DNA from: Chrysoperla carnea | Taxonomy: Eukaryota > Arthropoda > Insecta > Neuroptera > Chrysopidae | NCBI RefSeq assembly: GCF_905475395.1 | Contig: NC_058338.1 | Coordinates: 13,964,935 to 14,028,934 of the forward strand | Length of the DNA stretch: 64,000 nt | Direction of reading: 5' to 3' | Shown: positions 1 to 64,000 of the stretch, piece after piece | Numbering within the stretch: position 1 is the stretch's first letter | How the letters are laid out: every line of letters starts with the position of its first letter | The notes under the pieces: model-generated | Seen by the model: the letters and a program-made list of their open reading frames with translations, nothing else | Told to the model about the DNA's origin: nothing | Database searches by the model: none | Translations under genes and position numbers: made by a program

Positions 1-56
1 GCAAAACTACTTCCTGGAACCGTAATATGCAAAACTACATCCTGGAATCGAGTATT
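1..56. repeat. Edge of a ~28-bp tandem repeat (two units)
   Basis: Two adjacent near-identical units each begin with gcaaaactac, followed by t/atcctggaa. They lie exactly at the window edge, so the array probably continues to the left. Only two copies are visible, so array size and class cannot be judged. Confidence 0.5.
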
Positions 57-1443
57 TTATTGATAATATTAATAACTTATTTATTTATTATTATTCTAGT
101 TTTTTTATTTATTATAAATCTCTTATTTAAAATAAAAAATAACTTAATCGTAATCAAATTATAAAGAGTCCATCTCTACGCTACTGATTTGAACTCTCGA
201 AGAGGTAAAAGGAAAAAATGAGATGTAAAATAAATAATACTATCTTTGTTTTGTGGTTTGGAATCGATATTTTATTTTTCACTTTCTCTTGCGGTGTTGT
301 ATATACTGCTTTTTTCTCTATAAAGAGGGCTTCATGACAAGGAAAATCTGAACTTCTCCTCGTCCAAAATACAACCCACTCCAGCTTTTGTAATTTACAT
401 AGAAGTAATAACAGTTATTTATCAACTTGAAGATGCTATCCCAAAAGTGAAAATGGCGTCATCAATTTAGATCTATACAATATCAATTAATGTTTAATGA
501 CATCATAATTTGGTACCATTTTAGATGGCATCAATAAACAAACAGAATCAATATTATAAACCATGACCCCTGACCCCATCGTACGGATGATGCTGGACTA
601 GTCTTAAAACGCAAACAAATCATTTAATATGTACACTTTTTTCATAAGGGCTTAGCCACCACCCTTTGATATAAAATATATATGGGATAGTGGGATAAGT
701 TAAATATAGAGACAATGGCTGCATTTATTTGAACTGCCAATTTATAGCTCAATATTATTAGGTTAGTTAGGTTAACCGGCATTCCATGTATCTTAACGAA
801 AAAATACAGCGTTCAGTTTGGCTAAAAAAGCTTTCCATGTGTAGGCAACTTAAGTAGCACCTGTATAATCGATAAAGCCCGTAGCTTTCCTGCAAACCAT
901 ATAGGTACTGTATTACTGACCTTATAAGAGAAAATTTTTGACCTTGAAAATTGCGTGATTACCATACTTTTAATTTAAGATATGAAGGAAATTGAGATTT
1001 CTTAACCGGACCGGCTCGGGGAGAGATGTTTATTCATGAAGACGAAAATTACAAGAACTGTATTTCTTGACATGTTACTTTCATTCCAAAATGAAAACCA
1101 AAAAGGCATACAAAACGCATCAAAGCATTCATTACCAGGTGCTTTCTGCTTAAAATGATAATCTGGACCTTTATATTAATTATGATTTATTTTAAGTTTT
1201 GAACAGCTATTTATTCCTTAAAAAATTTCCGTGTAATAAGAAATAATATTTCTTCGATAGTTTTCGCTATATATTCACTGAAACGTATTCCTGAATTGGG
1301 AATGCGATTCTAAAAACGAGAGATTTTCTATTTTTCTATTTTCAATTTTTAATAAAAAAACTCCCAAATTTTTCCAAATAATTTTTCATGTTTAGAAGTT
1401 TTGACTACTAAATTGATTTACTTTTTCTTTTCAGATAAAAAAT
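57..1443. other. AT-rich intergenic DNA upstream of MTG1
   Basis: No ORF with recognisable homology was seen on either strand. Just before the MTG1 ATG there is a pyrimidine-rich stretch ending in tttcttttcag at about 1425-1435. This could be a splice acceptor, so MTG1 may have an untranslated first exon further upstream. Confidence 0.4.
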
Positions 1444-2993
1444 ATGGCATCACAAATAAGCAATACCTTTCGTAAAGTGTTTCCAACTGTAAGTAAGGAA
1501 ACATTACAATGGTTTCCAGGTCATATGGGTAAAGGGCTTAAACAAATGCAAGAAAAGTTAAAATTAATTGATTGTGTGATTGAGGTTCATGATGCTAGAA
1601 TACCAATATCTGGACGAAACATGAATTTTAAAAATACATTAAGTGGAATAAAACCACACATTTTAGTTTTAAATAAACGGGACTTAATTGATAAAAAACT
1701 TGAGAATAAAATCAGTGATGTTTATCAACAACAGCATCAAATTCGTAATGTTGTTTTTACGAATTGTAAAAATCAAAAATGTACTGGTATACGAAAGATT
1801 ATACCGCTAGCTCAAGAATTAATTTCAAATAGTTATCGATTTAATCGAAGTGAGGATCGAGATTTTTGTATAATGATTATAGGTATTGAAATTTATAATT
1901 CTCGATAAATTTTTCCTTAAATAAATCCAAATTTCTTCTTGGATTCATGTCAAGTGCCCTTCGAGTTCTAGACACGAATGCAATTTTTCATTTCAGTCAT
2001 TCATGTCTAGAACTCGAATAGCTTAATTGGTAGGGCGCTTGACATGAATCCAAGAAGTTCGGGTTCGAGTTTTTTTTGTTCAATTCTCTTTAATAAATAT
2101 TACTAGACAAGATATTTGTCAATATTTAGTTTACGCCTGTATGTAGCATATTACATCAAAAATAATCGAATATGATGTAAATATCGTATCCATAATTATA
2201 AGTAAACAACAATAAGAAATCATTTTTAATTGTTTCGTATAGTTCAGTAAAAAAACTATATGTTAACCCTTAAAACGATTCAAAAACTTATACGATTCTA
2301 TATTATTATAGAACGATTCTAATATCAAATTAAAGAAACGCTAGTCACCTCCATTGGTGAGGTTATAAGCTTGTAGGAGTCATTTACTAACAATAAATAG
2401 ACGTTAATTTACAAAAAATTAAAATTTTTAAATAGTTTAAGAAGTGTAATAAATTGCTAACAAATTTTTTTTTAGGTGTACCAAATGTAGGAAAATCATC
2501 TTTAGTTAATATTTTACGAAATCGTCATCTACATAAATCGGGAGTATCACATGTGGGTGCCGCTCCAGGTATTACACGCAGTGTATTAAACAAAATCAAA
2601 ATCAGTCAAGATCCATTAATATATTTAGTTGATACGCCGGGTATATTGACACCAAGCGTTGCAAATATTGAAACCGGTTTAAAGTTAGCATTATGTGCAT
2701 GTTTGCAAGATCATCTAGTTGGTCCAGACGTAATCGCTGATTATCTATTATTTTGGATGAATCGTGAAAATAATTTTAATTATGTGAAATATTTAGATTT
2801 GAATTCACCTACAGATACAATAACGGAAGTGCTCTCAACAATTGCTGTGAAATTAAATAAAGTGAAGAAAATTAAAAATTACAATGGTGACTATGTATTA
2901 AAACCCGACTTTGAAGAAGCTGCTCTACACTTTATTAGAGCTTTCCGTAATGGAGAACTTGGAAAATTGTGTTTAGATAAAGATATATTATAA
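1444..2993 (+). CDS. MTG1: Mitochondrial ribosome-associated GTPase 1 (two exons)
   Basis: Circularly permuted GTPase that acts in mitochondrial large-ribosomal-subunit assembly on the matrix side of the inner membrane (family knowledge). The exons are 1444-1882 and 2476-2993. The intron is GT-AG, and the split codon (G|GT) joins the G1 motif G-V-P-N-V-G-K-S-S. The result is 318 aa, close to the usual animal length. The order of motifs is typical of the YlqF/RbgA class: WFPGHM near residues 23-28, DARIP at 50-54, the G4 motif NKRD at 77-80, then G1 and the G3 motif DTPG. Similarity to animal MTG1 continues to the C-terminal LDKDIL. No strong mitochondrial presequence is obvious, although the N-terminus is basic and S/T-rich. 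A polyadenylation signal AATAAA lies at 3037-3046. The start is the first in-frame ATG, just after a plausible acceptor. Confidence 0.95.
1935..2077. repeat. tRNA-like sequence with a partial inverted copy (SINE-like foldback) in the MTG1 intron
   Basis: The right half (about 2011-2070) looks tRNA-derived. It has an A-box-like TAGCTTAATTGG at 2019-2030, a B-box-like GGGTTCGAGT at 2061-2070, and a run of T (2070-2077) that could end Pol III transcription. The left half (1935-1980) is an inverted, shortened copy: cttcttggattcatgtcaag pairs with cttgacatgaatccaagaag, and cgagttctagac pairs with gtctagaactcg. The left arm lacks about 14 bases corresponding to the D-arm. The anticodon arm is poorly formed, so a functional tRNA is unlikely. 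Confidence 0.6.
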
Positions 2994-4553
2994 TTTGTAT
3001 TCTGTGAATTTTCTTGTAAATAATTTCGATTTTGTAAATAAATAAATATTTTAGATATTATAATAATTTCTCTATGTATAGTTTAATTCAAGAATCTAAG
3101 AGTGGGTCACCTGTTTAGGAAGAAAAAGTTTTATCCTTTGTCTAACATCCAACTGAAACTTAGGACGAGGATGAAATATTCGGAAAAAGTTTATACATAT
3201 TCGACAATCCTGCTAATGAAAATTCTATTTAGCGATTTTAATTGGAATCGAATCTTACAACTTATACAGTTGTAATGTTTCGCCATAATTATGGTTAAGA
3301 CAGAAAAGTGGAAAGGAATGGGAAATAAATAAAACGAGGGCACTAAATTTAAATGGCTAGATATATGAATGAGAGATAACACGAAAGTACAAAATTTACA
3401 ACCCGTTTACACCCGGTTTCAGTAGTTCCAATTTAAACTACCAGATGGCAATACTTGAACTTACGATTTTTAAAGGCCAATAAAAATATTCAATTTCAAA
3501 TCAGATAAACCCCGCCAACTGGCGATAATAATTCGTACTAATTAAAACAGGAAGTGGACCTGTTTTAGCAGTTACAATTTGCACTACCAGGTTACTTACC
3601 ATTTATAACTTTTTGAATAGCATTTGGATTGATAACATTTTAATCAAACTCAACTACGGTTTCGACTTTCGGTGCTCGGAATATTTTTTTGCTCTTGTAT
3701 ATCGCTTGCAAACTTTTAACATTTTTGTATTGCATGACTTGTAGTTTCAATTATAAATCTACAATAAACTCAGTTTAAGCATCTAGCCTGTCACAATTAA
3801 TGAAATCCTGATTTCCTTTTTTAATCCTTCTTCCACAAAAATAAGATTTTATAAATTGTCAAACTATTTTGACAGATGATAGTTTGTATTCCAAAACACA
3901 GCTTATTTTTTTTTTTCATTAGCGTACGTATACGTAAAAAAAGGGAATATTTAAAATTTTTTTTAAATTATAACAATTTTATTAATTAACTATAATCATT
4001 AGTGAAAACAGTTCGTTTTAATGATAGCGACGGATAACCTTGGTTAGGCAATGCAAATTTTTTTCTGCATACTTTCTCAATCATTATTATTAAATTTTTA
4101 CACAATTTGAATCAATTGAAATGTATATCAAATTATTTTATTCCAATTAATTTCGAACAAGTTTCGAACTACTTAACCAACAAATAATTTTATCATTTCG
4201 AGAAAGTATTCAAACAATTTTAAGACTATTTAACAACTTTAGAAAATGTTGAATTTGCAGATGTTAAAAGTAAAAATATTAATTTGGATTTTTTCCCAAT
4301 TGTTTTAAACAGTTTGTAACATGAATTCTGGATAATTATTAATTTCCAAAATTTGTCCATTAAATTTATTAAATAATTTGTAAAGAATAAATACCTATTT
4401 AAAGATCTTTTAATATGAAACTATAGGCCTCTGTTTCTAAAATAAGATAAAAACAATAAAACACCCTCCTAATGGGATTCAGTGTAATTTTTTTTTTTGT
4501 ATAAATTTGTTTAATATTTTTAGAGCGGGGTTGAAAAAAGTGTGATATACAAG
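2994..4553. other. AT-rich intergenic region between MTG1 and PTPMT1
   Basis: No gene recognised. The first 60 bases are the MTG1 3' UTR. The remainder is low-complexity AT-rich sequence without ORFs of coding character. Confidence 0.4.
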
Positions 4554-4568
4554 ATGTTCGTTCAACAG
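4554..4568 (+). other. Possible first coding mini-exon of PTPMT1
   Basis: The sequence ATG TTC GTT CAA CAG is followed by a good donor (gtaaga). It would join in phase 0 to the acceptor taaag before 4986, placing MFVQQ in front of MFARV. This agrees with other PTPMT1 proteins having a few residues before the ARV motif. It is a splice-site inference only. Confidence 0.4.
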
Positions 4569-4985
4569 GTAAGAGAAAGTTTTTTTAACAAACAGTTAAT
4601 TAAATACCTCGGTATTTATTTGATATTAGGATGGTCACCTTTCTAAATGCTTTACTGCTTACGAACTATTTATTAAAAAAAATAATTTATAAATAAACTA
4701 AGTTATCGTAAAAATCTTCTTTATTTTTTTAAATTTGCATTTGAAAAACTTTTTTTACAATATGTGTTTAAGAATAAAAATTATAATAATGTGATGATCT
4801 CAAATAATTTGAAAAGTACTTACCTTTATTGGATTTTGAATAAATTATAATAAATTGAAGACACCACGTAATTCATATCACGTAGTTTCATCGATATTGA
4901 AAATTATCTATTTATATATTATTATTTTCTTTTATATAAAAACGGATTGACTTTAGGTTTTCTTTTAAAAATTTTTATTTTAAAG

Positions 4986-7316
4986 ATGTTTGCGCGTGTT
5001 ACATTTTTTCCATCGTTAGTGTATAACGTTTTTATGGAAAAAGTAACTGCACGACAATGGTATAATCGTATTGATGAAAATGTTATACTAGGAGCGTTAC
5101 CATTTCCAACAATGACCAAACAAGTAAGATTAAATTTTTTTTTGAATTTCTTTAAACATGTGCTTGGAAAAATTTAATATTTAAAAGTCTTGTCCTTCCA
5201 GCGAATTTCTTATTGTTTTATTTAATGGCAATAACTAAATGCAAACATATATTTGTTTCATTTTTATTATGCCAAAGAATCCAGTTATCATCACATTTAA
5301 TTTTCAGACTTTAGTTAAATAAATATTTATTTTTAAACTTTGTCAAGTGAGGCGAAAAATTCTGGGACCAGGCCATGTAAGGTGATTATTGCTGATCTAC
5401 TTTAAGGAACATAAGGGACAATTGTTGGTCGGTCTATTTTAAGAGACATAATTAAATTCAAGAAAATAGCTAATACGATTCATTTTAAACATTGTTGTAG
5501 GCTTTTTGTAAAACAAAAATAATAAATATTTTTGAAACGTGACCTGTAAGGTTTTTTTTTTTTTCATAATTCCGCGTTCAAATGAATTTAACTCTCGGTA
5601 TTCCGATTCACAATTGGTAATCTATTTAGGTCGTAGATTCATTGGAACCTTCATTTTTCAATCATAATATCGAAAATAAAATTCAATTTTAAGTTTACAA
5701 AGCAAAAATTTTCCATAATTCAATTTTTAAATTTCAAATTTATTATTATTTTTAAATAAATTTTAGTTAATCGAAGAGGAAAATGTACGAGGCGTTATAT
5801 CAATGAATGAAAATTACGAATTGTGGTTATCAAATAATGCGCAGGTAATCCAAAAATAAATTTGACTACAGCTTTAATTCAACTAATTAAAATTTTCTTT
5901 GTAGAAATGGAATGAACATAATGTAGAATTTTTACAATTAGCAACAACAGATATTTTTGAAAGTCCAAATCAGGAGAAATTAAAGGCTGGTGTTGAGTTC
6001 ATTAATAAATTTGTTCAACGAAATAAAACATTAGATAGACCAGAAACTGTTTATGTGCATTGTAAAGCTGGACGAACACGTAGTGCAACTTTAGTAGGAT
6101 GTTATTTAATGAAAGTGAGTATTTACTCTATTTTTTTTATAATAACCAAGAGGTAAACTACAATACGTGCGCAGGCGGTTAATTTCACATTTTCACATAG
6201 TACATCCCACGAGTTTAAGAGAGTACATACATAAGTATACATTAAGCAATGTGTATAAGAGATACAATGATAGGTATGTTTTCTTGCTTATGTTGTAACC
6301 CACTCTTCAAAGTAAATACAGAGAGAATCACCATTGTAGTGAATCGCCATACAACTCAAAGCGGACCAAACCTCCACAGATCGAAGCTACAACACATGCA
6401 AGAAAACATACTTTTAATAGTATATTTTTCTTATTCACATTGCTTAATGTATACATATGGTTGTGAATTAAATGCACCGTATATCTGGAGCTCAAATGAT
6501 AGGTTTTGAGATAATTTCCTTTTCTAATATTATACACCAGTTTCCGCTCCAAGTTATTTCAAATTTATGATTTGAGGAAGCTATTTTTTAGTTATTATCA
6601 TGGAGGTTAAAGAGAAGGAGAACGATTGCTAAGCGCTAAAGCATTAGCGCAGCTGCCCCTGAAAATTCGTCGGTAAGTAGTATCTGCGAAGTTAGCTAGA
6701 AGTTAGTATATGAGTATAAGTAGATGAAGTTAGTTGCATAATGAATAAATTAAACAACAGCCCGCTTTTATTGAGACAACTTAGCGATCGCAGCGGCTCA
6801 CTTATTTTTTCTGTATTTCTGGGACACTATTTCCTACAGCGATCGTTCTCCTTCTGTCTAACCTCCATGGTTATTATACTCTCAAACATATAGATAGCCT
6901 AAAACGAAGTTTCAACACTTAACAAAAATTTATATCGCTTCAAATTGTTGTAATTACACTAAGTTAAAATATTAACGAAAAAAAAAAACAGTTTTGTGTT
7001 TTATTTTGATATATTTTTAAAAACAAATCATCCATAACATTTTTTTTCTTTTTTGCAAAATATAATTACCCCCTTTCTATGTTTTCTAGTCTTAAAATTT
7101 AAATAAATACTCAATTTAAAAATGTACATGCACTACAACCCAAAGACACCTGTGCTAATTTTTCAGAAAGAATAAAAATGAAAATTTTTCTTTCAGCGAT
7201 ATGGATGGGGGCCGGAACAAGCTATCGAACATATGTTCCATAAACGACCGCATATATTATTGCATAAAGCGCAACGGATGGCTTTAAATGATTTTTATGA
7301 AAATATTAAATTGTAG
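4986..7316 (+). CDS. PTPMT1: Mitochondrial dual-specificity phosphatase PTPMT1 (four exons)
   Basis: PTPMT1 dephosphorylates phosphatidylglycerol-phosphate in the mitochondrial inner membrane, a step in cardiolipin synthesis (family knowledge). The exons are 4986-5123, 5767-5844, 5905-6114 and 7197-7316. All junctions are GT-AG and in phase 0, giving 181 aa. The CX5R active-site loop H-C-K-A-G-R-T-R-S spans residues 124-132 (Cys125, Arg131), with a likely general acid Asp88 in TTDIFES. The N-terminal [12 protein letters not shown] and the [16 protein letters not shown] block are hallmarks of the family. The start is uncertain. An upstream mini-exon (ATG 4554 to 4568, followed by gtaaga) would splice in frame to 4986 and add MFVQQ, and an in-frame ATG also occurs at 4947 inside the presumed intron. 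A polyadenylation signal lies at 7383-7388. Confidence 0.94.
6232..6456. repeat. Imperfect ~225-bp palindrome in PTPMT1 intron 3
   Basis: The outer arms gtatacattaagcaatgtg (6235-6253) and its complement (6436-6454) match perfectly. Inner arms tatgttttcttgc (6275-6287) and its complement (6398-6410) continue the symmetry. No clear target duplication was identified. It is probably a foldback MITE, with no coding content. Confidence 0.65.
6599..6869. mobile_element. hAT-type MITE, 271 bp with 8-bp target duplication
   Basis: Terminal inverted repeats of about 32 bp start catggaggtta and share agaaggagaacgat, with about three mismatches. The element is flanked by the perfect 8-bp direct repeat gttattat (6591-6598 and 6870-6877). 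Eight-bp target duplications are typical of hAT elements (family knowledge). It has no ORF, so it is non-autonomous. It lies inside PTPMT1 intron 3, clear of the splice sites. Confidence 0.8.
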
Positions 7317-8883
7317 GATTAAAAATTGAATGTATTTTTTTATTGTTAAGTAGAGCAATTTTTTTAAACTGTACAAAATACAAATAAATAAGAAATTAAA
7401 TTACTTTTGAAATAAATTATTATTAAAACAAGAAATAATACTCTAAAAACAAACAATAAAACACTGAGTGTTCAAATTTACTTTTAAGTATATCTAAAAA
7501 ATGATTATCTGTAGTTTCGATGTTTTGGATGAATAATGTGGTGTGGTAACAAATGATACTGCGTAAAGTGCTCAATTTTTGTTTTTAAATTGGTTTCAAA
7601 AAAAAAAAAAAAAGTGTTTATGTTCTATTTTTTAACTTGACATTGGTTAGATTGAGAGTCATCTTCAGAAGATCCTGATTCTGTTGCAACTGAAATAGGG
7701 GAAAAAATCACTTACAATACATAATTAAAAACAGCATGACGTTTACGAATTTAAGTTTTTATTCGTTGAACCTTTGGTGGTGACACAGGAAACTAAAAAA
7801 TTTGTCACTTAGGAGATGCGTAGTATTAATGAGTTTTCGTAGATGAAGCTGAAAGTACACGAACAAAAAATTAGTACTATATTCCATTTACTATGTTTTT
7901 AGCATGCCAACGATTATATATTATGAATTAAAATCCAATTCCAAGGAAATTAAAATTCCAAGGATCTTCGTAAGCAGATAAAAATTACTCCATGACAAAT
8001 TGTACAAAGAAAACGTTTTCTATAATGAATATTCCATTTTTTAATAAATGAGGAGTTAAGTATGACTTGGTATTATTGTTAATATAAACATACACCACTA
8101 CACACAAATTTTACATGATTTCAACGAAAGCTTGTGAGAAATTTGTTATCGAATATCTCAAAGAGTTCAAACTTCGAAAAATTAAGAATCGTTATTCTTA
8201 GTCTATAAAAAATAAATTTAACAAATTTTGTCTTCCTCTCTACAATCGCAACTATCTCTGTTACTACAGGTTCTTTTAACAAATTTCGAAAAGAAAACCT
8301 CTTTTCTACTAAAGTATTGTTTATTTTTATTAAACACCCCCTGTCCCCGCCCTGTTCGCTAAAAACTAACCAATACAGCAGACGCTGGGAGGACGACCTT
8401 CGCACAATCGAACACGCCTATCATAGCTATTATCTATCGAAAACTTGCAAAAACTTTTTTGCAAGTAAGTCTATACCATTATTTCTTAATTAAATTTTCT
8501 TATTTCTGGTATTAATTTCGATATGTTTCGAATAGATGCTCTTCGAATCTTGCATCTAACGAAATAATGTCTTCAGGTGTAAAGTCATTGAAAAATTTTT
8601 TTTTTCAGTTTAAAAGAACAGCTTTTTTTTAACTTTAATAAGCGATTAATTATTCAAAGCATTTGGAATTCGTTAATTTAACACAAAATATTTAGCAAAT
8701 AATTCTTAGCTTTCTTATTTACGAATTATTAAACAAAACGAAAATATTTATTAAAATGGAAAATGATTATTTAAAATATACAAAATAAGTAAGAAATAAA
8801 AATTTAAAAAAAAAATTAATGGGCTAACGATTGATCTTGGAGAATATGATTATGGGACACACATTATTTAAATGTTTTTAGGC
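7317..8883. other. Intergenic DNA between convergent PTPMT1 and SDHD
   Basis: Contains the 3' UTRs of both genes and AT-rich sequence. A 94-codon minus-strand frame (8121-8405) shows no recognisable domain. An exon-like minus-strand stretch at about 7626-7692 is discussed under findings. Confidence 0.4.
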
Positions 8884-10478
8884 TTATTCTTTTGGTTTAT
8901 TCTTATGTCTAGGTAATTGGCACTCACATGATGGTTTAGAAGATTCCAAACTCCAAATACGTCGGATGGCACGTCCTAATCCCATATCATTATAATTGAA
9001 ATAAAATAGACCACCTAATGTTGCTAATGTTAGAGCAATTAACAAAAAATGTGTCACTTTGGGTATTGTATGACCAACAACGATTGGTCGAACGTAATCG
9101 TTGCAAATTGCTTCTAAGCCCCTATAATAGATTGAAAATCAATTTATTTATTGATAACGCAGATCAGAGGCTTGCAGTTACTTGACAAACTATTTTAATG
9201 CACTATTTTACACAATAGGGAATATTCATGAAATTTAAATTTGGTTCAAATATTTTTCTTCCGTAACTTTAATGACTGGACATTTCAACTAAACCATTAT
9301 TTTAGTAATTAATATCTTTTTAATTACTTAAAACTAATTAATAAAAGTACAAATTCAGTTAGGGCATTTAAAAATTTCTAAAACGGAAATTCAAATTTTT
9401 ATACGGACGTGACATCAAAGTACGGGCTTGTCAAATTTGTTGACATACTGTATGATATTAATTACTTACATTTTATATGGTATTTCATTAAATTATACTA
9501 TTCTACGGCTTTTTGTTAGAAAACTTAATATCGAGTATAAATTCTATGTTGTAAATTCATTTTTAAACAGTATTTATATTTTTTACTTTGTTATAACAGT
9601 GTAAACAATGAATTCAAAATATAAAAAAATACATGAGTATTCCCTATTGGTCGTACATACTAAGCTTCCGCGGATAGTTCATCAAATAAACGAAAATAAG
9701 AAATTGATATGTGTCATTGACAACGATTTCTTAGACGATTAAACAAAAGTTAATAAAAATTTTTCGTAATTTCTATAAGAATTCATCCTCAAAGAACAAA
9801 TTATCGCTCAAGAAGCCACTATCGAATCAGTATGTCTTTAGGAAAGACAATTTCTATCAACATAATTTTCCAAATTATTGCAAACCTCTGCTAAGTAAAT
9901 AAAATTCAGAATAAAAAATTACCAATATTGATGCATAACAATTGAAATAGCTGCAATAGTATCTAATACAGGATTTGGAACAGCTATAGCTATTGGTAAC
10001 GTAACTAATAAACCAACGGCCAATAAACGTTCAATGGTCCACAATTTGCTATGGTCCATAGCACTCATACGTTTTGGGGATAGTTGAATATTTCTAATGG
10101 ATGTTATTATTTGACTATTTTTTGGTGTTAATAAACTTTTCGAGGTATTTACAAACATAATCTTCGATTTGTTGACATTTTGAATTAATGTATTCGAGCT
10201 GCATCGTAATGATTTTGCACCAAGTACAGATGCATTTGTCGCTAAATATCGAACAGGTGTGGCTGAAAAAATAATATCAACATCGAAAAAAATTTTTAAC
10301 TCATACGAAAATTTAATCAAAGTTACGTAATAGACGTGAAATTATTATTAATAAAATTTTATTTCTTTGGGGTAATAATTATCCAAATGATTATGAAATC
10401 AAAATTAGTATGGAAATTTTTTTTGAAAAACTTACCTCGAACGTTATTACATGCTCCACGAATTAAGACCGAAAACAT
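8884..10478 (-). CDS. SDHD: Succinate dehydrogenase cytochrome b small subunit, complex II anchor (three exons)
   Basis: CybS anchors complex II in the mitochondrial inner membrane and contributes to haem and ubiquinone binding. On the minus strand the exons are 10478-10436, 10262-9923 and 9121-8884, all with GT-AG introns and consistent phases. They give 206 aa. The first exon encodes MFSVLIRGACNNVR, a basic presequence. The body has the conserved HSKLWTIERLLAVGLL block, then hydrophobic helices LPIAIAVPNPVLDTIAAISI and THFLLIALTLATLGGLFYFN. The segment HQYWGLEAICNDYV carries the His (haem ligand position) and the Asp-Tyr pair (quinone site) of the family. The tail is hydrophilic, ending NKPKE. 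The mitochondrial targeting part is long but normal for insects. Confidence 0.93.
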
Positions 10479-10779
10479 TTTGTTCGATTAAATGTTTTTT
10501 TTTTTATTAATAATATATATTACGATTCGAAAAAAAATTTTTCGGTCTTAATAATAAAATATTTAATAATATTGAACAGAATTATTTTGATTTGACGTTG
10601 CCAACCAAAGATTATGCAATAGAATTTTTATTTATTTTGGTTACTTTAGCAAATGTTCAAAACATACAAATTTCATGGTCGTTTACTCATTACCGAAGTT
10701 TTGACGTAAGCAGGGCTTCCAACCTAGAAAAAAAGAAGTTAATTTTTCGAATTTGAAAAAGGTGACTTTTGGATTGAGG

Positions 10780-10879
10780 CCACAGATTATAATTTATAAC
10801 ATAAATAGATAGACAACTCTACTATACATGAAATGTTGTCCAAAAGCCCCCCCCCCCCCCAGAGTAAGTCACTTACAGT
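10780..10879. repeat. Left inverted repeat flanking zinc-finger gene A
   Basis: Begins ccacagattataatttat and passes through aactctactatacatgaaat to cacttacag. It is the inverted counterpart of 17019-17104. A run of about 14 C lies near 10847-10860. The same repeat recurs at 17322-17414 in unit B. Confidence 0.7.
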
Positions 10880-11599
10880 GAACTATTAAAAAACAAAAAT
10901 GGCGGGAATTAGGTACTATTTGAATTATTTCTATTTAGTTTATCTTTTTTTTTTTAAATTTTTTGTATTTATTTGTCTTCTAATAAATAAAATAACAAAT
11001 ATTAATAAAATAATAATTTATTGCAATATTTGAAACAAAATAGCATTTATTTTAATATGAACATTATTAATAACAATTAATTATTAGTTTGATGTAAGTT
11101 AAATGTAATGTTAAACCATTTTATTTCGTTAATAGTCAATTATAATCACAAATAAACACTACCTAAATGGAATCAACACGATTAAGAAGACCTAAGCGAT
11201 AAAATAAACTCAGTACATACCATAAAAAAATCGGAAAATAATATAAACACACTTAAAACGACTAAATTACATTAATTAGTTTATGAACGGGGGCACAATG
11301 AAAACGGCCAAAATACTTAAATATTGTCACTATTCAAATAATCCACAAAATGTTAATAAAGACAATCAATTGAGAATACACACAAAGAAATTTAACGAAT
11401 TTTAATGACATGCAAACGAATTTTGAAAGACGTAATGTTTATTTCTTTAAAAATATATAAAATATTGCTTCCCCAACAACCATTGAAATGGATAAATTAT
11501 TATCAAAACTAATAGATGGTCTCACACGAATATAACGTGTAGAGCCACCTAGAGAAAGGCACCTACAGAGAACCAAAATAGTAAAAATTTTACAGATAG

Positions 11600-12690
11600 T
11601 CTTGGGCATAGTCGGTCACCACTGAGAGCGCTCAATTTAGTTCATCATCCAATGGCGAACTAGTTCGCTCTATTAGTTCATTAGTTCTTTTTTTGAAATA
11701 ATTTAGTAAAAACAATAAATGAAAAAAAATAAAAATAGAAATAGAAAATAAAATGTTAATTTTAATTAAACTTTCCGTAGAATCAGATATGATTATTCAA
11801 AACAATTATTTAAAGTCCGTTATTAGATGTGGATATGAAGTTGTTTAGTATCGATAATATCGAAATATCGATAATATCGATATATCAAGGGGCGCGCACA
11901 GTAAAAGTAAATAACTCGGTTGATCACATAGCGCCACTGCCTACTGCCTAGTACAGTGGACGCTAAAAAAAATATAGCAAGTGAAAACAAACAATTGACT
12001 GAGTTAATTGTTGAAATACCATGTATAGACAGTGTTGATGCGCAATCGTTTGTTTTTTTGACGTCACGTAAATAACAAAAGATATTCACTTTTAAATAGA
12101 CACACACGCAACTGATATTCCTATATTAATACATATACTATAAAATTTGCACCTAATTAACGCCCTCGTAGGTAAACAGTGATGTTTACAAAAAAATGTT
12201 TCAAACAAGTTTTTTATTTTTTTATAAGGAACATTTTTTACATTTAAACTTTTGTTCTATCTCTAACGGTTTACAAGATGGGTCCTACGGACCCAAGACA
12301 CAATTGACCTATGATAGGCTATGATGCTCATTTACGAACTTGACCTCACTTTTTACGTCCTGAGTACGCTTTAAAAATTTCAGCTCGATATATTTTTTCG
12401 TTTTTGAGTTATCGTGTCCACAGACGGACGGACGGACGGACAACCGGAAATGGACTAATTAGGTGATTCTATGAATACCTATACCAAAATTTTTTTCGTA
12501 GCATCAATATTTTTAAGCGTTACAAACTTGGGACGAAACTTAATATACTATGTATATTTCATATATACGTGGTATAAAAAGAACTGACAGCGAGATCATC
12601 GATGAACTAGTTCGCATAGTTCACCTAAAGGAGCGCTCTTCCCACCTAGGTCGTTCACGAACTAGGTCGTTCACGAACCGAGACTATTTA
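11600..12690. mobile_element. Non-autonomous insertion present only in unit A, with a second repeat nested inside
   Basis: Unit B reads straight through aaaattttacagggagtt. Unit A is split at ttttacag and resumes at tttacaggg, so a 7-8 bp target duplication (TTTACAG) flanks the insert. The insert ends are inverted (atagtct / agactat). Subterminal gttcgtgaac/gttcac and aactagttcg motifs repeat at both ends. No transposase ORF is present. A reverse-oriented copy of another repeat family fills about 11976-12586. The target length suggests an hAT-like element, which is an inference. Confidence 0.75.
11976..12586 (-). repeat. Unclassified ~0.6-kb repeat family (call it R1), reverse copy
   Basis: This is the reverse complement of 53818-54365. 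Shared landmarks are gtgaaaacaaacaattgact, catcttgtaaaccgtt (as its complement) and a cagacgga-rich stretch. The copy contains a (GACG) microsatellite at about 12422-12440. No ORF of note. Fragments of the family also occur at about 25527-25570, 33848-33900, 45105-45348, 60178-60310 and 61245-61412. Confidence 0.7.
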
Positions 12691-12775
12691 CAGGGAGTTA
12701 CAGATCTGTTTTAAATTAAAAACTATAATCTGTGGGTCCAACATAAAATAAACCAACTCTAGTGGGTAAAAGTAT

Positions 12776-12782
12776 TATAAAA
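12776..12782 (+). promoter_or_regulatory. Candidate TATA box of zinc-finger gene A
   Basis: TATAAAA lies 38 bases before the ATG and is conserved at the same place in unit B. The short distance would leave a very short 5' leader. No transcript evidence is available. Confidence 0.4.
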
Positions 12783-12819
12783 CCAGAATATTTTTTGCGT
12801 TTTAATAAAGTTTTAAAAA

Positions 12820-15666
12820 ATGGCAACGATTCTATTTGAAGAAGTTGAAATTAAAAATGAAATATTTGAAGCCAATGATACAATGAAAGACGGACGAATT
12901 AAAAATGAAATTCTAGAAGATAGCAACAGTGTTAAAATGGAAGAAATACTAGAAAACAGTAGTGATTTTAAACAAGAACAAATCAATGAAAACGATACAA
13001 TTAACAATGACAATTTTAAACTTGAAAGACAATTGAACCCAGAATTATTTAGTGTTGATACTGAAGATCAACAAGCATTCTCAAGTAATGTTCATGCTGT
13101 AGAAAAGAAACATTTTTGTGATATTTGCAATAAAACATTTAATAATAATAGTAATTTAGTTGAACATAAATTGACTCATAGTGAAAAAAATACTTTTTCA
13201 TGTGATAAGTGTGATAAAACATTTAATAGACAAAACAGTTTGAATAAACATAAAATAATACATTCTGGTGATAAACTATTTTTTTGTGACATTTGTAATA
13301 AAAAATTTACAAGACATTGGAGTTTAGTTCAACACAAACGAATTCACACTGGAGAAAAACCATTTTTATGTGATATTTGTAATCGGGCATTTACTGACGC
13401 GAGTAGTTTAGTTAAACATAAACGAACTCATACTGGTGAAAAACCATATTTATGTGGTATTTGTAGTCGGGCATTTAACGACGCGAGTAGTTTAGTTAAA
13501 CATAAACGAACTCATACTGGTGAAAAACCATATTTATGTGATATCTGTAGTCGGGCATTTACTCATGCGAGTAGTTTAGTTAAACATAAACGAACTCATA
13601 CTGGTGAAAAACCATATTTATGTGATATTTGTAATCGGGCATTTACTGACGCGAGTAGTTTAGTTAAACATAAACGAACTCATACTGGTGAAAAACCATA
13701 TTTATGTGATATTTGTAATCGGGCATTTACTGACGCGAGTAGTTTAGTTAAACATAAACGAACTCATACTGGTGAAAAACCATATTTATGTGATATTTGT
13801 AGTCGGGCATTTACTGACGTGAGTAGTTTAGTTAAACATAAACGAACTCATACTGGCGAAAAACCATATTTATGTGATATTTGTAGTCGGGCATTTACTC
13901 AGGCGAGTAATTTAGTTGAACATAAACGAACTCACATCGAAATTAAAGTATTTTCGTGTAATCTTTGTACTAAATCATTTGCCAGACAAAATAATTTAGT
14001 TCAACATAAACGAATCCATAGTGGAGAAAAACCGTTTGTATGTGAGGTTTGTAGTAAAGCATTTAATTATTTACGTCATCTACTTAATCATAAAAGGACT
14101 CATAATGGGACAAAAAGATTTTCATGTCGTAATAAAACATTTAATGAAAAAAGTAGTTTAGTTGAAAATAAATTGGTTCACACCACGAGTGCGAGTGGTG
14201 CTAGTGACCACGAGAAAAAGGAACATTTATTGCCAGCTATTTACGAAAATATTAAACTTGACAAACAATTAAATACAGAAGTCACTATTAAAAATGAAGA
14301 ATATCCCGATAAATCGCTTCATACCGTAGAAAAAACATTTCCACAAAATAAATCTAGCGAAAACGAGAAAAAGGAACATTTATTGCCAGTTATTTACGAA
14401 AATATTAAACTTGACAAACAATTAAAAACAGAAGTCACTATAAACCCCGATCAATCGCTTCACGCCATAGAAAAAACATTTTCCCGAAATAAATCTGGTG
14501 AATGCGAGCAAAAGGAACATTTATTACCAGTTTTTAGCGAAACTATGAAGCTTGAGAAACAATTAAATACAGAAGTCGCTATAAACCCCTATAAATCGCT
14601 TCACACCGTAGAAAAAACATTTTCACGAAATAAATCTAGCGAACACGAGAAAAAGGAACAATTATTGCCAGTTATTTACGAGAATATTAAACTGGAAGAA
14701 AGTGTTACAATACAAGATGCACACATTAAAAATACGATATCGAAAGAAAGCAAAACTGATAGCATGGAAGAGATGCCTGATAACAAAAGTGGTATTAGTT
14801 GGGAATCTGAACGAAGTCATAAAAATGAGGAGCAAAAATTCAATACAGAAATATTGTCCATTAAAGATGAAATATTAGATGCGAATGTTTTAGAACCACA
14901 CATTCAAATTAACGATCAACCATTTATATCTCGAAAGTTTGGTTTAATTAAACATAAACGAATTCGCTCGAGAGAAAAAACATTTTTATGTGATATTTGT
15001 AGCAGAGCATTTAAGAGTCGAAGTCATTTAAATGAACATAAACGGACTCATACTGGTGAAAAACCATATTTATGTGATATTTGTAGTAAATCATTTAGCC
15101 ATGGGAGTAGTTTATTTAAACATAAACAAATTCACACGGGAATGAAACCATTTTCGTGTGATGTTTGTAATCTTAGTTTCAATAGACAAAGTAGTTTAAA
15201 TACACATAAATTTCTTCACACTGGTGAAAAACCATATTTATGTGATATTTGTAGTAAATCTTTTAGCCATGGGAGTAGTTTATTTAAACATAAACAAATT
15301 CACACGGGAATGAAACCATTTTCGTGTGATGTTTGTAATCTTAGTTTCAGTAGACAAAGTAGTTTAAATACACATAAACTTCTTCACACTGGTGAAAAAC
15401 CATTTTCATGTGATATTTGTAACCGAACATTTAATAAGAAAAGTAATTTAAATAAACATAAATTGATTCATAGTGGAGAAAAACCATTTTCATGTGACAT
15501 TTGTAGTAAATCATTTTCAGATAAAAGTAATTTAAGTAAACATAAACGGGGTCACATTAAGACTGAGATAACACGAGCCCAATCGATTTTAACACATGTT
15601 TTTTCAACTGCAAGTATTATTACAAACAATTCAAACAAAAAACTTGTCTTGGAAAATCTTAAATAA
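12820..15666 (+). CDS. C2H2 zinc-finger protein, copy A (948 aa, intronless)
   Basis: Probable nuclear DNA-binding protein. The acidic N-terminus (residues 1-95) has repeats of the type EVEIKNEIFEAND. A first array of 12 intact C2H2 fingers follows with TGEKP-type linkers. Fingers 4-10 are seven near-identical 28-residue units whose helix reads mostly TDASSLVKH. A degenerate 13th finger has lost its second Cys and one His. Then comes a linker with four imperfect repeats of a KKEHLLPVIYENIKL unit, and a second array of seven fingers alternating SFSHGSSLFKH and NRQSSLNTH. No KRAB, ZAD or BTB domain is seen, so the family within C2H2 proteins is not identified. The ATG is shared with copy B. A polyadenylation signal lies at 15752-15757. 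Target and role are unknown. Confidence 0.9.
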   Translation: MATILFEEVEIKNEIFEANDTMKDGRIKNEILEDSNSVKMEEILENSSDFKQEQINENDTINNDNFKLERQLNPELFSVDTEDQQAFSSNVHAVEKKHFCDICNKTFNNNSNLVEHKLTHSEKNTFSCDKCDKTFNRQNSLNKHKIIHSGDKLFFCDICNKKFTRHWSLVQHKRIHTGEKPFLCDICNRAFTDASSLVKHKRTHTGEKPYLCGICSRAFNDASSLVKHKRTHTGEKPYLCDICSRAFTHASSLVKHKRTHTGEKPYLCDICNRAFTDASSLVKHKRTHTGEKPYLCDICNRAFTDASSLVKHKRTHTGEKPYLCDICSRAFTDVSSLVKHKRTHTGEKPYLCDICSRAFTQASNLVEHKRTHIEIKVFSCNLCTKSFARQNNLVQHKRIHSGEKPFVCEVCSKAFNYLRHLLNHKRTHNGTKRFSCRNKTFNEKSSLVENKLVHTTSASGASDHEKKEHLLPAIYENIKLDKQLNTEVTIKNEEYPDKSLHTVEKTFPQNKSSENEKKEHLLPVIYENIKLDKQLKTEVTINPDQSLHAIEKTFSRNKSGECEQKEHLLPVFSETMKLEKQLNTEVAINPYKSLHTVEKTFSRNKSSEHEKKEQLLPVIYENIKLEESVTIQDAHIKNTISKESKTDSMEEMPDNKSGISWESERSHKNEEQKFNTEILSIKDEILDANVLEPHIQINDQPFISRKFGLIKHKRIRSREKTFLCDICSRAFKSRSHLNEHKRTHTGEKPYLCDICSKSFSHGSSLFKHKQIHTGMKPFSCDVCNLSFNRQSSLNTHKFLHTGEKPYLCDICSKSFSHGSSLFKHKQIHTGMKPFSCDVCNLSFSRQSSLNTHKLLHTGEKPFSCDICNRTFNKKSNLNKHKLIHSGEKPFSCDICSKSFSDKSNLSKHKRGHIKTEITRAQSILTHVFSTASIITNNSNKKLVLENLK

Positions 15667-17018
15667 ATACGTACTAAGGAGAAACTTACACAAAACATTT
15701 ATACCAAACATTTTCATGTACATTACATAAACAGAAAATTAAATTATGTAAAATAAATATTTTTAACACAATATGGTCTTTTTTTTTTGCTCCTTAAAAT
15801 AATCTCGTTTTAAAGTTGTTATGAAACCTTCCAAAAATTGACAGTCAATTATTCAAATAATAAGGAAAGTCTAGCCAAAATATGAAATCATTCCTGTCTA
15901 TGGTTATCGTGAAAAACGATGTTAAAAGTTATTAAGATGGGTTATTACATCGTATTATAGGAAAACAGAAAACGACAGAAATGACAGCTTCACAAAAAGA
16001 CTACTTCAGCATTTATCGAGAGCTTATAAATAACTGTACACATTTACAAAACATTTTTGGATTTAGTTTTTGAGATAATTAACAAAAATTGCATCAAATA
16101 TAATATAATTATATTACGCTTAGCAACGTTGCACATGTGTTGAAGATATGTCATTGTAATTGTTTATATATGTAATGTTTTGTATGAATAAATTTAGCTA
16201 CTGGCGATGGTTGAGTTGTAATCGAAATGTAAGTCTGTTGTATGTTTTTTAATTATATTTTTTAAATAAAATTTTTAACATATATAAAAAATTCAAAAAA
16301 AATAGATTTTCCCCCCGTCAACTTAAGAGAGTTTTATGTTGGAATTCTGCATCCAGTTATATTTCCATTTCATATAATCGACATAATTCACACAAAATAA
16401 TATAAATATGGAGGGTAGAGATAATAAAAAATACAAATGTTTTTGATCCGCATCCTTCAGTTCCGCCCTTAACTAACTACAAACTTCAAAAGGTGATAAT
16501 GGGCCTTTTCATCGATTTGCTTTTGTTTGCGGACAGTTGTCAAAAAACTATTCAAATTAAGAAAATTTTTGACAAGGAAAGAAGATATGTAATATGTCTT
16601 TACTTGATTGAAATCTGTCCGAAACAAAAAAAATCATTTTGTACATGAAAAGCCCTATCGATCCGTAGCACCTTCCGTTAGAATTTAATTTGCTGGACTA
16701 ACTCAAAACGATACTGTACAGCTCAAATAGATTCCGCTCAACAAAAATAAGTGCAAGTTTTATTGAGAGTCGTTTCTTTTGTTATTTTAAAAATGAGTTC
16801 AATATGTTAAGACCATCTCACATAAAAAAAAACGTAAGCAATTAGTCTTATTTCTGATATGTAAGTGGTTCAATTTGCTTGCAACTTACGTTTTTTTTAT
16901 GTGTGATGGGCATGAATGCTGATATACGTAAATCTCCTTAGGCTTAAGATATTATCCCGTCCTAGCGCTGTGTAAAACCCCTGAGGACAAATATATATTA
17001 ATTTAAATTTTCCTATTT

Positions 17019-17104
17019 GTGTAAAGTGCCTTTTTCCAGGGGGGTTTTTGGACATTTCATGTACAGTAGAGTTGCCTATCTATGTAGTAAATTATAATCT
17101 GTGG
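17019..17104. repeat. Right inverted repeat flanking zinc-finger gene A
   Basis: Reads gtgtaaagtgcc, then catttcatgtacagtagag, then aattataatctgtgg, the reverse complement of the left repeat at 10780-10879. The counterpart in unit B is at about 22125-22214. Confidence 0.7.
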
Positions 17105-17321
17105 ACCTGACCTTATAAACAAAGATAATAAATAATACATATATATTTATACCTGTGTAATATTATTTATTCTCTTTGTTTTAAGCACAGATTATTAAAA
17201 TTAATAAAAAAATTTCATGTTCGTTTACTCATTACCGAAGTTTTGACGTGCGCAGGGCTTCCAACCTAGAAAAAATTAAGTAAATTTTTCAAATTTGAAA
17301 AAGGTGACTTTTGGATTGAGG

Positions 17322-17414
17322 GCACAGATTATAATTTATTACATAAATAGATAGGCAACTCTACTGTACATAAAATGTTGTCCAAAAAGCCCACTAGAGA
17401 AAGGCACTTACAGT
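17322..17414. repeat. Left inverted repeat flanking zinc-finger gene B
   Basis: Same family as 10780-10879, without the long C run. It includes cactagagaaaggcactt, a cleaner version of the sequence disturbed in unit A. Confidence 0.7.
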
Positions 17415-18237
17415 GAACTATTAAAAAAAAATGGCGGGAATTAAGTACTATTTGAATTATTTCTATTCAGTTTATCTTTTTTTTTAATTTTTTTGTATTT
17501 ATTTGTCTTCTAATAAATAAAATAAAGTGAAGTTTTTGAAATAAAATAACAAATATTAATAAAATAATAATTTATTGCAATATTTGAAATAAAATAGCAT
17601 TTATTTTAATATTAACATTATTAATAACAATTAATTATTAGTTTGATGTAAGTTAAATGTAATGTAGAACCATTTTATTTCGTTATTAGTCAATTTTAAT
17701 CAGAATTAAACACTACCTAAATGTAATCAACACGATTTACAAGACCTAATGCGCTAAAATAAACTCAGTACATTACCATAAAAAAATCGGAAAATAATAT
17801 AAACACACTTAAAACGAATAAATTACACTAATTAGTTTATGAACAGGGGCAGGCACAATGAAAACGGCCAAAATACTTAAATAATGTCACTATTCAAATA
17901 ATCCACAAAATGTTAATAAAGGCAATCAATTGAGAATACACACAAAGAAATTTAACGAATTTTAATGACATGCAAACGAATTTTGAAAGACGTAATGTTT
18001 ATTTATTTAAAAATATATAAAATATTGTTTCCACAACAACCATTGAAATGGATAAATTATTATCAAAACTAATAGATGGCCATACACGAATATAACGTGT
18101 AGAGCCACCTGGAGAAAGGCACCTTCAGAGAACCATAATACTAAAAATTTTACAGGGAGTTGCAGATCTGTTTTAAATTAAAAACTATAATCTGTGGGTC
18201 CAACATAAAATAAACCAACTCTAGTGGGTAAAAGTAT

Positions 18238-18244
18238 TATAAAA
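18238..18244 (+). promoter_or_regulatory. Candidate TATA box of zinc-finger gene B
   Basis: TATAAAA lies 40 bases before the ATG, equivalent to the copy A site. The intervening sequence is almost identical between copies. Confidence 0.4.
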
Positions 18245-18283
18245 CCAGAATATTTTTTGCGTTTTAATATAAAGTTTTAAAGA

Positions 18284-20836
18284 ATGGCAACGATTCTGTT
18301 TGAAGAAGTCGAAATAAAAAATGAAATATTTGAAGCCAATGATACAATGAAAGACGGACGAATTAAAAATGAAATTCTAGAAGATAGCAACAGTGTTAAA
18401 ATGGAAGAAATACTAGAAAACAGTAGTGATTTTAAACAAGAACAAATCAATGAAAACGATACAATTAACAATGACAATTTTAAACTTGAAAGACAATTGA
18501 ACCCAGAATTATTTAGTGTTGATACTGAAGATCAACAAGCATTCTCAAGTAATGTTCATGCTGTAGAAAAGAAACATTTTTGTGATATTTGCAATAAAAC
18601 ATTTAATAATAATAGTAATTTAGTTGAACATAAATTGACTCATAGTGAAAAAAATACTTTTTCATGTGATAAGTGTGATAAAACATTTAATAGACAAAAC
18701 AGTTTGAATAAACATAAAATAATACATTCTGGTGATAAACTATTTTTTTGTGACATTTGTAATAAAAAATTTACAAGACATTGGAGTTTAGTTCAACACA
18801 AACGAATTCACACTGGAGAAAAACCATTTTTATGTGACATTTGTAATAAAGCATTTACGAAACAAAGTTATTTAAATGATCATAAACAGATTCATACTGG
18901 TGCAAAGCCATTTTTATGTGATATTTGTAGCAAATCATTTACCCAAAAAAGAACTCTAGTTACTCATAAAAGATCACACACGGGAGAAAAGCCATTTTTA
19001 TGTGATATGTGTAATAAAGTATTTATAAGTCAAAGTCATTTAAATGAACATAAACGGACTCATACTGGTGAAAAACCATATTTATGTGATATTTGTAGTC
19101 GGGCATTTACTCATGCGAGTAGTTTAGTTAAACATAAACGAACTCACACCGAAATTAAAGTATTTTCGTGTAATCTTTGTTCTAAATCATTTGCCAGACA
19201 AAATAATTTAGTTCAACATAAACGAATCCATAGTGGAGAAAAACCGTTTGTATGTGAGATTTGTAGTAAAGCATTTAATTATTTACGTCATCTACTTAAT
19301 CATAAAAGGACTCATAATGGGACAAAAAGATTTTCATGTCGTAATAAAACATTTAATGAAAAAAGTAGTTTAGTTGAAAATAAATTGGTTCACACCACGA
19401 GTGCGAGTGGTGCTAGTGACCACGAGAAAAAGGAACATTTATTGCCAGCTATTTACGAAAATATTAAACTTGACAAACAATTAAATATAGAAGTCACTAT
19501 TAAAAATGAAGAATACCCCGATAAATCGCTTCATACCGTAGAAAAAACATTTTCACGAAATAAATCTAGCGAAAACGAGAAAAAGGAACAATTATTGCCA
19601 GTTATTTACGAGAATATTAAACTGGAAGAAAGTATTACAATACAAGATGCACACATTAAAAATGAAATATCGAAAGAAAGCATAACTGATAGCATGGAAG
19701 AGATGCCTGATAATAAAAGTGGTATTAGTTGGGAATCTGAACGAAGTCATAAAAATGAGGAGCAAAAATTCAATACAGAAATATTGTCCATTCAAGATGA
19801 AATATTCGATCCGAATGTTTTAGAACCACACATTCAAATTAACGATCAACCATTTTTATCTCGAAAGTTTGGTTTAATTAAACATAAACGAATTCGCTCG
19901 AGAGAAAAAACATTTTTATGTGATATTTGTAGCAAAGCATTTAAGAGTCGAAGTCATTTAAATGATCATAAACGGACTCATACTGGTGAAAAACCATATT
20001 TATGTGATATTTGTAGTAAATCATTTAGCCATGGAAGTAGTTTATTTAAACATAAACAAATTCACACGGGAGAGAAACCATTTTCGTGTGATGTTTGTAA
20101 TCTTAGTTTCAATAGACAAAGTAGTTTAAATACACATAAATTTCTTCACACTGGTGAAAAACCATTTTTATGTGATATTTGTAGTAAATCATTTAGCCAT
20201 GGGAGTAGTTTATTTAAACATAAACAAATTCACACGGGAATGAAACCATTTTCGTGTGATGTTTGTAATCTTAGTTTCAATAGACAAAGTAGTTTAAATA
20301 CACATAAATTTCTTCACACTGGTGAAAAACCATATTTATGTGATATTTGTAGCAGAGCATTTAAGAGCCGAGGTCATTTAAATGATCATAAACGGACTCA
20401 TACTGGTGAAAAACCATATTTATGTGATATTTGTAGTAAATCATTTAGCCATGGAAGTAGTTTATTTAAACATAAACAAATTCACACGGGAGAGAAACCA
20501 TTTTCGTGTGATGTTTGTAATCTTAGTTTCAATAGACAAAGTAGTTTAAATACACATAAACTTCTTCACACTGGTGAAAAACCATTTTCATGTGATATTT
20601 GTAACCGAACATTTAATAAGAAAAGTAATTTAAATAAACATAAATTGATTCATAGTGGAGAAAAACCATTTTCATGTGACATTTGTAGTAAATCATTTTC
20701 AGATAAAAGTAATTTAAGTAAACATAAAAAGGGTCACATTAAGACTGAGGTAACACGAGCCCAATCGATTTTAACACATGTTTTTTCAACTGCAACTATT
20801 ATTACAAACAATTCAAACAAAAAACTTGCCTTGTAA
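18284..20836 (+). CDS. C2H2 zinc-finger protein, copy B (850 aa, intronless)
   Basis: Paralogue of the 948-aa protein. The first ~185 residues match copy A almost completely, then the first array differs. After finger 3, copy B has three distinct fingers (helices TKQSYLNDH, TQKRTLVTH, ISQSHLNEH) and one SRAFTHASSLVKH finger, where copy A has seven repeats of a single type. The degenerate finger is kept. The linker has only about one full KKEHLLPAIYENIKL unit plus a partial one. The second array is longer, with ten fingers against seven, through reuse of the SHGSSLFKH/NRQSSLNTH pair. The total is 19 intact fingers in both copies. The last codons differ: a stop comes 13 codons earlier than in copy A. 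A polyadenylation signal lies at 20928-20933. Confidence 0.9.
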   Translation: MATILFEEVEIKNEIFEANDTMKDGRIKNEILEDSNSVKMEEILENSSDFKQEQINENDTINNDNFKLERQLNPELFSVDTEDQQAFSSNVHAVEKKHFCDICNKTFNNNSNLVEHKLTHSEKNTFSCDKCDKTFNRQNSLNKHKIIHSGDKLFFCDICNKKFTRHWSLVQHKRIHTGEKPFLCDICNKAFTKQSYLNDHKQIHTGAKPFLCDICSKSFTQKRTLVTHKRSHTGEKPFLCDMCNKVFISQSHLNEHKRTHTGEKPYLCDICSRAFTHASSLVKHKRTHTEIKVFSCNLCSKSFARQNNLVQHKRIHSGEKPFVCEICSKAFNYLRHLLNHKRTHNGTKRFSCRNKTFNEKSSLVENKLVHTTSASGASDHEKKEHLLPAIYENIKLDKQLNIEVTIKNEEYPDKSLHTVEKTFSRNKSSENEKKEQLLPVIYENIKLEESITIQDAHIKNEISKESITDSMEEMPDNKSGISWESERSHKNEEQKFNTEILSIQDEIFDPNVLEPHIQINDQPFLSRKFGLIKHKRIRSREKTFLCDICSKAFKSRSHLNDHKRTHTGEKPYLCDICSKSFSHGSSLFKHKQIHTGEKPFSCDVCNLSFNRQSSLNTHKFLHTGEKPFLCDICSKSFSHGSSLFKHKQIHTGMKPFSCDVCNLSFNRQSSLNTHKFLHTGEKPYLCDICSRAFKSRGHLNDHKRTHTGEKPYLCDICSKSFSHGSSLFKHKQIHTGEKPFSCDVCNLSFNRQSSLNTHKLLHTGEKPFSCDICNRTFNKKSNLNKHKLIHSGEKPFSCDICSKSFSDKSNLSKHKKGHIKTEVTRAQSILTHVFSTATIITNNSNKKLAL

Positions 20837-22124
20837 AATCTTAAATAAATTAAAGAGAAACTTACACAAAACATTTATGCCAAACATTTTCATGTACATT
20901 ACATAAACAGAAAATTAAATTATGTAAAATAAATATTTTTAACACAATGGTCTTTTTTTTTTTGCTCCTTAAAATAATCTCGTTTTAAAGTTGTTATGAA
21001 GAAAATGCTATTTAATAAACCTTCCAAAAGTTGACAGTCAATTATTCAAATAATAAGGAAAGTCTAGCCAAAATATGAAGTCATTCCTGTATTTGGTTTT
21101 CGTGAAAAACGATGTTAAAGTTATTAATACGGGGTATTACATTGTATTATAGGAAAACGACAGAAATGACACTTTCACAAAAAGACTACTTCAGCATTTA
21201 TTGAGAGCTTATAATTAACAAAAATTGCATCAAATATAATATAATAATATTACGCTTAGCAACGTTGCACATGTGTTGAAGATATGTCATTGTAATTGTT
21301 TATATATGTAATGTTTTGTATGAATAAATTTAGCTACTGGCGATGGTTGAGTTGTAATCGAAATGTAAGTCTGTTGTATGTTTTTTAATTATATTTTTTA
21401 AATAAAATTTTTAACATATATAAAAAATTCAAAAAAAATAGATTTTCCCCCCGTCAACTTAAGAGAGTTTTATGTTGGAATTCTGCATCCAGTTATATTT
21501 CCATTTCATATAATCGACATAATTCACACAAAATAATATAAATATGGAGGGTAGAGATAATAAAAAATACAAATGTTCTTGATCCCCATCCTTCAGTTCC
21601 GCCCTTAACTAACTATAAATTTCAAAAGGTGATAATAGGACAGTTGTCAAAAAACTATTCAAATTAAGAAAATTTTTGACAAGGAAAGAAGATATGTAAT
21701 ATCTCTTACTTGATTGAAATCTGTCCGAAACAAAAAAGAATCATTTTGTAAATGAAAAGCCCTATTGATCCGTAGCTCCTTCCGTTAGAATTTAATTCAT
21801 TTGCTAGACTAACTCAAAACGATACGTTATAGCTCAAATAGATTCCGCTCAACAAAAATAAGTGCAAGTTTTAATGAGAGTAGTTTCTTTTGTTATTTTA
21901 AAAATGAGTTCAATATGTTAAGACCATCACACATTTAAAAAAAGTAAGCAATTAGTCTTATTTCTGATATGTAAGTGGTTCAATTTGCTTGCAACTTACG
22001 TTTTTTTTATGTGTGATGGGCATGAATGCTGATATACGTAAATCTCCTTAGGCTTAAGATCTTATCCCGTCCTAGCGCTGTGTAAAACCCCTGTGTACAA
22101 ATATATATTAATTTTCGTTTTTTG

Positions 22125-22214
22125 TGTAAAGTGCCTTCCTCCAGGGAGGTTTTTGGACAACATTTCATGTACAGTAGAGTTGCCTATCTATTTATGTAAT
22201 AAATTATAATCTGT
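22125..22214. repeat. Right inverted repeat flanking zinc-finger gene B
   Basis: Reverse-complement partner of 17322-17414. It passes through acatttcatgtacagtagag and ends aattataatctgtatg. Confidence 0.7.
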
Positions 22215-22234
22215 ATGTCGGACCTTACCTTATA

Positions 22235-22299
22235 AACAAAGAGAATAAATAATACATTTATGTTTATACTTGTGTAATATTATTTATTCTCTTTGTTTT
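22235..22299. repeat. Perfect-arm hairpin at the right end of unit B
   Basis: aacaaagagaataaataat pairs with attatttattctctttgtt across a ~25-base loop. The unit A version (about 17114-17180) has a mismatch in its left arm (aacaaagataataaat). A related fragment with tattctctttg and aaggtccaacataaa occurs alone at about 38398-38455, so this is a dispersed element. Confidence 0.6.
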
Positions 22300-22517
22300 A
22301 AGCACAGATTATTAAAATTAATCAATAATTTATATAAGTGCCTTTGGTTGTAATTTAGATTTTCCTTCTTTAAATTTATTGTTTATATATGTAATTGTAT
22401 ATCTGACCGTGATGTAATTTCAGCAACAATTTGAAAAAACCTCCAAATTTAAAACACTTCTAATGTTTAAAAAAAATCTAGGGAATTTAACATTTCAGAT
22501 GACTTGCTTATTTTGGT

Positions 22518-22525
22518 TATAAAAA
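22518..22525 (+). promoter_or_regulatory. Candidate TATA box of PSMC3
   Basis: tataaaaa lies 86 bases upstream of the PSMC3 ATG, followed by a CA-rich leader (tcatcacaacattcacata). Positional inference only. Confidence 0.35.
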
Positions 22526-22603
22526 GACCTCTCATCACAACATTCACATATTCAACAAAACGGTGTCAGTTGAAAATTAGAAGTGAAAAATTTAAGAAAA
22601 TAA

Positions 22604-23887
22604 ATGGCATCATTAGAAGATAAATCAATATGGGACGATGGAGAAGATGCCCTAGGTGAAGAAGTACTTCGTATGTCAAATGATGAAATAATTAGTCGCA
22701 CTCGACTTTTAGACAATGAAATTAAAATAATGAAAAGTGAAGTAATGCGAATCAATCACGAATTACAAGCGCAAAATGAAAAAATTAAGGAAAATACTGA
22801 GAAAATTAAAGTAAACAAAACTTTACCATATCTAGTATCAAACGTTATAGAATTATTGGATGTAGATCCACAGGAAGAGGAGGAAGATGGTGCTGTAGTG
22901 GATTTGGATGCTCAACGGAAGGGAAAATGTGCAGTTGTTAAGACATCAACACGGCAGACGTACTTCTTACCAGTTATTGGTTTGGTTGATGAAGAAAAAT
23001 TAAAACCAGGTGATTTAGTTGGAGTGAATAAAGATTCATATTTAATTTTGGAAACTTTACCTGCTGAATACGATGCTCGAGTTAAAGCTATGGAAGTTGA
23101 TGAACGACCTACCGAACAATATTCTGATATCGGTGGTCTAGACAAACAAATTCAAGAATTAATTGAAGCTGTTGTCTTACCAATGACCCATAAAGAGAAA
23201 TTTTTAAACTTAGGTATCCATCCACCAAAAGGTGTCCTTTTATATGGTCCACCTGGTACTGGTAAAACATTGCTTGCTCGTGCATGTGCTGCCCAAACAA
23301 AGTCAACATTTTTAAAATTAGCCGGACCACAGTTAGTACAAATGTTTATCGGTGATGGTGCGAAATTAGTACGTGATGCTTTCGCCTTAGCCAAAGAAAA
23401 ATCTCCAGCGATTATATTTATCGATGAATTAGATGCAATTGGTACAAAACGATTCGATTCAGAGAAAGCCGGTGATCGTGAAGTTCAACGTACTATGTTG
23501 GAACTTTTAAATCAATTGGATGGATTTAGTTCAACATCAGATATCAAAGTTATTGCTGCTACCAATCGTGTTGATATTCTAGATCCAGCTCTTTTACGTT
23601 CAGGGCGTTTAGATCGTAAAATTGAATTTCCACATCCAAATGAGGAGGCTCGTGCACGTATTATGCAAATTCATTCACGTAAAATGACCGTAAATCCAGA
23701 CGTTAATTTTGAAGAATTAGCTCGTACAACTGATGATTTTAATGGGGCACAATGTAAGGCAGTATGCGTTGAAGCTGGTATGATTGCTTTACGTAGAAAT
23801 GCTTCAGCAGTTACTCATGAAGATTTCATGGATGCTATTATGGAGGTTCAAGCTAAGAAGAAAGCTAACTTGAATTATTATGCTTAA
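22604..23887 (+). CDS. PSMC3: 26S proteasome regulatory subunit 6A, Rpt5 ATPase (427 aa, intronless)
   Basis: One of the six AAA+ ATPases of the 19S base, which unfolds substrates and opens the 20S gate. The N-terminal coiled coil (about residues 25-70, rich in E, K and N) is followed by an OB-type domain ([27 protein letters not shown]). The AAA+ domain has Walker A GPPGTGKT, Walker [12 protein letters not shown], the sensor/arginine-finger block [21 protein letters not shown], and a C-terminal helical lid. The protein ends NYYA, which matches the HbYX tail of Rpt5 that docks into the alpha-ring pocket. Length is normal for the family. It is a full-length single exon with no sign of decay. 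The gene is convergent with KIF22. Confidence 0.97.
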
Positions 23888-24897
23888 ATAGCTTTACTCT
23901 TTTTTTTTATATTAAAAATTATTTTGTAAATTATTTCAATAAGAATATAAAATATTAATCAAATAAGTTGTATTAATTTATTTGAAAAATCCGATCATGC
24001 AATAGAATGGGGGATTCAAATCCACGATTAGTTTGTTTTAATTAGTTTTGATACTTGGAACAATAGTTTCCGTTTGTATAAGAAAGACTCTTATTCCAGA
24101 GAAATTTGTTCAATCGAAAAATCAACTAGATTGTCGGGTCTATGAATTTCTTGAGTGGATTAACACCCAAAAAAATCTATCTCCAGAAATCGAAAAAAAA
24201 AAATTTCTCATACATTGTTTCAATCAATATCTCAAAAACCACTTAATCATTAAAAAAACACGATTTTTTTATGGTTTATGACTACTAGATTTTTCTTAAG
24301 AGGGTACCCTCTTTAACAAATCGGGAAAAAATTTTACGTCTCAGATTTGCATAAAATTTATTATTGTGACTAATTCTTCTTCTGAATCAAATTTACAAAT
24401 CCGTTTGACGATTGCGGCAGTAGTTTCTTAGACTAAAATCGTACTCAAGGGTAGATATTCCGGAGGAAGTAAACAAACGGTTGAATGCCAGTAGGCAACG
24501 AAATAAACTAAAATTTGAAGTATGTTAACTAGAAATTTACGTTTTTAGAATAAATTTGTCAATTCACTTGCTTTTAAAGTAAAAAAACAAAAAAATTGTT
24601 TTCGTCGAATTACGGGCTACCTTGCAGATCTTGGATCGAGGAGTGTCCTCTCTTCTCGTCGGGCCTGACAAAACATTTTCTTAATCGACGCTTGTTACTC
24701 TAGTAGCCCTAGTAGTCAAAATCTCTAATTGAAGCAGATGTTAGAAAGGTTACAAAACTACAATTATTGAAATAAATCTTATTTTATATTAAAAATATAC
24801 AATTCTATGTTTTAATAAAATACATTTAATTATGATGTATTTACATCATTTTTTTCCTTTTTGTAAAGCTTTTAGACTTGGCTCTAAAATATAATTA
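23888..24897. other. Intergenic DNA between convergent PSMC3 and KIF22
   Basis: Holds the PSMC3 3' UTR and unremarkable AT-rich sequence. The 77-codon forward frame at 24048-24281 is low complexity (K/I/N/F-rich) and has no domain. Confidence 0.4.
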
Positions 24898-27800
24898 TTA
24901 TATTAAACAACAATTACTCTGAAATAAAAAAAAAAATTATTAATTGAAATAACTGGAGCTTTGAGCTTTTTATATTTAAAATAATTGTGGGAAAAAAAGG
25001 GATAAAAAGACTACTATACAGTACCTGCAAAAACTTATTCCATTGTTTATCTGACCAGAATTTCATATTTTTTACATCTTTTAATTCCTTAAAATGACCA
25101 TGTAACGATCTAAAATTGAAAATTATATTTTAGTTGATGAAAATTATAGTGATTAAAATTTTTATTTGAAACTTACCGATATGTTACAATTTGCTCAGAA
25201 GTTTTTGGTCCAATCATTGATAATTTCGTGATGTCTCTAGCTGACCCATTATTTAAAGTTTCCAAAACTTTTTCTTTATGCTTTATTATTGATGGTGCCA
25301 ATGATTTTCGCTTAGATTGGTGTCGTTTTACAGTTGTGGATATAATTGGTGAATCTAAAAAAAAAACGAAATGAAACCGATCATTGAATTACTGTTGCAC
25401 AAGTATTAAAGCAATAAATATCAAAGAAAAATCGTTTTTCAAAAAATTTTTTCCTTTCTAAAATCATATTTGAAAAGTTTATACTTTTTATAACCTGTAT
25501 GTGTATACGAAATGAGAGCAATGTTGAGAGAGAATCTCAACAATTGACTCAGTAAACTTTTTGTTTTCATTTAAAGGAAAATTTTGCAATTTCAAGTGCT
25601 GTCCTATCTTTTTAATCGTTTTCCAAATAAAATTTAAGCATGAATTTCGTCGCGGAATCTTAACAGTTAAAAAATATATGAATAAAATGAAATTATTTAC
25701 ATCTTTGAGGGGTTTTTAGGATACGTTTTTTACTACACCTACTCTTCGAATTTTCTTTATCTATTGACATAGATATACGTTTTGATCGACGTCGCTGTGT
25801 ACCACTACATCCTGCACCATCGTTGTCCTCAATAATATTCTCCTTTTCTTCAATATATAAAACGGAAAGTCGTTTCGATCTTCGTGGCGCATTTTTACGT
25901 TGTGATTTTAATGGTTTTGTAATTGTAGGTACTTTAAAAACGTGATCATTTTGAGAATTGCTACTCGTCTGTGAGATCATTGAATATTCAACACTGTTGG
26001 AATCATCAGTTAAGGGTAACGTTCGAACATATTCACTGTTACTGTTTTCACTATTTGCAGTGTAATTTTCGTTACTATCATCTGAAAACTAATTAAAAGT
26101 TCATTTACAACTATTAATAATGTAAGACCTCGACAATGATTCATTTATTTGGAGTGTTCCCTATTAAGCTGTATAGTAAATATGGGCAAAAAACTATGAC
26201 ATAGATAAAGAGAATGTACGAACAGTAGTCGCCTCTTTCTAGAATTTCTACAGACCTATAGAAAATAAACGGGTATTGGCCGCATAGTCGCTTTGTCTCT
26301 TTCTACAGAGCGGTCAATTTTGTACGGGTAATTGATTGCTCAGTCCATTCTCTATGTCTTTGTATACTTACCAATTTTCGAGCAGAAATGGAATCTTTTT
26401 TAAAATATTTGTTCAATGTTTTTTCAGTCATCTGTTTCACTTGCTCTTCAACCATTCTTTTAATTGTGTCCTCAAAATTATTCCTAAAACGTGAAAAAAA
26501 TAGTTGCATTAGGAAAAGTTTTAGCTTAACTTTTTTTTATTTTTACAAACATTAAAAAACTTCTTCCAAAAGGTGTCTTTTCTGGCTCATTATCTGGAGT
26601 TCTTTTATAAGGTGACATATCTTGCATTAGCGCCAAACGTTTAGACTTTCGACGCATTATTGTATTTAATTGATCACTAACGATATGCGACAATTTATCT
26701 TCAATTACTTTTGTACATTTTTGAACAATTGGACTGTAAGGAAAATTTAAATTAGAATAAACGTCTCGTCTATTAATATGAATCGTCTTTTACCTATATG
26801 AATCATTTTTTGGTGGATGGGTCTGAAGCTCTTCAAGTACAGTAGACGATGATAAATTTGCTTCGTCTACTTCAAAATCTTGTGGATTGATATCTGGACC
26901 TTTTTTTACTAAATCCATAAATATTAATTTACTATTATCCATTGGTGTATGAATCGCTGTAGAATGCATCGGGGAGTATGTATTATTAACTTTCAATGCC
27001 GTCCTAGGTATTTTAAATTTATTACGATGTCCAGGAGTAGAAATTGTATTATTCAGTTTCAGTATTTTTGATGGGGTTGGATTAATTCCAACAACACTTA
27101 ATATTACATTACATTTTTCAATAACTGTTGGATTTTTTGCCTAAATATTTATACTTGTAAATAAATTGTTATTATTATAATAGTGCGGCTGTTATTGAAA
27201 AATATCCGGAATAAGTCTATACAGTATACAGTATATAGGCTCGTGGTTTTTTATTTTATTGTATTGTTTAATTACGATTATTACGGCCACCCTATATAAT
27301 TCTCATACTTTTAGATCCCCACAAAAATGCTACATTTTGATTGCAAATCAGTTTTTATACCATTTTGAAATAGCCACGGAAACAGATTTAATTGCAAAAT
27401 AGTTTCCAAAATAAATTGTAATCATGTGGGGAGGGCTTAGGTATCAAAAAACATTTACCTCTGATATTTTTCTATAAAAACCGCTTCCCAACAAAAATAT
27501 TAACTAGTTATTACAACCCTGGTGGAAAAAATATTTGAAGAAAGAATAAATCTTAAAAACTGTGAATAATTCTGAATTTCTCAACGTTTTTGGACTGTCT
27601 TATTCAAAGTTATCCAGACTTATTCAGGCCAAAAATGTTTAGAAATTCAGAGTTCTTTTCTTCAAATATTTTTTCAAAAACATTTTACCTTTAATTTATT
27701 GAATACCAGGTCAATTTCTGGTTTACTTTTGATTTCTTTGGTACTTTCTGCAAATCTTAGCGTACTAATTGTCTCAAAATAATCGTTCGCTTGTGGACTA

Positions 27801-29526
27801 ATACAAGCAATTAAAATTATAAAATTTTTAATCGTTAACGAATCTACAGCAAAAATTTTTAAATTAATACCAATGGAACTGTATGGGTCCCCAAACAACA
27901 AGTATATTACGACCCTGTATTAATAAAAAAATCTTACCATATAAAACAGTCGTTAAAACCGATTCTCTGAATGGTATAACTCGATCATTTCGTGATAGCG
28001 CAATAAGAACTTGACGTAGCGCTAATAAACTCTGATTAATAGAAATTCCTTCTGAGCGAGCGATTCCTTCATTTCCAGTACGTTTTATACTCTCAGAACC
28101 ACCAAGATCAACAAGATTTAATTTAGAAATTTGTGAAGTTAAACTATAAAATTATGTAAGTTTAGTTAATTTGCTTTCATTATTTGTTTTAACATTAAAT
28201 CTTACTTATTCTCAATTGTACATTTGATTGTAAATATTGTATGAGATCTGGAACTCTTTGCATTCATTTTAGTTTCACCGGTATGACGATGTCGTACACC
28301 AAATGTTAATAATTCTTGTGCTTCGAAAACCATTCGAACTTCTTGAAATACTGACGGTTCTATTTTTGAATCTTTTAATTCAAGTCAATTAATAAAATCA
28401 AATTTAATAATCAATTAATAAATCGTAAATAATATAATAATTAGAGTCTAGAGTTCCAAACAAGTCATTTATGTTTTTTTTTTTTAGTTCTAAAAACAAT
28501 TCAAACTATTATAGTCCTTAAGGAGCTCCTTCCCGTGTGATGGCCCATTTCTTCAGCAATTGTTTTTGACGAACAATGAAAAGATTGAACTTTGAGGACA
28601 AGGTTTTTATGATTTATTATTCTAAGATTATGTAAAACAAATTTCAAATAAAAATTTTCATTAAAACGGAAGCTGAACTGGCCAACATCTGTTTTTTCTA
28701 ACTGCTGTATCTTTATAACGACTACGAATTAAAAAAAAAGATTGCCAAGATATTCTAAACATGTTAAGGAATCAATTTATGCAAAACTAATTTTTTTTAA
28801 CCCATATCAGACGGGATAACACCCTTAAATCCTATAATCTACTAAAATGTATGAAAAAAATTAATTTGGAACCCTTCTCATTAGAAATATTTACTTTTGA
28901 AAACCCATTGATTGTCTTTACACGGGCGAAGTAAATCGAAAATTTTATTATTATAAATTTCGATAAATGCGACCTCTACTTTCATTTGTCGATTTTCGAT
29001 GTCCTCGTTAATGGAATTGAATATATCGTCTAAAGCACGTGATATTAATCCAGCATTTTGTTCATAATTTGCCGTCTAGAAAAAGGTGTAAATTTAAAAA
29101 TTTCTTTTATTAACAAGTATTCATTTCATCTTAAGGACGTTGCCAAAGAAATGGAAATATAATTAACTTACTTTATTCTTTCCAAGCATTGTATAAGTTT
29201 TGCCCGTTCCTGTTTGGCCATAAGCTAAACATGTACAACTGTAGCCGGTTAAAACTTTTTGGACAAACGGTTTGACGGTTTCATTATAAATTCTTTCTTG
29301 TGTTGCATTGCAGTCGAAAATTTTGTCAAATATAAAAGCTTTATCACCAATTGCGATTGCCTGTTGAGTAAACAATAATTTATATTTTAATATTCAAAAT
29401 AATTTCTTATTGACAACTTACCGTATCATCTTCTTCATTGAGAGCAACAACATTTTCTGCTTCACAATTTCCGGGTCGAATTCGAACACTCACTTTTAAA
29501 GGACATACATCATGTTTGATTTCCAT
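24898..29526 (-). CDS. KIF22: Chromokinesin KIF22/Kid-like kinesin (13 exons reconstructed)
   Basis: Plus-end motor that binds chromosome arms and pushes them outward in mitosis (family knowledge). Exons on the minus strand are 29526-29422, 29360-29172, 29075-28895, 28359-28206, 28143-27938, 27843-27689, 27140-26794, 26733-26551, 26483-26372, 26088-25701, 25354-25177, 25109-25025 and 24918-24898, giving about 767 aa with all phases compatible. The motor core (about residues 10-330) has P-loop GQTGTGKT (83-90), switch I NAKSSRSH and switch II DLGGSE, where DLAGSE is usual. It closes with ETISTLRFAESTKEIKSKPEI. The C-terminus has a helix-hairpin-helix (LNNGSARDITKLSMIGPKT...), as in KIF22. Basic clusters (RRRSKR, SKKR) suit a nuclear DNA-binding protein. 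Two points are weak. The exon 8 donor is gtttgt, chosen because the stronger GTAAAA site breaks the frame. The last 21-nt exon (SNCCLI) is also uncertain. The motor segment between exons 3 and 4 looks short. Confidence 0.88.
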
Positions 29527-30790
29527 TGTAAATCATAATCGTAAAAAGATAAACTACAAAATTATTTTGAATTAAATTAAAATTATTGACAAAATGTTTA
29601 TGTATACAAAATTTAAATTATAAGCGTTTTGAACATTTATTTTGTAACGAACAAATGAAAAATCAAATGCCGTGTTATTGTTATTGTGTAGTGGTAATAG
29701 TGACTCTTTTAACCAATCAGTGGTTTAAAATATTTAAAGTGGTAATTTTAAAATTTGCATTTTACTGGTGTAGAGAAAAGTGTAGAGTATATATAATAAG
29801 AATAAAATATTTTTTTTTGCTAAAACCGTAATTTTAATCAATTGAAAATTAAGTTATGTTATAGGTATGTCCTTTTTAATTCGACAATCTTGAGTTTGGG
29901 TCGAAGTGGTCTAATATTTTATCATTAATTATGAATTCTATTATCAATTGCTTTGCAAGTTTAATATTTTTGTTGTTGATAAACAAATGTTACTTGTCTT
30001 TTTTTACTTTATAAATTTAATAATTTGACCAAATTCGAAGAATCGATTACATAGACTGAGCGTCAAATAATTTTAAGCGAGCAAACATCTGAGGTAATTG
30101 CTTGGGTCAAACCCATCATAGTGGCGGTGTAAAAATATCAAAACAAAGTGTTGATGTCATATTTGTATTTAATTAAAAAAGCGAAAAAGATATCTAAAAT
30201 CATATGGTAACTATAAATAAACAGCTCCACTCTCTTAGGTTGGCGGGGAAAAATTTTGACTCTTAAGCTATCATCAACACTGCATAAAATAATGATGAAT
30301 AATGATGAAAAGCATAGAATAATGATGAAAAGTTTATGTTCTGGGTTGAAAATGGCGACATTGTCCCAGCCTTCCAGCTCTCACAGAACAAATCTATTCA
30401 GATCAATGACAAAAAATGATGTTTTTGATTAAAAGAAAAGTAAAAAAATAAAAAACCCATTGAAACTCAATATCAATTCTGCATTATAAAAATGAAAATT
30501 CAATATTTTGGTCTTTTAATTCCTATGTTACATTTTTTTAAAATTTACAATAATTTAAATTACCCACGTTTTTACTATTAGGTTGGCAAAACGGAGAATT
30601 ATCATAAAAAATATAGGTCGCATATATGTATGTATATTTATTATTAATATAAAAGAAATCAAACTATGTTCATGAATAAAAATAAATAAAAAGAAAACCA
30701 GCAAGAAAATGTTAAAATTAAATCGTAAATAATGGATTTAAAACAATATTGAAACGAAATAGATATTTAACCAATTGAAATTTCGATTAC
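29527..30790. other. Divergent promoter region between KIF22 and RSKR
   Basis: About 1.26 kb between the two start codons on opposite strands. No ORF with coding character and no motif that can be named. Includes a short direct repeat (aataatgatgaa and aataatgatgaaaag) near 30290-30330. Confidence 0.4.
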
Positions 30791-33700
30791 ATGGGAAATA
30801 GTAATCGTAAAAGAGAAAATTCATCAATATCTGTACAAAAAACGAATCATGTAAATCGTGAAAGGTTTCATCATTACTTTAGTCAGGTAAATAAAAAAAA
30901 ATACATTGAATTATTTTTCAAATAATTTTATATTTCCTTTTTGAATTTATTTTTTTAGTTAAGTTTATCAAATATAGCAAATAATTTAAGTGGCCGATCA
31001 TTTTTGAGCGTTGCAAGTCACCAATCAAATTATAGTGTATCTCGACCATGGTCTAGAATTTCAAGGCGAAGGTTTGTTTTTATTATTGTTTATTTTTTTA
31101 TTATTTTTTATATTTCATATTTATGTTGATCATGTTCATTAACACTTAAATTTCTTTGTTTGGAAGTATTTAATTTTCGTATATATGACGCAATCATTTT
31201 AATTTGGTAATGGTATCTTTGTAGAAATATCCAAATTTTTCTTTACAAAATTATAATTTATGATTCATATATGTGAAACTTGTAATGTTGTGATTTTTGA
31301 TAACTAAAAAAGGGGCATAGGAATTATTTAAAAGCGTAGAACATTTTGAAGCCATTTATCGATACCCTTATTTTCAATCCTTATAAAAACTTCATTTTTG
31401 ATAATTTATAAAGATTTTTCCCTCTTATCTGCATCTTAATGTAAAAGAATTAACTACACTTTAATTGTCCTAAGCTCAAATCACTACGTTTAGATAGAAT
31501 AAATTCCTTTATAGCCCAGTAATTTTGTAAAAATAACTGTCGAATTTACATTAAATTTACTCCGAAAGTTTAACAGTAAGTACGGAATACCGTCTAATTC
31601 TGGTAGGGTTAGCCGACATCGTAATTAAGCGGTTAGTTCAATTTTTACTAAATTATATGTTTCAAATGCGCTGATTTCAGAAGTGATGTCCATTTTTTTC
31701 TATCACGTAAGGTTTTTTTTGTGCAAATTCAAACACAAAAAATTGGTAAAAGCACTCGTTTATTAAAAATTATACAGTAGTCTGCAAGCATAGTGACATC
31801 CCATCTTCCTTGGTACCGTCTCTCGATATCGTGTACGTCCTGGTGAAACCGCTCCCCCTGGTCTTCACTGTAAGCTCCTTTTCAGGAAAATAATCTGTGG
31901 GAGTGTAAATATTGGACCTTCAGGCTTATCTAGCAGCCTTGAGCTTCGTTTGCTGCTAGTTAATCAATGGTTTTGTAGTCAGGATCCCTAGTATTTCCCA
32001 AAAACTTTGGCATTACATCCTTGAACGATATCCAAGCTTCTTTTTCATTCTTATTCATACTTTCCACAAAGAGGGTGTCGATTAAAAGCCTTCTTATGTC
32101 GGGCCCAGTGGAAACTCCCTCTTTCAACTATGCTTCTGACAGCTTTGGGAATTTTGTACTTAGATATTTAAAACATTCTCCATCCTCTTGCAGTGATTTT
32201 ACAAATTGTCTCATCAACCCCAATTTGATATAAAGAGGTGGCAACAAAACTTTTTCTCTCGGCACCAAAGTAGTATTGATAACATTTTTCTCTCCAGGTT
32301 TTAAAGTTTCTCGGGGTGGCCAATCACTTTTGAATGAAATGAATGCTTCTGTTCTTTTCTCTAACAACTTGTTTAGATTTTTATGTTACTGTTATTACTT
32401 TGAGTTCGACGTGTACTTCTCTGCCCTTCTCTAACAACTTGTTTAGATCTTTATTTGACGCTTTTTTATGGACACTTTTTATACACAGAGATGGTTCTCC
32501 GTAACTCTACCCTCCATAGATACAAATCAGTAAAAGGCTCCTAATGTTTAAAATCCACATTATATAAATCCAGGATTTCATTGTTACATTTAATGCCTAA
32601 TAAATTTTATAACTAATAGAAGATAATTTAAATTAGGTGGAAAGAATCAACATTAAATGAACCGTTTGAAGCAAGTAAAACCGCCTGGCCTGTTGCAAAT
32701 ATTGAAGCAGCATTTTTACCTGAATTTTCTATAAATACTGAGCTAACAGAACGTAGTTTTCGTATATTGGAATTAATATCACATGGTGCTTATGGAAAAG
32801 TATATAAAGTACAAAAATTGGATACGCAACAATTATATGCTTTAAAAATATTATCCAAAGCTCAGGTTAGTATTTCATTTAAAAAAAAATTTTAAACGTA
32901 CACATAAGTTAAATAGTATTTTAATTAAATTATTAGTAATTTTATGGACAATGTAATTAATTGGGTTAAATTCTTATCACATTATTAAATGTTCTAAATT
33001 TTAATAATTAAATTTTAATTAAAAAAAATTTATGGACTATTTCCGTAATAGATAAATTGTTTCATTAATCTGAAATTGATTATCAAGAATTTTTTGTTTG
33101 TTTTAAGTGGTTCATTCATGATATATATTTTAAATTTGACATATGCATAATTCCCTAAAGTTCTTTTATCATCAATTTATCGTTAACTTGAAAATCTAAA
33201 CTCACAATTCCTCACTATCGAATAGGGTATTATCGTTAGTCAGAAATAAATCATGAAATTTGAAAAAAGTTAAAATTTATGTAAAAATATACTTAAATAT
33301 TCTGATTTCGAGTCATAAAAGCACTTTTTCTTTTAAAATATTAAAATTAAAATCGTAATTTTTAAACTGTATATCACGTGACCTAAAACGCGGGTAAGCC
33401 CTGCTGTGATGTCATAGCGGTATGAGTCATAGACCATCAGTTAGTTCAGTGTAGACAGTTGGGTATAATATAAACATAGATAAGTATTTATATTTATATT
33501 ATAATCAGATGTCTATGAATATATCTGTCAAAATTTTTTTTGTTATTTCGTATAGTGATACCCATATTACGTCATCAAATTGGATGCCCGCGTTTTTGAC
33601 AGTTTATAAAAGGTTTAAAATTTAAGTTTTTGGCAGGAATGCGTGTGTATTTTTCCGAAATAAATTTTTGGTGGCTTTTTATTATCAAAATCAACATTTT

Positions 33701-36700
33701 GAAGTACTTTTTCAAAAATAGTGGAATACCCTATTATTTGGTTCGAATATAACTACGAGACAAACCCACGAGACTTTAGTTAAACATTTTCAAATTTTCA
33801 TGGAAACTATGAAAATGCATTAGAATAAATTATATTAAAAAACCCTGAAAATAAACAATTGATTGAGTTAATTGTTGAAATAACTTGTACAGACAATATT
33901 GAATATTAGTGCCTATTGAAGCCTAAATAAAAATATAAATGTAATAGAAAATTGCCAAAAGACTTTCTGAAATTGCTGAAGTTAAATCTGACTTCGGGAA
34001 ATGAGAAAATTCAATTAGGTGATTGAAAATAAGTATTAATGCCGAAAGGTGAATGTGAATAATATGGAAATTTAAATCATAGATAAATTTTAAAAGAGAG
34101 AAATAAAAATTTTTATCTCTTTAATTGTTTTTGCTTTTTTTATTATAAAAACGTAAGTCTATGCGCTAAAACTAAAATAGAATTTTTTCAGTTCAGATTT
34201 CGAGTATTAAAAAGCATTTGGTGACGACGATTTGTAATTATTGTAATAATTATGCATCAATGTCATTAGAAACAAAGTAGGACAGTTTGCTCTCATTTTA
34301 CCTATTATTACAATTAGATAAAATATTAATTAAGTTTCATTAAAATACAATTATTATTTAAATTATGTAAATATTACGTTTTTGCAATAGCATATAATAA
34401 TATATTTTATTTATTTATTTTTTTTTGAATTATCAATTTGACCTTAAACAATAATAAAATGTGTTATCTCATGTTATAATTGCGCTAGATTTAAAACTTG
34501 TTTAAACAAATATGGCTGCTGATTAAAGCGTGATTTTGTAGTTAATTCTTGAGGTTATGTTTTTATATCTGTTGTTTTTATTTTTTGCGATTCCAACTAA
34601 TGGGGGCACTATACCATAAAGGCAGGTTTCCTTCTAGTTCTATTTTTTTTTTAGTTTAACCTGTCTATAATGAGTTCAAAAAACGATTTTGATTTAATTT
34701 AGCATTTTTAGTTTTTTATTGCGTTATTTTAAACTCACTTTAACTCATTTGCTTATAATTTACATGCCAACGTAAGATTGTAATTTGCGTAGATTTGTAA
34801 ACTAGGTATTGAAATTGTAAACGCTTCCAAAAAAGGCCCTGATTGGGGTTAAAAGTTCAAATATTGGTGTAGATTGGCACATAAGACGATTTCTTTGATT
34901 GGTATTAAAATGTCGACGCATCTCGTATGGTTTTTTCTGTATGGTTTGTAGGATGCATATTCTCGTACATCTTATGGGCAATATACAATCATACCAAGTA
35001 GTTTTTTGTGACTTGTGCAATATGCAATCTCATAGTTTCCATTTTTAAGCGTCAGATTTCAAAAATTAAATTAGCCGTAACCCAACAAAACCCATATCTC
35101 TTGAAAGTAACTCAATGATCGGACCCTATGGTCTAAGTGTGTCCCACCCCAGGACAACCACTCTAACCTAACCTAACCTAACTCAATGATATATATATTT
35201 TGATTAAATAAGATTAAATTAATATATTTTGAAAATGTTTGAACAATTTTCATTAATTTGTATGTAAAGGTGATTCATGAAAATGCGGTTCGTCAAGTAA
35301 AAGAAGAGGTTGCTATACAAAAAGTATGTGGACATAATCCATTCATAGTTGGCTGCCCTTTTCATTGGCAAAGTCATAGACGATTATACATTGGTTAGTA
35401 AATGTTGCTAAGGCATTTATTTTTGAGATATTTTGAGTAAACATTTATTATTATTATATTTTATATTTTCAGTTAGTGAATATATTGATGGCGGGGAATT
35501 ATTTCATCTATTAGAACAATACGGATCATTACCAGAATATCTTGTTGCTGTATACGTCGCTGAAATTGCTTTAGGTCTTGGTAAGATAATTTTTTTTATT
35601 TAAAAACATATTGGAATTAATTTGGCTAAAAAGATGTTATATTTTTAACTTTTATAAGAAAACAAATTTAATCCTTCGAAGATCATCAACTTTTCCTAGT
35701 TGTGCATAAAATTGATGATTGGCGTGAACATCTTAACGTTAAAATCCCATACTTTACAATCATTGAAATTTTTAAAATTGAGATTGATAAAACATTGTTT
35801 AATAAGTGAAAAAATTGTATAGATTGCCTAGTATAAAATTAAATTGAGCCCAGTAAAATTTTTGTTATGATAAATAAAAAATATTTACAATTTTTAGATT
35901 TCCTCCACAACGCCGGAATCATATATCGTGATTTAAAACCAGAAAATATATTACTTGATCAAGAAAACGGCCACATTCATCTAATCGATTTTGGTTTATC
36001 AAAGTGGCTAAAATACGGAGATCGTACAACTACATTATGTGGTACACTACGTTATATGGGTACGGAATTAGCCTCATTTCTTGAATTTTTTACTTTTTTA
36101 TTTATACAAATTTTCTAACAAACAAACAAAAAAGCGAAAAATCTCCCAGGTACTAAAAAAATATATAAAATTGTGTGAAGTGAAGTGATAATAATAAAAA
36201 CGTAAAAATGAATGCACGGTCTCAAGTTTTTGAGTTGACAATGGAAGGTCGTCAAGTGGACGAAGCCGTTGCGAGTATATTCCATACAGTGTTATTTCAT
36301 CGATCGTTAGGTAAATTTATATATAATGCGGAGGGTAGTTATTCGGTTGGTACAGTGGGTTATACAGATGTTGACTGTGATTTTATTGACTTTACTTACG
36401 TTTGTTGTACATCAAGTACTTTAGATCGTACTCTTAAACGTGAAATATCTGGATTCTCAGAATTATTACGTGGTAACGAAGGTAGTGGTACCGGACAAAT
36501 TAGTTTAGAGTTCTTTCAAAAGAAACGTAATCGTTGGCCGTTTCAACCAGAATGTATACCTTGGGAAGTGTGGACTGTACGCTTAGAATTAATTAATTTA
36601 AATAGTGAGGACGAACGACAAGTTTGCAGGGAAAAAGTGGGAGAAATGTTAACTGATAAAATCTTATATATAACAGAGATTATGAATCGGCATGATTATG

Positions 36701-39700
36701 TACCAAAAATGCCAAACCAATCAGAGTTGGAATTAATATTCGATACTTCGTATGCGGATGTACAGCCTTATTTATTTAAATTTAATTATAGCACGGCAGG
36801 GCCGTCAAGTACATCTGTTGGTTCGACAATGAAAAAATTAATACGTGAAACTTTAGCACTATAGCAAAGTTATTAAAAAAACACGATTTCAAAAAATAAT
36901 ATAACAATTTTTAAATGTCCGTCCGTGTCCCAGCTTTTTATTTTTTAACTTTGACATATTTTACGGTATTTTTTACATTTTACTATTAAATTGGTGACCA
37001 TTTATTGAAATAATTAAATAATTAATCATTTCATTTGTAATATTTTATGAAAATATTGAAATTATGAGTTGAGGGGCTTCACATCACATTGGGGTTCAGA
37101 TAAACAGGTTAACTAAAAATAATTTTTGATGCATCTATTAATTATATTCAATGATTTTTATTTTATAAAAATTTATGTAGAGGTAATTTCTCGGTATGGG
37201 TATCTGTAAAAATTTTTTTTGGATGCAATAAATTTCCCTAGTAGTTTAAAACATTTCTCTACAAGAATTTCTGATGGGTTAATTTGTTTGGCAGTTATCG
37301 GGTAACGTTATTTTGTTTTTCTATGTAATGGTTTGAAATTTTTTATAATGTAATTCTAATAATGTCACCGATATAATAGATCTTGATTGATTTTATTTAT
37401 GGACGAATTTTTCCTTTTATATTAAAATGAAAATCTTTTTAGTTATAAATCATTTATCATAATCGTATTTAAATACCGTTTATTTAGATGCTAGACCAAA
37501 AAAGAAATAAACTTTTTTGTGTGTTGGTTACAAAACAAACAAAAAAATTTTGAAAATTGTTATATCCACTAATTTCCTAATGGAAAATTTTAATATACAG
37601 TAGAAACTATTGTGTATAAAAAATATTATGGAAAATTACTTTTAAAATTAGAATATTATCTTTAAAAGCATGTATGTAATAATTTTTTGTTGGAAAAAAT
37701 TATACATTCTAAAATAAATCTTTCTAAATGTTTTTTCCTCTTGTAAAAAATTTAAATTTTCACCTGAATTTATGGATGGTTCAAGAAAAATTTAGTATAT
37801 CATAATTAAGAATTTTCTTCTTAAGGTTAAATATAAACAAAAAATTATTGGCAAAATTTTAAAAATATTAAACTTTATCTTAGAATTTAATCTTAGAATT
37901 TATTGAAGGGCTATTCAAATTCAAATTTAGGATTCAAGCAAGCTATTTTAAAAATATAGCTGTGAGAGTAAATATACAATCTTTAATTTGGTTTTGGAAG
38001 TTTTGTTGACATTAAAAAATTCATCTATAGTACAGGAGACGGTATAAGTTCGACTTTCACTCAACTGATAATCAGATGAGACTTATTTTTTATGAAATTT
38101 TATTGGTTAATAAACTAAGCCTAAAATATTTTTTAAACACTAGCTTTAGTTAGCCGAATGGCAGGGACTAGAAGTATACAGATCGTGTTCAAAAGCATTG
38201 CTAACAGAGAATGAATGTTAAATATATAAATAAAATACTTACTACAAAACTATACATAGAGCAATTATGTTGTACCTTGGCGCATTGTTTAATTATTTTC
38301 AGGAAAAGCATATAATATTTGTGATTAGTTTTATAAATTAAATTTAAAAAATAAATTAAAGTATAGAAAAAGACATATTGATACATATGTATGTAATAAT
38401 ATTATGTATTCTCTTTGTGTGTAAGGTCCAACATAAATTGAGTTAGCTCTATGTATAGTTTTATTATATTATTTGTTTAACATTGTTTCTCTATTAACAA
38501 TATTTTTAATAATTCTCAATACTTAAAAATAATTCTGGTAAATTTTGATACGGCGTTAATTTTTCGAGTATTTGGTGTAATTTGGGAACATTAGGGTGAC
38601 CTTCTACAATTAAATTACGTATATAATATAGCCTTGAATCATTCATTATTCGATCAATAGAAGAAAGCGTAATTTTCTAATTCTAGATTCCAAATCCAAA
38701 ATATAATAACTGCTTTTTTTTACGAAAAGAAATTACAAATTAAATTACTTTTAAATCCTAAAGTTTAATTTGGATGCGCTTTATTATTAAAGGGGGTATC
38801 AATCATGATAGAAAAACAATAAACATCTTTTCCTACTTGGAGAGGGTATCAAAGTTTGAGAACAAACTTGATTTGTAAATAATAAAATTATTTTTTCAAA
38901 GGCTGTGGATGCAAATAGTTTATGATTTGTGTAATATTACTTGTGATTGTATTTGTTTGATTATATCTTAAATGTTCGATCATTCGCTAATACACTCGAA
39001 ACAATTTTGTACCTGAGAATTAAAAAAAAATAGATAAAAATTTGTGAAAAGTCATAACTTCTATGTTTGTTTGTATTTTGCTAATAAAAAGGTTATGCTT
39101 GATTATCCTTCGAAATTCGATACCAAAGAAAAAGGGTTATTTGACAAAAATAAATCACAAATTTAAGGACTAATACTCATATGTATAATTTCATCACTTA
39201 AAAATCCTAGTCCATAGTGTGAAAAACATTTAGGATATAATTAATTAGGTTTAATAAGCTCGTTTTGTTAGAGAATTTAAAAAAAAAAGAGTCCATGTTT
39301 TTTTTAACTATAATTGAGAATTTTAAGGAATCTATCTATGAAAAAATAACTAATAATTTTAATTGCTTTTATTTATGTGCTGAAATATTTATGGTTTTAT
39401 ATTTTTTATGTTTATCAAATACCACTGAATTCATTTTAAAGTGAAGTCATCGATGAATTACGAAATTTTCCACACATTTATGAATTTTTCATTAATTTAA
39501 ATTCCTTCTAAAAACAATCGATTTTTTTTGTTAACATTGTGTAATTCTTGGGTGGCTCTCTTATAGAAGGAAGATGCACGATTTAGTTTCTTCGAAATAA
39601 CATTATTTAGAAGAGTTATGTTTTCGAAATGCAATGAGAGGATATATTATTCAGTAGATTTTTATAATTCATCCTTATATGAATACATCTGGAATAGAGA

Positions 39701-42700
39701 AGTTGTATGTTTTATTTAACAGAAAGTTTGGTTAAAAAGTGAAAGAAAAACTTTTTCGTAATCATTTCCGAATACTTTTTAAATGGTTTTTTTTTTTTTT
39801 TAATAAAATATTTAAATGAATATGGCGTCATCATGTCTTCTTATATTAGAATCATGGACCACAAATCACAGCTTGGTTGTAGAAAACAATGTTGTTGTAG
39901 AAAAGCGAAGAAATCTTAATGTTTATTTAATTTTGAGCGATTAAAAATTTATATCCGTTACTTACTAAAATAGTGACCATTACAACGAATATTTTATCAT
40001 AAAATTAAATCGTCATGTTTGTTGTCAATTTTGACGTCATATTAAAATTTTTTATAATTTCAACATGTAAAGAAATTAAAAATGAATTGTTTTTGGGTAT
40101 AAATACGTAAATTAATTTAATAATGTTAAGCTCTATTTTATAAGCTAACAAGCATTTTTAAACTGTGTTCAGTTCTTGGTTCAAAACTTTGTTATACATT
40201 TCAAGAAACTTAATTAGTAATTTTTGAATCAATGGGGTGATTCTAGAAAATAAGTTCAGTCGGTTTTGAAAGACGAAATTCGCGTTTCTTTACGCATTAC
40301 GTTATTTTCCCAAGTATGTGCATTTATTATGTACGGTTTAAATATTACGCAAACATAAGGTTAGCCTAGCGGGTGATTGGCTATTTATTTTACATACGCA
40401 TTAGCAAAATTTTTTCTCTACCCCTTTACGCCTTTTCGAAGGCTATCTAGTTTTGCTTAGCACCTGGTATCGTGAGTAAAATTTGCCAATAATTTTTTAA
40501 AGGATTTTAGCTTAGCGAATGATCAGTTATCACTTCGAGAATCAATTATTTTTTAGCACCCTCACAGCGTATTATATCAATTTTATTATCATTGCTCCAT
40601 ATAAATTAGCCTTATCGCCCTCGTGTAGGCGTCTATTGCTCACTTAGAGTGACACTGAATTAATACGTTCACTTAAAAAGTTTATAAAGTCCAAACTGAA
40701 CTCAGTCTTCATATATTTTAGATATGCACAGAAAATAAAACTATTTTTCGTTATCTTAAATTTAAAATGTCATTATTCGTTTTGTAAAGTGTAGGGGTGG
40801 GCTCCGTAAATATTTATGTATTATAAAATGACCAACTACTTACTAATATTAGAGATTTTAGGGAATATTTGAATATTAAATCGATATTTTTATTCCAAAT
40901 AATTTTATTTATTAATTTTCCAGTGCACAATCGAATTATAAGGCACTAATTGATAAGTAACGATGTAATATGGTCATTAATAAATTTTTTGTTCACTCTA
41001 ATTTAGAACATATTCTGTTGTTTTAGTGATTAGTGCACGTATTAGAAATTAGTTTTGTGTCTTTACGAATTTATTTGTTTCACTCCTGTTTCGGTCCAAG
41101 AAGTGTTAAATGTTTTGTTACAGTGGAATCATGGCTTATTCCGTCCATGACAAGAATGGTATTTCAAAGTTATGTGGCAGCAAATTTTTATAAATGTAAA
41201 AAAATGTATATAAAAAGGATTTTATTTTAAATTTCTAACTTTTTAATTTTGGATTTCTAGAATTTGTGTGCATATTCTTTAGAATATTTGTTCCTGTTAA
41301 CGAAATAATAGGGAATTCACGAATTCGTCCAGTTAAAACAATTCATACCGCCCAATTATAGTTATTAAGAATTACTGCGGTAAGTAATTTTCTGTCGATA
41401 AATTAAAATAATATTTTAAATTATTTGACGGGCGAAGGTGAAATCTCTAAAAGATTAGCTCTTAATTTTGCCGATTTACAATAAATAATTTTTATTTATT
41501 CAAAAACGTGATACAATGAATTTTTTTGCTAATATAATAATTTAACAAAAAATTTATGAACAGACGAATAATATCATTGAGACACTCTTAGTAGAAGTAA
41601 TTTCGACTGCAATTTGGTCTTCTATCTTGTCGTTGCTACCTACATTTTATAGCGTCTTAATACAATCAATCAAAATGGTGTGATTTTTATAGTACAAAAA
41701 GAAATGACTTGAGATAATTTCTGAATGTTTGTGTTGTGTTAATGGTTTTTTTATGGCCCGACTATATATTTCAATAACTTGCCTGTAAAACGTTATTTTT
41801 GCTTATTCTTCTGTTCATCAAGAACGTTTGTTATATTTTTATTCTGATATGTAAATATTTGGTAGCATATTGTAAGGTATTATTGGAAATAAATTACAAC
41901 CAAATTTTTTGACCAAGTGAAAATAAATATGTATAGTTTAGGTTTTATGAACATAGAAATTAATATTTTGAAATTTGGTATGGAAATGAAAAAAATGATT
42001 GAGTTTTTTATTTAAATAGAGAAGTTGCATTAATTTTTTTTTGCCACAATTAGATTATAATATATTGAAAACAAGTTGATAGAAAAGCCATTTATAATCT
42101 TGTATGTTATATTATCGTATCTTCGTACAGTGGCGTTACTAAAGAGATATGTTGATGTCACTGCCGTTTAAATTTATAGTTTAGAAAAACCATTTTCAAT
42201 TAAAAAAACATGCAACTTCTCTATTTGCAGCGTCGCTCTCTGTGTCGTTTTAGAATATTTTTAAAAATTGTTAGTAAGTCTTCCTTTTTTTCAAGTGAGC
42301 GAAGAAGTTTTACTAAATGTGTTAAATACATTATTCATTGGATGATAATAACATGTATTCACCTAAGCCTAGTAATGGTTTTATGAATCAGAATATATAG
42401 AATGTTTCTAAATATGTGCAAATTTTCAGAAATTTGAACAATTTTCAGCATAAAATTTCATATTCATTAATAAACATCTAAAATTAGAAGGCGCATAAAA
42501 TTTTCTTATATTTATTGGTCAAAATGTAGAGTATTTTATTCCAAGCTTTTTGAGCGATAGTGTCTTTTATAATGTTAGAATGATTTTTTTTTTAATGACC
42601 TGTTCCACAACTCTGTTGAAAATAGCCTAAGGTCAAACTTGCCAGAATAAATCACTATTTTGATTTTAGCATTGTTAATTTTTCCTTTGTTTTTGAGGGG

Positions 42701-43826
42701 CCTTATAAGTTTGACCGCTATGTATCTCTGTCTGTCTGTGGCGTCGTAGTTCCTAAACGAAAGGACCGATTTTGATTTTTTGTTTGAAAGAAAATTTAAT
42801 GGAGAATGTTCTTAGCTATGTTCCAAGAAATCCGTTCTGTTTGGAGAGAACTACAAGGAAAAATCCTAATTTGTCTAGGGTTTTTAAAATGTGTAACCTT
42901 AACTTGTTATCTGTGTGGTTCTTTATATATTTTATTCGTTATTTTTTCATTATCATTGCTCCAATTGTAGCAGAATTGGACAATCTATTCTGTTTATCGA
43001 TTGAAGGAAAATGGCGAATATTTTCTGTTGCTGTTTAAATTTATTTTCTTGGGACTAATCCATCCTGACCTCGGTTGAAGAAAAGATAAAATATTTGGCG
43101 TATTTAGAACCATCTATATATTTTATTATTATTATTAAGAATATTGTTTTATGTTATTTATTTTAATTAATTATTATATTAATTGTGAATGTATTATTAT
43201 TAATTAAAAATTGATGATTTAATTAGTTATAATTAAAAGTGTGTTGTACAAAAAAGTTGATGAAAATTATTACAAAATGGCTGTACCTTAGCTAAAAAAA
43301 CAAATATAAAATATTTTTAATTTTAAGGAAAAAAATATGTGTATCAAAATATTATATATATATATGAAAATAATGAATTTAATTTCAAAAATCATTAAAA
43401 AAAATAAAAAATAAATAAATTATGAAACAATTCTGAAAATAAAAAAAATGAAATTGTTTTCAATAAAATTATTTGTGACTATTTTATTTTGTTGTGTCCC
43501 TGATTTTAGTGTGTGGAACTGATGTTTTTATGTATATTTTCTGGGATTTGGACGTGTGTCTTTTGTAAAATGTTCGTAGTTTTGTGTCTTAATTTGAATG
43601 TGTTTTGTTTTAAAAATGTCTTTTTTAGTACTCTGGGAGAAGTTATAAGTTTGTCATATTATTATAAATTTTATGTTTCAAAGTACGAAGCTTTCAATAT
43701 TTCAGGTAAGTAAGTCGATTATTTTTTATTGTTTCAGCTCCAGAGGTTGCAAGTTTAAAACCTTATGGACATGCCGCTGATTGGTGGTCATTGGGTGTTT
43801 TGGCTTGTCGTATGCTGTTAGATGAG
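30791..43826 (+). CDS. RSKR: RSKR (SGK494)-like AGC-family protein kinase, 5' and central exons; 3' end not found
   Basis: Seven exons join in frame: 30791-30886, 30959-31071, 32637-32865, 35270-35393, 35473-35580, 35898-36059 and 43738-43826. They give 307 residues with no stop. The protein starts MGNSN, so N-myristoylation is possible. The segment [16 protein letters not shown] resembles the pre-kinase block of RSKR rather than S6K or PKA. The glycine loop is degenerate (SHGAYGKV, first Gly replaced). The ATP lysine is Lys140 in YALKIL and the alpha-C glutamate probably Glu159. The catalytic loop is YRDLKPEN (Asp235, Asn240), DFG is at 254-256 and APE at 278-280. HRD is replaced by YRD. The last exon ends in [17 protein letters not shown], and the rest of the C-lobe should follow. 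No matching exon was recognised up to 64000, so the gene probably continues outside the window. ATG101 lies in intron 6. Confidence 0.85.
31740..32480 (-). pseudogene. Decayed mobile-element-type ORF in RSKR intron 2
   Basis: The minus strand encodes a recognisable but broken protein. One frame reads [20 protein letters not shown] and [15 protein letters not shown], continuing as [13 protein letters not shown] and [18 protein letters not shown]. After stops and frame changes come QGERFHQDV and [16 protein letters not shown]. This combination is typical of a highly repeated family of uncharacterised proteins in invertebrate genomes, which I take to be transposon-associated (recognition from memory, superfamily not assigned). 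A direct repeat of cttctctaacaacttgttta occurs near 32357 and 32427. It is opposite in strand to the kinase. Confidence 0.6.
32866..35269. other. RSKR intron 3 (about 2.4 kb)
   Basis: AT-rich. Contains a short fragment of the R1 repeat (about 33848-33900, with acaattgattgagttaattg) and a CCTAA run near 35163. No coding content recognised. Confidence 0.5.
35122..35183. repeat. Insect repeat end with a CCTAA/TTAGG run
   Basis: Reads cggaccctatggtctaag and accccaggacaaccactc, then four CTAAC units. This resembles a dispersed insect repeat that ends in TTAGG-like units. The run is too short to be a telomere. Single TTAGG-like clusters also occur near 766 and 59231. Confidence 0.5.
36208..36864 (+). 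CDS. ATG101: Autophagy-related protein 101 (218 aa, intronless, nested in RSKR)
   Basis: HORMA-domain subunit of the ULK1/Atg1-ATG13-FIP200 initiation complex; it stabilises ATG13 and recruits downstream factors (family knowledge). The protein is collinear with animal ATG101 from [17 protein letters not shown] to the C-terminal IRETLAL. The block [11 protein letters not shown] is conserved. The WF-finger sequence W-P-F sits at residues 110-112, the same numbering as in mammals. Further conserved strings are [18 protein letters not shown] and DVQPYLFKF. There are no stops or frameshifts, and the length is that of the family. It starts 149 bases after RSKR exon 6, on the same strand. The absence of introns fits an old retrocopy or simple intron loss, and no target duplication or poly-A tail is evident. 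Confidence 0.96.
   Translation: MNARSQVFELTMEGRQVDEAVASIFHTVLFHRSLGKFIYNAEGSYSVGTVGYTDVDCDFIDFTYVCCTSSTLDRTLKREISGFSELLRGNEGSGTGQISLEFFQKKRNRWPFQPECIPWEVWTVRLELINLNSEDERQVCREKVGEMLTDKILYITEIMNRHDYVPKMPNQSELELIFDTSYADVQPYLFKFNYSTAGPSSTSVGSTMKKLIRETLAL
42690..43070 (+). repeat. Fragment of a dispersed insect repeat (tctgtctgtctgtgg type)
   Basis: The string ctctgtctgtctgtggcgtc, then cctaaacgaaaggaccgatt and cttagctatgttccaagaaa, follows a layout I recognise from repeated elements of many insects. An 88-codon frame overlaps it but has no domain. Class not assigned. Confidence 0.4.
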
Positions 43827-44570
43827 GTAAGTAAATGCTAGGGTTTTATGCTGGTTAATTCGGATTTACATAATCAAATTAAAATAGCCATGAGATTTTC
43901 CAATGAGATTTGGTTAGATTTTCTTGACCACCCCCGCCCCCTTTGAGCTCACGTAATTTACGGATGCCCTCTAGCTAATTTATAATAATGAACGCTAGAG
44001 AGGAGCATATGAGGTCCTTGCCTAGGGAGCCATCGGCATTTAATTCGTTTCTGATACACAGCTCGTTATTAGCCGCAAGCCCCTTTTCTTTGGTTACCTA
44101 TGTGCCCAAAACCAATTATTTCAATTTACCATTGTATCTTCTATGCTTACCTTGCAAACTAGGAGTAATTTCTTAGTTATTCTTAAGAGTTTGGGGGGAA
44201 GAGATAAGGGACCCTCTTTTTGTAACGAAGAGTGATCTCGAAAAAGCCTTAAATTTAAGATGGCGTTGCTGTATCAGAGGACCATACTTACAGCTACAGC
44301 TCAGTTATTATTTTACATATTCTTTTAACTCAATTTGATTATGATTCATGAATACAAAAAATAAAAATATAAAAGTAGGAGTTGTAAATGTAATTTAATG
44401 AAATTTAAATTAGATTTATAAACAGGACATTGAATTGTGAAAAAATTTTACGCTATGCGTGTGATATATTATTCGTTTAATAAGTGGTGAATTAATCCAT
44501 TGACTTCCATTGGTCTATGTAAAATTATCAAAATATAATTTATTAGAATTCCAGGTTTTTATAGCATGTA

Positions 44571-45089
44571 ACAGGTTGGCTGATAAGTCCCCGGTCTGAC
44601 ACATAGATGGCGTCGCTAGTATTAAATGCATATTATTTTTATATAGTACCAACCTTCAAATGATTCGTGTCAAAATTTGACGTCTGTAAGTCAATTAGTT
44701 TGTGAGATAGAGCGTCTTTTGTGAAGCAACTTTTGTTATTGTGAAAAAAATGGAAAAAATGGAATTTCGTGTTTTGATAAAATACTGTTTTCTGAAGGGA
44801 AAAAATACAGAGTCCGGAAACTCATTATCAAGCCAAGTTTTTGTTTCCACTGTATTTTTTCCCTTCAGAAAACAGTATTTTATCAAAACACGAAATTCCT
44901 TTTTTTCCATTTTTTTCACAATAACAAAAGTTGCTTCACAAAAGACGCTCTATCTCACAAACTAATTGACTTACAGACGTCAAATTTTGACACGAATCAT
45001 TTGAAGGTTGGTACTATATAAAAATAATATGCATTTAATACTAGCGACGCCATCTATGTGTCAGACCGGGGACTTATCAGCCAACCTAT
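44571..45089. mobile_element. Palindromic mariner-derived MITE (519 bp)
   Basis: The ends read acaggttggctgataag and its near-perfect complement, flanked by TA on each side (44569-44570 and 45090-45091), as for Tc1/mariner elements. The whole element is a foldback with ~240-bp arms. Each arm carries the 5' end of a mariner transposase in opposite directions. On the plus strand MEKMEFRVLIKYCFLKGKN starts near 44750. On the minus strand MEKKEFRVLIKYCFLKGKN continues further (VETKTWLDNEFPDS). No catalytic domain is present, so the element cannot mobilise itself. Confidence 0.85.
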
Positions 45090-45104
45090 TATATATGGAA
45101 TATG

Positions 45105-45348
45105 TCAAGGTATATTGTCTTTAGTCCTAAGTTTGTACATCTAAAAATATTAATACTACGAACATAATTTTGGTAAACGTGTTCATAAAATAACATAATT
45201 AGTCCATTTCCGGTTGCTTGTTTGTCTGTAAATACGATAACTCAAAAATGAAAAGAGATATCATCTTGAAATTTTTATAGCGTACTCAGGACGTAAAAAT
45301 GGGTCCGTAGAACCCATCTTGTAAACCGTTACAAGATGGGTTCTACGG
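45105..45348 (+). repeat. Truncated R1 repeat ending in a perfect hairpin
   Basis: Matches the 5' part of the 53818 copy (tatgtcaaggtatattgtct ... gcgtactcaggacgtaaaaa). It ends in a 44-base foldback: ccgtagaacccatcttgtaa (45305-45324), loop accg, then the exact complement (45329-45348). The hairpin replaces the remainder of the repeat. Confidence 0.65.
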
Positions 45349-45948
45349 AGTTTCCCCCTCCTCTAGGACTTAAACTCTCACATGCTAAAACGATACCGAT
45401 TTTTCATACGAAGTTTTCCATTACGGGAAAAGTCAGAAATTTCAATTTTCCAACTGTCAACTGTGTTGTTAACCAAAATAGGTTAAGTTTGTTAGAATTG
45501 AACAGTTTATACTCCGTGTTATATTTAAGCAAACCAAACATATCTGTTAAAGCGCAGTAATATTTTACCTGGTAAACCTAAATGCGAAATTCTAGCAACT
45601 TCTCTTGCTTTAAGTTTTGAGTCCTTCGCATTTAAATCTAAAAATAGCTTTGCGATAGACGATTCGATTTTGAAAAAAGCTTATCAAATTTTTGTTATCG
45701 ATAAACATTGATCCAAGACCATTAGGAGTTTAAGAATCATTCATTATCCAAATGGTAGTGACCAGGCTTACTATAAGTTATTATTTCACAGCCTCGCCCC
45801 CTCGATTCAACGAACTTATTATTAAATTTATTTAACGATGGAATTGAATAATAATTCCTTAATATCTATTTCGTCGCACAGTATTTATTTGTGAAGTAGG
45901 GAACTGTGCATACTTGGAAACTTCCATTGAAAACTCAATATCGATTTT

Positions 45949-47510
45949 GCGTTTTTCTCGATTTTTTGAAAGGGGTACCCCTTAAAAAAATTGCAAAAAA
46001 TCGAAAAATTTTTTTTAATCTCCAATTTTGATAAAACTCAGTATATAGGGTAATTTTGACCCAAAAATCACAAAAATCGGGTGCATTTGATGACTGGTCG
46101 AATAGTTTTTGAGATACGGACTAAAATCGATCCAAATATTACGATATCTCCGAAACTCTGCATCCAATCATTAAATTAACCCGATTTTTACACTTCTTGG
46201 GTCAAAATTACCCCATCCACCGAGTTTCATCAAATTCCAAAACAAAATTTTTTTTTGCGTTTTTCTCGATTTTTTCAAAGGGGTACCCCTTAAAAAAATT
46301 GCAAAAAATCGAAAAATTTTTTTTATCTCCAATTTTGAAAAAACTCAGTATATAAGGTAATTTTGACCCAAAAATCACAAAAATCGGGTGCATTTGATGA
46401 CTGGTCGAATAGTTTTTGAGATACGGACTAAAATCGATCCAAATATTACGATATCTCCGAAACTCTGCATCCAATCATTAAATTAACCCGATTTTTACAC
46501 TTCTTGGGTCAAAATTACCCCATCCACCGAGTTTCATCAAATTCCAAAACAAAATTTTTTTTTGCGTTTTTCTCGATTTTTTCAAAGGGGTACCCCTTAA
46601 AAAAATTGCAAAAAATCGAAAAATTTTTTTTATCTCCAATTTTGAAAAAACTCAGTATATAAGGTAATTTTGACCCAAAAATCACAAAAATCGGGTGCAT
46701 TTGATGACTGGTCGAATAGTTTTTGAGATACGGACTAAAATCGATCCAAATATTACGATATCTCCGAAACTCTGCATCCAATCATTAAATTAACCCGATT
46801 TTTACACTTCTTGGGTCAAAATTACCCCATCCACCGAGTTTCATCAAATTCCGAAACAAATTTTTTTTTGCGTTTTTCTCGATTTTTTCAAAGGGGTACC
46901 CCTTAAAAAAATTGCAAAAAATCGAAAAATTTTTTTTATCTCCAATTTTGAAAAAACTCAGTATATAAGGTAATTTTGACCCAAAAATCACAAAAATCGG
47001 GTGCATTTGATGACTGGTCGAATAGTTTTTGAGATACGGACTAAAATCGATCCAAATATTACGATATCTCCGAAACTCTGCATCCAATCATTAAATTAAC
47101 CCGATTTTTACACTTCTTGGGTCAAAATTACCCCATCCACCGAGTTTCATCAAATTCCGAAACAAATTTTTTTTTGCGTTTTTCTCGATTTTTTCAAAGG
47201 GGTACCCCTTAAAAAAATTGCAAAAAATCGAAAAATTTTTTTTATCTCCAATTTTGAAAAAACTCAGTATATAAGGTAATTTTGACCCAAAAAGTACAAA
47301 AATCGGGTGCATTTGATGACTGGTCGAATAGTTTTAGAGATACGGACAAAAATCGATCCAAATATCTCGATATCTCCGAAACTAAGTATCCAATCATTAA
47401 ATTAACCCGATTTTTGTACTTCTTGGGTCAAAATTACCCCATCCACTTTGTTTCATCAAATTCCAAAACAAAAATTTTTTTTGCCTTTTTCTCGATTTTT
47501 TTTAAAGTGA
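45949..47510. repeat. Satellite array, five ~307-bp units plus a partial unit
   Basis: The unit start gcgtttttctcgatttttt occurs at 45949, 46257, 46564, 46870 and 47176, with a partial sixth at 47483 (gcctttttctcg). Spacing is 306-308. Inner units are nearly identical, and the outer ones carry more differences. Each unit contains two foldbacks: a short one around aggggtaccccttaaaa, and a larger one where taattttgacccaa...aaaaatcgggt pairs with acccgattttt...ttgggtcaaaatta. The open frames inside (about 88 codons, repeated) exist only because the unit is stop-poor on one strand. Confidence 0.9.
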
Positions 47511-48604
47511 TTGCAAAATGTGATTCTAATAAGTTTCGAATTAGTGTTTATAGGTACCAAATAAAAATTTAATCCTCCAATGAACAAATGATGCAAAGAT
47601 GCAAAGTTGAAATTGATTTATGTAGTTAGACGATTCGATAATTTCAAGTGATTCACATTATTCGTTTACTGCTGTTTTTATATGATTTTAATTTATATTT
47701 GTTAATGATGAATGAAGCCCTCTAACGTAGACTCATCTCTACTCATTTTAATTCAATGTATACCTAATTTATAAAATTTACAATAGAGTTTAGATTTTTT
47801 TGGAAAAAACTACTATGCTGACATAAAAAAACCAACTGCACGTTAACTACGTTACAACATGCAGTTTCGTTGCAAGATTTGACATAACCGGATAAAAAAT
47901 TAAAAACTGAGCCTAAAAAAGTTTTACTTCTAAAAGTTTGTTAATTTTAGTGGTTAGATTGTAATATAATTTATTCTAAAGAAAAGTTCCCCTAGTCACA
48001 AGTCATGAAAATGACAGGATTTCATGTTATAGCTAAATTAAAGTTGGAAAATGTACTCATTTGTATAATATATGCCTATGTGTATATAGGCAAATATATA
48101 TACAGATATGTATAACTACATGCATACGTATGTTTTTTAATGTAAGGGTGTTGTTTTTTAATTCTTGTTTTTTTGAAGAATATGTTACGAAAGTCAAAGA
48201 AGAAGCAGTGTTAAATGTTCAGTGGATCAATATGAGTTGTTAAGATCAATATTTTCAGCTAAATATATATATTTAGCTGAAAATATTAGATTTTTGACAA
48301 TTAAATTACAATAATTTATTCAGAATGACTTAAACCATTAAGATTTTGTTAAAGGAGTTTAATGGTAATTTAATAATTTTGGTAGGCATAAAAATTTTAT
48401 TTTTTACTAACATTATTTTTCAGTTTTGAAAACGATTGCTTTTGCGTTTTTTCATTTATTAAACTAATCTCGAGAGATTTTTCTATAATAACAATTATAT
48501 TTTTCGCTCAAATTCGGAGAATTTGTTAATTAGCCCGAAGACCGGAGATACATCACGAAAACCGAAGCTTTTGACCCGGAGACATGGTCACCCTATCCTC
48601 AGCC

Positions 48605-49040
48605 GGATTATCAAAATCTATTTTGGATCAAAATGTATTGGCGCTCGAATCTCAGGATATACCTGTCAATATCCAGACAGAAATTGATACCAGATTAATC
48701 TTATGACAGATATCAGATCATTGATGATATTTTTTATGATATTGAAATTATGATCTCATCAGGAACTCCAAAATCTACTTTGACTCAAAATAAATCGACG
48801 ATCGAAACGTTCTCAGGAAATACCTGCCAATATCCAGATAGAAACTGATGCCAGATTAAATTTCTGACAGATTGATGATCTTTTTTAATGATATTAAAAC
48901 TATAATCTGATCAGGAACTCCAAAATCTACTTTAGATCAAAATATATCGATGTACGAATCTCAGTACATACCTGTCAATATCTAGGTAGAAATTGATGCC
49001 AGATAAATTTTATGACAGATTGATGATATTTCTTCCCAAA
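48605..49040. repeat. Diverged tandem repeat, three ~155-bp units
   Basis: The landmarks caaaatcta, atacctg(t/c)caatatc and agattgatgata recur about 157 and 153 bases apart. Units differ at many positions. No coding potential. Confidence 0.6.
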
Positions 49041-49229
49041 ACAGATCTTAATTAAACATATCTAGAAGAATACGGTCCATTTTTAAGTAATGAAAATATA
49101 AATATCCAATAGTTCATAAAATTGCTAAATTATAATTGAGTATTCAACTGTAACAAATCTTAAATGTTTATAGTCTAGTTGGTCAGTGACCGACCCCCGA
49201 TCGCGACCACATTCGCGCTTCGGCCGTTT

Positions 49230-49249
49230 CTGTTGTTGTTGTTGTTGTG
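49230..49249. repeat. (GTT)n microsatellite
   Basis: About six GTT units within a locally GC-richer patch (gcgcttcggccgtttc precedes it). Confidence 0.6.
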
Positions 49250-49694
49250 CTAGCTAACCAAAGTGAGTAAAGTGCTAAGTTAAATAGGTATTCATATAAT
49301 AATATTGTGGTATAGTAGAGAATAGGAGACACAATCATTATCATCTGTACGCTGAAGCTGGCCTGGACTGCGATGCATGTTTTTATAAAACTTGTTAGGA
49401 ATGTTGCGTTGTTCTGTTGCATTATTAGTCAAGACCCCAGACAGAGGCGTCCCAAAAATATTTTGTTTGATGTTAAACTTGTATTATAAATTTTATTGAG
49501 TTGCCTTCCGATATTCGAGGATCGGGAATTTGTGGGACCTTGGGCTAATACTACTTAGAGGGCTGGCTAATTTCTTCAATTACCTTTTTGCCAAAAAAAT
49601 TGTTTTATATAGTGATGTAGGTATACGCTATAGGAAAAAATAGGACAATAAATTATTTTATCTTATCTTATATATTTAAACGAGCAATTCTTGT

Positions 49695-49717
49695 ATATAT
49701 ATATATATATATATATC
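49695..49717. repeat. (TA)n microsatellite
   Basis: About eleven TA units. Confidence 0.7.
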
Positions 49718-50123
49718 AATGATCTTGGAAATGGCTCCAACGATTTTCATGAAAATGAGTATGTAGGGGTTTTTCGGGGCGATAAGTCGATCTAACAAGA
49801 TTTCATTTATCAGAAATGTCGTTTTATCCGTCTTTTCATGAAAAACAGAAACATACAATGTAAAATAGGACTGTTGCTGACATCTATTGGTGTACCAAGG
49901 GATTCAAATTGGTAGTTATGTGGAGTTTTAAACGGTTCTTATGAAATTTGTCTTTTTAAGTAAAAAAACACCGAGCAAAGCTCGGTCATCCAGATATTTT
50001 CTATAATATATAAGCTGACTCGGTCATGCGTTGCTGTAGATAGGACATGAAACCTCCTATGCCGAGCTATAAACACCCGTGGCTGAATTTAAGGCACCTA
50101 TCTGGGGGATCTAGCCATTGGTT

Positions 50124-50256
50124 GTTGCGTGCTTTGTACTGCGCATTAGGCTATCTAAGTGATTGAAAACAATTGAAATTGTTCAATTGATTAAAAACAA
50201 AAGACAAAAAATTAAAAAAGAAAAGTCAGCCTGATGCGCAGTACAAAGTACGCAAC
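50124..50256. repeat. 29-bp-arm inverted repeat
   Basis: gttgcgtgctttgtactgcg (50124-50152 in full) pairs with its complement at 50228-50256, with about two mismatches and a 75-base AT-rich loop. The flanking text (accgagcaaagctcggtcat at about 49970) is typical of a dispersed insect repeat. Confidence 0.6.
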
Positions 50257-53200
50257 GGCCGACTTACCCAGATATAGACTTTTTCCTGCTATCCTCTTCA
50301 CTCTAATTTGATATCCTTAATATATATGTTCTTGCCACAGCCCGTCAAGTCCTCAAGTAGATCTGCCCCTGTTAGTTGAGAATTTGACTAACAATTTTCA
50401 TCTCTGAAATGTGGTTTAAAGTTGCCAGTTTCAATAAAATTAATATTTCAAATAATTTGATGTAGTAGAACGTAGTGCACGCCTGTGATAATATAAAAAT
50501 TATAGTTTAAGAAAAAGGTTTATTAGCCACTGTCCATTTAAAAGCCATTATTGTTTATGTATGAGATGTAACAAAGAAATGTGGTATTAAATTTTCAAGT
50601 TGGTCAGGTACACACCGTTGTCTCAAATTTGTGAACGATGCTTGTCTGTTCATCAAAATTGAGAACTTACACAATGTCACCAAAAACTCTAAAGCAGAAG
50701 TGCTTTAAACGAACTTTAGGTCGAAGAGTTAAAGAAAGGCTTTCTCAAGAGAGTCCATCTCCTCATGGCAAAATCTGGACATTTACAGGGAAGATAAAAC
50801 AAAAAAAAGAAAATGGCAATTATTCAAAAATCTTTGAATTTTTCATGTACAAATTATCTTTTGTCCATAAAAAAAGAAGCATTTCACGTAATAAAGACAA
50901 AATACTGCCCATTTTGCTGCATCCTGTATATATTCATTTATCTATCAAACTAAACTAGCTCAAGCGAAGTGTGCACCTATGGGTAGATACATATAATATA
51001 ACTTGGATATTCCATCAACGTTCCAACATTATTCTTGTCTCGATCGTTGCTGCTTTTATTGTTATTAAGTACAGAAAGCATATGCTAACGATTGTTTACT
51101 TCAAATTTTTAATAAGTTGTTTAAAAATGTTCAAGAATATAGAGAAAATCCCAAAAAATCGTAATCTTTTGAGACTTAATATACGGTAATTTTTATTAAA
51201 AAAAAAAAAAAAATTGTGTTCGATTTGATTTCGGTGCTTTACTGGTGATATCTCGAAGAATACTCATCTAATCGTCAAATGGGCTTTTATGTGTTTTTTG
51301 GATCGAAATTAGCTTAATTAATTCATGATTGGCATGAAATCTTAATGATTTTGTGAATGGCAAGCTTTTGAGAGATTAACTGCAAAAATGATCCGGAATA
51401 TCAAGCTTCGTAAACGATTTTAGTCTACATCTCAGAAACTACTCGTCATAATTACTCTAGAAAATGATTTTTATCCACATCGGAGGCAAATTAGTTTTCC
51501 CGATTTATTATGAATAAAGTAAGAAAATTTTAAATATCTTATTAGCCTTATTAACTTTATTTTGATCCTTATTAACTCATATGTTTGTTGCAGCGACTAA
51601 TTTTCTTTGAAATTAGTCAGCAATAAACCAACATGTGTACATATACACCTACTTTCATTTATATATAGAAATGTACATATCGCTTATAATCGGTTATAAC
51701 GTCCAAAATTGTCGATCTCTTCAATGCCATTATAACCGGTTTTGACTTCTAAAGGCTAATTCCTTCAAATAGCTTCTTTTCTTTTTGGAAGGGGTAGTCG
51801 AGTACCATCCAAGAGATCCATTTAAGGCGAATCGAATTACATTTTTATCATCAATAAATATAAAACAAACTCATTTACATTTAAATATCAATAAGTGTTT
51901 TAGCACAACCATTGCCAGGTCCCGATATCAAAAAAATCGCCTTTTTCTGCTAAGGTATCAATTAAGTCAGTAATTATTAAAATGTCATTTTTCTCGGAGA
52001 GATGTAGAATAAGTTCAAGCAGTCTGACGGACTATTTTCATTTTAATTAGATAATAATTAATTGTTTTAATTATAGAATGATTCCTATGTATTTACAGCA
52101 TATCATGCAACTTTATTATTCTTAAAATTTTAACCCCCAGAAGTCATGATCAAAGTGGTCTGTTGTCATATTCTAGATGTGCAGTTCACGATTTGTCATT
52201 GATTTTTGTTTTGGTAGTTTGGTAGTAAGATGTGAAGGACACCCAATATATTTTACAACATAAAGAGTTTCTCAGCCAGAACTTAACCAAATATAGGCTG
52301 TATTTTATTTTGTTCTATAAATAGTTAATTATTTTGCTTTATAATCTTGTTGTATGAGATTGTTGTTTTTGCTTTTTTTTTTTGTAATTTTTTGATTTCG
52401 TTTCGATGGTTTCGAGTTTTTTTCTTTGCAACTATAATTGATAGTCTTTTATTATTTAAAAATGGTGTTTTGTGTGTGCCTGGGTTTTTTTTTTTAAATT
52501 TTGATTTGTTTTTATTATACTTTCACGTTATATGGATCTATATATAATCTTTGAATTGAAAAACATATTTCTGTTTTAAATTTAAATTTTGGCCATCCAA
52601 AAAGTAGAGGTATTCAAATATTAGTTTCTTATATGTCGACTGAAATAGCTCTGGAACAATACCCAATTTCAGGAGTCAAATTCGTTAAATAGACCCAATT
52701 TTGTTAATTTTTGGATCAAAATTAATCCAGAAAATGATTTTTATCTGCAAACAAGAAAAAATTTTCTAATTTTTGCAATTTTCTTCGGAGTGTTTCATGC
52801 AATATTTCGGAATTGCATGAAACCTAGTCTGTTCATTTATCTTAGCCCAAAAAATGTTAAATCGAATATATTTAACTATAGGGGGAGTTTTTCACCCTCA
52901 ATTTTATATGAAGAGCATTTCTTTCGAAGCATTTCTGAATATTTCTAAAAAATATATAACTAATTTGAATTAATATATTAATTAATATTTTTGGGTCCTA
53001 AAAACAATAAATAATCCCATTGGTTCCAAAAACGGATTAATGTTGTGACTGCAAGACAAGTTTTTGAGGTATCAACCGTCGATATTATTGGGGGATACCA
53101 TCCGTAGTAAGGGAATTTAGCGAAGGTAAAAAACACCCCGAAAAAATATTTTTTTGTGGAAACAAGGTCTGGGAAGTTGAAATCCACGGAAGCCACATCT

Positions 53201-53817
53201 ATGACACTAAGTCGGACTAAATGTTACAATAAATAAAGAATTATAAAAACAACATAATTAATTTATTATTATAACATAACAATAAATAATTAAAGTGTTA
53301 ATTATTTGTAATGAGTATGATTCATAATTAATATTATATGATTTTATTGACTTATTAAACTTTCACACTTACCAATATAATCAATAAATATAGGTATATC
53401 TAATTAATACTTATTTTTTCTTATTATTGAATTCAAGTTCATTGATCAAGGTTTAATGAAAGTATAAATTTTTATTATATTATTTATTCGTAATAAAATC
53501 AATTAATTACTTTAAATTAAGTAAATAATTAAATATGTTGTGGCTTAAGTTCGAATTTTTTAGGATTTGCAAAATTTTTTCTGAATGTAAGGCTCGTTTA
53601 ACGATATTCGAATTATGGTGGAGGCGAATTTAAGAATATGTTAAATATAATTAAAAATGGTGCAGGAGTAGAGAAATTAAAAATACTTCTAAAAATGCAT
53701 TAAAACTTTACAAAAAGATAGACAATATTACAAGAAATACTTTCCTCAGAGAATATTTTCGTAATCGTGATGAAGTGAATGGCATTTGTGTGTTATTTCT
53801 TCGATAAGTACTTTTAT

Positions 53818-54365
53818 ACCATGTATATGAAATATACATAATATATTAAGTTTAGTCCCAAGTTTGTAACGCTTAAAAATAATGATGCTAGGAAAAAAAT
53901 TGTGTCATAGGTGTTCATAAAATCACCTATTTAGTCCAATTCCGGTTGTCCGTCCGTCTGTGGACACGATAACTCAAAAACGAAAAAAGATATCGAGCTG
54001 AAATTTTTACAGCGTACTCAGGACGTAAAAAGTGAGGTAAAGTTCGTAAATGAGCATCATAGGTCAATTGGGTCTTGGGTCCGTACGACCCATCTTGTAA
54101 ACCGTTAGAGATAGAACAAAAGTTTAAATGTAAAAAATATTCCTTATCAAAAATTAAACAACTTTTGTTTGAAACATTTTTTCGTAAACACCACTGTTTA
54201 CCCGTGAGGGCGTCAATTAGGCGGAAATTTTGTAATATGTACTATACTTGATTATCAGTTATGTATGTGTCACATGTTTGTATGTGTAATGTGATAAAGA
54301 AATCAACACTGACTATTCATGGTATTTCAACAATTAACTCAGTCAATTGTTTGTTTTCACTTGTT
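53818..54365 (+). repeat. R1 repeat, forward copy
   Basis: Longest plus-strand copy of the family, reverse complement of 11976-12586. It begins accatgtatatgaaatatac and ends aattgtttgttttcacttg. Includes a (CGTC) region at about 53945-53965 and the palindromic caattaactcagtcaattg near the end. No ORF. Confidence 0.7.
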
Positions 54366-55642
54366 CTCTAATATCTTTAGGCATCAATATTTAAAAAACA
54401 ATGGCATATATCGAAAAATTTTGCTCTAATTTTTCGTCTAAGTTCTAGCAGAATCCATCCTTAAAATTTAAAACATAACTCTCAATATTTTCATACTTTC
54501 CTTTTTTTGAAACGTTCTTAAAAGAAAGCCATTGACGGTATAACACGTAGAAACAAAAGGGTAAGATGTTTACGCGGGTGCCGAAATTTAAAAATTGATG
54601 ATTTTTCATTTTCGACATCTACAAACATACAACCCTTTGATTCTACATACTGTGTTGCCAATAACTTTTTGTTCACATAACCAACAGGCAAAAAACAGCT
54701 CAGAAATTCGAAAATTGAAGCACGAAAATAATAAAACTCGACCCACTGTTAAATTTCATTTTTCTTTACTACCAAATTTACTTTATCCTTCATTATGGAT
54801 GTTATGGTCTTTTGTAATTTTTAAAGACATAAAAATCCAGCCCATAGTATTAACAATAGCAAAAGTTGTTATATTTGTTTTTATATAAATCTTTTTTAAA
54901 TCATATGAATAAAAAAGTTGTTTATTGAACTGATTATCGATTGATATCTGATCTTCCATTTATCTGTAAAGGGATAATAACAAACGTACTCATGATTAAG
55001 AAACGGTTCATATACAGCTTTTGTAAAAATATTATTAAATATTAAAGAAAGTATCTGGGCAGGCAATCATTTAAGGTAGAACTCCATCAATTTTACAGTA
55101 GGGGAATGCTATCAAGATGGAAATTGTCTCTGCTTATAGCACTGTTCCTCAACACTATGTATTTTTTCGATAAAAACGTGTGATCCATGGTTTATCATGA
55201 GTAATTATTCATGGTACAATATAATTATTTACTATGTGTCACACTCGAATGCCTCTAGAATCAACTCTCACCGATCAAATTTGGAGATACTCTCCTCAAC
55301 GTGTAAATTATGTAATCGTTACAATTTACTCTGAGAAACAGCATCATCAAATGTATGCGGTTGTTCTCACAAGACTTGTAAGATCAAGAGCAATATCAAA
55401 ATTACTCTTATGTACGAAGACCAAGACCTCTTCCGAGAGTCTTGCGATATCAAGACCAAGACAGAGATTAGGTGTATAAAGTAATACCAAGGACAAGTCT
55501 CAAAGGTTCTGGTCCTACATATAACGAAATGGTCTTGGTCTTGTTTTACACCTGGTCTTGTTCTTGTCACTAGCTCTGATGAGATGTTTTTGCTTTCTTC
55601 TATTTTTCAGTTTTCACTTTATTTCAAATTTCTTTTCTTTTT

Positions 55643-55977
55643 AACTTCCCACTATAGGAAGTTATTGTAATGGATCCGATTTTCGATGTCGAAATTTTCA
55701 ACATATCTTTACGTTTCATGGTTGAAACAAAGCATTAAATCCAATTTCGAAAAGAAGTATGTGTGTGTGTACATACCTACGTACGTCCGTAGACAGTTTT
55801 TCGTCGTCGATATCGCGCGAACAAAACATGATATCGACTTCGTTGACGTGACGATTGAAGCGTATTAACGGCATTGTGATCTGAAAAGAATATCATAACA
55901 TTTGGTCTAGTCGTTTCGAGTTGGTCAAGTTTTTATTTTTTTAAATTTTTTCTAACTTTTTATGATGTTGGGAAGTT
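55643..55977. mobile_element. Short-TIR MITE (about 335 bp)
   Basis: Bounded by aacttccca (55643-55651) and tgggaagtt (55969-55977). The left end is itself palindromic (aacttcccactataggaagtt, split here by its centre). The internal gtacgtccgtagacag and tcgtcgatatcgcgcg stretch resembles a repeat seen in other insects. No clear target duplication. Confidence 0.5.
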
Positions 55978-56601
55978 ATTTGTGTGCACCAGACTCTACC
56001 CACGGCTTTTTGATTCGTAAGTATGGTGACATATTCTGCTTAGAAAACAGCATTAGCATTAAAGGCTCAGCATAGATAAATATTCCAAATAGTATCAATG
56101 ATATATTTACACTCCCATAATGTTGTAACAATGTTTTTATTATACGGGTATTTTAATTCAATGCACTTGAAATGGTTAATATTATTTTTATAGAAAACGT
56201 GTTTATTGTAATGCGAAATGTGTGTAAACAGTGTTATCACTTTTTCTACAAACTAAACAAGTTCTTTTTTTTTTTCAAAATGTAAAGTTTTCAAACTAAA
56301 AGTGATTTGCACGAGATTGAAATCTATTTTAGAGATGTCTTACAAAGTGGCTCGATTTTGCACTTTTACTTGATTGAAATGCAAAACCGTGAATTTTGAA
56401 GGGAAGTCTATTTCTTCAAAAAAGTCTTTTACTTCTAAATTTAAAATTTCCTAATAATATTACATAACATATAATTTGAATTTTGAAGTCTTGTAATTAT
56501 TTTATAATAAATTTAATAACATTATTAATTTTTAAATTACTAATATTAAACGTATCGAAACAGAACTTTAATACAGTTTTAAATATTACACCTGAGGCAT
56601 T

Positions 56602-56778
56602 ATGATTTTTTGTTTATCGAATCGATACATCAATGGACCTGGTTATTTAAAAGTTAAATTAGGTAATAATGGACAAGTTAATGTATATAAACACAGCTTG
56701 TTGGACGCTGAAGATGATTCTATAGGAATAAAAAAATATGTTTACAGATTTTCTGTTTTACATCGGGAGTTTCTTTAA
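56602..56778 (+). other. Uncharacterised 58-codon ORF
   Basis: Starts MIFCLSNRYINGPGYLKVKL and ends in YRFSVLHREFL. Composition is more protein-like than nearby frames. No donor, acceptor or homologue is recognised. It could be an exon, a fossil or chance. Confidence 0.2.
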
Positions 56779-56943
56779 ATTTCGTGATATTCGCTTGGTA
56801 TTTTATATATTTTGATTTAAATACAAATTTAATTCATCAAATTATTAAATCATTACTGCCTTAATAATTTTAAGGCTTTATCTTCAACCATTTTCAAAAG
56901 GTTTTTTTCAGCGCGTTTCCGCATCTGTCTAATATGATATTAG

Positions 56944-57265
56944 AAAACTCCTAAGCTAAATGGCCGAGCGGTCTAAGGCGTTTGTCTTCGACTGTTTGTC
57001 CATTTAGACTTAGGTTGCGGGTTCGAATCCAGGCAGCGGCAGTGTGAACAATTTATAATTAATGGGAGTGCAGAATTGATCACATTGTCGTCGCTTGGAT
57101 AAGAACGAAGTAATCGACTCCACCCACATCAAAATGTAATTGTAAAATATGTTTGTAATTAAATAAATAAACATTAACAAATAATGCTCTGGATGGCCTC
57201 TGTTATATAGGCGTATATGCCAGAGAAACGGAGGTTAAACCTTATTATTATTATTATTATATTAT
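56944..57265 (+). mobile_element. tRNA-Leu/Ser-type SINE (about 320 bp)
   Basis: The head is a class II tRNA-like sequence with A box TGGCCGAGCGG (56961-56971) and a perfect B box GGTTCGAATCC (57020-57030). A tRNA-unrelated body and a (TTA)n tail follow. The direct repeat atattag at 56937-56943 and 57266-57272 is a candidate target duplication. Acceptor stem pairing is absent, so it is not a functional tRNA. Confidence 0.8.
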
Positions 57266-57770
57266 ATATTAGTAAGCTCAAAATTCGATAGAGTGGTGAG
57301 TAATCGAGTAATTTATAATTCCATTTAGGGATACACACCCAAAAAGCACTTCCTTGCTACTAACTTAATCTACGCGCAGATTTTCAATCCTCTAGTCTCT
57401 CATCTTAACCATTTGGAAAATGCATATAAAAAGCATTTTATCACAGATGTTTTTTCTTATTATACTTTAAAATTATGTTGTTTGGAGTTGAGACTTTTTA
57501 ATTTAAAGCCGATCTTATATATATTATTTCCCTAGCCCTTACCCTCACATGATTTACTCATTTTCAAGCTTATCGTGCTGGGTACTGACGAAAAATAGAC
57601 TCTTTCGCCAAAAATGTACCGCTTAGAAAAAACAGGAAATAATATTAAGATTTAATTTTGTTCATTATATAATTTGTAAATCATATCTGTAATAAAATTG
57701 CCTATAAGTAAAAATAAAGTAAATTACTATTGTTGTTTATCACTGGTTTTATCCACGGATACCGCATTGC

Positions 57771-58067
57771 AGATTTTCGTACGAACCGAACTTGTTTTCT
57801 AATAACATTCTTCAAAATTTTCGTCAAAGGTCTAAAATATTTAAATTTAGGCTTAAATGTATGTATTATCTTCAAGATTTTCTAAATAGAAGCGTGAGAC
57901 CTTATCCAGTGATCTTAAAAATAAACAAAAGTAAAAATGAAATAATTTTTTATGAAAAATTAAGTTTTTCGCATAACCACTTCTCAGTAAAGTTGCGAGT
58001 GCCATTTGGCTATAGTGATATCACACTAGACTCAATACTGAATCCAATAACTTTTAAAATAAAATAA
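57771..58067 (+). other. Uncharacterised open frame after an acceptor-like site
   Basis: Follows accgcattgcag. The frame reads FSYEPNLFSNNILQNFRQRS to NPITFKIK and stops. There is no good ATG at its start, so if real it is a terminal exon. No domain recognised. It is basic and F/N/K-rich, as expected from AT-rich DNA, so chance is possible. Confidence 0.25.
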
Positions 58068-60177
58068 AAATTTAAATAATAACAACTTTTACTATATATA
58101 ACAATTTTTTGAATTTAAATTAAAATCTCGGAGTTTCTTAATGGAAAACCCTTTGTTATTGTTAGTTAAAGAAAATCTAGAAATGATATAAATATATTAT
58201 ATTAGTAAATAAAATAGCCAGTCATTCAAACCAAAAGTACAGTATCTTTCTCTCCATGAAATTGACCCAGTAAACTTGATAATAATCACAAAATAATATG
58301 CCGGATATTAACTGTTTGTTGATTTGATCTTAAAAAAATATTATTGAAAATTAATAATTGTTTAAAATTTACATAATCATATTTTGAAATAATTATGTAT
58401 TAGTATTAAGATATAAGGCCACTTTATAAATCATGTTTTAGCTCACATGCTTTTTAATTGTGTTGTATTTAAGTTGTAAGAAAAGGTAGTAAAATTAATT
58501 TTCTTTTTTCTATTCGGAGAATAATTCTGGCCGTGCTAAACACATAGAAGATATCTGTGTAAATCATTTTTTTTAGAAATTTAGACGTTCTGATTTTTAT
58601 TAAACTTCGTGGTTCTTGAAATTGGTATTGTATTTTCAAAACTGCAAGATTATTAATAGTAATTCATTTAAGATAATGGTTTAGAACTTAACTTAACTTA
58701 GAGTTATCTTTAATTAAATATTTACTTATTTCGCTAAGTTTTATGCTGAAAATATCGAAAATTTCATAATTTAAAGCCTACAACTCAAATCTCATTTATT
58801 TAAAAAAAGTAAGAATATCTAGTTATAGTTAGAAATGAGTAGTTTACTTTCTTTTTATTTATAGGCAATTTTACTGCACATGTGATATAAAAATTACATA
58901 ATGACCAAAATTAATTCTTAATATTATTTCTCCAGCCGCTTTTTTTCTAAGCGATACATTTTCTCAACGAGTTTATTTTTTATCATTATCTAACACGAAA
59001 ACCTTTAAAATGAGAGATAAATCAATTTGATAAAAGAATAATGAAGTTATCCCGTAATTTATTATTAAAAGTATTAATTGATAATATTGTTTTTAAATTC
59101 TCAATTGAATTCATCAATGGAGCCTGCCTCAAATAGTGACAATAATTATACGTCTGGGGATCAATGAAAGCGGTTATAAATATCTCAGCACTTTCTAACC
59201 ACGGTCGTTTTCCAACGGTCAATCCTTCAAGGTTAAATTAGGTTAAGTCAGGTTATGTTGTACTATACATCAAACTGATCATTGTACAGATTTTTTCTGA
59301 ATGGTTTTCTTTCAAATTATTGACTATACTTGATTGATAATGGTTAGCTTCTATTGAAGTATCATTTGAAACATTTCAAGCTATGAATATTTGTCAATAA
59401 TATTAATAATAATGATAATAACAAGCGCTGTAGGTGATTTGAATAAAAACCGTTCATCTTAATACAAAATATTTTCTGAAAAAAAAAAAAACATTAATGT
59501 TATAGATGAAATAGCCTTAGGTGATTAGTTGCAACTGGTGTTGCTGTGATGTTAGGGCAGGTGAACGCCCTCTCTCGACCGACCACCATCATGTAACACA
59601 TCGTTTAACCTTCATATAAATACGTATTTCTTATGGTTCTTGTAGCCTAAGTTATAGTACTATAGATTTAAAACTAGCTTTACTTTAGTGATTCAAGGAT
59701 AAGACTTTTTTAAGTTTTGTACTTCATCAAAAACGTTCTTTTACGAACTCTGATTTTCGGAAAATGAAAAAGCCGATTGACCACGAGGCGATTCGTACAT
59801 TTATTATTAGTCATACAGGTAGAAAAGTGCTTACAAATAATGTTATGTGATCTAGCATTGATCATTACTCTGACCAGGAACGATTGCGATAACCTCTCTC
59901 GAAACAGATCTGATAATGTAATAGAATCTGATACGTATCTAACAAATTTTTGATCGAAATCGTTTATGTGCGGCATTTCTTGAGACGGATTCGATACAGC
60001 TTTACATTACTTAAAGGAATTAGATTTGACAACCTGAACCTGAATCGGGGCCTCGTCTTGCTTCCTAACCAGAATTCTTATGCGTAATAGATTTTATGAA
60101 GCCTCCTATTCCTTACATGAATTGGTTCCGAAAACATGATCTAAGCCGTATTAAATTAAACTGAGTATCAGTAGGAA

Positions 60178-60310
60178 CCATCTTTTAAACCGTTAGAGAT
60201 AGAACAAAAGTTTAATTATAAATATATACTTCCTTATAAAAAAATAAACAACTTTTGTTTGAAACATTTTTTCGTAAACGACACTGTTTGTCCGTGAGGG
60301 TGCCAAGTAG
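60178..60310 (+). repeat. R1 repeat fragment
   Basis: Shares taaaccgttagagatagaac and acaacttttgtttgaaacat with the 53818 copy. Only the central-to-3' part is present. Confidence 0.65.
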
Positions 60311-61244
60311 GACAAAACTTGTTCATTTTTTCCAAAAGTATAAAATATAGGGAGTTAAAAATTTGCAGGTAGCTTCAATTAGTAGTAGTAGTCTTAAGAA
60401 ACATTCTCGAAAAACAATAAAAACTCTATAAAATATTTTCGAAAATTTTCGAAAACCAAATAAATGGCAGCCTAAAATCCGCCATAATTGTGTTGGCTTT
60501 TTATTTGTTTTGTTAACATTAAGTGTTGGTTGTTGTTGTCCTGGAATAGTATACAAGCCCAGTCATTTTTGATAACAGCCTGACATAAAGGCACAATTAA
60601 CTCCATTGTTTTTACTTGTTTAGAGATGAAAAATGGACTATTTTTTGTGCGTAACCATTAAAGTATTGCCTCATACTTAATTGTTTTTGAGTTTTTTTTA
60701 ATGTTGATTGATATTTCATTAAAATTTACAGTAAAATTCATTTTAATTGTACGTAGCGTCAGTCATAGTGGTGTCAATCAACGCATAAATGTATATATTT
60801 TAAAATAATGACAATTTACCGCTATTGATTGGTGTGTCAAGATTTTATATATTCAATGGGCGCGATTATGAAATTTAACGTCGTCCTAGGTCAATAATTT
60901 ATTTCTGTCTACAGTTCAAATGCATTTTAAAATAATTCTTTTTTTTGAATGAAAATTTGCATTAAATTTGTTTATTCAGATCAAGTATTGGTTTAATTTT
61001 AATTTTTTATGAAACGCTTCTTACAATGAGTAGGACGACTCGTGAATTTCTAACAAACACTAGCATACATAATTGAAACTTCTTACAAATCCTAACACAA
61101 TTTGTTGGTTTTGTATGATTTATGAAGCAAACATAATTTGCACATTTATTTCGAAAAGAAACTTGTATCGTGGATTTTTTATAAAGACTAGCATGACTGG
61201 CTAAATATTCTTTCAACAAGTATTAATGCGCAAATTTTTTATTA

Positions 61245-61412
61245 AAACAAGTGAAAACAAACAATTGACTGAGTTAATTGTTGAAATACCATGTATAGAC
61301 AGTATTGATTACGCATTCGTTTGTTTTCACTGACAGACGGAGAGACAGATATTCATCAATATTTTTAAGCGTTACAAACTTGGGACTAAACTTAGTATAC
61401 CTAGTACAAGTG
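61245..61412 (-). repeat. R1 repeat fragment with internal deletion
   Basis: Reverse orientation. It keeps both ends (gtgaaaacaaacaattgact and gcgttacaaacttgggact) but lacks the ~400-base middle that is present at 11976-12586. Confidence 0.65.
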
Positions 61413-61629
61413 AAAACAAGCGAGACATAAAATTTTAAGAGACAGAAACTTATACTGATAAATGATCATCTTCAGATGATTAAAATTGATAATAATAACC
61501 TAATTTGATCGAAGCAATAAAAATAAATAATTGTAAGGTCATTAATTAATTATGCAGGCAATAATTTTAGAATATAAATCAGCAATTCCTAAAATAATGG
61601 CAAGTGAGGATATATCTATATTTTGTATT

Positions 61630-62085
61630 AATAATCTACTAGCGTGATACCCGCTCGCTTCACTGGACTTAAAAGTAAAAACCACCGATAATAGCCTCCA
61701 CTTCGCTGATCTCACTTATCCTCCTTCCAAAACACTCGCAGGGATTATTTTACACAGCTAAAATATGTGCACAGTATATCAGAAAAGTGTAACAGAAAAG
61801 ATGGCCATGAATTGTTTGACATTTATTATTTTAAATTTTTACAGAAATCTTTAATTTAGGTTCAAAGTGATGATCATAGATGGAGCAGTAAAATGTCAGA
61901 TTAAATTTAATTTTTTTAATTAAAAAAAATATATATATTTGTAAATTATAGCTCGTGTTATTCTGATGTATGAGCTATATTGTTGTGCAATTTCATTCAA
62001 ATCCGTTCAGTAGTTTTTGCGTGAAAGCGTAACAAACAAACAAACAAATGAGCATCCTTACTTTCACATTTATAATATATAGGGT
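61630..62085 (+). mobile_element. Non-autonomous repeat with a conserved 3' end
   Basis: Opens ctagcgtgatacccgctcgc and closes caaatccgttcagtagtttt then a (caaa)n stretch and tttataatatatagg. These ends are shared by a widespread class of insect repeats (recognised from memory). No ORF. Confidence 0.45.
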
Positions 62086-62324
62086 TTTATTTATTTCATA
62101 ATACTTATCGTAGAATAGTAAAATCATACATGTAGGTTTGCGTTAAATCGAAGTTTGTAGAAATTTTAACGATAAGTAATGAATGCTCGTTGAATTCTTT
62201 CCTTATGTTTCGTGTCAGATTCCAAAAGTAAGTAAATTATTTCGGTTGATATGATATAACGTTAAAATAAATTTGGAAAAAATGATTGCGAATTATATTT
62301 TCAACAACTGTTACTTCAAACCTT

Positions 62325-62415
62325 GTCAACCGTAATAGCTCAGTTGGTTAAAGCGTAATCAATTTTTTTCGCGGTATGCCTAGGGTAGTGGGTTCGATTC
62401 CCGCCGCCACAACCA
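62325..62415 (+). mobile_element. tRNA-derived SINE head
   Basis: A box TAGCTCAGTTGG (62336-62347) and B box GGTTCGATTCC (62391-62401) are perfect, but they are separated by a poorly folding T-rich stretch. The opposite strand yields the CGGGNRTHYPRH peptide frame, which often appears as a false protein from insect SINEs. Body and tail are not clearly delimited. Confidence 0.65.
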
Positions 62416-64000
62416 AAAATTAATTTAATTAATGATGAATGAAAGGCCAATAGGAGATAATATTTGCTTTTTGTTTTGTATCGAAGTTTTCTTATATTTT
62501 GAATATAACTATTCTTTTTGCAATTTTTGTGTTTTGTTAAAAATTTTTTACTAACCAAAAGTTGAGAAACGCTGTTAGATATGATAATTTTTATTTGCAT
62601 TTTTTTCAAAAAAAAAATTTAAATTTGTTTTTTTTTTTTAAATTTATTAATTTTATAAATCGATCTTTTTTCACATTAAAATTAAATATGATTATTATGA
62701 AATTTGAATCAATAATATTATTATTAATTAATTTATAAAATAAGGTCAAAGACTTTTGGTAATTACTCATTAATATACAAACAAAAAAATTCAAATTCTA
62801 TTTTCAATTTTTTATTTTATGAATAAAATTTGTTTCAATTATTAAAATATTTATATCTATGTTGAAATATTTTCTATTTTTGATGCAATAATTGAGAGGT
62901 GACCTTTGAAATGATAAAACGATCTAAAAAGATTCAGGTTTTTGTTTGTTTTAAGAGTGATATACTAAAAAAATGCAAGAATAATGTTCAAAAGTTATTT
63001 ATTTGCAAATATTTGTTTAATAAATCATCTTACCTTCAAATAAATGTATACTGGGGTGTAAATAATGTAATCATACGACGTCTTTTTAAACATGACCTTT
63101 TTTCGATATTCTGCCTCGGTGAGCCCGAGGAAAGTTTCGCAGGACAGAATTGTTGTGTAATCAGCTAAGAGCATGGTCAACAAATTAAATTTGATGAAAT
63201 ATAAAAATAATGGTCGTAAAAATACGTGCGATAGCTCGTTGGATGTGGAAGGATGTCTAAAAAATTGTGCCAGATGCATTTTTCAGCACATAAAAAATTG
63301 CAAAAGCTATAAAAAATAAAAAATGATAAAAAAGGTATTTCCTCTTTCGCCAACATTTCTTAAAATATTAATACTCCACTTTTTGAAGTCTATCTCCATT
63401 ATTTATAATTTTGATTATAATTTTACGCGGAAAATAGGTCTTTTTGCGTCATTTATAGATTGTTATTTTATCTCACCCTAAATAATTACTTTAACGTTGC
63501 AAAATTATAATTCGACAGACGAGAGGATGGTAAACGATGTAGGGGCTCGGATTAAAGTCAACTGTGTATTTAGTCCAATGATTTAGAGATTAGAGTGTCG
63601 CGTTGAGGGCTGTAATTTTCTTAAATTTTGGTAATATTTTGGGTAAAACTGATAGTAGCGACATTAGATGTATATAACGTTGCCACTTTTACTCAAAACC
63701 GGACATTGGCAGTACTAGCACAAGAAATAAGTCGAACGATCGAAGAAAATTTAGAAAATATCTTGGAAATTGCTTTGGCAAGGCAATACTGAATAATTTG
63801 CCAGTGGCGGTTGTCGTGCTAGTCGAGAAACATATTGATAAATTTTCGCGTCTTTATTTATTTTTAAAATTTAGTACGAAACATTATATTATTTGTACAA
63901 CTTATGAACAATGCACTAAACTAATGTTTAATATTTTTCAACGACGTAATTTATGTAAATTTTTTTTTATTAAATTAATTGATATCCGTTTCATAAAACT

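Follow-up and report, generated by a model that had tools for sequence, protein, structure and literature searches.

The window analysed here, a 64,000-nucleotide stretch of the Chrysoperla carnea genome (C2:13964935-14028934; the genome searched comprises 559 Mb in 337 contigs), contains two C2H2 zinc-finger genes, each set within one of two large direct repeats that lie head to tail. A BLAST of the window against itself delimits tandem unit 1 at 10668-17214 and tandem unit 2 at 17210-22331, both on the forward strand and with limits read from the alignment; within them, 10668-11595 matches 17210-18155, and 14942-17214 matches 20124-22331. Together with the list of open reading frames, this comparison bears out an earlier note on the same DNA, which had described two direct repeats, each with a single-frame C2H2 ORF between inverted arms.

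Gene 1 (12820-15666, forward strand) encodes 948 aa and gene 2 (18284-20836, forward strand) 850 aa, each with 19 canonical fingers in a single frame. Judged by their sequence, the TATA boxes of the two genes are at 12776-12782 and 18238-18244, respectively (both forward strand), the latter marking the point at which homology to two paralogs elsewhere in the genome (L081 and L083) begins. Both gene products consist of numerous tandem C2H2 fingers joined by TGEKP-type (five-residue) linkers. Pfam assigned them to zinc-finger families, with few extra matches that overlap the fingers, such as BolA, and detected no KRAB, ZAD or BTB domain in either product. In the non-finger parts, the motif [VILMF]KxE, which we take to be of the SUMO type, occurs 10 times in gene 1 and eight times in gene 2 (1.6 and 1.1 times in shuffled sequences), and this richness in both proteins is possibly linked to repression.

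The first 190 codons of the two genes differ by a Ks of 0.057 and a Ka of 0.003 (simple count), which points to either purifying selection or conversion. The finger arrays differ in composition: the first array of gene 1 strings together nearly identical fingers of a type represented in gene 2 by a single finger, and the second array of gene 2 carries extra fingers relative to gene 1. The expansion of ZF271-like or APEZ C2H2 genes in the pea aphid and Oncopeltus, as far as it is described in the consulted part of PMC6444547, offers a parallel in the many tandem C2H2 fingers, the gene clusters in tandem, the variable arrays and the lack of KRAB, the likeness being one of domain features alone.

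Immediately 3′ of the duplication, one open frame of 427 aa (22604-23887) encodes a proteasomal-type AAA ATPase, and an ATG101 gene is present in the window at 36208-36864.

An 874-bp MITE upstream of each gene

Alignment of fetched genomic loci to unit 2 revealed sharp limits, at positions 17323 and 18196, of an 874-bp element on the forward strand that runs from CACAGATTATA to TATAATCTGTG, ends that are common to many copies in the genome. Downstream of its right end, the TATA box of gene 2 follows after ~40 bp and the ATG after 87 bp. The corresponding copy in unit 1 (10781-12734, forward strand) is split by a later insertion. The earlier note had seen at the left of each gene a ~90-bp repeat; this repeat is real, yet instead of standing free it forms the start of the 874-bp element. 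Similarly, its observation that part of the same repeat recurs just upstream of each TATA box holds for tataatctgtgg, which is the other end of the element, but not for acataaaataaaccaactcta, which lies beyond the element end and is like the arm only to a degree that shuffled sequences also reach (P 0.055); a further MITE piece in the gap from the MITE to the TATA box was rejected on these grounds.

The first 313 bp of unit 1, used as a query, returned at least 43 matches, most of them beginning near base 113, and the next 616 bp returned at least 42, including both window units, mostly at 84-95% identity. A 44-base arm pattern representing the left end of the element (up to three mismatches) has 145 matches in the genome, the window's own included, against none for the same pattern reversed; the inverted arms are therefore not a product of chance. 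Besides those of the window, 17 full-length copies of about 800-900 bp were compared, all bounded by CACAGATTATA and TATAATCTGTG with few variants. They are flanked by 8-bp target duplications that are exact in eight of the 17 and carry at most one mismatch in nine of the 17 (for mispaired flanks the mean was 0.5 and the maximum 4), while eight of the 17 have no clean duplication (two or more mismatches). The sharp ends and the 8-bp duplications together define an 874-bp MITE with CACAG...CTGTG ends, and no ATG-started ORF of at least 150 aa is present within 17323-18196.

MITEs of the hAT and P superfamilies have 8-bp target duplications and CA...TG ends. The family described here is like them in being short and non-coding, with terminal inverted repeats, 8-bp target duplications and more than 100 copies, and unlike them in that no autonomous partner was found among the transposase matches scored. 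There were 17 P-transposase matches, 10 of which are on contig C6 and the other seven at least 15.9 kb from the nearest listed MITE, and P-type transposases were tentatively set aside as the partner, none being near any listed MITE. For hAT, the best 150 of 1204 candidates were scored and 124 places were compared, leaving out C6, where no MITE is listed; a hAT fragment occurs within 5 kb of one of the 130 listed MITE loci. This locus (L084) was considered as an autonomous hAT relative and discarded, since the MITE copy there is complete and does not include the hAT fragment. The 130 loci are those that are distinct among the matches listed, which hold 100 of the 145 pattern matches. Contig C6 accounts for none of these 130, yet for 8 of the 114 sampled C2H2 loci and 11 of the 117 kinase loci considered below.

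The insertion that splits the unit 1 MITE is transposon-like, measures ~1.09 kb (11596-12686) and is absent from unit 2. A direct repeat, read as TTACAG/TTACAG or as TTTTACAG/ATTTACAG, marks its edges, the exact end being ambiguous by 1-2 bp. It holds, at about 11975-12580, a very abundant ~600-bp repeat with 6759 first-look candidates in the genome.

The zinc-finger genes lie outside the element

The arrangement of the arms had been likened in the earlier note to a gene-carrying transposon with long terminal inverted repeats. Under such an interpretation, the ~90-bp arms would be the terminal repeats, the zinc-finger gene the cargo, and the transposase would act in trans; the outward orientation of the arms in both units and their likeness of 85-93% speak for it. 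However, both ends of the MITE (17323 and 18196) are upstream of the gene, the MITE's own right end preceding it, which places the gene outside the MITE. Moreover, no 8-bp duplication brackets the arm-bounded segment, where the earlier note had proposed to look for target duplications just outside the repeats. The duplicated stretch also extends past the arms, by 113 bp to the left of the left arms and by 111 and 117 bp to the right of the right arms, and this overshoot of 111-117 bp indicates that the repeats did not arise by transposition of the arm-bounded segment; no clear target duplication was seen at the limits of the tandem units. Finally, the same frame was expected to recur at unrelated loci if the gene had been mobilised. 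Among the matches listed, no outward-facing pair within 20 kb was found for the ~130 copies outside the window, and all three outward-facing pairs within this distance come from the window itself (the survey covered 136 oriented entries, four of them in the window, with one element entered twice). In light of these results, we regard a gene-carrying transposon as highly improbable.

The suggestion that an element was involved thus stands as far as the presence of a MITE-like element is concerned, while neither gene capture nor duplication through the element, both considered in the earlier note, finds support. We regard the MITE as a passenger, by which the gene is neither carried nor mobilised, and what is seen comes close to the contrary outcome named in that note, independent insertions of MITEs. 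Matches to the 3′ flank were likewise rejected as a sign of a mobile gene: outside both units, they extend over no more than portions of the 3′ region (65-93% identity), and they were used only as a control set.

The right arms and a possible inversion

On the far side of each gene, the right arms (17024-17103 in unit 1 and 22129-22214 in unit 2, both on the reverse strand) are truncated, inverted pieces of the MITE left end, about 80-105 bp in length. The two arms of unit 2 (17324-17409 and 22129-22214) are 93% identical over 86 nt, and the unit 2 left arm (17323-17409) is 85% identical to the unit 1 right arm (17024-17103).

The flanks of the MITE itself are mismatched in both units, with 6-7 of 8 positions differing. 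Its right-hand flank, GGTCCAAC (18197-18204, forward strand, and identical at 12735-12742), has a candidate counterpart in GGTCCGAC (22217-22224, reverse strand), which lies 2 bp beyond the unit 2 right arm, at its outer flank, and matches GGTCCAAC in inverted orientation at seven of eight positions. This is the only inverted match to GGTCCAAC with at most one mismatch in 10601-22400, the background being 1.7e-4 per position. The presence of an inverted GGTCCAAC beside the unit 2 right arm suggests that the arms recombined and that the DNA between them was inverted: a crossover between the two inverted left ends would have flipped a ~4.9 kb segment with the gene and carried one half of the MITE target duplication to the far side. 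In unit 1, the flank flush with the right arm matches GGTCCAAC at only four of eight positions, and would have to have changed if the inversion took place. We favour the inversion between the MITE left end and its inverted truncated copy, at chances that seem to us about even. The sequence clue to it is a single 8-bp match, which is imperfect and stands 2 bp away from the arm.

Alternatively, the complete upstream MITE and the truncated downstream one may have inserted independently, their duplications having decayed and the 7-of-8 match being fortuitous. Copies reduced to the first ~90-130 bp of the left end do exist elsewhere in the genome (L043, L046, L051 and L057), and eight of 17 full copies have lost a clean duplication. 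Against it, an inverted match to the flank no more than 2 bp from an arm end is expected by chance in approximately one case in 1000 (an estimate obtained by multiplying 1.7e-4 by a few offsets). We hold this alternative to be a little short of an even chance, a judgement that concerns the inversion step alone, since insertion and tandem duplication form a core common to both readings.

Inversions through ectopic recombination have been reported for Galileo, a P-superfamily transposon of Drosophila, in the consulted part of PMC4168063. As in the cases outlined there, inverted transposon copies occupy both ends of the segment, and the flanks in the window have apparently been exchanged; unlike them, the segment in the window is about 5 kb in size and confined to one locus, its arms are ~90 bp long, and its inversion would be read from one 7-of-8 match.

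A proposed history of the locus

Three of the seven best-matching places in the genome were examined as paralogs. Their alignments to the window gene start at 18240 (L081), 18273 (L082) and 18239 (L083), meaning that the shared portion is the part from the TATA box into the coding region in L081 and L083, and the coding part in L082. A BLAST of unit 2 found no MITE in the 2.0-3.5 kb upstream of these three paralogs, bar a weak 33-bp match in L081, which implies that the MITE was probably a later arrival. At L082, a MITE copy is located ~4.6-5.3 kb away, on the 3′ side of the gene. Because the MITE and the right arm are present in both units, both of them predate the tandem duplication.

Differences between the two units amount to 41 of 844 aligned sites in the MITE, 43 of 1269 in the 3′ flank and 8 of 113 in the left flank, compared with 1 of 85 in the promoter and leader and 7 of 567 in the N-terminal part of the ORF. 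The MITE thus bears no sign of constraint. These figures bear on the idea that the MITE was recruited as the promoter and that the arrangement has been kept because the MITE drives expression of the gene. The distance of 87 bp between MITE and ATG would fit this idea, as would copies at L018, L042 and L065, where ~70-150 bp separate the end of the MITE from the first in-frame ATG of another C2H2 ORF. Nevertheless, the TATA box and the leader are common to paralogs L081 and L083, where the MITE is lacking, and we consider promoter recruitment unlikely. The MITE may now act as promoter-proximal DNA, with a putative regulatory role.

Taken together, the locus is probably the product of a MITE insertion beside the gene, the acquisition of a truncated inverted copy and a tandem duplication, with a possible inversion before the last of these. 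We infer the order of the older events as follows. In front of an intronless C2H2 gene, ~40 bp 5′ of its TATA box, the 874-bp MITE with its CACAG...CTGTG ends and 8-bp target duplications would have inserted, and on the far side of that gene another copy, truncated and inverted, would have been present. After the putative flip between the two left ends, a head-to-tail duplication would have copied everything from arm to arm together with over 100 bp of adjoining DNA on either side. Later, another element would have entered the MITE of unit 1, and the finger arrays would have drifted apart as fingers were gained, lost and homogenised. Each of these parts and mechanisms is known and ordinary, from the MITE and its truncated relative to the tandem duplication of the gene and the small inversion, if there was one. 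In place of a tempting gene-capture reading, they make up a history that can be checked: a MITE inserts, the segment with the gene perhaps inverts, the whole is duplicated in tandem, and a further element nests in one of the MITE copies.

Members of the MITE family beside other C2H2 genes

A C2H2 ORF with at least two fingers is present at 15 of 57 distinct MITE loci, inspected over roughly 0.7-1.5 kb around the element and with the window excluded, and one more locus has a single finger. In seven cases, the MITE lies ~70-740 bp before the first in-frame ATG (L018, L030, L042, L045, L055, L065 and L073), in three it lies ~5-480 bp after the stop (L004, L013 and L044), and the remaining five are between or beyond finger ORFs, with both orientations of the MITE represented. 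Positions so varied are better explained by separate insertions than by a single block that was duplicated. Other copies of the MITE are near genes that, from their translations, look like housekeeping genes.

For a broader comparison, sampled loci of C2H2, kinase and RRM genes were used, the C2H2 sample being the best 150 of 8863 candidates from a class of genes that cluster. A sampled C2H2 locus lies within 5 kb of 10 of the 130 MITE loci, as opposed to none of 130 for kinase and 1 of 130 for RRM. Conversely, a MITE is found within 10 kb of 15 of 114 C2H2 loci (13%) versus 1 of 210 kinase and RRM loci (0.5%; Fisher P 9e-7, odds ratio 32), and within 5 kb of 9 of 114 versus 1 of 210 (P 5e-4). 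The MITE lists behind these counts were seeded from a copy that itself neighbours a C2H2 gene, and they are biased to the closest relatives of that copy; several association tests were run, and all P values given here are uncorrected for multiplicity.

As the control genes may themselves be near C2H2 loci, we counted such neighbours as well: 2 of 117 kinase and 1 of 93 RRM loci have one within 5 kb, and 3 of 117 and 5 of 93, respectively, within 10 kb. MITE loci exceed the combined controls at both distances (10 of 130 versus 3 of 210 at 5 kb, P 0.006; 15 of 130 versus 8 of 210 at 10 kb, P 0.008), the difference from RRM alone being weaker at 10 kb (P 0.15). That RRM loci, too, are near C2H2 loci at 10 kb slightly lowers the probability that we give to the reading set out below. 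Of 77 places with either of two other repeats, one is within 5 kb of a C2H2 locus (P 0.057) and two are within 10 kb (P 0.033); for the repeat from the unit 1 insertion alone, the count at 5 kb is 0 of 39 (P 0.12).

We tentatively raise the possibility, which we hold to be doubtful as yet, that this MITE family is concentrated by intronless C2H2 genes, often within a few hundred bp of their start or stop. The family could insert preferentially into their chromatin, or insertions could be kept as they modulate putative transposon repressors, with regulatory DNA being shared; short inverted copies, in turn, may make these genes prone to flipping and duplication. Should it hold in the full annotation, the association would tie a transposon family to a gene class proposed as transposon repressors, outside vertebrates. 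It can be tested with existing genomes and matters more than the history of the single locus. No report of a MITE tied to insect zinc-finger genes was recognised among the titles and abstract openings of the open-access literature. The consulted part of PMC10547256 describes C2H2 gene expansions that coevolve with transposons in animals and, as we do here, considers the two jointly; it links numbers and predicted binding, whereas in our case a single MITE family adjoins the C2H2 genes themselves.

Other repeats

Several further repeats were observed in the window. Each tandem unit ends in a short AT-rich palindrome (17109-17186 and its match in unit 2) followed by CACAGATTATT, and a relative is located at C1:15347633-15347710. 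A near-perfect long hairpin occupies 44566-45094, with 245-nt arms that are 99% complementary and 39 nt apart. It is followed, at 45944-47502, by an array of ~307-bp direct repeats that are about 97-98% alike; in inverted orientation, these repeats also show self-pairing at about 70%.
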